In this document: piece after piece, positions 1 through 64,000 of the stretch
Layout: each line of letters opens with the position of its first letter
How positions within the stretch are numbered: position 1 is the stretch's first letter
From: Shinella lacus
GTDB taxonomy: Bacteria; Pseudomonadota; Alphaproteobacteria; Rhizobiales; Rhizobiaceae
Length of the DNA: 64,000 nucleotides
Reading direction: 5' to 3'
Assembly: GCF_010994755.1 (NCBI RefSeq)
Contig: NZ_WHSB02000005.1
Location: 1-64,000, forward strand
The notes under the pieces: model-generated
What the model saw: the letters and a program-made list of their open reading frames with translations, nothing else
Database searches by the model: none
Told to the model about the DNA's origin: nothing
Program-made: the position numbers and the translations under genes

Positions 1-7
1 AGAATCG

Positions 8-41
8 AAAAGGCCGTGGTGGGAAACCACCACGGCCTTTT
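8..41. terminator. bidirectional intrinsic terminator
   Basis: A perfect 15-bp stem (8-22 with 27-41) closes on a GAAA tetraloop and is flanked by A-runs on one side and T-runs on the other, so it can work in both directions. It lies 4 bases past the stop codon of the minus-strand dehydrogenase gene and probably ends that transcript and a plus-strand gene outside the window. Confidence 0.85.
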
Positions 42-45
42 CGTT

Positions 46-1077
46 TCAGTTGACGCTGACCGGCTTCGAGCGCATGCGCGACACCGTCTCGCGCTCGGCG
101 CGCTTGCAGCGCATCGGCGGCAGGCCGCGGTCCATCAGCGCCATATCCTCCAGCACCATGTCGCCCATCTTCTTGAAGGCGCTGTCGAGCGCGCCGGCGC
201 GATGCGCCGAGCGTACGAAACCGGCAAGCGTTCGCACCGGATGGTCGAGCGGCAGTGGTTCCTCCGGATAGACGTCACTTGCCGCAACGATATGGCCGGA
301 TGCGACGGCCGCCATCAGTGCCGGGAAATCGACCACGTCGGCGCGGCTGAGCAGGATGAAACCCGCGCCCTTGCGCATGGAGGCAAAGGCCTCGGCGCCG
401 AGAAAACCCTTGTTCTCGCTCGTCACCGAGGCGACGACGAAGACGAAATCGCTCATCGCCAGCACTTCGGAAAGCGACGCCGGCTCGACGCCCGCCTCGC
501 GCAGCATCGACGGCGGCAGCCAGGGATCGAACACGCGGATTTTCGCCCGGAAGCCGGAAAGCACGCGGTTCAGCGCCCGGCCGAGATCGCCGAAACCGAC
601 GATGCCGATTTCGGAGCCGGAGAGAAGACGGGCGGACTGGTTGCCCTCGCCGCCCCAGAGCTCTTTGCCCTCGCGGAAGGCGACGTCCGCATCGATCACC
701 CCGCGCGCGAGGTTCAAGGCCATGGCGAGGCCGAGTTCCGCGACCGGCTCGGCAAAGACCTGCCCCGTCGTCACAACGTGGATGCCGCGCGAAAACAGGA
801 TTTCGTAGGGCATGTTGTTGAGGAGATTGCTCTCGACATTGAGAATGGCGCGCAGTTTCGGCATGCGCGCCAGCGTCTCGGCGGAGAGCGGTGGCTGGCC
901 GAGGATGTAGCGCGCCTCGCCGAGCACATCGTCGGAAAGCCCGCCGATGTTTTCCGGATCGGCCTCGACGATGTGGTAGGTCCTGCGCAGTTCGGCCTCG
1001 GCCTCCCGCGTGAAGATCAAGTCCAGCGAGCGCGGCTCGGGCGCGCTGATCACCAGCGGCAGGGGGGCATCGGTCAT
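46..1077 (-). CDS. D-isomer-specific 2-hydroxyacid dehydrogenase family protein
   Basis: A 343-residue protein of the NAD(P)-dependent D-2-hydroxyacid dehydrogenase family, which interconverts 2-keto acids and D-2-hydroxy acids in the cytoplasm. The Rossmann motif is visible as EIGIVGFGDLGRAL near residues 155-168. The usual catalytic Arg, Glu and His can be matched to SRADVVD, DVYPEEPLP and SAHRAG. The His lies in SAHRAG instead of the commoner TPHIAG, which suggests a divergent subfamily, and I cannot name the substrate. The ATG at 1077 fits the family N-terminus. The gene ends at a strong terminator (8-41). The small secreted-protein gene at 1107-1385 lies 29 bases upstream on the same strand, so the two may be co-transcribed. 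Confidence 0.85.
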   Translation of the reverse strand: MTDAPLPLVISAPEPRSLDLIFTREAEAELRRTYHIVEADPENIGGLSDDVLGEARYILGQPPLSAETLARMPKLRAILNVESNLLNNMPYEILFSRGIHVVTTGQVFAEPVAELGLAMALNLARGVIDADVAFREGKELWGGEGNQSARLLSGSEIGIVGFGDLGRALNRVLSGFRAKIRVFDPWLPPSMLREAGVEPASLSEVLAMSDFVFVVASVTSENKGFLGAEAFASMRKGAGFILLSRADVVDFPALMAAVASGHIVAASDVYPEEPLPLDHPVRTLAGFVRSAHRAGALDSAFKKMGDMVLEDMALMDRGLPPMRCKRAERETVSRMRSKPVSVN

Positions 1078-1106
1078 GGCTGCTCCGGAGAATGGATGGG
1101 GGAATG

Positions 1107-1385
1107 TTACCAGTCGAGGCCGCGCAGGTTGCGCTCGCGCGACAGCGGCATGCCGCTGCCCGTCGTGGTCACGCCGCTGCGCGTGCAGTCATAGACCGTG
1201 CGGCCCCAATGCTGCTGCGTGCTGTTTTCCGGCGGCGGAATGTAGCGCGGCGTGCAGTCCACCCGCTCCTCGGCTTCATGCTCCTGTGTCGTCACGACAC
1301 CCGGCAGATCATGAAAAACCTGCGCCTGCGTGGCGGCCGGGGCAAACAGGAGGGGCAGGGCGACAAGGGCCAATCGTATCTTCAT
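1107..1385 (-). CDS. small secreted hypothetical protein
   Basis: A 92-residue protein with a clear Sec signal peptide: MKIR, a hydrophobic core LALVALPLLFAPAA, then an Ala-x-Ala-type cleavage region before QVFHDLPG. The mature part has two cysteines (VDCTPRY and YDCTRS) about 23 residues apart that could form a disulphide in the periplasm. I do not recognise a domain. The start is supported by GGAAGAG just upstream. It is divergent from the RNase D gene and upstream of the dehydrogenase gene on the same strand. Confidence 0.7.
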   Translation of the reverse strand: MKIRLALVALPLLFAPAATQAQVFHDLPGVVTTQEHEAEERVDCTPRYIPPPENSTQQHWGRTVYDCTRSGVTTTGSGMPLSRERNLRGLDW

Positions 1386-1495
1386 CGTCTCTTCCGGCCG
1401 GCGGCCGGTCCTTCGTCTTCCACAAAGAAGTACCGCGAGCCGGAAACATGCGCTATAGGCCTCACGATAATCGTGCAGCTTAGATGGGGTTTTTC

Positions 1496-2122
1496 ATGGC
1501 AAGTGCAATCCGCTATCACGAAGGCGACATTTCCGCGGCGGATGCGGCCCGCTATACCGGCGCCATCGCCATCGACACCGAGACGCTCGGCCTCATCCCG
1601 CGGCGCGACCGGCTCTGCGTGGTGCAGCTTTCGCCGGGCGACGGCACGGCGGATGTCATCCGCATCGCCGCCGGCCAGAAGGAGGCGCCGAACCTGACGG
1701 CCATGCTGGAAGACCCGGCCCGCCAGAAGATTTTCCACTACGGCCGCTTCGATATCGCCGTGCTGTTCCACACCTTCGGTGTCACCACCACGCCGGTGTT
1801 CTGCACCAAGATCGCCTCGCGGCTGACGCGCACCTATACCGACCGGCATGGCCTGAAGGACAATCTCAAGGAAATGCTCGAGGTCGACATTTCCAAGCAC
1901 CAGCAGTCCTCCGACTGGGCGGCCGAAACGCTCTCGCCGGCGCAGCTCGAATATGCCGCCTCCGACGTGCTGCACCTGCATGCGCTGCGCGACAAGCTGA
2001 ATGCGCGCCTCGTGCGCGACGGCCGACTGGCCCATGCGGAAGCCTGTTTCGCCTTCCTGCCGACCCGCGCCAAGCTCGACCTCATCGGCTGGGAAGAGAC
2101 CGACATTTTTGCGCATAGCTGA
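1496..2122 (+). CDS. short ribonuclease D-type 3'-5' exonuclease
   Basis: A 208-residue DEDDy-family exonuclease expected to trim RNA 3' ends with two metal ions. Catalytic residues are visible: D27 and E29 in AIDTETLGL, D86 in HYGRFDIAVL, and Y153/D157 in LEYAASDVLHL. It holds only the nuclease domain; full-length RNase D of enterobacteria has additional C-terminal HRDC domains, so this is the compact form common in Rhizobiales. I chose the ATG at 1496 (MASAIRYHEG) because it matches the family N-terminus and has GGGG six bases before it; the in-frame ATG at 1484 would add MGFF. The DUF817 gene begins 8 bases after its stop, suggesting co-transcription. Confidence 0.88.
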   Translation: MASAIRYHEGDISAADAARYTGAIAIDTETLGLIPRRDRLCVVQLSPGDGTADVIRIAAGQKEAPNLTAMLEDPARQKIFHYGRFDIAVLFHTFGVTTTPVFCTKIASRLTRTYTDRHGLKDNLKEMLEVDISKHQQSSDWAAETLSPAQLEYAASDVLHLHALRDKLNARLVRDGRLAHAEACFAFLPTRAKLDLIGWEETDIFAHS

Positions 2123-2130
2123 GCCTTTTC

Positions 2131-2997
2131 GTGCAGGAGCAGCACCAGACCGGGCCGACGCTGGAGCCGCTGCGCCGCGTGATCCGCGGCCGGCTGGCGG
2201 CGTTGCCGCCGGGGCTTGCAGAATTCGTGCTGTTCGGGCTGAAGCAGGCCTGGGCCTGCCTGTTCGGCGGGCTGATGCTCGGCCTGATCATCCTGACGAA
2301 ACTCGTCTGGCAGCCGGACTGGCCGATCCATCGCTACGACGCGCTTTTCGTGATGGCGCTCGCCATCCAGATCACCTTCCTCAAGCTCAAGATGGAGAGC
2401 TTCGAGGAAGCGAAGGTCATCCTGATCTATCACCTCGTCGGCACGGCCATGGAGATCTTCAAGGTCCATATGGGCTCGTGGGTGTATCCGGAGGAGGCGC
2501 TCATCCGCATCGGCGGCGTGCCGCTGTTTTCCGGCTTCATGTATGCCTCGGTCGGCAGCTACATGGCGCGCGCCATCCGCATCTTCGACATGCGCTTCAC
2601 CCACTATCCGCCCTTCTGGGCGACGGCGCTCCTGGCGATCGCCATCTACGTCAATTTCTACATGCACCATTTTTTCATCGACATCCGCATGGTGCTCTTT
2701 GCGGCGACCGTGCTGCTGTTCTGGCGGGTGCGCATCTACTATACGGTCGAGCAGAAACCGCGCTGGATGCCGCTCGTGCTCGCGGCTTTCTTCACCAGCA
2801 TTTTTCTCTGGATCGCCGAAAACATCGGCACGGCGACGGGCGTCTGGCTCTACCCGGGCCAGAAGATCTGGCACATGGTGCCCTTCACCAAGCTCGGCTC
2901 GTGGTATCTGCTGCTCTATGTCAGCTTCGTGCTGGTCACGGTCGTCTGCCGGCCGCAGCCGCCGGATACCCCCGAAATCCGACGGGCACAGGCTTAA
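2131..2997 (+). CDS. DUF817 family integral membrane protein
   Basis: A 288-residue polytopic membrane protein with about eight hydrophobic segments, for example FGGLMLGLIILTKLVW, ALFVMALAIQITFL, MVLFAATVLLFW and LVLAAFFTSIFLWIAENIGTA. It matches my recollection of the DUF817 family, including the central HLVGTAMEIFKVHMGSW stretch. No biochemical function is known to me. Translation starts at GTG 2131, 8 bases after the exonuclease stop, so it is probably translated from the same mRNA. Its last codons overlap the first half of a CtrA-like TTAA box (2994-3008). Confidence 0.8.
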   Translation: MQEQHQTGPTLEPLRRVIRGRLAALPPGLAEFVLFGLKQAWACLFGGLMLGLIILTKLVWQPDWPIHRYDALFVMALAIQITFLKLKMESFEEAKVILIYHLVGTAMEIFKVHMGSWVYPEEALIRIGGVPLFSGFMYASVGSYMARAIRIFDMRFTHYPPFWATALLAIAIYVNFYMHHFFIDIRMVLFAATVLLFWRVRIYYTVEQKPRWMPLVLAAFFTSIFLWIAENIGTATGVWLYPGQKIWHMVPFTKLGSWYLLLYVSFVLVTVVCRPQPPDTPEIRRAQA

Positions 2998-3008
2998 CGT
3001 TCGGTTAA
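2994..3008. promoter_or_regulatory. CtrA-like box TTAA-N7-TTAA
   Basis: TTAA (2994-2997), seven bases, TTAA (3005-3008) exactly fits the consensus of the alphaproteobacterial cell-cycle regulator CtrA. It lies about 40 bases before the start of the protein at 3048, where a promoter would be. It partly overlaps the stop codon of the preceding gene, so chance occurrence cannot be excluded. Confidence 0.45.
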
Positions 3009-3047
3009 TCGCCTGCGGACTATCCTCCGGCAAGACTGGAGGTTGCC

Positions 3048-4286
3048 ATGTTGACACCCCTGCAAAGCGCGCAGTCCACCGCCGCCGTCTCGGCGATGCA
3101 GTCGATCGTCGAGACGATCGAGGATAGGCGCCGCGAGGAAGCGGAAAAGACCAGCGGGCGCAAGACCGATGACGTCCTGCAGCCGGCGGCCCTGCGTTCG
3201 GATGACACCGCGCGGCAGGCGAATGCCCGCATCAACGAACATTTCTTCGGCAGCAACGGCCGCGGCGAGGATACGCTTGCCAAGCTGATCTCCCGCTTCA
3301 GCGACGCGCTCGGCGTCACACAGCAGGAGGGCGAAACGCCCCGCGCCTTCGCGCAACGCCTTTCCGACATGCTGACGCTCGTTGACGGCATCGCGCTGCC
3401 GGCGAAGGGCAGCACGCTCAACGTGACACTCGGCGGGCTCGGCACGACGCTGACCGCCGTCAAGCAGGCGATGGCCGGCCCCTCGGACGACCAGACTGCC
3501 AACCTCGTCGCCCGCCTCGCCTTCGCCTCCGGCGTGGAGCAGGGCGAGGAGGAAGCCGACGCCGATTTCGAAAAACGCCTTTCCACCATGCTGACGCGCC
3601 TGCGCGGCGAATTGCCGACGGACGTGGCGACGCTGGAAAGCAAATCCGGCCTTTCCGACCTCGGCCTCAAGGCCACGGATCTCGTCGCGGCGATCCGCAG
3701 CCCCTATGGCGCGGAAGCGGAGCGCGTGAAGGAAGCGCTCGCCGAGAAGGCGCGCGACGAAAAGGCGCTGACGCCCGAGATGCGCAAGGTGCTCGCCCGT
3801 CTGGAAGACGCGGCCGACCCGAAGAGCATCGAGGAACTCAAGCTCGACCGCACGAAGCGCGACCCGACCCGTGTCGAGGATGCCGAGACCCGCGCCGAGC
3901 GCGAGGAAACCATCCAATCGCTGGAAGCCGGCGAGAAGCTTGAAGACGTGCAGAAGCTGCAGGACGCCGTCGGCCGCGCCCATGAGGATGCGACGAAGGA
4001 CAAGACGGACGGCAAGGCGGCGGACGACCCGGCCAAGGCCGCGGTCGACACGATCCAGCTGCTCGCCGCCGGTGCCGCGGCGACGGCACTTGCCGAGAAG
4101 ACGCCGGCGACATCCGACAAGGCTCCGACCGACGCCAAGGACATCACGGCGGAAACCGTTCGTGATCTCGATGCCGCCAGCGTGCGCGAGCAGGAGGAAC
4201 GGGAAGAGGCCAAGAAGGAAATCTTCACGCTGCGCGTCGACGACAACGGCATCTACGACCTCATCACCCGCCAGCTCGTGGCCTGA
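3048..4286 (+). CDS. hypothetical Ala/Glu/Lys-rich protein, likely helical
   Basis: A 412-residue soluble protein rich in Ala, Glu, Lys and Asp, without signal peptide or membrane segments. Long stretches such as residues 230-300 (RVKEALAEKARDEKALTPEM onward) and 375-395 (REQEEREEAKKEIFTL) look helical or coiled-coil. The tail IFTLRVDDNGIYDLITRQLV is less biased and could be a small folded element. I do not recognise the family. The start is supported by CTGGAGG 8 bases upstream. A CtrA-like box lies at 2994-3008. It ends 3 bases from the convergent DUF6665 gene. The similarly composed protein at 6477-8051 sits beyond nadV. Confidence 0.7.
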   Translation: MLTPLQSAQSTAAVSAMQSIVETIEDRRREEAEKTSGRKTDDVLQPAALRSDDTARQANARINEHFFGSNGRGEDTLAKLISRFSDALGVTQQEGETPRAFAQRLSDMLTLVDGIALPAKGSTLNVTLGGLGTTLTAVKQAMAGPSDDQTANLVARLAFASGVEQGEEEADADFEKRLSTMLTRLRGELPTDVATLESKSGLSDLGLKATDLVAAIRSPYGAEAERVKEALAEKARDEKALTPEMRKVLARLEDAADPKSIEELKLDRTKRDPTRVEDAETRAEREETIQSLEAGEKLEDVQKLQDAVGRAHEDATKDKTDGKAADDPAKAAVDTIQLLAAGAAATALAEKTPATSDKAPTDAKDITAETVRDLDAASVREQEEREEAKKEIFTLRVDDNGIYDLITRQLVA

Positions 4287-4289
4287 CGA

Positions 4290-4625
4290 TCAGGGCTTGC
4301 GCCGCACGATGCCGAGCCGGGCGATGACTTCCGGCGGAATGGCGTAGCGTCGGACCGCATCCTTCTGGCTGCGCAGGCCGCACATTTCCCGCTGGATGAA
4401 GAAGGCCCAGACTTTGTCTGCCGCGTCGTTCAGGAGGTCCTCGCGTTCCAGCTCGGTGCAGCCGGCGGCGAGGCGCTCGGCGAGCAGCGCCAGTGCCTTC
4501 TCGACCTTCAGCCCGTGCCGGCCGAGCGCGTCCGCCCGTTCCGACATCAGCTCGTATTCCAGGATGTTCAGCCCCGTATCCTTGGTGAAGGAGGGGGCGA
4601 GCGCCTGCGGCGGGCGTACCGTCAT
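4290..4625 (-). CDS. DUF6665-like small hypothetical protein
   Basis: A 111-residue soluble protein starting MTVRPPQALAPSFTKDTG, with a central helical segment ([30 protein letters not shown]) and a C-terminal part containing KVWAFFIQREMCGLRSQ. It resembles small rhizobial proteins classed as DUF6665; function unknown. The reading frame is open further upstream to 4742, but GGAGACGAGAG directly precedes ATG 4625, so I use that start. It lies 58 bases downstream of nadV on the same strand and may share its transcript. Confidence 0.7.
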   Translation of the reverse strand: MTVRPPQALAPSFTKDTGLNILEYELMSERADALGRHGLKVEKALALLAERLAAGCTELEREDLLNDAADKVWAFFIQREMCGLRSQKDAVRRYAIPPEVIARLGIVRRKP

Positions 4626-4683
4626 CTCTCGTCTCCAGTCATCGAAGCCAAGATGGAGCGGCGGACGCCCGTCTGCAAGGGGA

Positions 4684-6066
4684 TCAGGCGGCGCGGGCGC
4701 GTACCTCGTCGAAGGTCCAGTCGCGCAAAAGCTTGCCGTCACGCCAGACCGGCTGGAGCAGGTTTTCGCGGCCGACCAGCTGGTCGATGCGCGCGGCTTC
4801 CAACCCGCCGACGCCCGTAACCACCGCCTGCCGACCGGCCTTCGAGGCTTTCAGGTTCATCGTCGCCGGGCGCTTGTAGACGTCGTGCCAGGCGCCGGCC
4901 GTATCCTGCCGGGCATTGGCCTTCATGGCGAAGGAATAGGTGTCGCGGTTGACCTTCTGCAACAGCCCCGCGCCCATGCCGAAGGCGATGTTTTCCGCGG
5001 AGAAGCCGAAGGCCTCCAGGCGGCCGAGGATGAGGCCGATATCGGCGGGTGAAATGCCGTCGCCCTGGATGACGCGCACGCTGTCGTCGAGCACCTTGTA
5101 GCCCTTGGCATTCAGGTGCGTGCCGAAGGCATAGGCGAGCTGGCGCACGACCTGCACCGGTGTCTCCACCGGATCGCCGCTGTCGGGCCGCACGACCAGC
5201 GTGCCACCCGCCGTCTGCACCCGCTCCTTCAGTTGCTTGCCCCAGATTTCCGCGACGGCATTGTTGATGTCGTAGCTGTCGGAGACGACGGCATAGAGGC
5301 CCTTCGCCCCGAACTTGTCGATCATGTTGCCATAGGCTTCCGCCTCATGCTCCTGGCCCCAGGACGTCATGGTCGAGTGTTCGGAGGCCGGGATCGAGAA
5401 GCCTGCCATGTCCGCGCCGTAGTAGCGGCGGGCAAAGAGCACCGCGCTCACCGTATCCGTGCCCATGAAATTGACGAGATGCGCCGCACCGCCGATGCCC
5501 GCCTGCTCGAAGCTCGTCGTGCCGCGCGCGCCAAAATCGTGCAGGCGGAAGGGGAGGACGGCGGCCGGGTCGTCGCAGGTCTTTTCCAAGAGGGGCTGGA
5601 TGATCTGCTTCACCTTGCGCGAATTGGAGGCGACCGTGCTCGGATACCAGATGGCGCGCAGAAGAGAGGTCTCGATATAGGAGGTCAGCCAGTAGCAGGC
5701 CGGATCGGTGTTCACCACCTGCACGACCGGCACGCCGCGGCGCACCATGGTTCCCTCCGGCAGCGCCTCGATCAGCAATGGCAGGAAGCCGCCGTGCTTG
5801 TTGACGATATGCGCCCAGCCCTCGCGATTGAACGGCAGGCCATGCGCCGTCACGATGCCCTCGGCCTCCTCGATATCCTCGCGCGTGACCGGCTTCGACA
5901 GATAATCCTTGAGGAACATCTGGAGGCCGAAGAACAGCACTTCCGGCTGCTCGGAATGGCCGCGGGCCTCGACATAGGAGGAAATCGCGCGCGTTTCCGG
6001 CGGATATTGCAGGTAGTGGCTGAACTTGTAGCTGTCGGTGTTGAGGATGGGATTGGTGAGGTTCAT
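4684..6066 (-). CDS. nadV: nicotinamide phosphoribosyltransferase
   Basis: A 460-residue enzyme of the eukaryotic-type NAMPT family, making nicotinamide mononucleotide from nicotinamide and PRPP in a one-step NAD salvage route. Family hallmarks are HDFGARGTTSFEQAG (PRPP and substrate binding), IPASEHSTMTSWGQEHE with the catalytic His, VVRPDSGDP, and the C-terminal GVGGLEAARIDQ. Length is close to the usual 460-490. I chose ATG 6066 (MNLTNPILNTDSYKFSHY) because it matches the family N-terminus; the frame is open to 6114. It stands apart from other NAD genes, though nudC, which degrades NAD(H) to NMN(H), lies at 43.9 kb. Confidence 0.9.
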   Translation of the reverse strand: MNLTNPILNTDSYKFSHYLQYPPETRAISSYVEARGHSEQPEVLFFGLQMFLKDYLSKPVTREDIEEAEGIVTAHGLPFNREGWAHIVNKHGGFLPLLIEALPEGTMVRRGVPVVQVVNTDPACYWLTSYIETSLLRAIWYPSTVASNSRKVKQIIQPLLEKTCDDPAAVLPFRLHDFGARGTTSFEQAGIGGAAHLVNFMGTDTVSAVLFARRYYGADMAGFSIPASEHSTMTSWGQEHEAEAYGNMIDKFGAKGLYAVVSDSYDINNAVAEIWGKQLKERVQTAGGTLVVRPDSGDPVETPVQVVRQLAYAFGTHLNAKGYKVLDDSVRVIQGDGISPADIGLILGRLEAFGFSAENIAFGMGAGLLQKVNRDTYSFAMKANARQDTAGAWHDVYKRPATMNLKASKAGRQAVVTGVGGLEAARIDQLVGRENLLQPVWRDGKLLRDWTFDEVRARAA

Positions 6067-6218
6067 CGAGGGGGTCTCCGCCGCATCCGCGGCCCGCAAA
6101 ACACCGGCGGCCAACAGTGCCGAGAAGATTTACGCGAGCTGAGCATAAGGGGCAAGGCCCGTTTCGCGCGACAATTCGGGATGAACAATGCTGCATGCGC
6201 GAAGCGTTTCTGCACGCG

Positions 6219-6233
6219 TTAGCAATTCGTTAA
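6219..6233. promoter_or_regulatory. CtrA-like box TTAG-N7-TTAA
   Basis: TTAG, seven bases, then TTAACC is one base off the TTAA-N7-TTAA consensus for CtrA, and the second half-site is followed by CCAT as in strong CtrA sites. It lies about 245 bases upstream of the start at 6477 and about 150 bases upstream of nadV. Confidence 0.35.
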
Positions 6234-6464
6234 CCATAAAATGCCAATTCTAATGGATAGGAAGTTGTTCGGAATAGCGGGCTCACCCGTCCGGCACAGT
6301 TGCAGCGGTTCAGTGCTTCGCCGGGTTACCCGTCGCCTCCGCAGAAATGCCCGGTTCGTCCGGGCCGAAGATCATCACCTCGCAGCGTCGCGCATGATGC
6401 GCCATCCGACGAACGATGGAACATTGGCAGGCTTTGCGATGCGGATAGCATCGGCCGGGAAGAA

Positions 6465-6471
6465 CAGGAGG
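6465..6471 (+). promoter_or_regulatory. Shine-Dalgarno site deciding the 6477 start
   Basis: CAGGAGG sits 5 bases before ATG 6477. The reading frame is open for 59 further codons upstream, but no other start has a site this good, so it sets the start used here. Confidence 0.7.
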
Positions 6472-6476
6472 CGGGC

Positions 6477-8051
6477 ATGCTGCCACGAGTGGCACCTACG
6501 ACCGGGGCACTACAGCCCTCCCCCGCCCTTCAGGCCGGCACCCCCGTCGAGGCCGCCGTCAAGCCGCAGCTTTCCGCCGCCGCCCTCGCCAACCTCCGCG
6601 CCGAGGTGCTGTTGCGCCTCATCGAGACCATGCTCAAGCACATGCCGCGCACGAGCGAGCCGAGCCCGAGCCGCGACCTGCTCGAAACGCTGCTTGCCGC
6701 GCTGAAGACCCTGCCCGGCCGGGAGGGCGAAGGCGGGCGCAAGCTTGCCGACATCCTCGCCAAGCTGCCGCCGGAACTTCGCCCCGCCGTGGAAAAACTG
6801 ATCGGCACCGTGCTTTCCGCCATGCCGACGCGCAGCCTCGTCGAGGTGGTGCGCAACCCGAACGGGCCGGAAGCGCAAAAGCTCGCCATCCTGCTGACGG
6901 CAAGCCTCGATGCCGACGATCTTCCCGCCGCCGGCGCGGAACGCCAGCAGAAGCCGCTCGGTCTCACCGCCCAGCAGCTCGCCGCCGTCGGCCGCCATGG
7001 TCCGCAGCAGACCGCTCAGGCAACGCAGATCGCCGGCGATGCGCGCGCCCTCCAGACCGTGCTGAAGCGCATCTTCGATCTCGACAGCGGCAGCAAGCCG
7101 CGGACCGTGAGCACGGCGCGCGCGGTGGAGACGGAGCTGGCCCGCCCCGCCGCCCTCGCCGGCACGAACCGCCTGCCGGTTCAAGCAAATATAACAGTGC
7201 GGACGGAGCTGCCCGTGCCGGCTCCCATCGCCAAGGTCGCCGACCGACCGCCGGTGGAAGCAACCGAGGCCGTGACCCGCGACAACGTCGATACGGAAGA
7301 AACGCAGAAAGCGGCCCCGGCCGTGAAGCGGGACGAGATGCCCGCCAAGGCGCAGACCGCCAATGCCACGGGCCAGGCGCTCGCCCGCAGCGTGCTGCAA
7401 GCCGTGGCACGCGACCTGCCGCAGGCACTCGTGATGCAGGCCGTCGCCCATCTCGTCGAAAACCTCTCGCCGGAAGAGGCGAAGTTCCTGCAAGCGCTGC
7501 TGGAACAGCCCATCGATCCGCCGGCGGAGCAGAACCAGAATCCCCTCAGCACCGAACTGCCGGAACAGGCCGCAGAACAGGCAGTGGAGGCCGAAACGGT
7601 CGCCGATGGCGGCAAGGTGCGCGCCGAGACCGCACAATCGACCCCGGCCCTGCCGCGTCAGACGGCCGAGCTGGACGACGCCCTGCCGCTGCCGCAGGCC
7701 CGAGAAACCGTCCGGGCCGCCGTCGCGGCCGACACGACACCCGAGAGACTGCTTGCGGCAACGGTCTTGCCGCGCGAGGGCGTGCCGCTCGCCTTCGTGC
7801 CCTACCTGCCGGCGGAAGAGGACCTTGAATGGTTCGAAACCCGCGACACGGAGAAGGATGAGGATCAGGCGGAGGGTGAAGGCGAAGGGGACGGCGAGGA
7901 TGCGGAGCCCGATGCCTCGGGCGACGAACCGGAAGAGGTCACCCCGGAAACCACCGAGATGGTGCGCCGGCGCGAGAAGACGGCGGAGATGGTCGGCGTC
8001 ATCGAGCCGGGCCTCGTCTTCTACCAGAAGCTCGGCGACTACTGGACCTGA
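6477..8051 (+). CDS. hypothetical Ala/Glu-rich protein with acidic tail
   Basis: A 524-residue soluble protein beginning MLPRVAPTTGALQPSPALQA. The N-terminal part (about residues 25-130) looks folded and helical (LANLRAEVLLRLIETMLKHM; LADILAKLPPELRPAVEKLI). The middle is Ala/Pro/Glu-rich and probably disordered, with another helical patch SVLQAVARDLPQALVMQAVA near residues 305-325. A strongly acidic run near residues 460-490 (EDQAEGEGEGDGEDAEPD) precedes a conserved-looking end PGLVFYQKLGDYWT. The layout recalls flagellar hook-length control (FliK-like) proteins, but I see no clear FliK domain and make no such call. A terminator follows at 8058-8087. Confidence 0.65.
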   Translation: MLPRVAPTTGALQPSPALQAGTPVEAAVKPQLSAAALANLRAEVLLRLIETMLKHMPRTSEPSPSRDLLETLLAALKTLPGREGEGGRKLADILAKLPPELRPAVEKLIGTVLSAMPTRSLVEVVRNPNGPEAQKLAILLTASLDADDLPAAGAERQQKPLGLTAQQLAAVGRHGPQQTAQATQIAGDARALQTVLKRIFDLDSGSKPRTVSTARAVETELARPAALAGTNRLPVQANITVRTELPVPAPIAKVADRPPVEATEAVTRDNVDTEETQKAAPAVKRDEMPAKAQTANATGQALARSVLQAVARDLPQALVMQAVAHLVENLSPEEAKFLQALLEQPIDPPAEQNQNPLSTELPEQAAEQAVEAETVADGGKVRAETAQSTPALPRQTAELDDALPLPQARETVRAAVAADTTPERLLAATVLPREGVPLAFVPYLPAEEDLEWFETRDTEKDEDQAEGEGEGDGEDAEPDASGDEPEEVTPETTEMVRRREKTAEMVGVIEPGLVFYQKLGDYWT

Positions 8052-8057
8052 ACAAAA

Positions 8058-8087
8058 AAGCCCGCGGAGATCGCTCTCCGCGGGCTT
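8058..8087. terminator. bidirectional intrinsic terminator
   Basis: A perfect 13-bp GC-rich stem (8058-8070 with 8075-8087) with a TCGC loop lies between convergent genes. The plus side is followed by TCTTATTTTT and the minus side by a T-run, so it can end both the 6477 gene and rpsA. Confidence 0.85.
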
Positions 8088-8110
8088 CTTATTTTTCAAG
8101 CAAGCAAGGC

Positions 8111-9817
8111 TTACTCGGCGTTGTTGCGGTTCTTCAGAGCCGCGCCGAGGATGTCGCCGAGCGACGCGCCGCTGTCGGACGAACCGAACTGCGCGACGGC
8201 TTCCTTCTCTTCGGCGATTTCGAGCGCCTTGATCGAAAGCTGGATCTTGCGATCCTTCTTCGAGAAGTTCAGCACGCGGGCGTCGACGGTCTGGCCGACC
8301 GAGAAACGCTCCGGACGCTGTTCGTCACGGTCACGTGACAGATCGTTGCGGCGGATGAACGAGGTGAGGTCTTCGTGGTTGACGAGACGCACTTCGATGC
8401 CGCCATCGTTGATCGCGATGACTTCAGCCGAAACGACAGCGTTCTTGCGCAGGTCGCCGGACGCAGCGGCGTCGCCGACCGAGTCCTTGCCGAGCTGCTT
8501 GATGCCGAGCGAGATGCGCTCCTTGTCGACGTCCACATCCAGAACGACAGCCTTGACGACGTCGCCCTTGTTGAACTCCTCGATGACCTGCTCGCCCGGA
8601 CGGTTCCAGTCGAGGTCGGAGAGGTGCACCATGCCGTCCACGTCGCCGTCGAGGCCGATGAACAGGCCGAATTCGGTCTTGTTCTTGACTTCGCCTTCGA
8701 CTTCCGTGCCAGCCGGGTGGCTGTGCGCGAAGGCCTGCCACGGGTTCTCGAGGGTCTGCTTGAGACCGAGCGAGATGCGGCGCTTCGTCGGGTCGACTTC
8801 GAGAACGACCACGTCGACTTCCTGGCTCGTGGACAGGATCTTGCCGGGGTGAACGTTCTTCTTGGTCCAGGACATTTCGGAGATGTGGATCAGGCCTTCG
8901 ATGCCCGGCTCCAGCTCAACGAACGCACCGTAGTCGGTGATGTTCGTGACCGTACCGGAGATCTTCTTGCCGGTCGGGTACTTGGTGCCGATGCCATCCC
9001 ACGGATCCGACTCGAGCTGCTTCATGCCGAGCGAGATGCGGTGGGTTTCCTGGTTGATGCGGATGATCTGAACCTTGACCTGCTGGCCAATGGACAGGAT
9101 TTCCGACGGATGGTTGACGCGGCGCCAGGCCATGTCGGTGACGTGCAGCAGGCCATCGATGCCGCCGAGGTCAACGAACGCACCGTAATCGGTGATGTTC
9201 TTGACGACGCCGTCAACAACCTGGCCTTCTTCGAGGTTCTGAACGATTTCAGAACGCTGCTCGGCGCGCGATTCTTCGAGAACCGTACGGCGCGAAACGA
9301 CGATGTTGCCGCGACGCTTGTCCATCTTGAGGATTTCGAAGGGCTGCGGGTTGTGCATGAGCGGCGTGACGTCGCGGATCGGACGGATGTCGACCTGCGA
9401 ACGCGGCAGGAAGGCAACGGCGCCGTCGAGATCGACGGTGAAGCCACCCTTGACCTGGTTGAAGATCACGCCTTCGACGCGCTCGCCGGCTTCGAACTTG
9501 ACTTCGAGCTTGGCCCAGCTCTCTTCGCGGCGAGCCTTTTCGCGCGAAAGAACAGCTTCGCCCAGCGCGTTTTCGATGCGCTCGACATAGACTTCGACTT
9601 CGTCGCCGACCTTCAGCGTGCCGTCCTTGGACTTGGCACCGAATTCCTTCAGCGGTACGCGACCTTCGACCTTGAGGCCGACGTCGACGATGGCGACGTC
9701 CTTCTCGATGGCCGTAACGATGCCCTTGGCGACATAGCCTTCGGCCAGATCGTTAGACGCAAAGGATTCCTGCAGAAGGGCTGCGAAATCTTCGCGCGTG
9801 GGGTTTGCTTGAGACAT
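8111..9817 (-). CDS. rpsA: 30S ribosomal protein S1
   Basis: A 568-residue S1 protein that binds mRNA on the small ribosomal subunit and helps start translation. It is built of six S1 repeats spanning about residues 35-535; the signature TDYGAFVDLGG and TDYGAFVELEPG strings recur. The C-terminal tail ends GDILGAALKNRNNAE as in rhizobial homologues. The start MSQANPTREDFAALLQESF at 9817 follows AGGAG with five bases spacing. It lies downstream of cmk on the same strand (115-base gap), the usual rhizobial order aroA-cmk-rpsA. The leader holds a small hairpin (9888-9905) that might serve autoregulation. Confidence 0.98.
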   Translation of the reverse strand: MSQANPTREDFAALLQESFASNDLAEGYVAKGIVTAIEKDVAIVDVGLKVEGRVPLKEFGAKSKDGTLKVGDEVEVYVERIENALGEAVLSREKARREESWAKLEVKFEAGERVEGVIFNQVKGGFTVDLDGAVAFLPRSQVDIRPIRDVTPLMHNPQPFEILKMDKRRGNIVVSRRTVLEESRAEQRSEIVQNLEEGQVVDGVVKNITDYGAFVDLGGIDGLLHVTDMAWRRVNHPSEILSIGQQVKVQIIRINQETHRISLGMKQLESDPWDGIGTKYPTGKKISGTVTNITDYGAFVELEPGIEGLIHISEMSWTKKNVHPGKILSTSQEVDVVVLEVDPTKRRISLGLKQTLENPWQAFAHSHPAGTEVEGEVKNKTEFGLFIGLDGDVDGMVHLSDLDWNRPGEQVIEEFNKGDVVKAVVLDVDVDKERISLGIKQLGKDSVGDAAASGDLRKNAVVSAEVIAINDGGIEVRLVNHEDLTSFIRRNDLSRDRDEQRPERFSVGQTVDARVLNFSKKDRKIQLSIKALEIAEEKEAVAQFGSSDSGASLGDILGAALKNRNNAE

Positions 9818-9887
9818 GAAAACTCCTGGTGTGCCACTCGGGCACGGGCGCCGGGGGTTAGCGTTGATGATAAACGGAGCTTTGTCC

Positions 9888-9905
9888 GCTGCCTCGGGAG
9901 GCAGC
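9888..9905 (-). promoter_or_regulatory. hairpin in the rpsA leader
   Basis: GCTGCCT and AGGCAGC form a 7-bp stem with a 4-base loop, about 70 bases upstream of the rpsA start. There is no T-run after it, so it is not a terminator. S1 represses its own translation in other bacteria, so a leader role is possible but unproven. Confidence 0.3.
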
Positions 9906-9932
9906 AAATCCGGCGCGGGGACAGGCTTCGTT

Positions 9933-10562
9933 CTAGTGCTTCAGAGCGGCGTCGATGATCGATTTAGCCGCCGAAAACGCCGCCTCTATACTCATTTCCG
10001 AGGTATCAAGCAAGTGCGCATCGTCGGCGGGGCGAAGCGGGCTGTCGGCGCGGCCCATGTCGCGCTCGTCGCGGCGGCGGATATCGTCGAGGATCGTCTC
10101 GAAATCAGCCACCCCGCCGCCCGCCACGATCTCGTCCAGCCGGCGCGTCGCGCGCACTTCCGGCGAGGCCGTGACATAGAGTTTCACCGCCGCATCGGGG
10201 CAGACCACGGTGCCGATATCGCGTCCATCGAGCACCGTGCCGGGCTCGCGCGCCGCAAAACCGCGCTGCGCCTCGACCAGCGCCCGGCGCACCGAGGGCA
10301 TCACGGCGATCTTCGACGCCGCCTCGCCGATGTCATGGGCGGACAGCACCGTGCGGTCGAGCCCGCCGAGATCGAGATTGCGCGCCACGCCGGCCGCCAC
10401 CGCCTCGTCGTCGAGCGGCAGCCCGCGATCGATCAGCGCCTTCGCCGTCGCGCGATAGGTCAGGCCCGTATCGAGGTGATGAAAGCCATAGTCCTCCGCA
10501 ATGCGGCGCGACAGCGTGCCCTTGCCGGCAGCGGCGGGACCATCGATGGCAATCGTTTTCAT
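9933..10562 (-). CDS. cmk: cytidylate kinase
   Basis: A 209-residue (d)CMP kinase that phosphorylates CMP and dCMP with ATP. The P-loop GPAAAGKGT is at residues 8-16. Later motifs are LDTGLTYRA (nucleotide binding), [13 protein letters not shown] and [16 protein letters not shown] chose ATG 10562 ([15 protein letters not shown]); an in-frame GTG at 10580 would add six residues without family support. It is followed by rpsA, a widespread pairing. Confidence 0.96.
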
Positions 10563-10686
10563 AGAACACCCATGTGTCACATGTTTTTCATGAAGGGTGT
10601 TAGCGGAAGACGAGGGGCGATGCCAAGAGGCAAGACATTGTCCTGGAACTCATTGGCCATAGCTTTTTGCCCTCGACCTACAGAAG

Positions 10687-11298
10687 TCAACGCCGCTCGT
10701 GCTCAGCCGCCCTACGTGCGCGAAGCACGAGCAGTAGGCACAGACCATAGGTAGCCGACAGTGTGACAAGAATAGCAGGATGAATGTCCGGAGCTATTTG
10801 AGCTTTCCCTCGCACTTGCTCAACAAGAGCGAAAAGCGCTCCGAAAAACGTTATCCCCAGATACAGCAGCAATGCCCAGAACACCAACCGGGGCGCCCTA
10901 ACAATGCTATTCCTCAGGATAATCCGAAGTGCCTTTATCTGAGATGGAACAGCCTCAAGGCGGTCTGCCGCAGAAACAGGAGCAGCATCGAGCATGGCGT
11001 TCGCGCGGGTCAAGAGGCGTTTCTCAGCTATTGTCGCCAACACCACCAGAACAGCCACGAAGATGACAAGCACAACCGACGAAACGATGCCGTGCCTGTA
11101 TAAATGAAGCGAGAGCAACACCGAAAGTAAAATTCCGATGCCACTGATCACGCCGATCAGCCATCTCCGTAAGACCAGCCTTTCAACGGCCTGAAATTCG
11201 ACTTCGCTCAGCACAACCGCCTTCGCCCGCAAATGCAGGCGATAAACTACGCGTCCGTCGTCAAGACGTCGCACGAGGCGGCCGGGAAATTTCGTCAT
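10687..11298 (-). CDS. hypothetical membrane protein, AT-richer insert
   Basis: A 203-residue protein with four probable membrane spans: LIGVISGIGILLSVLLSLHL (about 47-67), VSSVVLVIFVAVLVVLATIA (about 71-91), LVFWALLLYLGITFFGALFA (about 137-157) and ILVTLSATYGLCLLLVLRA (about 175-194). The N-terminal 45 residues are cytoplasmic and basic. I do not recognise the family. GC content is visibly lower than the neighbours (about 52-53% over 10801-10920, against about 72% over 10201-10260), and it sits between aroA and cmk, genes that are usually adjacent in related genomes. Both facts suggest acquisition. Confidence 0.65.
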   Translation of the reverse strand: MTKFPGRLVRRLDDGRVVYRLHLRAKAVVLSEVEFQAVERLVLRRWLIGVISGIGILLSVLLSLHLYRHGIVSSVVLVIFVAVLVVLATIAEKRLLTRANAMLDAAPVSAADRLEAVPSQIKALRIILRNSIVRAPRLVFWALLLYLGITFFGALFALVEQVRGKAQIAPDIHPAILVTLSATYGLCLLLVLRARRAAEHERR

Positions 11299-11369
11299 GC
11301 TCTGTCTTTCGGCTTCGGTGAAACCTAGGCGGAAGCCATTAACGCTCCATTCCCGTCCAAGTCGAAAGT

Positions 11370-12812
<1,443 letters not shown>

Positions 12813-12983
12813 TCATCATCCCGCCGGAAAACATTCGTCCGGGAGCGGCGGCCGTTTCCTCCCGAAGTTTGGCTTTGACAGGATTGCCCAAGACGACTAT
12901 GGGGACCGGCTAATCATTCTACCGTTCAACGCGCCGGCAACCCGGCCCCGCCGGAAACATACGGCACAGAGAAGGCTTCGACT

Positions 12984-13370
12984 GTGGCAAAAGCGGAACT
13001 CGGAACCAAACGCATCGATCCGGAAACGGGCAGGAAGTTCTACGACCTGAACCGCGATCCGATCGTCTCCCCCTACACGGGCAAGTCCTACCCACTGTCC
13101 TATTTCGAGGAAACGGCTGCTGTCGCCGTTCTCGAAAAGGCTGAGGAAGAGGACGTCAACGAAGTCGATACGGAGAACACCGAAGTCGAACTCGTCTCGC
13201 TCGAGGATGCCGACGACGAAGCAGCGGCCGGCGACGACATCCCGGACCTGGGCGATGACGACGTCGAAATCGACGGCGACGAGGACGATACCTTCCTGGA
13301 ACAGGAAGAAGACGACGATGACGACATGACCGGCCTGATCGGCGTCACCGGCGACGAAGACGAAGTTTAA
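12984..13370 (+). CDS. TIGR02300 family acidic protein
   Basis: A 128-residue protein of the TIGR02300 family, recognised by its N-terminus MAKAELGTKRIDPETGRKFY with FYDLNRDPIVSPYTG, a conserved zinc-ribbon-like fold without the cysteines. The rest is an extremely acidic Asp/Glu tail (residues 52-122), probably disordered. Function is unknown. Translation starts at GTG 12984 with GAAGG upstream. A strong terminator (13382-13410) follows. It is divergent from aroA, as in other rhizobia. Confidence 0.85.
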   Translation: MAKAELGTKRIDPETGRKFYDLNRDPIVSPYTGKSYPLSYFEETAAVAVLEKAEEEDVNEVDTENTEVELVSLEDADDEAAAGDDIPDLGDDDVEIDGDEDDTFLEQEEDDDDDMTGLIGVTGDEDEV

Positions 13371-13381
13371 GCTTTTGATTT

Positions 13382-13410
13382 TCCGGCCGGTTTCAAAAAA
13401 ACCGGCCGGA
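13382..13410 (+). terminator. intrinsic terminator
   Basis: A perfect 12-bp stem (13382-13393 with 13399-13410), loop CAAAA, followed by TCTCATTTTT. It ends the TIGR02300 gene 11 bases after its stop. Confidence 0.85.
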
Positions 13411-13516
13411 TCTCATTTTTCGGCTTGCCATCTCCGATCACCGGAAGTAATAAGCCGCACACCGAACGGACACACCGCTTCGGTTCCCGGAAAACCGGCC
13501 ATGCCGGACCCGTTAT

Positions 13517-13592
<76 letters not shown>

Positions 13593-13632
13593 AACTTCCC
13601 TTGATCCATAAAAGACTGAAACCGCCAGCACC

Positions 13633-13899
13633 CTACGGCTGTTCGCGTGTGCCCGGCACCTCGCGCTGGTCGGCGTCTTCAAGGTCGGTCTTCACGACGA
13701 AGGCGTCCGTGTGCTGGCGGGCGGCTTCGCGTACTGCGGCGAGGTTGGGGACGTCGTCGCCCTCGATTTCGCCGTCGCCCTGGTCGATTTCGCGGGCCGC
13801 CTGAAACCAGTGATCGTCGGGCTTGCCGTCAGGCTGGCCTTCCTGCCGCCAGAGTTCGTGGGCGCGTTTGCGGATTTTTTCTTCGCGGTCGTCGGTCAT
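13633..13899 (-). CDS. DUF2934 domain protein
   Basis: An 88-residue acidic cytoplasmic protein. The N-terminus EEKIRKRAHELWRQEGQPDG followed by DDHWFQAAREI is the DUF2934 signature common in rhizobia; function unknown. The start MTDDREEK at 13899 has GGGAG upstream, and the longer open frame to 14169 is ignored. It is divergent from the TMEM43-like gene and convergent with the tRNA gene. Confidence 0.85.
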   Translation of the reverse strand: MTDDREEKIRKRAHELWRQEGQPDGKPDDHWFQAAREIDQGDGEIEGDDVPNLAAVREAARQHTDAFVVKTDLEDADQREVPGTREQP

Positions 13900-14071
13900 G
13901 GAGTTGCTCCCTTCGCATTTCAGCAATGAACGAAGGGCGTGGCGGGATGTTCCGCGCCCTGCCCTTCGCCCCCGCTGAATTATGTGCCCGCTTGCGCAGG
14001 TAAGGAAGCGCGAATAAGCATGAGCTTTCGGGCGTCTCAGGGATTGGACGCACGCCTTGTCGGGGGACAAC

Positions 14072-15247
14072 ATGAGCTTTACGGAAACGACGACCACCTC
14101 TTGGTTCTCCAGGCTGAAGGGCGCGCTGATCAAGATCGTGGTCGGCTTCATCCTTCTCATCGCCTGCATCTGGCTGCTGTTCTGGAATGAAGGCCGGTCG
14201 GTGAAGACCTATCGCGCGCTCGTCGAGGGTGCTGGCCTCGTCGTTTCGGTCGACAATGGCAGCGTCGATCCGGCAAACGACGGAAAGCTCGTGCATATTT
14301 CCGGGCCGGTGAAGCCGGTGGGCGTGCCGGAGGACGACGTGCTCGGCATTTCGGCGGATGGCGCGGTCGGCGTCAACCGCATCGTCGAGATGTACCAGTG
14401 GATCGAGACCTCGAAGTCGGAGACGCGCAAGCAGCTCGGCGGCAGCGAGGAAACGGTCACCACCTATTCCTACCACAAGGAATGGAAGAGCAACGAAGTC
14501 AACTCCAACAACTTCCGCCAGTCGGGCCATGACAATCCGCAGAAGCCCATCGACGATGCGAGCTTCCCGGTGAAATCCGCCACGATCGGCGCCTTCAGCG
14601 TGGAGGGCCGCGCGGTCGCCCGCCTTGGCGACGAGCGCCCCGTGCCGCTGACCGCCATCGAGGCGAACCGGATGGGCGAGGCGGTGACGCTCGGCAAGCC
14701 GGTCTCGACGATCGCCGGCCAGGCCGTCTTCTCCTTCAACCCGGAGGACCCGCAGGTCGGCGATATCCGCATCCGCTTCGAGCGCTCGGACATTTCCGAG
14801 GCAAGCTTTATCGGCGCGCAGCGCGGCAGCGGGCTGACGCCCTACAAGACAACAAACGGGCGCGACCTCTTCCTGAGCGACGCCGGCCTTCTCGATGCGC
14901 CGGCCATGTTCGACGCGGCGCAGAGCGAGAACACGATCATCACCTGGCTGGTGCGGGTCGGCGGCCTCGTCGGCATCTTCGTCGGCTTCGCCTTCATCCT
15001 GTCGATCCTCGGCGTCATCGCCGACGTGGTGCCCTTCATCGGCTCCATCGTGCGCTTCGGCACGACGGCGATCGCCCTCATCTTCACCCTGCTGATCGGC
15101 CCGGCCGTCATCGCCATCGCCTGGATCGCCTATCGCCCGTTCGTTGCCATTGCGGTTTTCGCCGCCGGCATTGCGATCGCGGCCGGCATCCTCTATCTGC
15201 GGCGCGGCAAGGCGGCGGCGACAACGCCGGCTCTCGGGAGAGCGTGA
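14072..15247 (+). CDS. TMEM43 (LUMA) family membrane protein
   Basis: A 391-residue inner-membrane protein with one N-terminal span (IVVGFILLIACIWLLFWNEG, about 20-38), a large extracytoplasmic domain (about 40-290), and three or four C-terminal spans (VGGLVGIFVGFAFILSILGV; FGTTAIALIFTLLIGPAVIA; FVAIAVFAAGIAIAAGILYL). This arrangement and the NEGRSVKTYRALVEGAG motif are typical of the TMEM43 family, shared with the animal inner-nuclear-membrane protein LUMA. The bacterial role is unknown. ATG 14072 follows GGGGGA; it lies 35 bases upstream of the YdcF-like gene, probably one operon. Confidence 0.85.
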   Translation: MSFTETTTTSWFSRLKGALIKIVVGFILLIACIWLLFWNEGRSVKTYRALVEGAGLVVSVDNGSVDPANDGKLVHISGPVKPVGVPEDDVLGISADGAVGVNRIVEMYQWIETSKSETRKQLGGSEETVTTYSYHKEWKSNEVNSNNFRQSGHDNPQKPIDDASFPVKSATIGAFSVEGRAVARLGDERPVPLTAIEANRMGEAVTLGKPVSTIAGQAVFSFNPEDPQVGDIRIRFERSDISEASFIGAQRGSGLTPYKTTNGRDLFLSDAGLLDAPAMFDAAQSENTIITWLVRVGGLVGIFVGFAFILSILGVIADVVPFIGSIVRFGTTAIALIFTLLIGPAVIAIAWIAYRPFVAIAVFAAGIAIAAGILYLRRGKAAATTPALGRA

Positions 15248-15282
15248 ACGCGCCCGCACGACGACAACAGGGCGGGTGACGC

Positions 15283-16074
15283 TTGACCTATTATGCCTCG
15301 AAGATCTTCTGGCTCGCGGCCCAGCCCCTGTCGCTTGCCCTTCTGCTGGTCGTGTTCGGCCTGCTGGCCGGGCTGATGCGCTGGAAGCGGCTGCGGACGA
15401 CGGCAAATATTTTTGCTGCCCTCCTGCTCTTTGTCACGCTGTTCACCTCGACCGGCGCGGTGCTGCTGCAAACCCTGGAAGACCGCATCCCGCGGGCGGA
15501 GCTACCGGCCGGCGGACCGGGCTGCGTCATCATGCTCGGCGGTGGCATCGAGGCGGAAGTGATTGCGGCGCGTGGCGGCTTCGAGATGAACCAGGCCGGC
15601 GACCGCTTCATCGAGACGCTGCGGCTGGCGCGGGAGTTTCCCGCGGCACGCATCCTGATTTCCGGCGGCGATGGCTCGTTCAGCGGCAACTATGAGGGCG
15701 ATGCGGCGGTGGCGACGCGCTTCTTCGAAGCCTTTGGGGTTCCTGCCGACCGGCTGATCCGCGAGACGGAATCACGCACCACCTTCGAGAATGTCGAGAA
15801 CACCAAGGCACTATTGGCGGCAAACGGCCTCGGCCGCTGCCTGCTGGTGACCTCTGCCTTCCACATGCCGCGCTCGGTCGGCCTGTTCCGCAAGCTCGAC
15901 ATCGACGTGCTCCCCTGGCCAACAGATTTCCGCACGACGGGCCAGGCCGGACTTGCCTTCGATTTCAGCCAGCCCTCGACGAACAGCCAGCTGATGACGA
16001 CGGCACTCAGGGAATGGACGGGCCTGCTCGCCTACTATCTCGCCGGCCGCACGCACGCGCTCTTCCCGCAATAG
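15283..16074 (+). CDS. YdcF (DUF218) family membrane protein
   Basis: A 263-residue protein with two N-terminal membrane spans (LSLALLLVVFGLLAGLM and ANIFAALLLFVTLFTSTGAV), then a DUF218 domain outside the membrane. Motifs include CVIMLGGGIEAEV, ILISGGDGSF, ESRTTFENVENTKALL and LLVTSAFHMPRSVGLF, typical of the YdcF/SanA/ElyC group linked to envelope polysaccharide or peptidoglycan precursors. Translation appears to start at TTG 15283; no ATG gives the first membrane span. Its end is convergent with the gene at 16078. Confidence 0.85.
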   Translation: MTYYASKIFWLAAQPLSLALLLVVFGLLAGLMRWKRLRTTANIFAALLLFVTLFTSTGAVLLQTLEDRIPRAELPAGGPGCVIMLGGGIEAEVIAARGGFEMNQAGDRFIETLRLAREFPAARILISGGDGSFSGNYEGDAAVATRFFEAFGVPADRLIRETESRTTFENVENTKALLAANGLGRCLLVTSAFHMPRSVGLFRKLDIDVLPWPTDFRTTGQAGLAFDFSQPSTNSQLMTTALREWTGLLAYYLAGRTHALFPQ

Positions 16075-16077
16075 AAG

Positions 16078-16551
16078 CTATTTTTTCGAGATCGTGTCGA
16101 ACTGGGCGCCGCGCACGCGGATCGTCATGATGCAATATTCGGAATCGTCGCGCCCGCAGCTTGCGGCATTGGCCTTCAGTTCCAGCACCATGTTGCCGTA
16201 GCGCTTCTTCAGCTCGTAGCCGTAGAGATCGGCATTGGCGGCGAGGAAATAGCCGCCCTCGGCCACCTGGATGTAGAATTCGTAGGGGCAGCCGACATTG
16301 CCGCACAGGCCGCCGGGCGTGCCGTCGCAATTGACCGCGCCGAGATTGACGATGGCGTCGGGAAGGCTGTCATTGTTGAAATCGATGGTTTCGGAAAAGT
16401 CCTCGCCGTAGATCGGCGTCTTGCAGCGCTTGGCGACTTCGGCCTGCGCCGTCGCGATGGCATCCGGCACGATTTCCGCCGCGCGGACCGGCAGGACGGT
16501 CGAAACGAGCGCTGCGCAGACAAGCGCCAGGATTCTGATGCGGATGGCCAT
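16078..16551 (-). CDS. secreted hypothetical protein
   Basis: A 157-residue protein with a signal peptide (MAIRIRILALVCAALVSTVL, cleavage near VRAAEIV). The mature part has an Asp-rich stretch IDFNNDSLPDAIVNLGAVNC resembling an FG-GAP or EF-hand-like calcium loop, and six cysteines that could form disulphides in the periplasm. Similar proteins are annotated only as hypothetical in rhizobia. It lies tail-to-tail with the YdcF-like gene and divergent from the TRIC channel gene. Confidence 0.7.
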   Translation of the reverse strand: MAIRIRILALVCAALVSTVLPVRAAEIVPDAIATAQAEVAKRCKTPIYGEDFSETIDFNNDSLPDAIVNLGAVNCDGTPGGLCGNVGCPYEFYIQVAEGGYFLAANADLYGYELKKRYGNMVLELKANAASCGRDDSEYCIMTIRVRGAQFDTISKK

Positions 16552-16708
16552 CTCTCAAACCTTTCCATGGCAGGCGATTCGGTCATTATGCGGACAAGCC
16601 GGCGCGCTGCCTGATTCTGCCCGGGTACACGGGCGCGCACTCTAACGCGGCAAAGCTGTCGCGAGGCTTGGCCCGAGAACGGGCCTGTGATGGAAGGGGA
16701 CAACAAGC

Positions 16709-17344
16709 GTGCCGATCCTGGAACTGCTCGACTATACCGGCGTGGCGGTCTTCGCCGCCACCGGCGCGCTTTCGGCCTCGCGCAAGCAGCTCGACATCAT
16801 CGGCTTCCTGTTCCTTGCGGCCGCGACCGGCATCGGCGGCGGCACGTTCCGTGACGTGATCCTCGGCGCTACACCGGTCTTCTGGGTGGTGAACCCGACC
16901 TATCTCATCGTCTGCGTGGTGGTGGCGCTTGTCGTCTTCGTGCTCGCGCACCGCATCGAGTCGCGCTACCGCCTGCTGCTCTGGCTCGATGCGATGGGGG
17001 TCTCGGCCTATTGCGTCATGGGGGCCGCCAAGGGGCTTGCCGCAACCGGATCGCCGACGGTCGCGATCACCACCGGCGTGCTGACCGCAAGTTTCGGCGG
17101 CATCCTGCGGGACCTGCTGGCTGGCGAGCCTTCCGTGCTGCTGCGGCCGGAGGTCTACGTCACCGCGGCACTCATCGGCTCCGCGGCCTTCACGGCGGCG
17201 AGCGTCGCCGGCGTACCACTCTGGCTCGCCTCGGCAATCGGAATTGGCGCGGCCTTCATCGTGCGCGGCGGGGCGTTGCGGTTCGGCTGGCGGTTTCCGG
17301 TCTACAGGCCGCGGCCGGGGCGGCATCCGGATGACGTGATGTGA
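16709..17344 (+). CDS. TRIC family (UPF0126) cation channel-like protein
   Basis: A 211-residue inner-membrane protein with about seven spans arranged as two homologous halves. Each half has a glycine-rich motif: ATGIGGGTFRDVILG near residues 40-54 and TASFGGILRDLLAG near 127-140. This is the UPF0126/TRIC signature; bacterial members form trimeric monovalent-cation channels. It starts at GTG 16709 with GGGG upstream. It ends 15 bases from the convergent irr gene. Confidence 0.88.
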   Translation: MPILELLDYTGVAVFAATGALSASRKQLDIIGFLFLAAATGIGGGTFRDVILGATPVFWVVNPTYLIVCVVVALVVFVLAHRIESRYRLLLWLDAMGVSAYCVMGAAKGLAATGSPTVAITTGVLTASFGGILRDLLAGEPSVLLRPEVYVTAALIGSAAFTAASVAGVPLWLASAIGIGAAFIVRGGALRFGWRFPVYRPRPGRHPDDVM

Positions 17345-17359
17345 GGGCTTAGAGTGCTC

Positions 17360-17779
17360 TCAAGGCTTGCGCGGGCGCAGGCGGATGATCACATCAACGT
17401 GAGCGATCTCCATGCCTTCCGGCGGCTCCGGCAGGTTGCCGATCGCGATATTGCTCACCGGAATGTCGAGAACGTGGTTTTCGCCCTCGACGAAGAAATG
17501 GTGGTGGTCGGAGACATTCGTGTCGAAGTAGGTCTTCGAGCTTTCGACCGCGAGAACACGGATCAGGCCCGCCTCGGTGAACTGGTGCAGCGTGTTGTAG
17601 ACGGTTGCGAGAGACACCGGAACGCCCGCAGTCACGGCTTCTTCGTGCAGTTCTTCCACCGTCAGGTGGCGATCGCCCTTGGCGAACAGCAGGTCGGCGA
17701 GAGCCACGCGCTGGCGCGTCGGGCGCAGGCCGGAATGGCGCAGGCGCTCTTCGATGGGCAACTCGTGTGCATGCGTCAT
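17360..17779 (-). CDS. irr: iron response regulator Irr (Fur family)
   Basis: A 139-residue Fur-family repressor that in Rhizobiales senses haem and represses haem biosynthesis and other iron-using genes under iron limitation. A winged-helix DNA-binding part (GLRPTRQRVALADLLFAKGD to VSLATVYNTLHQFTEAGLI) precedes the dimerisation part with the histidine cluster VSDHHHFF (His92-94), the haem-binding site of rhizobial Irr. I see no N-terminal GCPW haem regulatory motif of the Bradyrhizobium type. I chose ATG 17779 (MTHAHELPIEERL); a TTG at 17815 lacks a ribosome site. It is divergent from fabA, the usual rhizobial order. Confidence 0.95.
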   Translation of the reverse strand: MTHAHELPIEERLRHSGLRPTRQRVALADLLFAKGDRHLTVEELHEEAVTAGVPVSLATVYNTLHQFTEAGLIRVLAVESSKTYFDTNVSDHHHFFVEGENHVLDIPVSNIAIGNLPEPPEGMEIAHVDVIIRLRPRKP

Positions 17780-18094
17780 GGGCGACGGATCCGCTTGTCT
17801 GGCCTTGAACAACAATCTTGATATTTCGATATAACTTTAGCGCCGCCGGGATTCAATAGGATTACGGCGCTTGAAAGGCGCGCAACAGGCGGAAAAACCG
17901 GGGCCTTTGCTTGCCCCGCCCGAATTTAGGCTGGCTGTCACCGCAAGCATCATGTATGCGGACTGCTGAATTAACGTATCGCCCGGCCAGGGCGCGACGA
18001 TAAAAAGGGGTGGTCCGGGGTGCTTCAATTCGCGCCTTAGCTGCTCTAAATCTAAACGCAATAAGCGTCTACGCGACCGGGGATGAGACATTCG
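17780..18094. other. 315-base irr-fabA divergent region
   Basis: This gene-free region must contain the promoters of irr (leftward) and fabA (rightward). An AT-rich imperfect dyad ATATTTCGATAT at 17821-17832, 40-50 bases before irr, is the best operator-like candidate, possibly for autoregulation. I found no exact match to published Irr (ICE) or RirA box sequences and no hairpin terminator. Confidence 0.35.
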
Positions 18095-18610
18095 ATGACG
18101 ACCAGGCAATCCAGCTACAACTATGAGGAAATTCTGAGCTGCGGCCGCGGCGAGCTTTTCGGCCCCGGCAATGCCCAGCTTCCTCTGCCTCCCATGCTGA
18201 TGGTCCATCGCATTACTGACATTTCCGAAACGGGCGGTGCCTTCGACAAGGGCTATATCCGCGCCGAATACGATGTGCGCCCCGACGACTGGTATTTCCC
18301 CTGCCACTTCCAGGGCAACCCGATCATGCCGGGCTGCCTCGGCCTCGACGGCATGTGGCAGCTCACCGGCTTCTTCCTCGGCTGGCTCGGCGAACCCGGC
18401 CGCGGCATGGCGCTCTCCACCGGCGAAGTGAAATTCAAGGGCATGATCCGCCCGACCACGAAGCTCCTGGAATACGGCATCGATTTCAAGCGCGTCATGC
18501 GCGGCCGCCTCGTGCTTGGCACGGCCGACGGCTGGCTGAAGGCCGACGGCGAGACTATCTATCAGGCATCCGACCTGCGCGTCGGCCTGTCCAAGGACAA
18601 GGAAGCCTGA
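18095..18610 (+). CDS. fabA: 3-hydroxydecanoyl-ACP dehydratase/isomerase
   Basis: A 171-residue enzyme that dehydrates 3-hydroxydecanoyl-ACP and isomerises trans-2- to cis-3-decenoyl-ACP, the branch point for unsaturated fatty acids. The catalytic His71 ([12 protein letters not shown]) and Asp85 ([10 protein letters not shown]) line up with His70 and Asp84 of the E. coli enzyme. The start [14 protein letters not shown] at 18095 fits the family; ATG 18083 would add four residues but has no properly spaced ribosome site. First gene of fabA-fabB-fabI. Confidence 0.97.
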
Positions 18611-18664
18611 GGCGGCGGCCTACGCCGCCTTCACCACGAGACGTTCTAGATAAAGGTCAGAAAC

Positions 18665-19888
18665 ATGAGACGGGTTGTTGTCACGGGTCTGGGGATCGTA
18701 TCCTCCATCGGGAACAATGCTGACGAAGTAACGGCGTCGCTGCGCGATGCGCGCTCCGGCATCAGCTTTTCCCAGGATTTCGCCGACCACGGCTTCAAGT
18801 GCCAGGTCTGGGGTGCGCCGAACATCGACACGGCCGACCTCGTGGATCGCCGCGCGGCCCGCTTCCTGTCGCAGGGCGGCTCCTGGAACCATGTCGCCAT
18901 GAAGCAGGCGATCGCCGATTCCGGCCTGGAAGAAGCCGATTACGCCGCCAACGAGCGCGCCGGCATCATCATGGGCTCGGGCGGCCCCTCCACCCGCACG
19001 CTGATCGAGGCGGCCGAGATCACGCTGAAGAACAACTCGCCCAAGCGCATCGGCCCGTTCGCCGTGCCGAAGGCGATGTCGTCCACGGCATCGGCGACGC
19101 TTGCCACCTGGTTCAAGATCCACGGCGTCAACTATTCCATCTCCTCGGCCTGCTCGACCTCGGCGCACTGCATCGGCAATGCCGCGGAAATGATCCAGTG
19201 GGGCAAGCAGGACATCATGTTCGCCGGCGGCCACGAGGACCTCGACTGGACCATGTCGAACCTCTTCGACGCCATGGGCGCCATGTCGTCCAAGTACAAT
19301 GACACGCCTGCCACCGCCTCGCGCGCCTATGACGTCAGCCGCGACGGCTTCGTCATCGCCGGCGGCGCCGGCGTGCTGGTGCTGGAAGAATACGAGCGTG
19401 CCAAGGCCCGCGGCGCCAAGATCTATGCGGAAATCGTCGGCTACGGCGCGACCTCGGACGGCTACGACATGGTCGCTCCGTCGGGCGAAGGCGCGATCCG
19501 CTGCATGCGCCAGGCGCTTGCCACGGTGAAAGGCGACGTCGACTATATCAACACGCACGGCACCTCGACGCCCGTCGGCGATTCGAAGGAGATCGGCGCG
19601 ATCCGCGAAGTCTTCGGCGACAAGATCCCGCACATCCAGTCGACCAAGTCGCTGACCGGCCATTCGCTGGGTGCAGCCGGCGTGCAGGAATCGATCTACG
19701 GCCTCCTGATGATGCAGGCCGGCTTCATCGGCGAGAGCGCGCATATCACCGAGCTCGACCCGGAATTCGACGGCGTGCCGATCGTGCGCAAGCGCATCGA
19801 CAATGCCAAGATCGACACCGTTCTTTCCAATTCCTTCGGCTTCGGCGGCACGAACGCCACGCTGGTCTTCCAGCGCCACAACGGATGA
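18665..19888 (+). CDS. fabB: beta-ketoacyl-ACP synthase I
   Basis: A 407-residue condensing enzyme that elongates cis-3-decenoyl-ACP for unsaturated fatty acid synthesis. The catalytic triad is visible: Cys163 in [10 protein letters not shown], His298 in [11 protein letters not shown] and His333 in [15 protein letters not shown] precedes ATG 18665. Its stop overlaps the start of fabI by four bases (ATGA), indicating translational coupling. Confidence 0.97.
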
Positions 19889-20700
19889 CCAGCATGACGG
19901 GGATCATGAACGGCAAGCGCGGCCTCATCATGGGGGTCGCGAACAACCACTCCATCGCCTGGGGCATCGCCCAGAAGCTGGCGGGCCAGGGCGCGGAACT
20001 CGCCTTCACCTACCAGGGCGAAGCGCTCGGCAAGCGCGTGAAGCCGCTTGCCGCCGAGCTCGGCTCGGATTTCGTCATCCCCTGCGACGTCGAGGACATC
20101 GCCTCGGTGGATTCGACGATCGAGGCCATCAAGGAAAAGTGGGGCAAGCTCGATTTCGTCGTGCACGCCATCGGTTTTTCCGACAAGAACGAGCTGAAGG
20201 GCCTCTACGCCGACACCTCGCGCGACAATTTTTCGCGCACCATGGTGATCTCCTGCTTCTCGTTTACGGAGATTGCCAAGCGGGCGGCAGAGCTGATGAC
20301 GGAAGGCGGCTCGCTCCTGACGCTGACCTATGGCGGCTCGGTGCGCATCATGCCGAACTACAATGTCATGGGTGTCGCCAAGGCGGCTCTGGAAGCCTCC
20401 GTGCGCTATCTTGCCGGGGACTACGGCCCGCGCGGCATCCGCGTCAACGCGATCTCGGCTGGCCCGATCCGCACGCTCGCCGGTGCCGGCATTTCCGATG
20501 CACGCGCCATGCTCTCCTGGCAGCAGAAGAATGCGCCGCTGCGCCGCACCGTCACCATCGAGGATGTCGGCAATTCGGCGCTGTACCTGCTTTCCGACCT
20601 GTCGAGCGGCGTCACCGGCGAAATCCACTACGTGGACGCCGGCTACAACATCACCTCCATGCCGACGCTGGAGCGTCTGGCAAAGGCCGACAGCGAATAG
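19885..20700 (+). CDS. fabI: enoyl-ACP reductase (NADH)
   Basis: A 271-residue short-chain reductase that completes each elongation cycle by reducing trans-2-enoyl-ACP. The nucleotide motif [19 protein letters not shown] is near residues 11-29 and the catalytic pair Tyr159-x6-Lys166 is in [13 protein letters not shown]. This enzyme class is the target of triclosan and diazaborines. It overlaps fabB by four bases. A possible terminator follows at 20707-20732. Confidence 0.96.
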
Positions 20701-20706
20701 GATTTG

Positions 20707-20732
20707 CGGCGCGAAGCGGAAGCTTCGCGCCG
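20707..20732. terminator. hairpin between convergent genes, probable terminator
   Basis: An 11-bp perfect stem (20707-20717 with 20722-20732) with loop GGAA lies 6 bases after the fabI stop. The plus side is followed only by TCTTCCCC, a weak T-run, so termination may be partial. Confidence 0.5.
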
Positions 20733-20745
20733 TCTTCCCCTGCGC

Positions 20746-20973
20746 TCAAAGCGCCATCAGCACGACGACGAGCAGGATGACCACGGCGAGCACGCCGAGG
20801 AACAGCACGCGCACGCGGCTGTTCATTTCCGGCACTTTTCCCTCCGCGGCGCGCTTCAGGAAGGCGAGCGGCACTTCGGAGGTCGGCGTATGCCCCTCCG
20901 CCTCCTTCACATCCTTGACGATGACTTCCGCCACATCTTCCGTGATCGGCGGTCTTGCAGGTCCAAAAGCCAT
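20746..20973 (-). CDS. small tail-anchored membrane protein
   Basis: A 75-residue protein with a soluble N-terminal part (MAFGPARPPITEDVAEVIVK) and one C-terminal membrane span (VLFLGVLAVVILLVVVLMAL) ending the chain, a tail-anchor layout. Function is unknown to me. ATG 20973 follows AGGAG with good spacing. It is convergent with fabI. Confidence 0.65.
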   Translation of the reverse strand: MAFGPARPPITEDVAEVIVKDVKEAEGHTPTSEVPLAFLKRAAEGKVPEMNSRVRVLFLGVLAVVILLVVVLMAL

Positions 20974-21039
20974 TACGGATCTCCTGAACGGAACGGTTCC
21001 GTGATGGTGGACCTCTTTCATTGAAATGGCAATCGGTCG

Positions 21040-21642
21040 CTATTCCAGCACGACCGGCACAAGCGAGAGGACGAGCAGCAGCGCCATCGCCCGGTTGAAC
21101 AGCCGGAGGCTGCGCTCGCGCGTAATGAACCGCGCGGCTCCCACGCCGACGGCGGTCCAGGCCAAGGTGCTGACGAGGGTCGCACCGCCGAAGATGACGG
21201 CGAAGGCGGCCGGAACCGTCAGGTCTCCGGCGATGCCGCTGCCATAGGTGACGACGGCGCCCGCCACCATCACCCAGAGCTTTGGATTGACGAGTTGCAG
21301 CAGCGCGCCTTCCACGACCGTGAACGGCCGCTGCCTGCCATTCTCCGCGGCAAAGCCTGCGGGCGCGGCATTGGCAATGCGCCAGGCGAGCCAGAGCAGA
21401 TAGGAGACGCCCACCCACTTCAGCACCAGATGCACGCGCGGCTCCGAGACGATCGATCCGCCCGCCGCCGCAACGACGAAGATGATGACGGCGACACCGA
21501 TGCCCATGCCGATCGCCACCGGAAGCGTGCGGCGGAAGCCGTAATTCGCGCCGGAGGCCGTCACCATCGTGTTGTTCGGCCCCGGCGTGCCCGCCATGGC
21601 GAATGCAAAGCCCGATGCCGCCAGAACCCAAGCCCAGTCCAT
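21040..21642 (-). CDS. LysE family amino-acid exporter
   Basis: A 200-residue inner-membrane protein with about six spans. The N-terminal AGTPGPNNTMVTASGANYGF is the LysE/RhtB signature for exporters of amino acids or related compounds. GAGGAG precedes ATG 21642. The gene is divergent from an Lrp/AsnC-type regulator, the classic arrangement for amino-acid-induced export, so that regulator probably controls it. The substrate is not predictable from sequence. Confidence 0.88.
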   Translation of the reverse strand: MDWAWVLAASGFAFAMAGTPGPNNTMVTASGANYGFRRTLPVAIGMGIGVAVIIFVVAAAGGSIVSEPRVHLVLKWVGVSYLLWLAWRIANAAPAGFAAENGRQRPFTVVEGALLQLVNPKLWVMVAGAVVTYGSGIAGDLTVPAAFAVIFGGATLVSTLAWTAVGVGAARFITRERSLRLFNRAMALLLVLSLVPVVLE

Positions 21643-21772
21643 ATCGCTCTCCTCGTCAAACCGAGGCAAGCCTAGCCGACCCCGTGCGCAACGGGGTTGC
21701 CAAGATGCCAAAGCTGGGGAAGAGTTTGGCATCAGCTGCCGTCAAGCGGCTTGAACGTTTGTGAGGATTCCA

Positions 21773-22231
21773 ATGCAGCTCGACGACATAGATCGCCGCA
21801 TCCTGCGCGAGTTACAGCAGGACGGTCGGATGCAGAATATCGAACTGGCAAGGCGCGTCGGCCTGTCGCCCTCGCCCTGTCTGCGCCGGGTCAAGCTGCT
21901 GGAGGAGGCGGGCGTGATCAGCCGTTACGTGGCGGTGGTCGACCAGGCGAAGGTCGGTCTGCAACTTTCCATGTTCGCCCGCGTCTGGCTCACGGCACAG
22001 GATGCCGAGACGATCGACCATTTCATCGCCGCGATGAAGCGGCTGCCCGAGGTGGTGGAGTGTTACATCATGCTCGGCGAGAGCGACGCGCTGTTGCGCG
22101 TCGTCGTGTCGGACCTTGCGGACTACCGCCGCTTCCAGGCGGCCAACCTTACCCGCAAGAACGGCATCCAGAACGTCAAGACGGACGTGCCGAGCGAGAC
22201 GATCAAACAGACCTTCGCGCTGCCGCTGTGA
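21773..22231 (+). CDS. Lrp/AsnC family transcriptional regulator
   Basis: A 152-residue feast/famine regulator with an N-terminal helix-turn-helix (LDDIDRRILRELQQDGRMQN to LARRVGLSPSPCLRRVKLLE) and a C-terminal RAM ligand-sensing domain (SMFARVWLTAQD to RKNGIQNVKTDV). ATG 21773 has GAGGAT upstream; GTG 21761 is less likely. It is divergent from the LysE exporter across a 130-base gap, which probably holds its operator. Confidence 0.9.
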   Translation: MQLDDIDRRILRELQQDGRMQNIELARRVGLSPSPCLRRVKLLEEAGVISRYVAVVDQAKVGLQLSMFARVWLTAQDAETIDHFIAAMKRLPEVVECYIMLGESDALLRVVVSDLADYRRFQAANLTRKNGIQNVKTDVPSETIKQTFALPL

Positions 22232-22240
22232 GCATTTAGA

Positions 22241-23257
22241 CTAGCGCTTGCCCCAGAGGACCTTGAAGCGGGCGTTGCGGCAGACCTCGCCCGATTCCTT
22301 GAAGGCTTCCTTCAGCACCGGCTCGTAAGGCAGGCCGCGGTTGGCGACCATCAGCAGGCGGCCGCCGACCTTGAGCGCCTTCGCCGCCGCCTGGATCATG
22401 CCGGCGCCGAGCGCGTGGTCGGCCGCATGGCCCTCGTGGAAGGGCGGGTTCATGACGATGAGGTCGTAGTGGTCGCGCGGCGTCTCGGCTGTCAGGTCGA
22501 ACCAGTAGTAGCGCGTCGGAATGTTCGGGCAGTTCTCCGCCATGTTCTCCTTGGCGGCTTCGAGCGCTTCGTAATGCGCCTCGAACAGGTCGATGCCCTT
22601 CACCTGCGGCGCGCGGCCGCCGAGCATGACGGAGAGGTAGCCCCAGCCCGCGCCGAAATCGGCGGCGTGGCCGTGGAAATCTTCCGGAATGCGGGTCGCG
22701 AGCAGTTCGGAGCCGTCGTCGATCCGGTCATGCGAGAACATGCCCGGGGCTGCGGTAAAGCGGCCGACGATGCGCACCGGCTTGGCCGCCAGCTTGGCGA
22801 TCGCATCGGCCGGGTCTTCCGGACGGGCGAACCAGATGGCGAGGCCGTGATATTTCGGCATGTAGTCGCCGGTCAGGCCCAATTGGTCCAGGCGCTTGCG
22901 CATGGACTGGATGCCGTCTTCCTTGCCGCCGGCAACGATGATGATGCCGCCGGTGCGCACGCGGCGCAGCGCTTCCGCGATGCGGTTCTCGTTCTCGCCC
23001 TTGTGCTTGTTGATCAGGATGAGCGCGCCGTCATAGTCCTCGCCCTCGACCAGCGGCTTGACGGGCACGCGCACCGCCTCCAGGCCGCGATAGAGCGGGC
23101 GAAGCGGCTGGACCGCGTCGAGCACCGCCCCAAAGCCTTCCGGCGGCCGCTGGCCGGCCTCTGCGCCGAGGAACAGATAGCGCTCGTCCTCGCCGGGCAT
23201 GGCAAGCGTGCCGGAGGCGAAAGGATGGAACAGGGTTTTCAGGGCTTCGCGGGTCAT
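22241..23257 (-). CDS. RsmC-like 16S rRNA guanine-N2 methyltransferase
   Basis: A 338-residue SAM-dependent methyltransferase with the double-domain layout of RsmC/RlmG: a degenerate N-terminal domain and an active C-terminal one. The SAM site is FGAGWGYLSVML and the catalytic motif is NPPFHEG, the NPPF form used for guanine N2 methylation of rRNA. RsmC modifies G1207 of 16S rRNA; RlmG acts on 23S, and I cannot separate them by eye. The start MTREALKTLFHPF at 23257 is preferred over a longer open frame to 23341. It lies downstream of pnp, behind a terminator. Confidence 0.85.
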   Translation of the reverse strand: MTREALKTLFHPFASGTLAMPGEDERYLFLGAEAGQRPPEGFGAVLDAVQPLRPLYRGLEAVRVPVKPLVEGEDYDGALILINKHKGENENRIAEALRRVRTGGIIIVAGGKEDGIQSMRKRLDQLGLTGDYMPKYHGLAIWFARPEDPADAIAKLAAKPVRIVGRFTAAPGMFSHDRIDDGSELLATRIPEDFHGHAADFGAGWGYLSVMLGGRAPQVKGIDLFEAHYEALEAAKENMAENCPNIPTRYYWFDLTAETPRDHYDLIVMNPPFHEGHAADHALGAGMIQAAAKALKVGGRLLMVANRGLPYEPVLKEAFKESGEVCRNARFKVLWGKR

Positions 23258-23303
23258 ATGGGTGGGCTTTCGGACGGGCGGGAGAACAGATTGAGCATAA
23301 GTA

Positions 23304-23338
23304 AAAGGGGCGCGGAACGTGCCGCTCCGCGCCCCTTT
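23304..23338 (-). terminator. intrinsic terminator of pnp
   Basis: A 13-bp perfect stem (23304-23316 with 23326-23338) encloses a 9-base loop. On the minus strand it lies 18 bases after the pnp stop and ends in TTTTA. Confidence 0.75.
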
Positions 23339-23356
23339 CAAAGGTAGAGAGTAGGC

Positions 23357-25498
<2,142 letters not shown>

Positions 25499-25851
25499 GT
25501 CTTGTCCTTCTTGGCAGATACGCGCACCGCCGCCCGAAAAGGCGCAGGTGGTCTATCCGCTTTCATGACGCATCATGGGCAAGACAACGGGAGGCTTCCG
25601 GGTGGTGGCTCGCGAACTCTGCGGGCGAAGGCTCTTTGAGCCCGGCCGACGACAGGCGCGCGCCTGAAGCATCCTGCAATCCTGCCCCATGACAGGTCAT
25701 CGGTTGGTTCCGCAGGACCGGCCCATCCGGCCTGCTGGAGAATTCCGTTTCACGAGGCGGTCGCAACCGGCACAGGGGGAACGGTCTGGCGAAGCGTCTG
25801 CTCCGCAAAAGAAAGCGGCGGGCGCTCACGAAGAACGCCCGCCGAAAAGGC
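25499..25851 (-). other. 353-base rpsO-pnp intergenic region
   Basis: The gap holds the rpsO terminator (25816-25844) and, after it, about 315 bases that should contain a pnp promoter and untranslated leader. I see no second terminator, no tRNA and no convincing small gene. In other bacteria an RNase III-cut hairpin in this leader autoregulates pnp; I could not identify a long hairpin by eye. Confidence 0.4.
25816..25844 (-). terminator. intrinsic terminator of rpsO
   Basis: A 9-bp GC stem (25816-25824 with 25836-25844) with an 11-base loop is followed on the minus strand by TTTCTTTT. It starts 8 bases after the rpsO stop. Confidence 0.75.
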
Positions 25852-26121
25852 TTAGCGGCGAATGCCCAGGGCAGCAATCAGCTTGCTGTAACGGGCTTCG
25901 TCCTTCTTCTTGAGGTAATCAAGAAGCGAGCGACGGCTGGAAACCATGGTCAGAAGGCCACGACGGGAGTGGTTGTCCTTCTTGTGGTCCTTGAAATGGC
26001 CGGTCAGGTTGTTGATCCGCTCGGTCAGGATAGCAACCTGGACTTCCGGGGAACCGGTGTCGCCTTCGACAGTTGCATATTCCTTGATCAGCGCAGCCTT
26101 GCGCTCAGCAGTAATCGACAT
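25852..26121 (-). CDS. rpsO: 30S ribosomal protein S15
   Basis: An 89-residue S15 protein that binds 16S rRNA early in small-subunit assembly. The motif [20 protein letters not shown] is the family signature and the length is the usual 89. AAAGGA precedes ATG 26121. The leader contains a long stem (26175-26221) that may be an S15 autoregulatory RNA. Its terminator separates it from pnp. Confidence 0.98.
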
Positions 26122-26174
26122 CGTATGTCCTTTCATGAATGGAGAACTTAGGACGCCAAAAGCCGGGATGTCGT

Positions 26175-26221
26175 CCAGCAATGGCCGTGAATGCAAGCGG
26201 AGCCTAGGCCCGCATTGCTGG
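26175..26221 (-). promoter_or_regulatory. structured rpsO leader, candidate S15 autoregulatory RNA
   Basis: A 9-bp perfect stem pairs 26175-26183 with 26213-26221 and encloses a GC-rich interior that can form a smaller hairpin. It lies 54-100 bases before the rpsO start. Alphaproteobacterial rpsO leaders are known to carry an S15-binding regulatory RNA; whether this structure is that family needs a covariance search. Confidence 0.45.
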
Positions 26222-26274
26222 CGGTGCCTATAAACCATTCCCTTATGAAAGGGAAGAGCCGTCGTTCGGGACGC

Positions 26275-26604
26275 CTAGCGCTGCTCGGCCGGCTGGCTCG
26301 GTCCCGCCTCGCGCGTTTCTCCCGGCTGCTTGCACACGACATAGGCGCCGAAGATCCAGCCGAGCCGTTCACCCTGCCGCGCCACGAAGAGCCAGTGTTT
26401 CTGGCCGACCTTCATCTCGTCGACCACCTCGACGATCGAGCCGTTCGCAAGCGTCGTCAGGATCGTGCCGTTGGGCGCCGTGCGCACGTTGAGCGGCGTG
26501 CCCGTCGGGTCGTCGACGTAACATTCGCCATAGGCGGCGAAGGCGGAAGGGATGGAGGCGACAAGGCATGCCAGGACGGCGAACACACGCAAGAAGGACG
26601 TCAT
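26275..26604 (-). CDS. secreted SH3 domain protein
   Basis: A 109-residue exported protein: signal peptide MTSFLRVFAVLACLVASIPS with cleavage near AFAAYG, then one bacterial SH3 domain (TPLNVRTAPNGTILTTLANG to KHWLFVARQGERLGWIFGAY) and a short polar tail. Such domains often bind peptidoglycan or proteins in the periplasm. It lies 43 bases after the HWE histidine kinase gene, so they are probably co-transcribed. The pair interrupts the truB-rpsO neighbourhood. Confidence 0.8.
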   Translation of the reverse strand: MTSFLRVFAVLACLVASIPSAFAAYGECYVDDPTGTPLNVRTAPNGTILTTLANGSIVEVVDEMKVGQKHWLFVARQGERLGWIFGAYVVCKQPGETREAGPSQPAEQR

Positions 26605-26647
26605 GAAATAGACCTGCAATGGATATGTCGGAAGAAAGCCGGCTTGC

Positions 26648-28381
26648 TCATGGCGCGGTGCCCTGCTGGTGGACGTCCTCATCGCGCAGCCGCGCCAGGG
26701 GGATCGTCACCCGCCATTCGATGCCGTCGTCATGCACGATGAAGTCGAGTTTGGCATCGAGCGCCATGCCGAGCATGCGTTCCAGCACGACGCTGCCGAA
26801 ACCCTTGCGGCTTGCGGCGATGGCATCCTTGTCGATCGTCGCCCGGCTTTCGCGCCAGATGAGATTGAGGTCGTCGCCCGATGTCACCCAGCTCAGCGAG
26901 ACCACGCCCGTCTCATTGGCGAGCGCACCGTATTTCGTGGCATTGGTGGAAAGCTCGTGCAGCGCCATGCCGAGGGTCTGGGAGGCCTGCGGATCGAGCA
27001 GCACAGCGGGGCCGGCGATGCGCACGCGCGTCGTGTCGTCCGGCGTGAAGGGTTTTAGCTGGTTCTTGGCGAGTTCGGCGAGGTTTACGCCCTGGGTGGC
27101 ATTGGCGATCATCAGGTCCGTCGAGCGGGCGAGACCGGCGACGCGCTTGCGGAAGGTATCCGCAAAGTCGGCCGCATTGTCCGCACCCGCCGCCGACTGG
27201 TTCAGCATGGCCTGGATGACGGTCAGTTGGTTCTTCGAGCGGTGCGCCACCTCGCGCATCAGGAAGCGCACCTCGTTTTCCGATTTGACACGGGCATCGG
27301 CCGCCTCGGCGAGCGCGCGCGATACTGTCTCCAGCTCGGAAATGGCATAGGGGCGCGGCGCGACCCGTTCGCCGTGGCCGAGCCGGCGCGCATCATGCGC
27401 CAGCAGCCTGACGTCGCGCGACAGCACGCGGGCGATGCCGACGGCGCTGGCCGCGGCGAGCGCCGCAAAGACCGCGCCGCCGATCGTCAGCCAGAGGAAG
27501 GAGGAGACGGCCGGCCCCTGCACATCCGACGATTTCGCCCAGGCGATCATGCGCCAGCCGGCAAGCGAGGAGAATTCCGTGACGACCTGATACTCGGTGC
27601 CGCCCTGCCGCATGGTGCTGACGCCGAGGCGCAGCGACGGCACGACGCGCAGGAAGAAGGGCGTTCCCGTCTTCTGCTTGTCATCCGTCGAGACGATGAC
27701 CGTGCCTTCGGAATCCAGCACCGCCGCATTCCAGCCGGGCGAGAGAATATCCGGATTGACCGCGCGCCGGAGCGACTCGGCGTTCTTCGTCAGCGTCAGC
27801 AGCACATGCTGGCCATTGGCAAGGCGCATCGGCTGGTAAACATTGAACACCCATTGCTGCGCGGTCCTGCCGAAGAACAGGTCCGAGACGATGCGCTCGC
27901 CGCGCTCCAGCGCCAGGCCGGCGGAGACCGGCTCGGAGGTCGTTTTCAGCACCGTGCCGTAGGGCACGCGCGTGTTGAGCAACTGCCGCATCGTCTGGTC
28001 GATGACGAGGAAATAGATGTCCGTGCCTTCGAGCGCCTTGGTCGCCTGCCCATGCAGGGACGCGTAATCGCCCTTTTCCAGGCTGTCCGAGGTCGACAGG
28101 AAGTTGAGCGTCGAGAACATGCCGGAAATCTCGCGCTCGACCGCACGGTTCACGGCGCCCGTCGACGTGCGCAGCAGCGATTCGAAGATGCGTTCCTGCG
28201 CCTCATTGGTGCGCTTCAGCACGACGATCGAAAACAGGAAGGACGGAATGACGATGACGAGGATGAGGCAGACGAGGTAGAAGACGACCGGGTGGTGCAT
28301 GCGCCGGCGGCTCTGAACAGGGCCTGCGCCCTCACCCGCGTCCTCATCGGACACCGTTCTGTCAGTCGGCGCAATCGTCAA
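26648..28381 (-). CDS. HWE family sensor histidine kinase
   Basis: A 577-residue membrane sensor kinase. One span near residues 30-52 (VVFYLVCLILVIVIPSFLFS), an extracytoplasmic sensing region of about 230 residues, and a second span near 290-315 lead to a linker and the kinase. The phospho-acceptor His is in REVAHRSKNQLTVIQAMLNQ. The N-box LHELSTNATKYGAL and the WxE signature LIWRE place it in the HWE group, common in rhizobia and usually tied to general stress or light signalling. It seems to start at TTG 28381, with AAAGGG upstream; ATG 28300 is the alternative. No response regulator is adjacent. Confidence 0.88.
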   Translation of the reverse strand: MTIAPTDRTVSDEDAGEGAGPVQSRRRMHHPVVFYLVCLILVIVIPSFLFSIVVLKRTNEAQERIFESLLRTSTGAVNRAVEREISGMFSTLNFLSTSDSLEKGDYASLHGQATKALEGTDIYFLVIDQTMRQLLNTRVPYGTVLKTTSEPVSAGLALERGERIVSDLFFGRTAQQWVFNVYQPMRLANGQHVLLTLTKNAESLRRAVNPDILSPGWNAAVLDSEGTVIVSTDDKQKTGTPFFLRVVPSLRLGVSTMRQGGTEYQVVTEFSSLAGWRMIAWAKSSDVQGPAVSSFLWLTIGGAVFAALAAASAVGIARVLSRDVRLLAHDARRLGHGERVAPRPYAISELETVSRALAEAADARVKSENEVRFLMREVAHRSKNQLTVIQAMLNQSAAGADNAADFADTFRKRVAGLARSTDLMIANATQGVNLAELAKNQLKPFTPDDTTRVRIAGPAVLLDPQASQTLGMALHELSTNATKYGALANETGVVSLSWVTSGDDLNLIWRESRATIDKDAIAASRKGFGSVVLERMLGMALDAKLDFIVHDDGIEWRVTIPLARLRDEDVHQQGTAP

Positions 28382-28525
28382 CGGCCAGCCCTTTCACCCT
28401 TCGCCCGCGACCGGGCGAGACGGCAATGCGCCGCCCTGCCCGCTTGTGAGCGAACCTCGCCGGCCATAAAGCCTGTAGCTTGTGGTGAAATCAAGTCGGC
28501 AGCGATTGGTTCCGCCGACCCATTG

Positions 28526-29461
28526 TTAGCCGGCAAAGACCCGCTTGGGCCGGAATTCGCCGCCGCCGATCTCGCCGATCGCCACCAGTTTTCCGCGCGC
28601 CGTGGCATAGGCCTCGTCCGCCGAAACCGGCGCATCGCGACCGCGCAGGATGATCGGATTGCCCATGCGCAGGCGATGCGCCTGGTCGTCGTTGATGACG
28701 ATCTGCGGCAGGCTGGAGAGCGCCTCGCCAGTATCGATCAGGAAAGCGTCGAGGGCAGCCAGGCGCTCGGCCTCATCCTCGATCTTTTCCAGCGCCGTAA
28801 GCTCGGCGAGCGGCACCATGTCGTCCTCGCCGAAGGGCGCGACGAAGCTGCGGCGCAGCCCGGAAATATGGCCGTAACAGCCGAGCTGGCGGCCGAAATC
28901 GCGGGCGAGCGCGCGCACATAGGTGCCCTTGCCGCATTCGACCTCGAATTCCGCCGTGTTCTCGTCCGGGCAGCCGATCAGCGTCAGCCGATGGATTTCC
29001 ACCTCGCGCGACGGGATTTCGACGACTTCGCCTTCGCGGGCGAGATCGTAGGCGCGCTCGCCGTCGATCTTGATTGCGGAAAACTGCGGCGGAATCTGCT
29101 GGATGGTGCCGGTATATTCGCCGAGGATCGCCTTGATCGCGTCGGCCGTGGGGCGCTTGTCGGCGCTCTGCGTCACCGTACCTTCGAGGTCGTCTGTGCT
29201 GCGCTCCTCGCCCCAGGTGACGGTGAATTCGTAGATCTTGCGGCCATCCATGACATAAGGCACGGTCTTGGTGGCGTCGCCCAGCGCGATCGGCAGCATG
29301 CCGGAGGCGAGCGGATCGAGCGTGCCGGCATGGCCGGCCTTCTGCGCCTTGAACAGCCACTTGATCTTGGCGACGGCTTCGGTCGAGCCGAAATCGAACG
29401 GCTTGTCGAGGATAAGCCAGCCGGAAATCGGCCGGCCCTTGGGCTTGCGGGGCTTGGACAT
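28526..29461 (-). CDS. truB: tRNA pseudouridine-55 synthase
   Basis: A 311-residue pseudouridine synthase that modifies U55 in the T-loop of most tRNAs. The catalytic Asp49 is in [30 protein letters not shown] and [15 protein letters not shown] are further family motifs. It begins 12 bases after the rbfA stop, so it is in the infB-rbfA transcript. Confidence 0.97.
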
Positions 29462-29473
29462 CTTATTCCTAGT

Positions 29474-29881
29474 TTATTTGTCGCCGTCGTCGTCGGCGGC
29501 AAGATCGCGGGCGACTTCCGGCGAACGCAGGATTTCGTCGATCTTCTTGTAATTGTCGAAGCTCGTATCGTCGCGGAAGCGCACGTCGGGCATGTACTTC
29601 ATCTGGCGAAGCTGGGAGCCCATACGGCCGCGGATGAACTTTGCGTTCCGGTTGAGCGCCTCGATCACCGTGTCGTGGTCCTTGACGCCGAGCGGCGTCA
29701 CGAAGGCCGTGGCGTGCTTGAGGTCGGGCGACATGCGCACCTCCGAGATGGAGATCACCGTCGTCTCGATCAGCGGATCGCGCACTTCGCCGCGCTGAAG
29801 CACCTGGGTGATCGCCGCGCGCACCTGCTCGCCCACGCGCAGCATGCGTTGCGAAGGCGCTGAGGATGTTGCTCTTACCAT
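29474..29881 (-). CDS. rbfA: 30S ribosome-binding factor A
   Basis: A 135-residue KH-fold protein needed for late maturation of 16S rRNA in the 30S subunit. [20 protein letters not shown] and the C-terminal [18 protein letters not shown] are typical. The start at 29881 is fixed by AAAGGTGACGACC before ATG. Its ribosome site directly follows the T-run of a terminator hairpin (29895-29932), so expression may depend on readthrough or an internal promoter. Confidence 0.95.
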
Positions 29882-29894
29882 GGTCGTCACCTTT

Positions 29895-29932
29895 AAAAAA
29901 ATGCGAGCGCCGAAACGATCCGGCGCTCGCAT
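29895..29932 (-). terminator. intrinsic terminator between infB and rbfA
   Basis: A perfect 12-bp stem (29901-29912 with 29921-29932), 8-base loop, followed on the minus strand by seven T. It lies 22 bases after the infB stop and immediately before the rbfA ribosome site, in the middle of a gene string normally treated as one operon. Confidence 0.8.
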
Positions 29933-29953
29933 GATGTTTGGATCGCCGGACGC

Positions 29954-32620
29954 TTAGAGCGTGCGCGTGATGTGCTCCACGCGGAAGCACTCGATCGTGT
30001 CGCCGGCGCGGATGTCTTCGTAGTTCTCGAAGGCCATGCCGCATTCCTGGCCCATCGGCACTTCGGCGACTTCGTCCTTGAAGCGCTTGAGCGTCTTGAG
30101 CTTGCCTTCGTGGATGACGACGTTGTCGCGTACGAGACGCACGCCGGCACCACGCTCGACCTTGCCTTCGATGACGCGGCAACCCGCGACCTTGCCGACC
30201 TTCGTGATGTTGAACACCTCGAGGATTTCGGCATTGCCGAGGAAGGTTTCGCGCCGTTCCGGCGAGAGCAGGCCCGACATGGCCGCCTTCACGTCATCCA
30301 CCAGATCGTAGATGATGTTGTAGTAGCGGATTTCGAGACCGGCACGCTCGGCCGCGGTGCGGGCCTGTGCGTTGGCACGGACGTTGAAGCCGATGATGGC
30401 CGCATTCGACGCCTCGGCGAGCGAGATGTCGGATTCGGTGATGCCGCCGGCGCCCGAATGCACGATGCGTGCACGGACTTCGTCGGTGCCGAGCTTGTCG
30501 AGAGCGCCGGCAATGGCTTCGATCGAGCCCTGCACGTCGCCCTTGATGACCAGCGGGAACTCCTTGAGACCCGTGGACTGGAGCTGGCTCATCATCTGCT
30601 CGAGCGAGCCGCGCGACCCGGCCTGGCGGGCAACCTGCTTCTCGCGGGCGAGACGCAGACGGTATTCCGAGATTTCGCGGGCACGGCTTTCGTTTTCGAC
30701 GACGGCGAAGCGATCGCCGGCAGCCGGCGTACCGGAGAGACCGAGCACTTCGACGGGCATGGAAGGCCCTGCCGACTTGACGTGTTCACCCTTGTCGTTG
30801 ACGAGCGCGCGCACACGGCCCCACTGGTCGCCGGCCACGATGATCTGGCCGGGCGTCAGCGTGCCCTTCTGCACGAGAACCGTCGCGACGGCACCGCGGC
30901 CGCGGTCGAGTTCGGCTTCGACGACGACGCCCTCGGCGGTGCGGTTGACGTTCGCCTTGAGGTCGAGGATTTCGGCCTGCAGCAGCACGGCTTCGAGCAG
31001 CTTGTCGAGATTCAGGCCGTTCTTGGCCGAGACTTCGACGTCGAGCGTTTCACCGCCCATCGATTCGACGAAGACCTCGTGCTGAAGGAGCTGGTTGCGC
31101 ACCTTCTGCGGGTCGGCTTCGTGCTTGTCGATCTTGTTGATCGCCACGATGATCGGAACACCGGCCGCCTTGGCGTGGTTGATGGACTCGATCGTCTGCG
31201 GCATCACGCTGTCGTCGGCCGCGACCACGAGGATCGCGATGTCCGTCGCCTGCGCACCACGGGCACGCATCGCAGTAAACGCGGCGTGGCCGGGGGTGTC
31301 GATGAAGGTGATCTTGTGGCCGTTGTGCTCGACCTGGTAGGCGCCGATATGCTGCGTGATGCCGCCGGCTTCGCCGGAGACGACGCTCGTCTTGCGGATA
31401 GCGTCGAGCAGCGAGGTCTTGCCGTGGTCGACGTGACCCATGATGGTCACGATCGGCGGACGGGCTTCCAGATCGCCGTCGTCGTCGGATACATTGAAGA
31501 TGCCCTCTTCGACGTCGGATTCCGAAACGCGCTTGACCGTATGGCCGAATTCGCCAGCGATGATTTCAGCCAGGTCGGCGTCGATCAGATCGCCGGGCTT
31601 CATCATCTGCCCTTCCTTCATCAGGTACTTGATGACGTCGACGGCGCGTTCGGACATGCGCTGCGACAGTTCCTGGATGGTGATGGTTTCCGGCAGGATG
31701 ACTTCGCGCATGACCTTTTCGCGGGTCTCCTGCATCTGGCTGCGCTTGAACTTCTCCTGGCGACGGCGCATGGCCGAGAGCGAACGGCCACGCTGCGTGG
31801 CGTCCTCGTCGGTCGAAGCGGTGGTCAGCGTCAGCTTGCCCTGGCGGCGGCCGTCGTCGGCCTTCGGACGGGCCGGGACCTTGGCAGGTTCCGGACGCGT
31901 GACCTTGCCACGGTTGACCGGGGCACCGCCGCGCGGGCGTGCTGCCTCTTCCTCTTCCGTCTCGCGACGGCCACGGCCGGGAACGGCTGCAGGCGTCACG
32001 GCCGGAGTGGTGCGGGTCGGCTGCGGGCGGCTGTCGGCACCTGCGGGCGCCGTAACGGCGGGCTTGGCGACAACGACCGGCTCGGCGGCAACCTCGGCCA
32101 CGGCCGGGGCCGGCGAAGCGGCCTCGATGGCGCGGCGCTCGGCTTCTTCCTTCTCCAGGCGCAGACGCTCTTCTTCGGCGGCCTTCTGGCGCGCTTCCTC
32201 TTCCACCTTGCGGCGGGCCTCGTCCTCGGCGCGCTGGCGCGCTTCGGCGGCGTCGCGGATCTGCGCTTCTGCAAGCGCGCGGCGACGGGCCTCGACTTCA
32301 TCGGGGGAAAGCTGGTTCAGCACGACGCCGCCGCGCGGACGGCTATGTTCCACCTGCGGCGTCTGGCGCTGCACCGGGCGCGGCTGCTGCGGCTGCGGCG
32401 CGGGCTGGCGCTGCTGCACCGGTGCAACAGGTGCTGCTACCGTGCGTTCGTCTCCCGGGCGGCTGAAGTGGCGCTTCGTGCGGGTCTCGACCACGACGGC
32501 CTTCGTCCGGCCACGACCCATGTCCTGGCGAACGGTTCCCTGCTGAACCCCCGAGGGCTTCAGGCTCAGGGTCTTCTTGCCAGCCACACTGATCGTCTTG
32601 TCGTCTTCGTTGTCGGTCAT
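29954..32620 (-). CDS. infB: translation initiation factor IF-2
   Basis: An 888-residue GTPase that brings fMet-tRNA to the 30S subunit. A long, charged and Ala/Pro/Gln-rich N-terminal region (to about residue 310, with Glu/Arg/Ala-rich helix around 110-165) precedes the G domain: [15 protein letters not shown] near residue 390, DTPGHAAF and NKIDK. C-terminal domains bind the initiator tRNA. The start [18 protein letters not shown] matches rhizobial homologues. It lies between ylxR and rbfA, with a terminator hairpin after it. Confidence 0.98.
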
Positions 32621-32724
32621 TCCGTTCCGTTCCTAAGATCAGAGCCGGATGCGTATCACCAGACTCCGTCGTTCAATTGTGTTCGTCCAATGCGATTTCG
32701 GCCGGCCGAATGCCGGTAACCGCG

Positions 32725-33381
32725 TCATCGGTTGGTATGGCCAGCGCCACCTTTTGCCATCATTTGGCTGTCGCCCCGGTACTTTTCGAGCATGATTGCG
32801 CGCTTCACTACACCCTCACCCGCCTGCCCTGCAAGCGCTGCGGCGTGGATAAAAGCATTCTGGCCCAAAAGGCCCTCCAATTCACTCTCCGAGAAGAGCT
32901 TGAAGGACGGTATTTCCGTCTCGTCATCGCGCAGGAAGCTTGCCGCCTTGCGCGCCTGGTCAATTTTTCGCACGCCATCGGCGGCGGCATCCGTCGCGTG
33001 GAAGACCGCAAGTGCCGCCAATGCACGCACCGCCTGGTCGACCTTCGACGAACCGGTGATGAACTGGGCCGCCTTGCGCGCCATGTTCATCATGCCGCCA
33101 AGCTGGCCCGCCAGAAGACGGTCCACTTCGGCGCCGAGTTCCGCATCCGCCCTGGCTTCCGCCTTCAGCGCCCGCGAAAAAAGCTTCTTGGCGACCGCCT
33201 TGTCGACGATCGCCCGTTCGGCCTTCACCCAGCATCCACGTCCGGGGAGCTGACGCTTCAGGTCCGGCACGACATTCCCGTCCGGGCCGGCGACGAAGCG
33301 GATCAGATCATCCGCCTCACCTTTTTCGCGCGTCACGATGCACATGCGGTCGTTCACGCCGTCGTCGTCCTTCTTACCCAT
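32725..33381 (-). CDS. YlxR-type RNA-binding protein (DUF448)
   Basis: A 218-residue protein with an N-terminal YlxR domain (DRMCIVTREKGEADDLIRFV and LPGRGCWVKAE) and a second domain with ribosomal-protein L7Ae-like features (ARKAAQFITGSSKVDQAVRA). YlxR proteins sit between nusA and infB in most bacteria and are thought to bind RNA. The start MGKKDDDGVNDRM at 33381 is set by GAGGACC 6 bases upstream; an earlier start at 33417 is less likely. Confidence 0.9.
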   Translation of the reverse strand: MGKKDDDGVNDRMCIVTREKGEADDLIRFVAGPDGNVVPDLKRQLPGRGCWVKAERAIVDKAVAKKLFSRALKAEARADAELGAEVDRLLAGQLGGMMNMARKAAQFITGSSKVDQAVRALAALAVFHATDAAADGVRKIDQARKAASFLRDDETEIPSFKLFSESELEGLLGQNAFIHAAALAGQAGEGVVKRAIMLEKYRGDSQMMAKGGAGHTNR

Positions 33382-33470
33382 ATAGGTCCTCGCAATTCCG
33401 TCCGCAAAACCGTTCATACACTTTTGCTGGAATGCTCGGCCAACGGCGTCTCCAGCGCGCGGGACGCCGA

Positions 33471-35072
33471 TCAGGCGTCCTGCTCGCCGCCTTCGACGAC
33501 CGGTTCTTCCTCGGTAGCCAGGTCCTCTTCCGTGATCCAGCCAACCGCAAGGCGGGCCTGAACGACCATGGCTTCGGCTTCGGCGCGCGAAACTTCGAGC
33601 TTCGAGAACAGGCCCTCGAACTTCTTCGTCTCGCCGTCCTTGCGCTCCGACCAGCCGACGAGATCGTCAGCCGCGCAGCCCGCAAAGTCTTCCATCGTCT
33701 TGATACTGTCCTCGCCGAGCGCGACGAGCATCTGGCCCGTCATGCCGTCGATCTGGCGCAGCTCATCGGCAACGCCGAGTTCCTTGCGCTTGGCGTCCAT
33801 CTCGGCCTCGATGCGGTCAAGATATTCGCGGGCACGCGTCTGGATTTCCTGGGCCGTGTCTTCGTCGAAACCGTCGATCGAGGCGATTTCATCGAGATCG
33901 ACGTAGGCCAGTTCCTCGACGGCGGCAAAGCCTTCGGAGGCCAGAACCTGGCCGACCATCTCGTCGACGTCGAGCGAATCCATGAACAGGTTGGTGCGCT
34001 CGTTGAATTCCTTCTGGCGGCGCTCGGACTCCTCGGCTTCCGTCAGGATGTCGATATCCCAGCCGGTGAGCTGCGACGCGAGGCGCACGTTCTGGCCGCG
34101 GCGGCCGATGGCGAGCGACAGCTGCTCGTCCGGCACGACCACTTCGATGCGCTCCGCATCCTCATCCAGAACGACCTTGGCGACTTCCGCCGGCTGAAGG
34201 GCGTTGACGATGAAGGACGCCGGATCCTGCGACCACGGAATGATGTCGATCTTCTCGCCCTGAAGCTCGCCGACGACGGCCTGGACGCGCGAACCGCGCA
34301 TACCGACGCAGGCGCCGACCGGATCGATCGAACTATCGTTCGAGATGACGGCGATCTTGGCGCGCGAACCCGGATCACGGGCGACCGACTTGATCTGGAT
34401 GATGCCGTCGTAGATTTCTGGCACTTCCATGGTGAAGAGCTTCACCATGAACTGCGGATGGGTACGCGACAGGAAGATCTGCGGACCGCGCTGCTCGCGG
34501 CGCACGTCGTAGACGAAGGCGCGAACGCGGTCGCCGTAGCGCATGTTTTCGCGCGGGATCATCTCGTCGCGGCGGATGATGCCTTCGCCACGGCCGAGAT
34601 CGACGATGACGTTGCCGTATTCGACGCGCTTGACCGTGCCGTTGACGATCTCGCCGATGCGATCCTTGTATTCGTCGAACTGGCGGTCACGCTCGGCTTC
34701 GCGCACCTTCTGCACGATGACCTGCTTGGCCGACTGGGCGGCGATGCGGCCGAAATCCATCGGCGGCAGCGGATCGGCGATGAAGTCGCCGAGCTTGGCG
34801 TCCGGGTTGCGGTCGCGGGCAAGCTCCAGCGGGATCTGCGTCGAATAATCCTCGGCCTTCTCGACGACTTCCAGCAGGCGCTGGAGGCGGATTTCGCCGG
34901 TCTTGGAATTGATGTCGGCGCGGATGTTCGATTCCGTGCCGTAACGCGAGCGGGCCGCCTTCTGGATGGCGTCGGCCATCGCGGCAAGCACGATCTCGCG
35001 GTCGATGACCTTTTCACGGGCCACGGCATCCGCGATCTGCAGAAGCTCAAGCCGGTTCGCACTGACTGCCAT
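33471..35072 (-). CDS. nusA: transcription termination/antitermination factor NusA
   Basis: A 533-residue RNA polymerase-binding factor. The N-terminal domain ([20 protein letters not shown]) is followed by S1 (about 140-200), two KH regions ([40 protein letters not shown]) and C-terminal helix-hairpin-helix repeats (near 355-420 and 430-490). A Glu-rich tail ends the protein. GGAGACC precedes ATG 35072. It is the second gene of the rimP-nusA operon. Confidence 0.98.
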
Positions 35073-35163
35073 TGTCTCAGGTCTCCATGATCAAGCCGGG
35101 GCGAAGCCTCCGGTTCCGTCCTCTCCGTTTCGCCCGCATCGGGGGCAAAACGCACTCACATAG

Positions 35164-35778
35164 TCATTCGTCGTCTTCGACTTCGTCGTTCTGGTTCGCG
35201 GCCTGCGCAGCCTTCGCCTTTTTGTCGGCGGTCAGCGCGTCGCGGATCAGGTCGTCGGTCAGGATCAGCTTACCCTCGGCGAGCGCCGTGAACGGGATGA
35301 CGACCGAGGGCTCCTCGCCATAGGCGGGCTGGTCCCGCTCCAGCGTAAAACCGTTTTCGTCGGCGGCGACGATCTTGCCGCGGAAGCGCTTGCGGCTGTC
35401 GACGAGGATCGACGTCTCGCACTTTACCAGATGGCCGAGCCAGCGCGTGAAATCCGACTTGCGGACCATCGGCCGGTCGATGCCGGGCGACGACACTTCG
35501 AGATGATACGCCTTGTCGATCGGATCCTCAACGTCGAGCACCGGCGAGACGGCCATCGAGACCTTCTCGCAGTCCTCGACGGTCATCGTGCCGTCCGGCC
35601 GCTCGGCCATGATCTGCAGGGTCGCGCCGTTCTGCGCCGAAAGGCGAACGCGCACCAGCCGGTAGCCGATTTGCTCGATGCTCGGCTCGATGATCTCGGC
35701 GACGCGCCGGTCGAGACCGGTCTCGACGATCAGGCGCGGCTCGACGGCCGCATTTTCTGTCTGGGTCGTGTCGTTCAT
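35164..35778 (-). CDS. rimP: ribosome maturation factor RimP
   Basis: A 204-residue 30S maturation factor. The family core reads [20 protein letters not shown], then [20 protein letters not shown] and a C-terminal SH3-like domain. The C-terminus is acidic and longer than in E. coli (about 150 residues), as in other rhizobia. The start at 35778 follows GGGAGGG. It heads the rimP-nusA-ylxR-infB-rbfA-truB series, behind a hairpin at 35831-35858. Confidence 0.95.
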
Positions 35779-35826
35779 GACATGCCCTCCCGGGGTAGTC
35801 GTTATCATGCGCTCGATCGGGGCAAT

Positions 35827-35858
35827 AAAAAAGAGCGGGTCCTCGCGGGCCCACTCTT
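35827..35858 (-). terminator. terminator-like hairpin in the rimP leader (possible attenuator)
   Basis: A 12-bp stem with one C-A mismatch and one G-U pair joins 35831-35842 and 35847-35858 around a TCGC loop; the minus strand continues into six T (35827-35832). It lies about 50 bases before rimP with no minus-strand gene upstream, so it can only act on the rimP operon's own leader or on an unseen small transcript. Confidence 0.6.
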
Positions 35859-36014
35859 CATCTGACGATCAAGAATTTGAGGGTGATATAGACGCTCTCG
35901 CCCGCAATTGCAAGTTCGGCTTCCCAGGCCGGTTTTTCGCCCGGCTTCGACTTGCCGCATTCCCCCGATGGGCTAGATTGCTCGTAACGCTGCGTCGAGA
36001 ATGAGTGCCTGCCC

Positions 36015-37643
36015 GTGCCAGACCGGACATCCCCCCTTGCCCCCTTCCGGAACGAAACCTTTCGGCTGATCTGGGCGGCAAGCCTGGTCTCCAACTTCGG
36101 CGGGCTCATCCAGGCCGTCGGTGCCGCCTGGATGATGGCCTCGATCTCGTCTTCCGCCAACATGGTGGCGCTGGTGCAGGCCTCGACCTCGCTGCCGATC
36201 ATGCTTTTCTCCGTCGCCGCCGGCGCGCTCGCCGACAATTTCGACCGGCGCAAGCTGATGCTGACCGCCCAGTGTTTCATGCTGACGGTGGCGATCGCGC
36301 TGACGCTCTGTACCTGGTACGGCGTCATCACGCCCTGGCTTCTGCTTACCTTCACTTTCCTGCTCGGCTGCGGGACGGCGCTGAACAACCCGGCCTGGCA
36401 GGCCTCCGTTGGTGATATGGTGCCGCGTGAGGACCTCCCCGCCGCCGTCTCGCTCAACAGCATGGGCTTCAACCTCACCCGCAGCGTCGGTCCGGCCATC
36501 GGCGGCGCGATCGTGGCGGCTGCGGGCGCGGCAGCGGCCTTTGCGGCGAATGTGCTGAGTTACTTTGCGCTTCTCTTCGTGCTGTTTCGCTGGAAGCCGG
36601 CCATTCCGCCGCGCACTCTGCCGCGCGAGGATTTCATCCGCGCCATCTCGGCCGGCCTGCGCTACGTCTCGATGTCTCCGAACATCGGCAAGGTGCTCCT
36701 GCGCGGCTTTGCCTTCGGCCTCGCGACCAGCTCCATCCTCTCGCTGCTGCCGCTGATAGCGCGCGACCTCGTCTCCGGCGGGCCGCTGACCTACGGCGTG
36801 CTGCTCGGCTGTTTCGGGCTCGGCGCCATCGGCGGCGCGCTGATGAATGCGCGGCTGCGCGAACGCTTCACCAGCGAGACCATCGCCCGCCTCGCCTTTA
36901 CCGGCTTTGCCGTCAGCGCGAGCGTTTCCGCCATCAGCACTTCGGCGTTCCTGACCGGCGCGGTGCTGCTGATCGCCGGGGGCTCCTGGGTCATGGCGCT
37001 GTCCCTGTTCAATACGACCGTGCAGCTCTCGACGCCGCGGTGGGTGGTGGCACGCGCGCTCTCGCTCTACCAGACGACGACCTTCGGCGGCATTGCGGCG
37101 GGAAGCTGGATCTGGGGCACGACGGCGGATACGCACGGCGCGCAGACTGCGCTTCTCGCCTCCGCCGTGGTGATGATCGCCGGTGCAGCGCTTGGCCTAC
37201 GCTTTGCACTGCCGGAATTGCAGAGCCTCAATGTCGACCCGCTCAACCGTTTCAGCGAGCCGGACCTGCCGCTGGACCTGAAGCCGAGAAGCGGCCCGAT
37301 CGTCATCCTGATCGACTACGAGATCGCCGAGGGCGACATTCCGGACTTCCTGGAGGCGATGACCGAGCGGCGGCGCATCCGCATCCGCGACGGCGCCGGG
37401 CAGTGGGCGCTGATGCGCGACCTCGAAAACCCGACCGTCTGGACCGAGACCTACCATGTGCCGACCTGGGTGGAATATGTGCGCCACAACCAGCGCCGCA
37501 CCCATGCGGATGCCGCCAATGGTGAAAAGCTGAACCAGCTGCACAGCGGTGCCGAGCCGCCCCGCGTTCACCGCATGATCGAGCGACAGACGATCATTCC
37601 GCACGAATACGAGCGGTTCAAGCAGCAGGTGGAAATTCACTAA
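36015..37643 (+). CDS. MFS transporter with C-terminal ABM-like domain
   Basis: A 542-residue protein. Residues about 1-410 form a 12-span major facilitator of the EntS/DUF894 (MFS_3) type: NFGGLIQAVGAAWMMASISS early, the loop motif GALADNFDRRKLML, and NSMGFNLTRSVGPAIGG. The last 130 residues (IVILIDYEIAEGDIPDFLEA onward) look like a soluble ABM-type domain, a fusion known in this subfamily. Probable role: efflux of a small molecule such as a siderophore or drug; the substrate is unknown. Starts at GTG 36015 and ends 3 bases from the convergent transglycosylase gene. Confidence 0.85.
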   Translation: MPDRTSPLAPFRNETFRLIWAASLVSNFGGLIQAVGAAWMMASISSSANMVALVQASTSLPIMLFSVAAGALADNFDRRKLMLTAQCFMLTVAIALTLCTWYGVITPWLLLTFTFLLGCGTALNNPAWQASVGDMVPREDLPAAVSLNSMGFNLTRSVGPAIGGAIVAAAGAAAAFAANVLSYFALLFVLFRWKPAIPPRTLPREDFIRAISAGLRYVSMSPNIGKVLLRGFAFGLATSSILSLLPLIARDLVSGGPLTYGVLLGCFGLGAIGGALMNARLRERFTSETIARLAFTGFAVSASVSAISTSAFLTGAVLLIAGGSWVMALSLFNTTVQLSTPRWVVARALSLYQTTTFGGIAAGSWIWGTTADTHGAQTALLASAVVMIAGAALGLRFALPELQSLNVDPLNRFSEPDLPLDLKPRSGPIVILIDYEIAEGDIPDFLEAMTERRRIRIRDGAGQWALMRDLENPTVWTETYHVPTWVEYVRHNQRRTHADAANGEKLNQLHSGAEPPRVHRMIERQTIIPHEYERFKQQVEIH

Positions 37644-37646
37644 CTC

Positions 37647-39032
37647 CTAGCGGAGCTTGGATTTCAGCGAAGCATCCGGATAGCAGGTCGGCGCGAGGCC
37701 GGCCTTGGCTTGCCAGTCGCCCAGCGAGCGGCGCGTCTTGTAGCCCGGCAGCCCATCGACCTTGCCGACATCATAGCCCTTGGCGACCAGCGCCTTCTGC
37801 ATGGCCAGCACATCCGAGCGCAGCATCTTGCCGACATCGCCCCATTCGCCGCGGAACGGGCCGCTGCCATAGGCGATGCGATCGGCGAGATTGCCGATGA
37901 AGAGGGCGTAGAGGTCGGAGTTGTTATATTCCTTCAGCACGTAGAAATTCGGCGTGACGATGAATTCCGGTCCATGCGTGCCGGCCGGCACCAGCATCAT
38001 GCCGGAGGCCTTCGCCTCGCCGGAGGAAAAGCCCTTGCCGGAAACGCGCGTGATGCCGGTCGATGCCCAGGCCGAGATCGGCTTTTCAAGGTCCGGCCCC
38101 TCCTGCGCGCAGGAAACACCGGCCGGAATCGTGACCTCGTAGCCCCAGCCGCGACCGGCCTGCCAGCCCTTCTTGGCAAGATAGTTGGCGATCGACGCCA
38201 GGCTGTCCGGCACCGAACCCCAGATGTCGCGCACGCCATCGCCATCGAAATCGACGGCATATTGCAGGAAGCTCGTCGGCATGAACTGCGGCTGGCCGAG
38301 CGCGCCGGCCCAGGAGCCCTTCAACTGCGCCACCGTCCGGTCGCCGCCATCGACGATGTGGAGGGCTGCGATCAGCTCCTTGCGGAACATGTCCTTGCGT
38401 GTCGACATGAAGGCTTTCGTCGCGAGCACCTCTACCGCCGAATAGGGGATCTTCGCGCTGCCGAAGCCGGATTCGCGGCCCCAGATCGCGACGACGATCT
38501 CGCCCGGAACGCCGAAGCGCTGCTCGACCTTGCGCAGCGTCGCGGCATGGGTTTTCGCAAGGCTGCTGCCCCGCCCCGCCAGCCCTTGCAGGCGCTTTTC
38601 GGAGAAATAGGCGCCGGGCGAGGAGAATTCCGCCTGGCTCTGCGACTGTTCCTTCCTGGGCTTCGAGCCCGGCGGCACGAGATCGGGCAGGTCCCAATTG
38701 AGCGTCACACCCTCCATCGCCGCGCGAAAGGTCTTTTCGCTGACGCCGGTTTTTTGCGCGGCCGGCCAGAGGTCCTTGTCGATCCAGGCCCGGAACATCT
38801 TTTCGACCTCGCCCTTGGAGGCGGCGTGGGCGGGAAGGGCAGCGGCGAAGAGCGCCAGTGCAAGTATGGGTGCGAAGCGGGCGCGAATACCCCCCTCTGC
38901 CCTGCCGGGCATCTCCCCCTCAAGGGGGGAGATCGAATCGTGGCACCGCCTTGCCCCCAGCCGATCTCCCCCCTTGAGGGGGAGATGCCCGGCAGGGCAG
39001 AGGGGGGTGAGCCGCAGGAGCCAACCTATCAT
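37647..39032 (-). CDS. lytic murein transglycosylase (MltB type) with RIME-encoded N-terminus
   Basis: A 461-residue secreted enzyme that cleaves peptidoglycan glycan strands. The catalytic Glu is in AIWGRESGFGSAKIPYSAVE; SWAGALGQPQFMPTSFLQYA and FDGDGVRDIWGSVPDSLASI follow; a C-terminal peptidoglycan-binding domain is at about 395-455. The signal-peptide core FAPILALALFAAALPAHA starts only at about residue 53. Residues about 10-48 are encoded by a RIME palindrome (38890-39007). ATG 39032 has AAGGG well spaced; the only other ATG before the signal core, at 38912, lies inside the RIME with its purine run too close. Either way the RIME is translated. Confidence 0.88.
   Translation of the reverse strand: MIGWLLRLTPLCPAGHLPLKGGDRLGARRCHDSISPLEGEMPGRAEGGIRARFAPILALALFAAALPAHAASKGEVEKMFRAWIDKDLWPAAQKTGVSEKTFRAAMEGVTLNWDLPDLVPPGSKPRKEQSQSQAEFSSPGAYFSEKRLQGLAGRGSSLAKTHAATLRKVEQRFGVPGEIVVAIWGRESGFGSAKIPYSAVEVLATKAFMSTRKDMFRKELIAALHIVDGGDRTVAQLKGSWAGALGQPQFMPTSFLQYAVDFDGDGVRDIWGSVPDSLASIANYLAKKGWQAGRGWGYEVTIPAGVSCAQEGPDLEKPISAWASTGITRVSGKGFSSGEAKASGMMLVPAGTHGPEFIVTPNFYVLKEYNNSDLYALFIGNLADRIAYGSGPFRGEWGDVGKMLRSDVLAMQKALVAKGYDVGKVDGLPGYKTRRSLGDWQAKAGLAPTCYPDASLKSKLR
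38890..39007. repeat. RIME-type palindromic element inside a gene's 5' end
   Basis: A perfect 46-base inverted repeat (38890-38935 and 38962-39007) encloses a 26-base spacer, 118 bases in all. The arms contain the CTGCCGGGCATCTCCCCCT motif of the Rhizobium intergenic mosaic elements. Read on the minus strand it has no stop codon and continues in frame into the transglycosylase gene. Confidence 0.9.
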
Positions 39033-39048
39033 AATCGAAACCCTTCCC

Positions 39049-39654
39049 TCAGATCGCCGTGCGGGCGCGCAAAGCGGCCGTCAATGTTCCTTCGTCGAGA
39101 TAATCGAGCTCGCCGCCGACCGGCACGCCGTGTGCGAGCCGTGTAATCTTCACGCCGAGGCCGGAGAGCTGGTCGGTGATATAATGGGCCGTCGTCTGGC
39201 CCTCGACGGTCGCGTTGACCGCGATGATCAGCTCCCGCACGCCGCCCTTCGCCACGCGGTCGACGAGGCCGCGGATGTTGAGGTCGTCGGGGCCGATGCC
39301 GTCGAGCGGCGAAAGCGTGCCGCCGAGCACATGGTAGGCGGCGTTCATCGCCGCGGCGCGCTCCAGCGCCCAGAGATCGGAGACGTCCTCGACGACGATG
39401 ATGACCGTGTGGTCGCGGCGCACGTCCGTGCAGACGGTGCAGGGATCGCTGGTATCGACATTGCCGCAGCACGAGCAGATGCGCACCTTGCGATGCGCCT
39501 CGCCCATCGCGTCGGCGAGCGGCCCAAGCAGCTGGTCCTTCTTCTTGACGAGATGCAGCGCCGCGCGGCGCGCCGAACGCGGCCCGAGACCCGGCACTTT
39601 CGCCAGGAGCTGGATCAGTTTTTCGATTTCGGGGCCGGTGACTCGTTTTGCCAT
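39049..39654 (-). CDS. recR: recombination protein RecR
   Basis: A 201-residue zinc-binding DNA repair protein that loads RecA with RecF/RecO. A helix-hairpin-helix ([19 protein letters not shown]) is followed by a four-Cys zinc finger (C60, C63, C72, C75) and a Toprim domain ([15 protein letters not shown]). It lies 16 bases upstream of the transglycosylase start at 39032. The common dnaX-ybaB-recR order is broken here by a LysE and a MOSC gene. Confidence 0.97.
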
Positions 39655-39706
39655 TGCCGGTATCTAGCCCATATCCAGGGGAAACGGAATCTCGGGAGTT
39701 CGACGC

Positions 39707-40321
39707 GTGATCAAAATCCTCGCCGTGTGCACGGGCGTCGCCCGCCCGGTCCCTGGCAAAAGCTACAAGACCGGCATTTTCAAGACGCCGACCGATGCGG
39801 CTATCATGGTAGACCGCGAAGGCCTGCTCGGCGATGCGATCTGCAACAGCAAACACCATGGCGGGCCGGAACAGGCGGTCTACGGCCTCGGCTCGATCGA
39901 CCTCGACTGGTGGTCGAAGGAACTCGGCCGGACGATCGAGCCCGGAACCTTCGGCGAAAACCTCGTCATCGAGGGCGTCGACAGTCGCGCGGTCTCCGTC
40001 GGCGACCGGTTCGAGACGGAAAGCGTGCTGATGGAGGTGACCTCCACACGCATTCCCTGCAACACGCTGACCGCACGCATGGGCGACCCGGGTTTTGCCA
40101 AACGCTTCATGCAGGCCGGCCGGCCGGGCTTTTACTGCCGTGTGCTGCGCGACGGCGTGGTTCAGGCCGGTGACGCGGTGACCTACGCGCCGTTCGACGG
40201 CGAGCCGGTCTCGATGCCGGAGCTTCTGCGCACCTATGGCAGGAACCTGCCGGAGGATGACCGGCTGCGCTACCTCGCGGCCCCCATCAACGATAAGCTG
40301 CGGGCCGCGCTGACCGGCTGA
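39707..40321 (+). CDS. MOSC domain protein
   Basis: A 204-residue MOSC protein (YiiM-like), a family linked to molybdenum-cofactor-dependent chemistry and detoxification of N-hydroxylated compounds. Motifs are GLLGDAICNSKHHGGPEQAV, PGTFGENLVIEG and the conserved cysteine in TRIPCNTL. Translation starts at GTG 39707 after CGGGAG. It is divergent from recR, and its stop directly abuts that of the convergent LysE gene. Confidence 0.9.
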   Translation: MIKILAVCTGVARPVPGKSYKTGIFKTPTDAAIMVDREGLLGDAICNSKHHGGPEQAVYGLGSIDLDWWSKELGRTIEPGTFGENLVIEGVDSRAVSVGDRFETESVLMEVTSTRIPCNTLTARMGDPGFAKRFMQAGRPGFYCRVLRDGVVQAGDAVTYAPFDGEPVSMPELLRTYGRNLPEDDRLRYLAAPINDKLRAALTG

Positions 40322-40933
40322 TCAGCGCGCGGCGATCGCCGCCGCCGCACCCGCCATCGTTCCGGCGCTGACGCGGTTGGCGATGCGCACGGCGCGTGGG
40401 CTCTTCAGGAACAGGCGCGCGCGAGAGGCGAGGAATACCCAGGCAAGGTCGATCGCCACCAGCACGACGAACATCGTCACGACCAGTTCCACCCAGCCGA
40501 CCACCGTGACGGCGCCGAGATCGATGATCGCCGGCAGGAGGGCCACGTAGAACATCATGATCTTGGGATTGCCGAGAGTCACGGTCAGCCCGGCGAAGAA
40601 CAGTTTCAGGCCGGAACGCGCTTCGGGAAGTGCCGCTTCGTCCGCATCGGTCGGGGCGAACCACATCTTCCAGGCGAGATAGAGCAGATAGGCGACGCCG
40701 AACCATTTGATGGCGACGAAGGCGGCGTGGAAGGTCTCGGCAATCGCGGCGAGGCCGAGCACGGCGCAGGTGAGCCAGATGCCCTCACCGATCCACATGG
40801 CGGCGAGGAAGGGAAACACGTCCCTGGCGCCACGCGACAGAACACGGGCGACCAGCGCCGCGATGCTCGGGCCGGGCGAGCCCGCCGCCATCATCAGCGC
40901 GCCGGCGAAGACAAGCAGGGTCATCAGGCTCAT
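40322..40933 (-). CDS. LysE family exporter (second copy)
   Basis: A 203-residue inner-membrane exporter with about six spans and the family motif AAGSPGPSIAALVARVLSRG. It is only distantly similar to the LysE at 21040-21642. GAGGAGG precedes ATG 40933. It lies 34 bases downstream of ybaB on the same strand, so it may be read from the dnaX-ybaB transcript; no regulator is adjacent. The substrate is unknown. Confidence 0.87.
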   Translation of the reverse strand: MSLMTLLVFAGALMMAAGSPGPSIAALVARVLSRGARDVFPFLAAMWIGEGIWLTCAVLGLAAIAETFHAAFVAIKWFGVAYLLYLAWKMWFAPTDADEAALPEARSGLKLFFAGLTVTLGNPKIMMFYVALLPAIIDLGAVTVVGWVELVVTMFVVLVAIDLAWVFLASRARLFLKSPRAVRIANRVSAGTMAGAAAAIAAR

Positions 40934-40967
40934 CGAAATCCTCCTCGAAAAACCCGACCTTATAGAA

Positions 40968-41291
40968 TCAGAACGGCAGTTTGAAGCCGGGCGGGATCGG
41001 CAGGCCGGCGGTGAGCGCCTTGGTCTTTTCGGCGGTCAGCGCCTCGGCCTTGTCCTTGGCGTCCTTGTGGGCGGCGACGATCAGGTCTTCGAGGATCTCG
41101 ACGTCGTCTTCCTTGAACAGCGACGGATCGACCTTCAGGCCCTTGAGGTTGCCCTTGCCGTCGAGCGTGACCGAGACGAGACCGCCGCCGGAGGTGCCGG
41201 CGACTTCGAGCGCCGCGATCTCCTCCTGCATCTTCTCCATCTTGGCCTGCATTTCCTTGACCTTGCCCATCATGCCCATGATGTCACGCAT
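40968..41291 (-). CDS. YbaB/EbfC family nucleoid-associated protein
   Basis: A 107-residue DNA-binding protein of the YbaB family, usually co-transcribed with dnaX. It has an N-terminal helix ([20 protein letters not shown]), a central sheet ([19 protein letters not shown]) and a C-terminal PGFKLPF. GAGGAG precedes ATG 41291, 25 bases after dnaX. Confidence 0.93.
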
Positions 41292-41316
41292 CGGTCTCTC
41301 CTCTTTTTATTGACTG

Positions 41317-43200
41317 TCAGGTTTCGATATCGTCGCCGGGCAGGATGTCGCCCTCGGCGGATTCCGCAACGGCCGCGACCTCGATGGTCTCCGGCTCGTC
41401 TTCCGTTTCCTGCACCTTGATGCGCACATCGGTGATCTTGGCGCCCGGGAAGCGCTGCAGGATCGCCGCCACGTCCGGGTCCTGGCGTGCATCGGCGACG
41501 CGGGCCTCCTGCGCCTGGGACTCGGCTTCCGAAAGGGTCGGGCCGCCGGCTTCGCGCGACAGGATCACCATCCAGCGCGCACCGGTCCATTCCTGCAAGC
41601 GGTTCTGGAGGTCGGGCACCAGCGATTTCGGCGCGTCATTGGCAAGGCTGATTTCCAGCCGTCCGGCCTCGACGCTGACCGGCCGCACGAAGGCGCGAAC
41701 CAGGGCGCGCAGCCGGATGTCACGGTTCTTGGTGCAGAGATCGGCGACGTCCGAGAGCGACTTGACCGGCACCAGCGGCACCGCCGCCGGCTGCTCGGCC
41801 GGCACGGGCTCGATGCGGCCGACCGGTTCGGGCGCGGGATCGGCCTGCGGCACGGGGCGCAGCATGGTCACGGTCGCGCCGCCCGACTGGGCGCGCTGGG
41901 CCGGGGCGTCCGGCTGCCGTGACATGGCCGAAACGGCGGCGGCCTGCGACGTCGGCTGGCCACCGTTGCCGCTATAACCGGCGGATTGCGGCGCGCGGGC
42001 GCCATCGCTGCCGGAAAACTCGGCGAGGCGGCGGGCGGCGTCTTCCGGCGAGGGCAGGTTGGCGGCATGCGCCAGGCGGATGATGACCATTTCGGCGGCA
42101 CCGGCCGGGCGACTGGAGGATTCCGTTTCCGGAATACCCTTCAACAGCATCTGCCACATGCGCGACAGCGCGGTGACCGCGATGGAATTGGCGAACTCGA
42201 CGCCGCGCACCCGCTCGATCTCGCTCAGCGACTGGTCGCCGGTGGCGTCGGGCACATATTTCATGCGGGTGACGAGATGGGTGAAATCGGCAAGGTCCGT
42301 CAGCACGACGGGCGGGCTCGCACCGGCCTCGTATTGCGCGGCGAATTCGGCGAGCGCCGAAGCCGCGTCGCCCTTCACGATATGCTCGAAGAGATCGACG
42401 ATGCGGGCACGGTCGGCAAGGCCAAGCATGGAGCGTACGGCATCTACCTCGACGCGGCCGCCGCCATGCGCGATCGCCTGGTCGAGCAGCGAGAGGCCAT
42501 CGCGGGCGGAGCCTTCTGCGGCGCGCGCGATCATGGCAAGCGCATCGGCTTCGGCCTCCACGCCTTCCTTGCCGAGAATGGTGGTGAAGAGGCCGACGAG
42601 ATCAGACGCATCGATGCGGCGCAGGTCGAAGCGCTGGCAGCGCGACAGCACCGTAATCGGGACCTTGCGGATTTCCGTCGTCGCGAAGATGAACTTGACG
42701 TGCTCCGGCGGCTCTTCGAGCGTCTTCAACAGGCCGTTGAAGGCCTGCGTCGAGAGCATGTGCACTTCGTCGATGATGTAGACTTTATAACGCGCCGAAA
42801 CCGGGCGGTAGCGCACCTGCTCGATGATCTCGCGGATATCGTCGATGCCGGTATGGGAGGCGGCGTCCATCTCGATGACGTCGACATGGCGGCCTTCCAT
42901 GATCGCCTGGCAATGTTCGCCGGGCACACGAAGGTCGATCGTCGGGCGGTCGATCTCGGGGGTCTTGTAGTTCAGCGCGCGGGCGAGAATGCGGGCGGTC
43001 GTCGTCTTGCCGACGCCGCGAACGCCCGTCAGCATATAGGCCTGCGCGATGCGCCCGGTCTCGAACGCGTTGGTCAGCGTGCGGACCATCGGTTCCTGAC
43101 CGACCATCAGGTCGGAGAAATCCTTGGGGCGGTATTTTCGCGCGAGCACCCGGTAGGCGGCGGGCTTTTCGCTGGACGGATTTTTGATGTCGTCGCTCAT
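41317..43200 (-). CDS. dnaX: DNA polymerase III subunit gamma/tau
   Basis: A 627-residue AAA+ clamp-loader subunit. The Walker A is GVRGVGKTTTARI near residues 59-71, followed by IIDEVHMLS and the SRC sensor (TVLSRCQRF). C-terminal to about 380, a Pro/Ala-rich linker leads to the tau domain. The zinc module between Walker A and B, with four Cys in E. coli, keeps a single Cys (GEHCQAIMEGRHVDV), as I recall for rhizobia. It lies just downstream of the 4.5S RNA gene. Confidence 0.97.
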   Translation of the reverse strand: MSDDIKNPSSEKPAAYRVLARKYRPKDFSDLMVGQEPMVRTLTNAFETGRIAQAYMLTGVRGVGKTTTARILARALNYKTPEIDRPTIDLRVPGEHCQAIMEGRHVDVIEMDAASHTGIDDIREIIEQVRYRPVSARYKVYIIDEVHMLSTQAFNGLLKTLEEPPEHVKFIFATTEIRKVPITVLSRCQRFDLRRIDASDLVGLFTTILGKEGVEAEADALAMIARAAEGSARDGLSLLDQAIAHGGGRVEVDAVRSMLGLADRARIVDLFEHIVKGDAASALAEFAAQYEAGASPPVVLTDLADFTHLVTRMKYVPDATGDQSLSEIERVRGVEFANSIAVTALSRMWQMLLKGIPETESSSRPAGAAEMVIIRLAHAANLPSPEDAARRLAEFSGSDGARAPQSAGYSGNGGQPTSQAAAVSAMSRQPDAPAQRAQSGGATVTMLRPVPQADPAPEPVGRIEPVPAEQPAAVPLVPVKSLSDVADLCTKNRDIRLRALVRAFVRPVSVEAGRLEISLANDAPKSLVPDLQNRLQEWTGARWMVILSREAGGPTLSEAESQAQEARVADARQDPDVAAILQRFPGAKITDVRIKVQETEDEPETIEVAAVAESAEGDILPGDDIET

Positions 43201-43259
43201 CGACCCTGCCGTTATTCAAATGTCTGTCCCGACAGGACGGCCAGAAGCAGGACGGTAAG

Positions 43260-43360
43260 GTGGGAGGCTGGCACGATGACCCGTGCCGGGCTCGTTGGGG
43301 CTGCTTCCTTCCGGACCTGACCCGGTTGGCGAGTGGCTCGTCCACCACCAACCTCCCGTC
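43260..43360 (-). ncRNA. ffs: 4.5S signal recognition particle RNA
   Basis: The minus strand holds the conserved SRP domain IV loop GGTCAGGTCCGGAAGGAAGC (within 43305-43330), flanked by arms that pair: GGGAGG near the 5' end (43352-43357) with CCTCCC near the 3' end (43262-43267). This gives the usual single long hairpin of about 100 bases that binds Ffh. A sigma-70-like promoter lies at 43365-43393. It is just upstream of dnaX. Exact ends are estimates. Confidence 0.93.
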
Positions 43361-43364
43361 CCCC

Positions 43365-43393
43365 ATATCGGCAATATTCCAACCGAATGCAAG
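43365..43393 (-). promoter_or_regulatory. sigma-70-like promoter of the 4.5S RNA gene
   Basis: On the minus strand CTTGCA (43388-43393) and CGATAT (43365-43370) are separated by exactly 17 bases, close to the alphaproteobacterial consensus CTTGAC-N17-CTATAT. The predicted start falls at the 5' end of the RNA near 43360. Confidence 0.65.
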
Positions 43394-43455
43394 CGCGAGC
43401 GACAAAAAACTATTGGGGGAATTTCGATGCCATGGCATGACTCTCTTCCATGATC

Positions 43456-43499
43456 GCAATTCCGGACGCAAAACCGCAGCGCCCTTTTGCTGGAGTTGC
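43456..43499. repeat. short palindromic repeat, copy 1
   Basis: A 44-base imperfect palindrome starting GCAATTCCGGACGCAAAACC and ending TTTTGCTGGAGTTGC. A near-identical copy is at 48973-49018. I recall this type as an abundant intergenic repeat in Agrobacterium and Rhizobium. It lies just before the HIT gene. Confidence 0.75.
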
Positions 43500-43525
43500 T
43501 CATAACAAGCATGCCGGAGGCCCCC

Positions 43526-43936
43526 GTGAGCGAATTTCGACCCGATGAACGGCTGGCGCGCGACAGCGATCTCCTGACGAAGATCGGCCTGTGCGAACTG
43601 CGCCTGATGAAGGATGGCCGCTGGCCCTGGCTGGTGCTGGTGCCGCAGCGCCCGGATGTCAGCGAGATCTTCGACCTGACGCCGCTCGACCAGACCATGC
43701 TCGCCTTCGAGACGACGCTGGTCGCCGAAGCGCTGAAGGCCGCGACCGGGGCGACGAAGATCAATACGGGCGCGCTCGGCAATATCGTGCGCCAGCTTCA
43801 CGTCCATGTCATCGCGCGCAGCGAAGGTGACCCGAACTGGCCCGGCCCCGTCTGGGGCTACGGCGCCGCCGAACCCCGCTCGGCCGACGACACCAAGGCC
43901 TTTGCAGCCAAGATCCTGGACGCGCTCTCGCCATGA
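43526..43936 (+). CDS. HIT family protein
   Basis: A 136-residue histidine-triad family nucleotide hydrolase or transferase. The active-site string is RQLHVHVIAR near residues 89-98: it fits the H-x-H-x-H pattern with the first His replaced by Gln and His92/His94 kept. SEGDPNWPGPVWG follows, typical of a proteobacterial subgroup. I chose GTG 43526 because GGAGG lies five bases before it; ATG 43511 would add five residues. It overlaps nudC by four bases (ATGA). Confidence 0.85.
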   Translation: MSEFRPDERLARDSDLLTKIGLCELRLMKDGRWPWLVLVPQRPDVSEIFDLTPLDQTMLAFETTLVAEALKAATGATKINTGALGNIVRQLHVHVIARSEGDPNWPGPVWGYGAAEPRSADDTKAFAAKILDALSP

Positions 43937-44907
43937 AGCCATCGCTTTTCGATCTCTACCGCCCGCATCCCGAACCGAGCACCATGGTCGCCTTTGCGGA
44001 AAACAGCCTCGACCGCCAGTCGGAGCACCGTGCGCCCGATTGCCTGGAGCAGGCCTTCAAGGCCGAGACGGTGCATGCCTTTGCGCTGGCCGGCGGCAAG
44101 CTCGTCGTCAAGCATGACGAGAAGATCATCGACCCGCTGTTTGCGCCCTACGAGCTTGCCGAACTCGACCCGATCCCGGAGGAATCCATCCTTCTCGGCT
44201 ACCTGAAGAACGGCGAGCCGCGGCTGGCGATCCCCGTGCGGGCCGATCCGGATACCTTGCAGGAACCGCTGAAGGCCACGGACGGGCGCACGCTCTATCG
44301 CCAGCAGATGCTCGACGACGACCTGCTCGGCCAGTTCGCGCAGGCCTCCAGCCTGATGACGTGGAACGGCAACAACCGCTTCTGCGGCAAGTGCGGCTCA
44401 CCGACGCGCTCGGAGATCGGCGGCTATCGCCGGGTCTGCGAGGCGTGCAGCCACACGATCTTCCCGCGCACCGACCCGGTCGCGATCATGCTGGTCATCG
44501 ATATCGAGCGCGACCTGTGTCTCCTCGGCCGCTCGCCGCATTTTCCGGAAGGCATGTATTCGTGCCTGGCCGGTTTCCTTGAGCCCGGCGAGACGATCGA
44601 GCACACGGTGCGCCGCGAAACATTCGAGGAATCCGGCATCAAGGTCGGCCGCGTGCGCTACCACGCCTCGCAGCCCTGGCCGATGCCGCACTCGCTGATG
44701 ATCGGCTGCTACGGCGAGGCGATCTCCTTCGAGATCCACCGCGACGACAAGGAACTGGAAGATTGCCGCTGGTTCACCCGCGAGGAAACCGCAGCGATGA
44801 TCGAGCGCAGCGCCTCCTCGGGCGTCGCCCCCGGTTCCACCACCCCGCCGCCGAAAGGTGCCATCGCGCACCGGCTGATGCGCGACTGGCTGGACTGGAA
44901 AGGTTAG
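43933..44907 (+). CDS. nudC: NAD(H) diphosphatase
   Basis: A 324-residue Nudix hydrolase that splits NAD(H) into NMN(H) and AMP and can remove NAD caps from RNA. A zinc ribbon uses C151, C154, C169 and C172 (FCGKCG; CEACS). The Nudix box runs from residue 214 to 236 (GFLEPGETIEHTVRRETFEE, then SGI), and SQPWP (246-250) is the NADH pyrophosphatase marker. It overlaps the upstream HIT gene by four bases, so the two are coupled; the 3' end overlaps the convergent pheA by four bases. Confidence 0.96.
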   Translation: MKPSLFDLYRPHPEPSTMVAFAENSLDRQSEHRAPDCLEQAFKAETVHAFALAGGKLVVKHDEKIIDPLFAPYELAELDPIPEESILLGYLKNGEPRLAIPVRADPDTLQEPLKATDGRTLYRQQMLDDDLLGQFAQASSLMTWNGNNRFCGKCGSPTRSEIGGYRRVCEACSHTIFPRTDPVAIMLVIDIERDLCLLGRSPHFPEGMYSCLAGFLEPGETIEHTVRRETFEESGIKVGRVRYHASQPWPMPHSLMIGCYGEAISFEIHRDDKELEDCRWFTREETAAMIERSASSGVAPGSTTPPPKGAIAHRLMRDWLDWKG

Positions 44908-45755
44908 AAAGCACTCCGCATCGGATGCGCCCGGTAGGTGCCGAGGATGCGGACCTTTTCGGAGAAGAAGCGCAGTTCTTCCAGCGCCTGGCGGACATGC
45001 GGCTCGTCCGGATGGCCTTCGATATCGGCATAGAACTGCGTGGCGATGAACTTGCCGCCGATCTGGTAGCTTTCGAGCTTCGTCATGTTGATGCCGTTGG
45101 TGGCAAAACCGCCGAGCGCCTTGTAGAGGGCGGCCGGGATGTTGCGCACATTGAAGACGAAGGTGGTGACGACGATATCGTCGCCGCTCTGCTCCGCCTT
45201 CTTCTCGTCGCGCGACAGCACGACGAAACGCGTCATGTTGCTTTCGGTGTCCTCGACGTTTTCCTGAAGGATCGACAGGCCGTAGAGATCGGCGGCAAGC
45301 CGCGGGGCAAGCGCCGCCATGGAGCGGTCGCCGGTTTCCGCCACCAGCTTTGCCGCGCCGGCCGTGTCGCCGGCGATCACCGGCTTCCAGCCGTTGAGGC
45401 GGACGATCTTGCGGCACTGGCCGAGCGCATGGATATGGCTGTGCACGGTGCGGATCTCATCCTTCGTCACGCCCGGCAGCACCATGAGCTGGAAGCGGAT
45501 CGGCATGAAATATTCGCCGACGATGTGCAGGCGCGATTCCGGCAGGAGATGGTGGATATCGGCGACGCGGCCGGCGATCGTGTTCTCGATCGGGATCATG
45601 CCGAGATCGGCATCGCCGTTCTCCACGGCGAGAAAGGCATCCTCGAAGGTCTGGCAGGGCAGCGGCTCCATGTTGGGGAACATGTCGCGGCTCGCCATGT
45701 CCGAATTGGCGCCGAACTCGCCCTGGAAGGCGATCTTGTTGGTCTTCATGATCAT
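44904..45755 (-). CDS. pheA: prephenate dehydratase
   Basis: A 283-residue enzyme converting prephenate to phenylpyruvate for phenylalanine synthesis. The catalytic domain has IAFQGEFGANSDMA, MIPIENTIAGRV and ESNMTRFVVL with the catalytic Thr-Arg-Phe. An ACT domain (residues about 195-275; NMTKLESYQIGG) gives feedback control by phenylalanine. There is no fused chorismate mutase. It lies 11 bases after kdsB on the same strand. Confidence 0.96.
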   Translation of the reverse strand: MIMKTNKIAFQGEFGANSDMASRDMFPNMEPLPCQTFEDAFLAVENGDADLGMIPIENTIAGRVADIHHLLPESRLHIVGEYFMPIRFQLMVLPGVTKDEIRTVHSHIHALGQCRKIVRLNGWKPVIAGDTAGAAKLVAETGDRSMAALAPRLAADLYGLSILQENVEDTESNMTRFVVLSRDEKKAEQSGDDIVVTTFVFNVRNIPAALYKALGGFATNGINMTKLESYQIGGKFIATQFYADIEGHPDEPHVRQALEELRFFSEKVRILGTYRAHPMRSAF

Positions 45756-45766
45756 GACGGTTCGCC

Positions 45767-46522
45767 TCAGACTGGGTTGGCCGCGAGGATGGCGCGGGCT
45801 TTTTCGAGGTCGGCCGGGGTATCGACGCCGAGCGGCACGGTATCGACGATCTCGGCATCGATGCGCATGCCGGCTTCGAGCGCCCGCAACTGCTCCAATG
45901 ATTCGCGCTTTTCCAGCGTCGAGGGCTTCAGCGCGACGAAGGCTTCCAGCGCCTTGCGGCGGTACGCATAGAGACCGATGTGGTGGTAGAGCGGGCCCTT
46001 GCCGTGCGGCGCCGTCGCGCGCGTGAAATAGAGGGCGCGCAGGCGGCTGTCGCTGAGCGGCGAGCCGACGATCTTCACGACGTTCGGATTGGTCTTCTCT
46101 TCCTCGTCGCTGATCTCGGTCGTCAGCGTGGCGATGTCGGTCGAGGCGTTTTCCAGCGGGCGGAGGGCGGCGCGGATCGTTTCCGGGTCGATCGTCGGCA
46201 GATCGCCCTGCACGTTGATGATGATCTCGGCGCGGCCCTCCGGGTCGCTCTTGGTCAGCGCCTCGTAGATGCGGTCGGAACCGGACTGGTGATCGACCCG
46301 GGTCATCACCGCCTCGAAGCCCGCTGCCACGACAGCGTCAAAAATATCCGTATGATCGACGGCCACGACGACACGACCGACATCGGCCGCGGCCGCCCGG
46401 CGGGCCACCTGCACGATCATCGGCAGGCCGGCAATATCGGCCAGCGGCTTGCCCGGAAGCCGCGTCGAGGCCATGCGCGCCGGAATGAGGACGAGGGTCG
46501 TGTCAAAATTGGCGGGTTTCAT
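45767..46522 (-). CDS. kdsB: 3-deoxy-manno-octulosonate cytidylyltransferase
   Basis: A 251-residue enzyme that activates Kdo with CTP for lipopolysaccharide core synthesis. The nucleotide site is [20 protein letters not shown] near residues 13-32; [13 protein letters not shown] and [17 protein letters not shown] are family motifs. The start at 46522 is set by GAAGGGCC; the frame is open to 46645. It is upstream of pheA and divergent from cycM, as in other rhizobia. Confidence 0.96.
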
Positions 46523-46673
46523 CTCAGGCCCTTCAAAACCCCCGGGAAAAGTGTCAAAACGTCTCAGTGCGGGGGCTACAATCACTGTTGCAACGAAGCA
46601 GCAAAAGACATAGGTTCCGCGCGATTTCAAGACTGGCCGGCGCATGTCCGCTGGTTCCTAGGGGAGCGTTTGG

Positions 46674-47414
46674 ATGAACTCTTATGTGAACATGGGCGTG
46701 GGTGCCCTATTGGGCACCGTCTTCGTACTGATGTCCGTGTCGATCGCTTCTGAAGGCATTTTCCACTCGGCGCACCCCGAGAAGGAAGGTTTTGCCATCG
46801 TGGCCGAGGAGACCGGCGGCGAGGAAGCGGGCGGCGACGCCCCCGCAGCTGTTCCGATCGCGACCCTGCTCGCCACCGCCGATGCCGGCGCCGGCGAGAC
46901 CGTCTTCAAGAAATGTGCGAGCTGTCACACCCCAGAGAAGGGCGGACCGAACAAGGTCGGACCCGGTCTCTGGGACATCGTGAACCGCCCGATCGCTTCG
47001 CATGAAGGCTTCAGCTATTCCGCCGGCATGACCACCTTCTCCGAAGGCCACAAGGTCGTGTGGGACTATGACCACCTGAACTTCTTCCTCGAAGCACCGA
47101 AGAAGCACGTTCCGGGCACCGCCATGGGCTTTGCCGGTCTCAAGAAGAACGACGAGCGCGCCAACCTGATCGCCTACCTGCGCACGCTTTCCGACAGCCC
47201 GGCGGCCCTGCCGACCGCATCGAACGAAGGCGCTGCTGCCACGACCGAGGGTGCAACCACCACCGAAGGTGCCGCTCCCGCCGATGGCGCGGCGACGACC
47301 ACCGAGGGCGCAGCCCCGGCGGATGGCGGCGCAGCCGCCACGACGACGACCGAAGGGACGGCACCGGCCGAAGGCACGACCACCGAAGGCACCACGGAAA
47401 AGCCGGCTCAATAA
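46674..47414 (+). CDS. cycM: membrane-anchored cytochrome c (CycM type)
   Basis: A 246-residue c-type cytochrome. An uncleaved N-terminal anchor ([20 protein letters not shown]) is followed by a haem domain with CASCH and the axial Met in [11 protein letters not shown]. CycM carries electrons to the aa3 oxidase in rhizobia. After residue about 175 comes a low-complexity tail of Thr, Glu, Gly, Ala and Pro with a repeated [10 protein letters not shown] unit. GGGGAG precedes ATG 46674. A terminator follows. Confidence 0.93.
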
Positions 47415-47437
47415 AAGCGGCCCGCATCCGAGACGAC

Positions 47438-47465
47438 AAAACCCGGCCTTCGTGCCGGGTTTTTT
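47438..47465. terminator. intrinsic terminator between convergent genes
   Basis: A stem of AAAACCCGGC (47438-47447) with GCCGGGTTTT (47454-47463), loop CTTCGT, is followed by further T on the plus side and reads into a T-run on the minus side. It serves cycM and the AEC gene. Confidence 0.85.
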
Positions 47466-47472
47466 GTTGCCG

Positions 47473-48417
47473 TCAGGTGAGTAGCCAGGCCCAGAAGGAG
47501 ACGGTGAAGACGCCGAGCGCCGTCGTCATGGTGATCGTCGAGGAGGCGAGCGCGTGGCCGACACCGAAATGGTTGGCGAGCAGCCAGGCATTGACGCCGG
47601 TCGGCACCGAAGAGGTCAGCACCATCGCGGCCGTCCATTCCGGGCTGAGGCCCAAAAGCCGGCACGCGACATAGACGCAGCCCGGCAGCAGAACGAGCTT
47701 GAGGCTGGTCATGGCGAACGCGATGCCGGCATTGCCGCCGACCTTGTACTTGTTGAGCGCCATGCCGATCGAGACGAGGGCTGCCGGTGCCGCCGTCGCC
47801 GCCAACTGGTCGACCACCACCTTGACCGGCCCCGCGAGCGGCACGCCGCCGACATGGAACAGCGCACCGGCCGCAAGGCCGATCACCAGCGGATTGCGCA
47901 CGAGGCTCTTGCCGATGCCGAGCAGCAGGGCGCCGAAACGCTGCGGCTCGCGCGTGCCACTTTTGCGCTCCGCACGCTCCATCAGCACGGTGCCGGCGAT
48001 CATCATGACCGGCAGGTGCACGGAGAGCAGCACGGAGATCGCCACCAGCCCGTCCTCACCCACGATGCGCGAGACGAGCGGCAGGCCGATGAAGACCGTA
48101 TTGGCGAAGGCGGAGGAGACGCCGGCGAGCACGCCGATGCGCCGGTCGCGCTTGAAGCCGAGCGTCGCCACCAGATGGGCGATCGTCCAGGTGACGGCGA
48201 CGCCGGCGAAATAGGCAAGCCAGATGCGCAGCGGCGATTCGCCGGCAAAATCCGCCTCGGCAATCGTGCGGAACAGCAGCACCGGAACCGCCACGCGGAA
48301 GACGAATTCGCCAAGCCCCTCGCCCAGCTCCTCCCGCAGATAACGGGTGCGCACGAGCACCCAGCCGATCAGGATCAGCGCGAAGATGGGCAAGACATTG
48401 AGGGCGACGTCCGACAT
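47473..48417 (-). CDS. AEC family transporter
   Basis: A 314-residue inner-membrane carrier with about ten spans, of the auxin efflux carrier family, which moves organic anions such as malate or malonate. Typical motifs are MSDVALNVLPIFALILIGWV at the start, SSAFANTVFIGLPL, and the C-terminal VLTSSVPTGVNAWLLANHFG. The start at 48417 is chosen over the longer frame to 48570. The substrate is not predictable. Confidence 0.9.
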   Translation of the reverse strand: MSDVALNVLPIFALILIGWVLVRTRYLREELGEGLGEFVFRVAVPVLLFRTIAEADFAGESPLRIWLAYFAGVAVTWTIAHLVATLGFKRDRRIGVLAGVSSAFANTVFIGLPLVSRIVGEDGLVAISVLLSVHLPVMMIAGTVLMERAERKSGTREPQRFGALLLGIGKSLVRNPLVIGLAAGALFHVGGVPLAGPVKVVVDQLAATAAPAALVSIGMALNKYKVGGNAGIAFAMTSLKLVLLPGCVYVACRLLGLSPEWTAAMVLTSSVPTGVNAWLLANHFGVGHALASSTITMTTALGVFTVSFWAWLLT

Positions 48418-48537
48418 GAAACCGTCCGGAAAACAGGGGAATGAGAGACGACGGACAGCCGCCTTACAGGCGTCATGGGTAGGCCAAACGTCGGGGAGGG
48501 TCCAGCGCGAAGCCGGCGCGAGGGGGCGCCGGAAATG

Positions 48538-48564
48538 AAAAAAGCGAGGGTTATCCCCCCGCTT
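48538..48564 (-). terminator. minus-strand intrinsic terminator
   Basis: AAGCGGGGG pairs with CCCTCGCTT (one G-U pair on the minus strand) around a 5-base loop, followed by six T. On the plus strand the G-U becomes an A-C mismatch and there is no T-run, so it acts leftward only, about 120 bases before the AEC start. Confidence 0.65.
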
Positions 48565-48690
48565 CCTCATCCCGACCTAGCCGGGGAAGTGCTTCGCGCG
48601 GTGCCAGTACATCCGTGGTCACTGCTGTGCGAAACACGACTTTCGTGTCTGACGAGGTTCTACCGAGCCGCTATTACAGCGGTATGACAG
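48538..48690 (-). ncRNA. candidate small RNA with its own terminator
   Basis: Reading the minus strand from about 48690, small hairpins appear at 48668-48682 (CCGCT/AGCGG) and 48634-48648 (ACACGA/TCGTGT), followed by a Rho-independent terminator at 48542-48564 with six T (48538-48543). No minus-strand protein gene lies upstream to need that terminator. The 5' end and any promoter are not defined, and I cannot place it in a known family. Confidence 0.4.
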
Positions 48691-48730
48691 AGGAATGCCC
48701 GTCGATGAAAACAAGTCTGCGCGCATATGG

Positions 48731-48745
48731 TTAACAAAAGGTTAA
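48731..48745. promoter_or_regulatory. CtrA-like box TTAA-N7-TTAAC
   Basis: TTAA (48731-48734), CAAAAGG, TTAA (48742-48745) followed by C is an exact match to the CtrA consensus. It is also a near-perfect repeat of GGTTAAC. It lies about 40 bases upstream of the candidate small RNA and 290 bases upstream of the macroglobulin gene. Confidence 0.5.
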
Positions 48746-48915
48746 CGCGCCATCGGGCAAAATTTTCGCATTTCCGGCGATTGAACGGCAGATCTGAAAC
48801 GTCTTCCCCCTGGTTCCATGCGCCACCCCTTCCGGCCTCCCCGACGCGCCCTGTCTTTCGATTGACAAGCCGATCCCGGGTCTGGACAGTGGCGGCGGCA
48901 ACGAGACGGGCAGCG

Positions 48916-48958
48916 TTAGAGCATTTCCGCTTTTCTTCGAAGCGCGCAAACGCCCTAA
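48916..48958. repeat. imperfect palindromic repeat
   Basis: TTAGAGCATTTCCGC and GCGCAAACGCCCTAA form an imperfect palindrome around a TTCGAA core. I recall this as another common rhizobial intergenic repeat. It lies 15 bases from the next repeat. Confidence 0.55.
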
Positions 48959-48972
48959 TTCTTGGTTTTTAC

Positions 48973-49018
48973 GCAATTCCGGACGCAAAACCGCGTTTTG
49001 CCCTTTTGCTGGAATTGC
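48973..49018. repeat. short palindromic repeat, copy 2
   Basis: A 46-base imperfect palindrome, GCAATTCC...GGAATTGC, nearly identical to 43456-43499 except for the centre of the loop and one arm base. It ends two bases before the macroglobulin ribosome site. Confidence 0.75.
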
Positions 49019-49032
49019 TTGAGGAGGACTTG

Positions 49033-52000
49033 ATGTCTATGCGCGCATTCTTCGGTTTCTCGGCACTTCTTCTTATGGCCGTGGCCTCCCCTCCCCTTCC
49101 CGCCAGCGCCCAGGAGACGCGCACCGTCGTGACGACGGAAAACCGCGATTATTTCGGCTTTGATCTGCGCACCGTGCAGGACGTGACGCTGGACCAGTGC
49201 AAGGCCGACTGCGTCGACGACCTTTCCTGCCGCGCCTTCACCTACAATCCCAAGGTGAAATGGTGCTTCCTGAAGAGCGATTTCAACCAGCTCAACCCCT
49301 TCCAGGGCGCGATTGCCGGCAAGATCGTCAAGGCCGACACGGCAGCCGATATCGGCGCGCCGGCCGCCCTGCCGTTCATCACCGAATATATGATGAGCGA
49401 CGCCCGCTCCTTCCGCAACGGCCTGTCGCTTGCCGCCGACCAGCAGGGCCAGGGTGCTGAAAGCCTCGCCTCGCTTGGCCGCATCGAGACGGCATCCGGC
49501 CGCTTCGACTACGCGCTGACCGCCTTCAGGGGCGCCCTGTCGCTCGCGCCGGACGACTACTATCTCTGGATGGAGACGGCCGAGTCGATGGCGCGCGCCT
49601 TCAACAACAGCTATCTCGCCAGCCAGGGCGCGCTCGCCGCCATCAACGCCTATGAGCTCTCGCGCACGACCGAGACCCGCGCCAGGGCGCTCGCCGTGCT
49701 TGCCGACACGCTCGACAAGTCGAGCAACTACCGCGCCGGCATCAACGCCTACAAGGCGAGCCTGGACCTGAAGGACGACGTCGCGGTGCGCTCGGCCTAT
49801 CTGGGGCTTCGCGCGCGCCAGGGTTTCCGCATCGTCAACCACACGATCGATTCGGACAGCGCGACGCCGCGCGCTTGCGTCGAATTCTCCGAGCCGCTCG
49901 TCAAGTCGGGTGCCGACTACGCCTCCTTCGTCACGCTGGACGGTGCCGCTCCCAAGGCCGTGGACGCCAAGGACCGGCAGATCTGCGTCGAGGGCCTGAC
50001 CCATGGCCAGCGCTACAAGATCGCCTTCCGCCCCGGCCTGCCGTCCGCCGTCGACGAGCCGCTGGCATCCATGGTCGACCTCGACATCTACGTGCAGGAC
50101 CGCGCCTCCATGGTGCGCTTCACCGGCGACAGCTTCGTGCTGCCGGGCAGCGCGCGCCGCGGCATCCCGATCGTCTCGGTCAACACCGACAGCGCCGACC
50201 TGAAGCTCTACCGCGTGGGCGACCGCGCCATCGCCTCGCTGCTCGCCGACAGCCAGTTCCTCACGCAGCTCGACGGCTATTCGGCCGAACGCATCGAAAG
50301 CCAGAGCGGCCAGCTCGTCTGGCAGGGCAAGATCGACATTTCGCCAGAGCTCAACAAGGACGTCGTCACCAGCTTCCCGGTCGACGAGGCCCTGCCGGAG
50401 CGCAAGCCCGGCGTCTACGTGTTGACCGCCGCCGCCTCGAACGGCCGCACCAACGAATGGGAGGCGAAGGCCACCCAGTGGTTCGTCGTCTCCGACGTCG
50501 GCCTCACCACCTATGCCGGCACGGACGGCCTCAACGTCTTCGCCCGCTCGCTGGACAGTGCCGCACCCATCGACGGTGTCGAACTCCAGCTGATCGCCAA
50601 GAACAACGAAGTGCTCGGCACCGCGACGACCGATGCGGACGGCCGCGCGACCTTTACCGCCGGCCTGATGCGCGGCACCGCCGCCATGACGCCCGCCGTG
50701 ATCCTCGCGAAAAAGGGCGATTCGGACTTCGTCTTCCTCGACATGACGCGCGCCGGCTTCGACCTTTCCGACCGCGGCGTCACCGGCCGCCCGGCACCGG
50801 GCGCGATCGATGTGCTCGCCTGGACCGAGCGCGGCATCTACCGCGCCGGCGAGACGGTGCATGCGACGGCGCTTGCCCGCGACATCGAGGCGAATGCCGT
50901 CGAGAAACTGCCGCTCACCTTCGTCTTCAACCGGCCGGACGGCGTGGAAGATCGCCGCATCGTCAGCGACGGCGCAGCCCTCGGCGGCCATGCTGTGGAC
51001 CTGCCGCTGCAGGCCAACAGCATGCGCGGCACCTGGACCATGCAGGTCTATACCGACCCCAAGGGTACGGCGATCGGCGAAAAGCAGTTCCTCGTCGACG
51101 ATTTCGTGCCGGATCGCATCGAATTCGACATGACGAGTGAGGCCAAGGCCATCGAAACCGGCGTTCCGGCGCAGGTATCCGTGGAAGGCCGCTATCTCTA
51201 CGGCGCGCCAGGTGCGGGCCTGGAGATCGAGGGCGATGTCACGCTGAAGCCGACGCGCGCGGACACCGCTTATCCCGATTATGTCTTCGGTCTGGCGGAT
51301 GAAGAGGCGATCGAGGCCAGCAGCACGGCGCTGGTAGGCCTCGACGTGCTCGACGACGACGGCAAGGCGACCTTCGACGTCAATGTCACCGACCTGCCCG
51401 CGACGACGCAACGCCTCGAAGCGCTCGTGACGCTGCGCATGACGGAAGCCGGCGGGCGCGCCGTCGAGCGTTCGCTCACCCTGCCGGTCAAGGCGACCGG
51501 CCCGATGATCGGCATCAAGCCGGAGTTCAAGGACGAGCTTACGGAAAACAGCGTCGCGAATTTCAACGTCATCGCTGTTGGTGCCGATGGCGCAAAGCAG
51601 GTGATGCAGGGCATGCCCTGGAAGCTGCTCGCCGTCGAGCGGAACTACCAATGGTATCGCGACGGCAGCTCATGGCGGTATGAGCCGGTGCTTTCGACCA
51701 AGCAGTTGGCCAACGGTACTGTCGATGCCACGGTAGATGGCGGCCAGATCTCGGTTCCCGTCACCTGGGGCCGCTACCGCCTGGAAGTGGAAAGCGCCGA
51801 GCCGGACGGCCCGGCCACCAGCATCGAATTCGATGCTGGCTGGTACGTCGCCGCCACCTCGACGGAAACGCCCGACGCGCTGGAAATCTCGCTCGACAAA
51901 GAAAACTATACGGTCGGCGACACGGCGAAGCTGAAGATTTCGCCGCGCCATGCCGGCCAGGTTCTCATCACCATCGGCGCCGAAAGCCTGATCGCCACCC

Positions 52001-54489
52001 AGACCGCCGCCATCGGCGCCGAGGGCGGCGAGGTGGAAATCCCGATCACCGAGGAATGGGGCCCCGGCTCCTACGTCACCGCGACGCTGTTCCGCCCCGG
52101 TGCGGACCGCGAAAGCCGCATGCCGATGCGCGCGATCGGCATCACCTGGCTGAAGGTCGACCCCGCGGAGCGCAAGCTCAACGTCGCGCTCGACGTGCCG
52201 GAAAAGACGCTGCCGCGCCAGGCGCTCGAAATCTCGCTCCAGGTCGCCGGTGCGGGCGCCAACGAGGACGCCTATGTCACGGTTGCCGCCGTCGACGTCG
52301 GTATCCTCAACCTCACCCGCTATGAAGCGCCCGATCCGGCCGGCTGGTACTTTGGCCAGCGCCGCCTCGGCATGGAAATCCGCGACCTCTACGGCCGCCT
52401 GATCGACGGCTCGCTCGGCGCCACCGGGCGGCTGCGCACCGGCGGCGACGGCGGCGAAGGCGCTCTCCAGGGCAACCCGCCGACCGAAAAGCTCGTCGCC
52501 TTCTTCTCCGGCCCCGTAAAGCTCGACGCGGAAGGCAAGGCCAAGGTCAGCTTCGACATTCCGCAGTTCAACGGCACGGCCCGCCTCATGGCCGTCGCCT
52601 GGACGAAGACCGGTGTCGGCAGCGCCACGAAGGATGTCATCATCCGCGATCCGGTCGTCGTGACCGCCAGCCTGCCGAAGTTCCTCTCCCCCGGGGACCG
52701 CGCCGACCTGAGGCTCGACATCGCCAACACGGATGCGCCTGCCGGCGACTACACGGTCGAGATCACGCACAATGCGTCGGTGATGGTCGAGCAGACCGGC
52801 ACCGGCCAGACTCTGCGCCTCGAACCCGGTGCAAAGTCCGCGCTCACCCTGCCGCTGATCGGCGGCGAGGTCGGCGACGGCGTCGTCACCGTAAAACTCT
52901 CGAACGGTGCGGGCATGTCGCTCGAACAGGCGCTCAACATTCCGGTGCGCCCGGCCGCCATGCCGATCACCACGCGCCGGCCGATCGAGATCGCCGCAAA
53001 CGGCAGCCTTACGATCGACGACCAATTGCTCGCCGACAGCCAGCTTGCCGGCGCCTCCGTCAGCCTCAGCGTCTCGCGCGCTGCCGCCTTCGACATCCCG
53101 GCACTGCTGATGGCGCTCGACCGCTACCCCTATGGCTGCGCCGAGCAGACGACGAGCCGCGCCCTGCCGCTGCTCTATCTCAGCGAGCTCTCCAAGCAAT
53201 CCGGCCTGCCGGAAGACACGGAGACGCAGAAGCGCGTGCAGGATGCGATCTACCGCGTGCTCGCCTATCAGTCGTCTTCGGGCAGCTTCGGCCTCTGGGG
53301 TCCGGGTTACGGCGATCTCTGGCTCGATTCCTTCGTCACCGACTTCCTGACGCGGGCCCGCGAACAGAAGTTCGACGTGCCGGAGCAGGCCATGCTTCAG
53401 GCGCTCTCAAACCTGCAGAACGCCATCTCCTACGACGTGAATGTCACCAACCAGGGCAACGAGATCGCCTATGCGCTCTACGTGCTTGCCCGCAACCGCA
53501 AGGCCGCGATCAGCGACCTGCGCTACTATGCCGACACGAAGCTCTCGGAGTTTTCCTCGCCGCTGTCGCGCGCCCATCTTGCCGCAGCGCTTGGCCTCTA
53601 TGGCGATGCCCAGCGTTCGATGACGATCTTTTCGAATGCGCTCGGCCTCTCGCGCGACAGCATCCTGAACGCCAGCCTCTCGCGCAACGATTATGGTTCT
53701 TCGCTGCGTGACGGGGCCGCCGTTCTGGCGCTCGCCGCCGAAGCCCGTCCGGTTCCGGACATCATTCCGCAACTGACGAAGATCGTCGCCAAGCAATGGG
53801 AAGAAAAGCGCTGGACCAGCACGCAGGAACAGACCTGGATGCTGCTTGCCGCCCGCTCCGTGAAGGACGCCGACAAGGACCTGAAGCTTGAAATCAACGG
53901 CGTCGCCCGCGATGGCGGCTATGCCGCGCAGATGACCGGCAAGGCCCTGCTTGAAAACCCGCTGACGGTCGCCAACCGCACCGGCGAGCCGGTCTCGGCC
54001 GTGCTCACCACCGTCGCGGCCCCGGTGGACCCGCTGCCGGCCGGCGGCGACGGCTTTGCCATCGAGCGCACCTATTACACGCTCGACGGCGAGGAGGCGA
54101 ACGTCTCCGAGGCGACCCAAAACGAGCGTTACGTCGTGGTGCTGAAGGTGACGGAGAGCAACGACTGGCCGTCACGCATCATCATCACGGACCTGCTGCC
54201 GGCCGGCTTCGAGATCGACAATCCGAGCCTCGTCGACAGCGCGAAACTGGCGAATTTCGACTGGGTCGGCGAAGTGGAGCCGGCGCATACGGAGTTCCGC
54301 TATGATCGTTTCGTCGCTGCCTTCAACCGCAGCGGGGGCGATACCCGCGAAGTGACGCTCGCCTATGTCGTGCGCGCCGTCACCCCCGGTACCTATGACC
54401 ATCCGGCCGCGCAGGTGGAGGACATGTACCGTCCGCAATACTCCGCCCGCACGGCGACCGGCCGCATGCAGGTCGTCAAGGCCGAGTAA
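49033..54489 (+). CDS. bacterial alpha-2-macroglobulin family protein
   Basis: An 1818-residue periplasmic or outer-membrane-exposed protease trap. A signal peptide (MSMRAFFGFSALLLMAVASP to PASAQ) leads into a PAN/Apple-like domain with C56, C60, C66 and C78. TPR-like helices (about 125-260) and a series of macroglobulin beta domains follow. The thioester motif C1369-A-E-Q1372 in RYPYGCAEQTTS is intact, so the protein can bind attacking proteases covalently. I see no lipobox, unlike E. coli YfhM. ATG 49033 follows GAGGAGG. pbpC starts 12 bases later, the usual pairing. Confidence 0.95.
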   Translation: MSMRAFFGFSALLLMAVASPPLPASAQETRTVVTTENRDYFGFDLRTVQDVTLDQCKADCVDDLSCRAFTYNPKVKWCFLKSDFNQLNPFQGAIAGKIVKADTAADIGAPAALPFITEYMMSDARSFRNGLSLAADQQGQGAESLASLGRIETASGRFDYALTAFRGALSLAPDDYYLWMETAESMARAFNNSYLASQGALAAINAYELSRTTETRARALAVLADTLDKSSNYRAGINAYKASLDLKDDVAVRSAYLGLRARQGFRIVNHTIDSDSATPRACVEFSEPLVKSGADYASFVTLDGAAPKAVDAKDRQICVEGLTHGQRYKIAFRPGLPSAVDEPLASMVDLDIYVQDRASMVRFTGDSFVLPGSARRGIPIVSVNTDSADLKLYRVGDRAIASLLADSQFLTQLDGYSAERIESQSGQLVWQGKIDISPELNKDVVTSFPVDEALPERKPGVYVLTAAASNGRTNEWEAKATQWFVVSDVGLTTYAGTDGLNVFARSLDSAAPIDGVELQLIAKNNEVLGTATTDADGRATFTAGLMRGTAAMTPAVILAKKGDSDFVFLDMTRAGFDLSDRGVTGRPAPGAIDVLAWTERGIYRAGETVHATALARDIEANAVEKLPLTFVFNRPDGVEDRRIVSDGAALGGHAVDLPLQANSMRGTWTMQVYTDPKGTAIGEKQFLVDDFVPDRIEFDMTSEAKAIETGVPAQVSVEGRYLYGAPGAGLEIEGDVTLKPTRADTAYPDYVFGLADEEAIEASSTALVGLDVLDDDGKATFDVNVTDLPATTQRLEALVTLRMTEAGGRAVERSLTLPVKATGPMIGIKPEFKDELTENSVANFNVIAVGADGAKQVMQGMPWKLLAVERNYQWYRDGSSWRYEPVLSTKQLANGTVDATVDGGQISVPVTWGRYRLEVESAEPDGPATSIEFDAGWYVAATSTETPDALEISLDKENYTVGDTAKLKISPRHAGQVLITIGAESLIATQTAAIGAEGGEVEIPITEEWGPGSYVTATLFRPGADRESRMPMRAIGITWLKVDPAERKLNVALDVPEKTLPRQALEISLQVAGAGANEDAYVTVAAVDVGILNLTRYEAPDPAGWYFGQRRLGMEIRDLYGRLIDGSLGATGRLRTGGDGGEGALQGNPPTEKLVAFFSGPVKLDAEGKAKVSFDIPQFNGTARLMAVAWTKTGVGSATKDVIIRDPVVVTASLPKFLSPGDRADLRLDIANTDAPAGDYTVEITHNASVMVEQTGTGQTLRLEPGAKSALTLPLIGGEVGDGVVTVKLSNGAGMSLEQALNIPVRPAAMPITTRRPIEIAANGSLTIDDQLLADSQLAGASVSLSVSRAAAFDIPALLMALDRYPYGCAEQTTSRALPLLYLSELSKQSGLPEDTETQKRVQDAIYRVLAYQSSSGSFGLWGPGYGDLWLDSFVTDFLTRAREQKFDVPEQAMLQALSNLQNAISYDVNVTNQGNEIAYALYVLARNRKAAISDLRYYADTKLSEFSSPLSRAHLAAALGLYGDAQRSMTIFSNALGLSRDSILNASLSRNDYGSSLRDGAAVLALAAEARPVPDIIPQLTKIVAKQWEEKRWTSTQEQTWMLLAARSVKDADKDLKLEINGVARDGGYAAQMTGKALLENPLTVANRTGEPVSAVLTTVAAPVDPLPAGGDGFAIERTYYTLDGEEANVSEATQNERYVVVLKVTESNDWPSRIIITDLLPAGFEIDNPSLVDSAKLANFDWVGEVEPAHTEFRYDRFVAAFNRSGGDTREVTLAYVVRAVTPGTYDHPAAQVEDMYRPQYSARTATGRMQVVKAE

Positions 54490-54501
54490 GAGGACCAGTC
54501 C

Positions 54502-56586
54502 ATGGCGCTCTGGCGCAAGCTCGTTATCGGCTCCCTTGGCGGGGCGGCGTCCATCGCCGCCCTCGCCTTCGGCCTCGACTATGCCGACAAGGCTTATCCG
54601 CCGCCGATCGCGGTTGCCGGCACCGTGTCCAAGGAAGTGCTTGACCGCGACGGCCGGCTGCTGCGCGCCTTCGCCACGCCGGATGGCCTCTGGCGGCTGA
54701 AGACCACGGCGGCCGATGTCGACCCGCAGTTCCTGCGCATGCTCGTCGCCTATGAGGACCGGCGCTTTAACGAGCACGCCGGCATCGACCCGCTGGCGCT
54801 GCTGCGCGCCGCCGGGCAGTTCGTCACCAACGGCCGCATCGTTTCGGGCGCCTCGACGCTCTCCATGCAGGTCGCCCGCCTGATCGAGCCGCGCGAAAAC
54901 CGCTCGATGCTGGCGAAACTGCGCCAGATGGCCCGCGCCATCCAGCTCGAACGGCGGCTCTCCAAGGCGGAAATCCTCGATCTCTACCTGACGCTCGCCC
55001 CCTATGGCGGCAATCTGGAAGGGGTTCGCGCCGCAAGCCTCGCCTGGTTCGGCAAGGAGCCGAAGCGGCTTTCGGTGGCCGAGGCCGCCCTGCTCGTCGC
55101 CCTGCCGCAGCTTCCGGAAAAGCGCCGGCCGGACCGGCACCGTGCGGTGGCGGAAAAGGCCCGCGAGCGCGTGCTGAACCGCATGGCGGTCTCCGAGATC
55201 ATCGGCGAGGGCGAGGCGGAACGCGCCTCCGCCGAAGCCGTGCCGGATCGTCGTCGCCAGCTCCCCTCCTATGCCGCCCATCTTTCCGAAATGGCGCTGC
55301 GCAAGGACCCGAAGGCGACCGAACACAGGACGACGCTTGACCGCACGGTGCAGGACGGGCTGGAAACCGTCGCCCGCGAGGCCGCCGAACGACTCGGCGC
55401 GAAAATCTCGATCGCCATGGTGATGGCGGATGCCCGCACCGGCGAGATTCTCGGCGAGGTCGGCTCGGCGGACTACTTTGATGGCAGCCGCGCCGGCTGG
55501 ATCGACATGACGCGCATCCGCCGCTCGCCCGGTTCCGCGCTGAAACCCTTCATCTATGGGCTTGCCTTCGAGGAGGGCCTGGTCGCACAGGAGACGATCG
55601 TCGAGGATCGGCCGTCCGACTTTTCCGGTTATCGCCCGCGCAATTTCGACATGACCTATCAAGGTGATGTCAGTGTGCGCAAAGCGCTGCAACTGTCGTT
55701 GAACGTGCCCGCCGTGCGCCTGCTGGAGGCTGTCGGCCCGACGCGGCTGATGGTGCGCTTCCGTCGCGCCGAGGTGCATGCGGAACTGCCGCCGGGCGAA
55801 ACGCCGGGGCTCGCGATCGGCCTTGGCGGCGTTGGCGTGACGCTGCGCGAGCTCACCCAGCTCTATGCGGCGCTCGCCAATCGCGGCATGCCGGTGCGGC
55901 TCGGCGACGGCATTTCGCGCAACGCGTCGCAAATCGAGGGCGAACCGCTGCTCGACCCCGTCGCCACCTGGCAGGTTTCCGACGTGCTTTCCGGCGTCAC
56001 CCCGCCGACCGGCAGCCGCCGCCTCGGCATCGCTTACAAGACCGGCACCAGCTACGGCTACCGCGACGCCTGGTCCGTCGGCTACGATGGCCGCCATGTG
56101 CTCGGCGTCTGGGTCGGCCGTGCCGATAACGGCGCCGTGCCCGGCCTGACCGGCTATGGCGCCGCCGCCCCCATCCTTTTCGAGGCCTTCTCGCGCTCCG
56201 GCATCGCCATCACCGCGCTCCCGCGCGCGCCGTCCGGCGCCGTGCGCATCGCGCAGGCCGAACTGCCCGCCAGCCTGCGCCGCTTCTCCACCACGACGGG
56301 CGGCCTCGTCGCAACGGTGGCGCGCGAGCCGGCGCCGGAAATCATCTACCCGCCGGAAGGCGCCCATGTGGAACTCGGCGCCACCACGAGCACGGATATC
56401 TCACCGCTCGTGCTGAAGCTGCAAGGCGGCCGCGCGCCCTTCCGCTGGCTCGCCAACGGCAAGGTCCTGCCGGACGCCTCCCGCCGGCGCACGACGCAGT
56501 GGATGCCGGAAGGTGCCGGTTTCTCGACGCTGACGGTGATCGACGCGGCTGGGCGGGCGGCGAGCGTTCGGGTGTTCATCGAGTAG
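54502..56586 (+). CDS. pbpC: penicillin-binding protein 1C
   Basis: A 694-residue bifunctional peptidoglycan synthase. An N-terminal span is followed by a glycosyltransferase domain (Glu85 in YEDRRFNEHAGID; VSGASTLSMQVARLI) and a transpeptidase domain: S345-x-x-K348 in SPGSALKP, S399-L-N401, and K513-T-G515. The C-terminal 90 residues match the PBP1C-specific BiPBP_C domain. It is thought to repair cell wall where the partner macroglobulin traps proteases. It ends before a palindromic repeat. Confidence 0.95.
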   Translation: MALWRKLVIGSLGGAASIAALAFGLDYADKAYPPPIAVAGTVSKEVLDRDGRLLRAFATPDGLWRLKTTAADVDPQFLRMLVAYEDRRFNEHAGIDPLALLRAAGQFVTNGRIVSGASTLSMQVARLIEPRENRSMLAKLRQMARAIQLERRLSKAEILDLYLTLAPYGGNLEGVRAASLAWFGKEPKRLSVAEAALLVALPQLPEKRRPDRHRAVAEKARERVLNRMAVSEIIGEGEAERASAEAVPDRRRQLPSYAAHLSEMALRKDPKATEHRTTLDRTVQDGLETVAREAAERLGAKISIAMVMADARTGEILGEVGSADYFDGSRAGWIDMTRIRRSPGSALKPFIYGLAFEEGLVAQETIVEDRPSDFSGYRPRNFDMTYQGDVSVRKALQLSLNVPAVRLLEAVGPTRLMVRFRRAEVHAELPPGETPGLAIGLGGVGVTLRELTQLYAALANRGMPVRLGDGISRNASQIEGEPLLDPVATWQVSDVLSGVTPPTGSRRLGIAYKTGTSYGYRDAWSVGYDGRHVLGVWVGRADNGAVPGLTGYGAAAPILFEAFSRSGIAITALPRAPSGAVRIAQAELPASLRRFSTTTGGLVATVAREPAPEIIYPPEGAHVELGATTSTDISPLVLKLQGGRAPFRWLANGKVLPDASRRRTTQWMPEGAGFSTLTVIDAAGRAASVRVFIE

Positions 56587-56598
56587 CGAGGCCGCAAA

Positions 56599-56737
56599 GC
56601 CCCTCATCCGGCCTGCCGGCCACCTTCTCCCCGTAAACGGGGCGAAGGAGATGTGCCGCGCCGGCTTCCCATCCAAAAGCGTTACGTGGGCCACGTCCCC
56701 TCTCCCTGCTTGCGGGGAGAGGGTTAGGGTGAGGGGC
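56599..56737. repeat. composite palindromic repeat (RIME/Bru-RS type)
   Basis: Outer arms GCCCCTCATCC (56599-56609) and GGGTGAGGGGC (ending 56737) enclose two smaller palindromes, CCTTCTCCCCGT...GGGGCGAAGG and CCTCTCCC...GGGGAGAGG. This 139-base mosaic is typical of intergenic repeats in Rhizobiaceae and Brucella. It lies between convergent pbpC and liuC. Confidence 0.8.
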
Positions 56738-56757
56738 AAAGCCAGGACCGCAGGGCG

Positions 56758-57558
56758 TTATTTCGTTGTATCCCCCGGCACCCACCCCGGCTTGCGCTTC
56801 TCCAGAAACGCCGCAATTCCCTCCGCCGCTTCCGGCGTTTCCCAGGTATCGGCAAGCCGCGTCAGCGTCATCTCGATCACCTTCTCGTCGATCGGCGGAG
56901 CCAGCGCGTGCGCCAGCGCCTTGGTGGCCGCCACCGCTTCAGGAGAGGCCGCGAAATAGGGCGTGATCTCCGCCTCGATCGCCCCATCCAGTTCGTCACC
57001 CGCGGCGACACCGCTGACGAGCCCGATGCCACGCGCGGTCGGCGCGTCGAACAGGCGAGCGGAGGTGGCGAAGCGCAGCAGGGCCGCGGGGCCGATGCGG
57101 GCGGCGACATAGGGGCTGATCGTTGCGGGGATAAGGCCGAGGCGGGTTTCCGTCAGGCCGAAGCGGGCGCCTTCCACGGCGATCGCCGCGTCGCAAACGC
57201 TGATCAGGCCGACGCCGCCACCATAGGCCTGGCCGTTGACGCGGGCGATCAACGGTTTCGGCAGGTCGCGCAGCGCCTTCAGCATCAAGGCGAGCCGGCG
57301 CGCCTCCGCGATGCGCGCCTCGCGGGTGGCGGCCATCTGCTCCTTCATCCAGTTCAGGTCGCCGCCCGCGCAAAAACTCTCGCCCTCGCCTGTCAGCACG
57401 ACGACGCGCACCGCCTTGTCCTCGCCCAGCAGGCTCGCGACGGCCGTCAATTCGCGGATCATCAGGCCCGAAAGCGCATTGTGCTGCGCGTGGCGGCGAA
57501 GCGTCAGCGATGCCACGCCGCGCCGATCGACGGATATGGAAATCGTTTCGAAATGCAT
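56758..57558 (-). CDS. liuC: enoyl-CoA hydratase family protein, probable methylglutaconyl-CoA hydratase
   Basis: A 266-residue crotonase. The oxyanion-hole region reads SFCAGGDLNWMKEQM and the second motif is NGQAYGGGVGLISVCDAAIA, with the catalytic Glu in FGLTETRLGLIPATI. Its position after hmgL in a leucine-degradation operon points to hydration of 3-methylglutaconyl-CoA to HMG-CoA. The start at 57558 is set by GAGGAGG; longer open frame upstream overlaps hmgL and is not used. Last gene of the operon. Confidence 0.88.
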   Translation of the reverse strand: MHFETISISVDRRGVASLTLRRHAQHNALSGLMIRELTAVASLLGEDKAVRVVVLTGEGESFCAGGDLNWMKEQMAATREARIAEARRLALMLKALRDLPKPLIARVNGQAYGGGVGLISVCDAAIAVEGARFGLTETRLGLIPATISPYVAARIGPAALLRFATSARLFDAPTARGIGLVSGVAAGDELDGAIEAEITPYFAASPEAVAATKALAHALAPPIDEKVIEMTLTRLADTWETPEAAEGIAAFLEKRKPGWVPGDTTK

Positions 57559-57595
57559 TGGCTGTACCTCCTCTGCGCAGTGCGGGCGCAAATCG

Positions 57596-58471
57596 CTAGG
57601 CACTTTTCCTGGCGGTGCTCTTGCCGGTGATCTGCCGGGCAAAGGCCGCGGCCGCCGCCAGTTTCTCCCGGTCGAGCCCTGTCTCGTATCCCTCGGCCGC
57701 CAGCATGTCGGCGACGGCGAGCGTATCAACATTGCCGCGTGCGCCCGGCGCATAGGGGCAGCCGCCGAGCCCGCCGACCGAGGCGTCGAAGACGGTGAGC
57801 CCGTGATCGAGCGCCACGCGGATATTGTCGAGCGCCAGCCCGTTCGTATCGTGGAAATGGCCGGCGAGATTTTCCGGAAAGGCGACGGCGAGCACGACAT
57901 CCAGCATGGCCGCAACCTCGCCCGGCTTGGCGCGGCCGATCGTATCGCCAAGGCTCACCTCGTGGCAGCCGAGACGCAGGAGCTGTCCGGTGACACGCGC
58001 CACCGCGCAAGGCTCCACCGGGCCATCATAGGGGCACTGCACGACGCAACTGACATAACCGCGCAGCGGAATGCCGTCCGCCTTTGCCGCTTCGGCGACC
58101 GGCCGGGCGCGCTCGATGCTTTCGGCGATCGAGCAGTTGAGATTGGCGCGGGAAAAGCCTTCGGAGGCCGAGAGGAAGACGGCAACCTCGTCGACGCCGG
58201 CGGCCTTCGCCGCCTCGTAGCCCTTCATGTTGGGCACCAGCGCCGCATAGGAAAGGCCCGGCCGGCGCGCGATGCCGGCCATCACCTTGGCGCCATCGGC
58301 AAGCTGCGGCACCCATTTGGGGCTGACGAAACTCGTCGCCTCGATGCGCTGGAAGCCGCAATCCGACAAGAGGTCGATCAGCGCGATCTTGTCGGCAGAC
58401 GGGATGATCGCCTTCTCGTTCTGCAACCCGTCGCGGGCCGCCATCTCGACGATTTCGATGCGCCGGCTCAT
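57596..58471 (-). CDS. hydroxymethylglutaryl-CoA lyase
   Basis: A 291-residue TIM-barrel lyase splitting HMG-CoA into acetoacetate and acetyl-CoA, the last step of leucine breakdown. The family motifs are EMAARDGLQNEK near the start, GHFHDTNGLALDN (metal-binding His pair) and VGGLGGCPYAPGARGN with the catalytic Cys. Its start overlaps the end of mccA by four bases, showing tight coupling. Often named mvaB, hmgL or liuE. Confidence 0.96.
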   Translation of the reverse strand: MSRRIEIVEMAARDGLQNEKAIIPSADKIALIDLLSDCGFQRIEATSFVSPKWVPQLADGAKVMAGIARRPGLSYAALVPNMKGYEAAKAAGVDEVAVFLSASEGFSRANLNCSIAESIERARPVAEAAKADGIPLRGYVSCVVQCPYDGPVEPCAVARVTGQLLRLGCHEVSLGDTIGRAKPGEVAAMLDVVLAVAFPENLAGHFHDTNGLALDNIRVALDHGLTVFDASVGGLGGCPYAPGARGNVDTLAVADMLAAEGYETGLDREKLAAAAAFARQITGKSTARKSA

Positions 58472-60453
58472 GCGGCCTCCTCGGGCTCCAGCGAGAGCAG
58501 CAGCGCGCCTTCCGCCACCTGATCGCCGACCGCGACCGGCACCGTCGCCACCACGCCATCGCGGGGTGCTGCCAGCACCAGCTCCATCTTCATCGCCTCC
58601 ATGGTGACGAGCGCATCACCCTTGGCGACGCGCGCACCCGGCTCTGCCGAGACGATGCGGACCAGTCCTGGCATGGGGGCCGAAAGCCGATCGCCGCCAG
58701 CCGTCGCCTCGCCATGATGGCCGGCCTCTTCGGCGATAGCGAAGGTGTGGGCGTGGCCGGCGAAGAAGACGAGGATATCAGTCCCTTCGCGATGCACGGT
58801 TGCGGACAAAACCCGGTCTTCAAACGCTACGCGGACGGAACGTCCGTCGGTCGATTTCACGGCGATATCGGTGATGATGCCGTTATGTTCGACATGGAAG
58901 CGATTTTTCTCGCGCGCTGTCACGCGCAGCGCATGTTCCGCATCGCCGTGATCAAGGAAAACCGTCTGCGCCGCCTCGCCCCACAGCCGGAAGCTGCGGA
59001 GATGGCCCCATGGATCCGGATCGGCCGGGGCTTCGAGGAAACCGAGCGCCGACAAAGCGGCCAGCGCAAAGGCCTCCTCCGAGGCGTCGGGTTCGTTGAG
59101 CAGGCTTTCGCCCGCGCGGCCGATCAGGCCCGTATCGACGTCGCCCGCCGCAAAGGCCGGCAGGCGGCAGAGGCGGGCGAGGAAACCGGCATTGGTCGTG
59201 ACCCCGCCGACGCGGCAGGTTTCGAGCGCCGTTTCCAGCTTTGCCAACGCCTCCGCGCGGGTGCGGCCGTGCACGATCACCTTGGCGATCATCGGGTCGT
59301 AATAGGGCGTGATCAGGTCGCCGGCACGCACGCCGGAATCGGTGCGGGCGTCCTGCGGCAGGTCAAAGACGGAGAGGCGGCCGGTCGCGGGCAGGAAATC
59401 GCGCGCCGGGTTTTCCGCGTAGAGCCGCGCCTCGAAGGCCCAGCCGTTAATCGAAAGCTCCTCCTGCCGTTTCGCCAACGGTCCGCCAGCGGCGACGTGG
59501 AGCTGCCATTCGACGAGGTCGAGGCCGGTGATCGCCTCCGTCACGGGATGCTCGACCTGGAGGCGCGTGTTCATTTCCATGAAGTAGAAGCGGTCCTGCC
59601 GGAGCCCCTCGGAGACGTCGGCGATGAACTCGACGGTGCCGGCGCCGCTATAGCCGATCGCTGCGGCTGCTCGCACCGCAGCCTGCCCCATCGCCGCGCG
59701 CATTTCCGCCGTCATGCCGGGGGCCGGGGCCTCCTCGATCACCTTCTGGTGCCGGCGCTGGAGGGAGCAGTCGCGCTCGAAAAGGTGCACGACATTGCCG
59801 TGTTTATCGCCGAAAACCTGCACCTCGATGTGGCGGGGTTTCGTCATGTATTTTTCGACGAGCACGCGGCCGTCGCCGAAGGCGCTTTCGCCCTCGCGCC
59901 GGGCGCTTTCCAGCGCGGCGGCAAAATCGGCGGGGCGCTCGACACGCCGCATGCCCTTGCCGCCACCGCCGGCGCGCGCCTTGATCAGCACCGGATAGCC
60001 CATGGCCTCGGCCTCGCCGGCAAGGAAGGCGGCGTCCTGCCGCTCGCCATGGTAGCCGGGCACGACGGGCACGCCCGCCTTTTCCATCAGCGCCTTGGCC
60101 GCATCCTTGAGGCCCATGGCGCGGATGGCGCTCGCCGAAGGACCGATGAAGACGAGGCCGGCCGCCTCCACCGCCTCGACGAAATCCGGGTTTTCCGACA
60201 GGAACCCGTAGCCGGGATGCACGGCTTCGGCGCCGCTCGCCTTGGCCGCCTCGATGATCGCCGGAATGTTCAGGTAGCTTTTTGCCGCCTCCGCCGGGCC
60301 GATGCGGATCGCCTCGTCGGCCATCGCGACATGCAGCGCATCGCGGTCGGCATCGGAAAAGACGGCGACCGTCGAAACGCCCACCTGCCGGGCGGTGCGG
60401 ATGACGCGGCAGGCGATTTCGCCGCGGTTGGCGATGAGGATTTTTCTGAACAT
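58468..60453 (-). CDS. methylcrotonoyl-CoA carboxylase, biotin-containing alpha subunit
   Basis: A 661-residue biotin carboxylase subunit. The ATP-grasp domain has FRKILIANRGEIACRVIRTA at the start, ARAGGGGKGMRRV and the MEMNTRLQVEHPVTE stretch. The biotin attachment Lys622 is in MEAMKMEL near the C-terminus. Similar acetyl- and propionyl-CoA carboxylases exist; the ivd/hmgL context supports the methylcrotonoyl assignment (liuD, mccA). It lies between ridA and hmgL. Confidence 0.93.
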   Translation of the reverse strand: MFRKILIANRGEIACRVIRTARQVGVSTVAVFSDADRDALHVAMADEAIRIGPAEAAKSYLNIPAIIEAAKASGAEAVHPGYGFLSENPDFVEAVEAAGLVFIGPSASAIRAMGLKDAAKALMEKAGVPVVPGYHGERQDAAFLAGEAEAMGYPVLIKARAGGGGKGMRRVERPADFAAALESARREGESAFGDGRVLVEKYMTKPRHIEVQVFGDKHGNVVHLFERDCSLQRRHQKVIEEAPAPGMTAEMRAAMGQAAVRAAAAIGYSGAGTVEFIADVSEGLRQDRFYFMEMNTRLQVEHPVTEAITGLDLVEWQLHVAAGGPLAKRQEELSINGWAFEARLYAENPARDFLPATGRLSVFDLPQDARTDSGVRAGDLITPYYDPMIAKVIVHGRTRAEALAKLETALETCRVGGVTTNAGFLARLCRLPAFAAGDVDTGLIGRAGESLLNEPDASEEAFALAALSALGFLEAPADPDPWGHLRSFRLWGEAAQTVFLDHGDAEHALRVTAREKNRFHVEHNGIITDIAVKSTDGRSVRVAFEDRVLSATVHREGTDILVFFAGHAHTFAIAEEAGHHGEATAGGDRLSAPMPGLVRIVSAEPGARVAKGDALVTMEAMKMELVLAAPRDGVVATVPVAVGDQVAEGALLLSLEPEEAA

Positions 60454-60468
60454 CCCAGATCCGGCTTT

Positions 60469-60852
60469 CTATTGCGCTGCTATGGCTTCGACTTCCAGCA
60501 GCCACTTCTCGTCGAAGATCGAGCAGATGACGACGCTCATCGCCGGCGCGTTGGCGCCAAGATAGTCGCTGCGGATCTCGCGATTGGCGGTGGCGTGGTG
60601 GCGGTCGGAAAGGTAGGTCGTGACCTTGACGAGGTCGGACTTCGCCATGCCGGCAGCCTTCAACTGGGCATCGATATTGCGCCAGACAAGCCGGGCTTGC
60701 GCCTCGAAACCCTCCGGCACCTTGTCGTCGTCCGAAACGGGGATCTGGCCGCTGATGAACACCAGCGTCTTGAAATCCTCGATCTTCACGGCTTGCGAGT
60801 AACCACCGCGCGGGTCGGGCGCGTTCTTGGCATTGATCGATTCGCGGTTCAT
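60469..60852 (-). CDS. RidA family protein
   Basis: A 127-residue member of the YjgF/YER057c/UK114 family of imine/enamine deaminases. It has the central LVFISGQIPVSDDDKVPEGF and DLVKVTTYLSDR stretches; the family Arg near residue 105 appears to be absent (NAPAMSVVIC instead of a PARS motif), so it may not be an active RidA-type deaminase. The start follows GAGGAGG. It sits inside the leucine operon between mccB and mccA, so a role there is likely but unknown. Confidence 0.88.
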   Translation of the reverse strand: MNRESINAKNAPDPRGGYSQAVKIEDFKTLVFISGQIPVSDDDKVPEGFEAQARLVWRNIDAQLKAAGMAKSDLVKVTTYLSDRHHATANREIRSDYLGANAPAMSVVICSIFDEKWLLEVEAIAAQ

Positions 60853-60865
60853 GGACTTCCCTCCT

Positions 60866-62473
60866 CTACATCCGGAAAATGCCGAAACGGGTGGGCTCGA
60901 TCGGCGCATTGAGCGCCGCCGAGAGCGAGAGCGCCAGCACGTCGCGCGTCTTGCGCGGATCGACGATGCCGTCGTCCCAAAGCCGCGCCGAGGCGTAGAG
61001 CGGGTGGCTCTGGCGGGCGAACATGTCGATGGTCGGCTGCTTGAAGGCGGCCTCCTCCTCGGCGCTCCAGCTACCGCCCGAGCGCTCGATGCCCTCGCGC
61101 TTGACGGTCGCCAGCACGCCGGCCGCCTGCTCGCCGCCCATCACGGAGATGCGGCTGTTCGGCCAGGTCCAGAGGAAACGCGGCGAATAGGCCCGGCCGC
61201 ACATGCCGTAATTGCCGGCGCCGTAGGAGCCGCCGATCAGCACGGTGAGTTTGGGCACGTTGGCTGTCGCGACTGCCATGACGAGCTTGGCCCCGTTCTT
61301 GGCGATGCCCTCCGCCTCGTATTTGCGGCCGACCATGAAGCCGGTGATGTTTTGCAGAAAGACGAGCGGGATGCCGCGCTGGGCGCAGAGCTCGATGAAA
61401 TGCGCGCCCTTCAGCGCGGCCTCGGAGAAGAGCACGCCGTTGTTGGCAATGATGCCGACGGTGAGGCCATGCAGGGCGGCAAAGCCACAGACGAGCGTCG
61501 TGCCGAAGCGGGCCTTGAACTCATCGAAGCGGGAACCGTCAACCACGCGGGTGATCACCTCACGCACGTCATAGGGCGTGCGGGTGTCGGCGGGCACGAT
61601 GCCGAGCAGCTCTTCCGGGTCATAGAGCGGGGCGTCGCCGTCGCTAGATTTGGTAATCTTAGGCTTACGCGTGTTGAGATTAGCGGCGATCTGGCGGGCG
61701 ATGGCGAGCGCATGGCGGTCGTCGCGGGCGAGGTGATCAGCGACGCCGGAGAGGCGCGTGTGCACGTCACCGCCGCCGAGGTCTTCGGCCGTCACGATCT
61801 CGCCCGTCGCGGCCTTAACCAGCGGCGGGCCGGCGAGGAAGATCGTGCCCTGGTTCTCGACGATCACGGTCTCGTCGCTCATTGCCGGCACATATGCGCC
61901 GCCCGCCGTGCAACTTCCCATGACAACGGCGACCTGTGGGATGCCGGCGGCGGACATCTGCGCCTGGTTGTAGAAGATGCGGCCGAAATGATCGCGGTCG
62001 GGGAACACCTCGTCCTGGTTCGGCAGGTTGGCGCCACCGGAATCGACGAGGTAGATGCAGGGCAGCCGGTTCTCGGCCGCGATCTCTTGCGCACGCAGAT
62101 GTTTTTTCACGGTAATCGGGTAGTAGGTGCCGCCTTTCACCGTGGCGTCGTTGCAGACGATCATGCATTCGCGGCCGGAGACGCGGCCGATGCCGGCAAT
62201 CATGCCGCCGGAGGGCGAGGCGCCGTCATAGAGACCGTGGCCGGCGGTGAGGCCGATTTCGAGGAAGGGGGAGCCCGGATCGAGCAGTTGCGCGACGCGG
62301 TCGCGCGGCAGCAGTTTGCCGCGGGAAACGTGGCGGTCGCGCGCCTTGGCGCCACCGCCATCCATGGCGAGGCTTGTGGCCGCCTCCACCAGCGCCAGCG
62401 CGTCGAGCATTGCCTTGCGGTTTGCCGCAAAGGTCTCGCTGCGAGTGTTCACGGCCGAGGGGATGACCGGCAT
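60866..62473 (-). CDS. methylcrotonoyl-CoA carboxylase, carboxyltransferase beta subunit
   Basis: A 535-residue carboxyltransferase that moves CO2 from biotin to 3-methylcrotonoyl-CoA. Typical motifs are [56 protein letters not shown] and [21 protein letters not shown] chose ATG 62473; its A overlaps the last base of the ivd stop codon (TGATG), so the two are translationally coupled. Often named mccB or liuB. Confidence 0.95.
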
Positions 62474-63636
62474 CACAGCGTCTCCTGGAAGATTTCGCGG
62501 CCGATCAGCATGCGGCGGATTTCCGACGTGCCGGCGCCGATCTCGTAGAGTTTGGCGTCGCGCAGCAGGCGGCCGGTCGGGTAGTCGTTGATGTAGCCGT
62601 TGCCGCCGAGCGCCTGAATGGCTTCGAGCGCGAGCTTCGTCGCCATTTCGGCGGAGAAGAGGATGCAGCCGGCGGCGTCCTTGCGCGTCGTCTCGCCGCG
62701 GTCGCAGGCGCTCGCGACGGCATAGACATAGGCGCGCGCGGCGTTGAAGGCGACATACATGTCGGCGACCTTGCCCTGCATCAGCTGGAACTCGCCGATC
62801 GACTGGCCGAACTGTTTTCGCTCGTGCAGGTAGGGCACGACCACGTCGAGGCAGGCGGCCATGATGCCGAGCGGGCCTCCGGACAGCACGACGCGCTCAT
62901 AATCGAGGCCGGACATCAGCACGTTGACGCCGCGCCCGACCGTGCCCATCACGTTCTCCTCCGGCACCTCGCAATCGGTAAAGACGAGTTCGCAGGTGTT
63001 GGAGCCGCGCATGCCGAGCTTGTCGAGTTTCTGGGCGGTCGAGAAACCGGCAAAGCCCTTCTCGATCAGGAAGGCGGTGATGCCGCGGGAGCCGGCCTCC
63101 GGGTCGGTCTTGGCGTAGACCACCAGCACGTCCGCATCGGGGCCGTTGGTGATCCACATCTTGTTACCGTTCAGCACATAGCGGTCGCCGCGCTTTTCGG
63201 CCTTGAGCTTCATGGAGACGACATCGGAGCCCGCACCCGGCTCGGACATGGCCAGCGCGCCGACATTCTCGCCGGAAATCAGCTTCGGCAGGTATTTCTG
63301 GCGCTGCTCCGGCGTCGCGTTGCGCACGAGCTGGTTGACGCAGAGGTTGGAATGGGCGCCGTAGCTGAGGCCCACCGAGGCCGAGGCGCGGCTGATCTCC
63401 TCCATCGCCACGCAATGGGCGACATAGCCCATGCCGGAGCCGCCATAGCTCTCCGGCGCGGTGATGCCGAGCAGGCCGAGATCGCCCATCTCGCGCCAGA
63501 GCGGCATGGGGAAAGTGTTGCTGCGGTCGATTTCGGCGGCCTGCGGGGCGATGCGATCCGTCGCGAAGCGCCGCACGCTTTCGCGCAACGCCTCGATATC
63601 TTCGCCGAGCCCGAAACTCATTCCGGCTTCATACAT
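62473..63636 (-). CDS. ivd: isovaleryl-CoA dehydrogenase
   Basis: A 387-residue FAD-dependent acyl-CoA dehydrogenase oxidising isovaleryl-CoA to 3-methylcrotonoyl-CoA. Glu247 in [13 protein letters not shown] is placed as the catalytic Glu254 of human isovaleryl-CoA dehydrogenase, a position specific to this subfamily. Other motifs are [20 protein letters not shown] and [17 protein letters not shown] 63636 follows GGGGAGG. It lies 25 bases after the IOR-type gene. Also called liuA. Confidence 0.95.
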
Positions 63637-63661
63637 GTTCGTCCTCCCCAATTTCGCGACC

Positions 63662-64000
63662 TCAGGCGGCCGTCTTCTGCTGCCCTGCCGTGTCGAAGGC
63701 CGCGCGCATCTGCGGCTCACGCGCCCTCACCCGCCTTGCCGCCTCCTCCTTCACCGGCCCATAACCGCGAATCTCGCCGTAAAGCGAGAGAAGCGCAACG
63801 GCGGCGTCGAGCGTCTCGCGGCAAAGATTTTGCAGCACATGCGCCACCAGCGCCTCGTAATCGGCGATAAGCTGTCGTTCCATGCGGCGTTCTTCCGTGC
63901 GGCCGAACGGGTCGAAGGCCGTGCCGCGCAAGCCCTTGAGCTTTGCAAGTAGCCCGAAGGCCGGCAGCATCCAGCGGCCGAAGCGGCGTTTTTTCGGTCG
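63662..64000 (-). CDS. indolepyruvate ferredoxin oxidoreductase family protein, C-terminal part
   Basis: The last 112 codons of a gene that continues beyond the window edge; its start is not visible. The sequence [40 protein letters not shown] and [19 protein letters not shown] matches my recollection of the C-terminal DUF6537 region of large fused IOR-type 2-oxoacid:ferredoxin oxidoreductases (about 1150 residues). It is the upstream neighbour of ivd on the same strand. An apparent start at 63970 is internal. Confidence 0.8.

Follow-up and report, generated by a model that had tools for sequence, protein, structure and literature searches.

RIMEs, the Rhizobium-specific intergenic mosaic elements (Osteras et al. 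1995, as cited in PMC2573895), are described as intergenic in the accessible text of PMC2573895, as the preliminary description of this locus had also stated. In the window analysed here, a 64,000-nucleotide stretch of Shinella lacus (positions 1 to 64,000 of contig NZ_WHSB02000005.1), a RIME-type palindrome lies in frame inside a gene for a lytic transglycosylase (LT), which raises the question of whether the repeat is translated and, if so, what selection makes of the peptide that it encodes.

We consider it highly probable that this RIME belongs to the LT reading frame and is translated from ATG 39032 through the palindrome into the enzyme, with selection keeping the frame only and not the peptide. 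The element, a MITE-like palindromic repeat, follows codon 8 and precedes the hydrophobic core of the signal peptide; with a length divisible by three and no stops in the LT frame, it should let translation from ATG 39032 pass through the palindrome into the enzyme.

The palindrome and its host gene

The LT gene of the window encodes a 461-residue product, RIME-coded segment included, whose domain matches exceed the curated cut-offs for SLT_2 (PF13406, 321.2 bits against 24.3) and for the MltB_2 subfamily (TIGR02283, 352.8 bits against 248.45), placing it among the MltB/SltB-type lytic transglycosylases; a PG_binding_1 domain was also matched. The nearest solved structures are SltB3 and SltB2 of P. 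aeruginosa, and an AlphaFold model built on 20 sequences, modest in quality with a mean pLDDT of 67.6, reproduces the catalytic fold of SltB3, with a signal helix at residues 54-63 and a pLDDT below 50 over residues 1-51. Cleavage of the signal peptide is expected after AHA. An LT orthologue is present in all 21 Shinella genomes; over the mature enzyme, that of one genome is identical to the named locus L031 (Shinella sp. SUS2), which assigns the window to Shinella. Upstream regions were read for 130 orthologues in total, comprising the 21 from Shinella, 108 of the 337 other matches in the family (mostly the most similar) and one from another family. The preceding ORF, which we take by sequence recognition to be recR, has its stop codon separated from the LT start by a 16-nt gap, and recR lies no more than 700 nt upstream of LT in 119 of the 130 orthologues.

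A repeat search at 38889-39008 returned arms of 57 nt at 93%, the perfect portion being 47 bp in each. The palindrome first reported is thus real, the sizes given for it (118 bp, with 46-bp perfect arms) being 1-2 bases short, and it is in frame with LT as claimed, the ORF remaining open through the whole element. The element strand is predicted to form a single long hairpin (-145 kcal/mol, z = -9.7), and none of 200 shuffled sequences was equally stable. The suggestion that this hairpin covers the start did not hold, because the long stem begins 24 nt past the A of ATG 39032, within the first codons; around the Shine-Dalgarno (SD) site and the AUG there are only weak extra stems, the AUG sitting in the loop of a 6-bp hairpin made mostly of G-U pairs. 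None of the matches to eukaryotic microRNA families of Rfam over the palindrome reached the gathering score, and we regard them as artefacts of the hairpin.

Table 1. Features of the LT locus in the window.
Feature	Position	Strand	Basis or remark
recR (recombination protein RecR), presumed	39049..39654	(-)	ORF; directly upstream of the LT gene
Lytic transglycosylase (LT) gene, MltB_2 / SLT_2 + PG_binding_1	37647..39032	(-)	ORF and domain matches
First 8 codons, MIGWLLRL	39009..39032	(-)	Before the element, SD site ahead; RIME-free L117 and L130 start with homologous codons
RIME-type palindrome, 120 bp = 40 codons, residues 9-48	38889..39008	(-)	Open in the LT frame
First arm, 47 bp	38962..39008	(-)	Perfect part of the inverted repeat
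Loop, 26 nt	38936..38961	(-)	Stem-based extraction
Second arm, 47 bp	38889..38935	(-)	Perfect part of the inverted repeat
In-frame ATG in second arm, codon 41, possible secondary start	38910..38912	(-)	Sequence and SD energy
Remaining signal peptide (IRARFAPILALALFAAALPAHA)	38823..38888	(-)	Translation and AlphaFold helix

The element has the character of a RIME in being a large palindrome with many dispersed copies. The window genome (G000; 7.04 Mb in 53 contigs) holds at least 36 further full or partial copies, at least 22 of them full length, and two other Shinella genomes (G008 and G013) together hold at least 73 distinct full copies, a count that leaves out six loci with no recognisable full copy (L347-L350, L391 and L398). 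Among plasmid records, 182 matched the element at 1203 places, including 73 from Rhizobium, 68 from Sinorhizobium and 11 from Shinella, and the S. meliloti records among those listed carry 8-18 places each; the best 30 of the 182 matches show 82.7-95.8% identity and come from Sinorhizobium, Rhizobium and Shinella. The name RIME, given in the preliminary description, fits this host range and repeat character (PMC2573895, accessible text), though no record labelled RIME was found among the matches; what differs from the published elements is the position in frame inside genes. For the best 30 of the 182, 23 lie in annotated records, and in none of these does a gene listed in the incomplete gene table lie under the match. 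Other copies were not flagged as inside a gene in 34 of 36 cases in G000 and in 69 of 73 in G008 and G013, by a test that overlooks N-terminal insertions (the 69 include two LT copies) as well as copies lying at the ends of contigs.

No direct target-site duplications were detected, flanks identical over at least 5 bases occurring in none of 95 copies. The flanks of these copies favour G at position -5 (64/95) and C at +5 (66/95), with a preference for a pyrimidine before the element and a purine after it. RIME copies also lie within about 270 bases of the ends of G000 contigs C11, C13, C20, C29 and C33, so that the repeat probably breaks the assembly.

The site of translation initiation

The preliminary description placed the start inside or upstream of the element, reasoning that no ATG, GTG or TTG occurs between the element and the signal-peptide core and that ATG 39032 has the best ribosome site, and both observations were borne out. 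From 38889 to the core none of these codons occurs in frame, while the rare codons ATT, ATA and CTG do; anti-SD pairing, computed with what we take to be the anti-SD tail sequence, amounts to -8.4 kcal/mol at ATG 39032 against -6.5 kcal/mol at ATG 38912, and the upstream SD is stronger than that of the internal ATG in 8/8 RIME-bearing Shinella.

Relatives lacking the repeat, whose comparison had been proposed as a check, agree with this placement. The RIME-free L117 and L130 start at a homologous ATG upstream of the insertion point, beginning ATGCTTCGACGCCTGCGGCGCTTC and ATGCTTCGATGGCTGCGGCGGTTC, and these starts are homologous to the eight pre-palindrome codons of L125 (ATGCTTGGATGGCTGCGGCGTTTC). 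Because the homologous codons of L117 and L130 precede the insertion point, the start lies upstream of the element, and this placement applies whether the two never had the element or lost it. Neither of the contrary patterns that had been foreseen was encountered, namely a non-standard start past the element or relatives starting inside an identical, repeat-free region. The other 11 RIME-free Shinella have diverged signal peptides or N-termini in which homology is not visible by eye. The nearest tree neighbour of the window LT, L112, is one of these 11 and has a different N-terminus, so recombination may have moved the 5' region of LT.

These results bear on the possibility that the annotation is an artefact, the element being intergenic and its frame open as a consequence of high G+C. 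The window genome has many open frames, and the accessible text of a review on REP elements cautions that REPs assigned to NH2-terminal coding regions may mostly be extragenic and misannotated (PMC3733652), but the lack of a usual start codon between the element and the signal-peptide core and the homologous upstream start of L117 and L130 make such an artefact very improbable here.

Alternatively, the RIME itself could supply the working start at ATG 38912 in its second arm (GAGGGGGAGATG), yielding a normal signal peptide of 30 residues, with the frame upstream open by chance. This ATG is in frame, follows an SD-like GAGGGGG and would give a signal peptide of ordinary length, but its SD, the weaker one in all eight Shinella, is buried in the 47-bp hairpin, and the codons upstream of the element remain coding-like in this genus. 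With its usable SD, ATG 38912 is a possible second start in the window species; the comparison of orthologues speaks further to whether it could be the working one.

Frame, peptide and turnover across LT orthologues

The palindrome is present in 8 of the 21 Shinella LT orthologues and absent from the other 13, and across the 130 orthologues the LT slot holds 27 complete two-armed RIMEs, some of them degenerate. As many as 26 of these 27 are open into the enzyme from an upstream ATG, GTG or TTG (TTG only in L143, GTG and TTG only in L184), the single exception being L151, which has lost the frame and whose close relatives L032 and L065 are in frame. Excluded before counting were L160 (a run of N in the element), L232 (half an element), L159 (contig end) and the remnants L134, L138, L155 and L195, and loci from a search seeded partly with the RIME-coded peptide were kept out.

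The control consisted of 87 full RIMEs not flagged as genic, taken from three Shinella genomes (20 from G000 and 67 from G008 and G013) and read in both orientations. Of the resulting 174 orientations, 66 are a whole number of codons long, and 43 of these also keep the LT frame open (25%, or 24% averaged over frames), the rate being 17/38 for copies of 115-125 bp, 25/128 for those of 150-165 bp, and 9/40, 11/64 and 23/70 by genome. Since the rate depends on length class, the five 120-bp Shinella cases, each with a chance of about 45% of an open frame, weigh less; for longer RIMEs this chance is about 20%. All control copies are from Shinella, and the slot RIMEs are related by descent and therefore not 27 independent draws. 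If five in-frame events were independent, their joint chance would be about 0.001 at the overall rate and 0.02 at the 120-bp rate.

Chance openness is thus not rare in the 120-bp class (17/38 orientations), which leaves room for a start at ATG 38912, but overall it predicts about 25% in frame, as against the 26 of 27 found; the same excess over the control argues against misannotation. In the Rhizobium clade, 10/10 aligned LT sequences, 8 of them from the search seeded partly with the RIME-coded peptide, run in frame from a conserved MRRV start. Their second arm is read in two frames, SPLVGEMS... or LPPCGGDV..., and in the 5/10 with the latter the ATG of the arm is out of frame or absent and cannot be the start. 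We consider it improbable that ATG 38912 is the working start, and chance openness, like misannotation, is an unlikely explanation of the locus. Translation of the palindrome from ATG 39032 very probably takes place, judging from sequence comparison.

Whether the encoded peptide matters was approached through the differences at codon positions 1/2/3 among 24 aligned elements from three clades, each selected for its open LT frame. That this frame is stop-free in the 24 carries no weight, the sequences having been cut from an open stretch; their other two frames contain 44 stops (Shinella 9, Sinorhizobium-like clade 4, Rhizobium clade 31). Inside the element the differences number 127/235/145 (Shinella), 233/225/244 (Sinorhizobium-like) and 934/681/878 (Rhizobium), with no coding pattern, and downstream of it 183/90/263, 60/50/130 and 295/144/455 in the same order, a coding pattern. 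Upstream, the Shinella codons are coding-like, with differences mostly at positions 1 and 3 (74/33/91); the Sinorhizobium-like clade shows little third-position excess (62/60/71) and the Rhizobium clade few differences (9/29/33). These patterns indicate a freely drifting peptide in a retained frame, the RIME-coded sequence showing no visible amino-acid constraint.

The slot has also changed state repeatedly. Stem-based extraction of the loops of 36 slot RIMEs, 11 of which came from the search seeded partly with the RIME-coded peptide, gave 13 loop clusters, an upper estimate of the number of separate events because loops diverge. On a tree of 159 proteins, 26 changes of RIME label are needed, 14 of them forced by starred branches, with gains and losses not separated; these counts are approximate, since L036, L046, L047, L048 and L051 are labelled empty despite inserts or parts, L149 and L172 are called REP2 by a loose pattern, and L232 is half an element. 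In the close relatives L114 and L118, which have near-identical flanking codons, the loop is the same but lies in opposite orientations, in frame in each, an inversion that changes the encoded N-terminal peptide without loss of the frame.

The slot also receives other sequences. An unrelated-looking repeat of the CGTCATTCCTGTG... type lies in frame in L171, L175, L179 and L218, the last being uninformative because its start codon comes after the element. Mosaics with a CCCTCCCCAACCC-type beginning and a partly RIME-arm-like end are open in frame in L213, L220, L221 and L224, and short in-frame stretches resembling remnants occur in L155, L134, L138 and L195.

Such repeated changes of state, together with the intake of another repeat family, might suggest that the RIME-coded N-terminus has been co-opted with a function, for example altered targeting or hairpin-tuned expression, and ribosomes could be slowed by the 47-bp hairpin that they meet in the first codons. 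We nevertheless find co-option unlikely, given a segment that is predicted to be disordered, a peptide without visible constraint, a loop that can flip and the absence of the element from 13 of the 21 Shinella.

Most likely, the LT element is selfish DNA, tolerated in a stretch of the preprotein that export removes. Non-autonomous palindromes would land widely, those in genes surviving where length, frame and protein tolerance permit; at LT, the insert would add 40 residues to the n-region of the signal peptide, which should be removed with it and leave the mature enzyme unchanged, so that selection would act on the frame alone and not on the encoded peptide. We infer the translation, the export and cleavage, and the neutrality of the insert from sequence.

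RIMEs in other genes and coding palindromes elsewhere

The preliminary description drew a parallel with the protein-coding palindromes of Rickettsia, which the LT copies support and copies in further genes extend. Two of the 36 other copies in G000 lie inside genes with coding signal on both sides, cobN (TIGR02257 and PF02514) and a GT4 glycosyltransferase gene (PF00534), and 4 of the 73 distinct full copies in G008 and G013 were flagged as genic, at cobN site A in both genomes, at a second cobN site and in a gene for an MDR-type dehydrogenase (ADH_N and ADH_zinc_N_2 domains).

At cobN site A (L270-L294), the 21 Shinella divide into 6 with a full in-frame RIME, 1 with an in-frame remnant, 1 with a frame-breaking remnant (L277) and 13 empty sites; a solved CobN (9uk9) is without the insert, and its alignment is interrupted at residues 744-746. 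Site B (L413-L434) holds an in-frame RIME in 8 of the 21 (L416 degenerate), another in-frame insert in 1 and nothing in 12. For the dehydrogenase, 12 loci read out of 19 matching genomes (L342, L401-L412) comprise 2 in frame, 1 with the frame lost (L403) and 9 empty. The six genomes with a GT4 match (L242, L295-L303) include 2 with a full in-frame RIME, placed between the N-terminal half and the Glycos_transf_1 domain, 1 with a shorter in-frame palindrome remnant and 3 with none; the GT4 alignments of several genomes (G004, G018, G007, G017 and G010) hold one or two stops, and the stretch around the insert is open. One genome, G011, has lost the frame at the RIME sites of both cobN (L277) and the dehydrogenase (L403), probably through either recent inactivation or an assembly error.

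Summed over the five Shinella sites, 26/27 two-armed RIMEs are in frame (LT 8/8, CobN A 6/6, CobN B 8/8, GT4 2/2, MDR 2/3), and LT, CobN and GT4 each read the first arm in a different frame, all three being open. The CobN, GT4 and MDR cases are internal to their genes and cannot be start misannotations, a further point against an artefact. The same repeat thus occurs in frame in several unrelated genes (LT, CobN at two sites, GT4 and MDR) with empty orthologous sites, as in the functional class typified by the Rickettsia palindromic elements (RPEs; Ogata et al. 2000, 2002, as cited in PMC2229807 and PMC10969869), and with in-frame copies in several genes RIMEs behave like these protein-coding palindromes.

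According to the accessible text of PMC2229807, in-frame RPE fusions were found in 19 reading frames; guanylate kinase, an RPE-bearing product that was tested, is active with a changed substrate affinity. The two families resemble each other as palindromes of about 105-150 bp with both intergenic copies and in-frame fusions in unrelated conserved genes, tolerated by the host protein (PMC2229807 and PMC10969869, accessible texts). Unlike RPEs, RIMEs have free-living, high-G+C Rhizobiaceae as hosts and reuse one gene slot many times, in the n-region of a signal peptide; the likeness is one of functional class.

ERIC, RU, Correia and REP elements also occur in ORFs, and ERIC, RU-1, RU-2, RU-3, the Correia 107-bp element and the GTAG/CGTC REPs share with RIMEs the form of small non-autonomous repeats with open frames fused to genes (accessible texts of PMC2229807 and PMC3733652). 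They are here taken as unrelated families, and in those texts we found no ERIC, RU, Correia or REP case of one N-terminal slot reused across a bacterial family. The coding palindromes of nematomorph mitochondria (PMC6649704) are likewise long perfect inverted repeats within coding sequence, but there both arms code for conserved residues and the repeats seem to be under active maintenance, whereas the RIME-coded peptide is unconstrained and the family dispersed. The terms 'RIME' and 'rhizob-' are absent from the main texts, as accessible, of the palindrome reviews PMC2229807 and PMC10969869, and no report of in-frame RIMEs was found among titles and abstract openings of the open-licence literature, though prior print elsewhere is possible.

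For annotation, a repeat filter built on the assumption that RIMEs are intergenic could give real genes a wrong start or break them up, cobN being an example. More broadly, we offer as a tentative proposal, on balance somewhat doubtful, that RIMEs are a protein-coding palindrome family in free-living Rhizobiaceae that repeatedly rewrites proteins at tolerant sites (internal loops, linkers and n-regions), with the LT signal peptide as a family-wide landing pad and inversion of the loop between long arms swapping the N-terminus while the frame is kept. The best-known protein-coding palindromes are those of Rickettsia and Wolbachia, which are obligate intracellular bacteria, and the occurrence of such palindromes in culturable soil bacteria with large genomes would provide a tractable system. 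With empty and filled orthologue pairs in one genus and a slot filled many times, the neutrality of the inserts, the reading by ribosomes of a 47-bp hairpin in the first codons and the choice of insertion site become testable.
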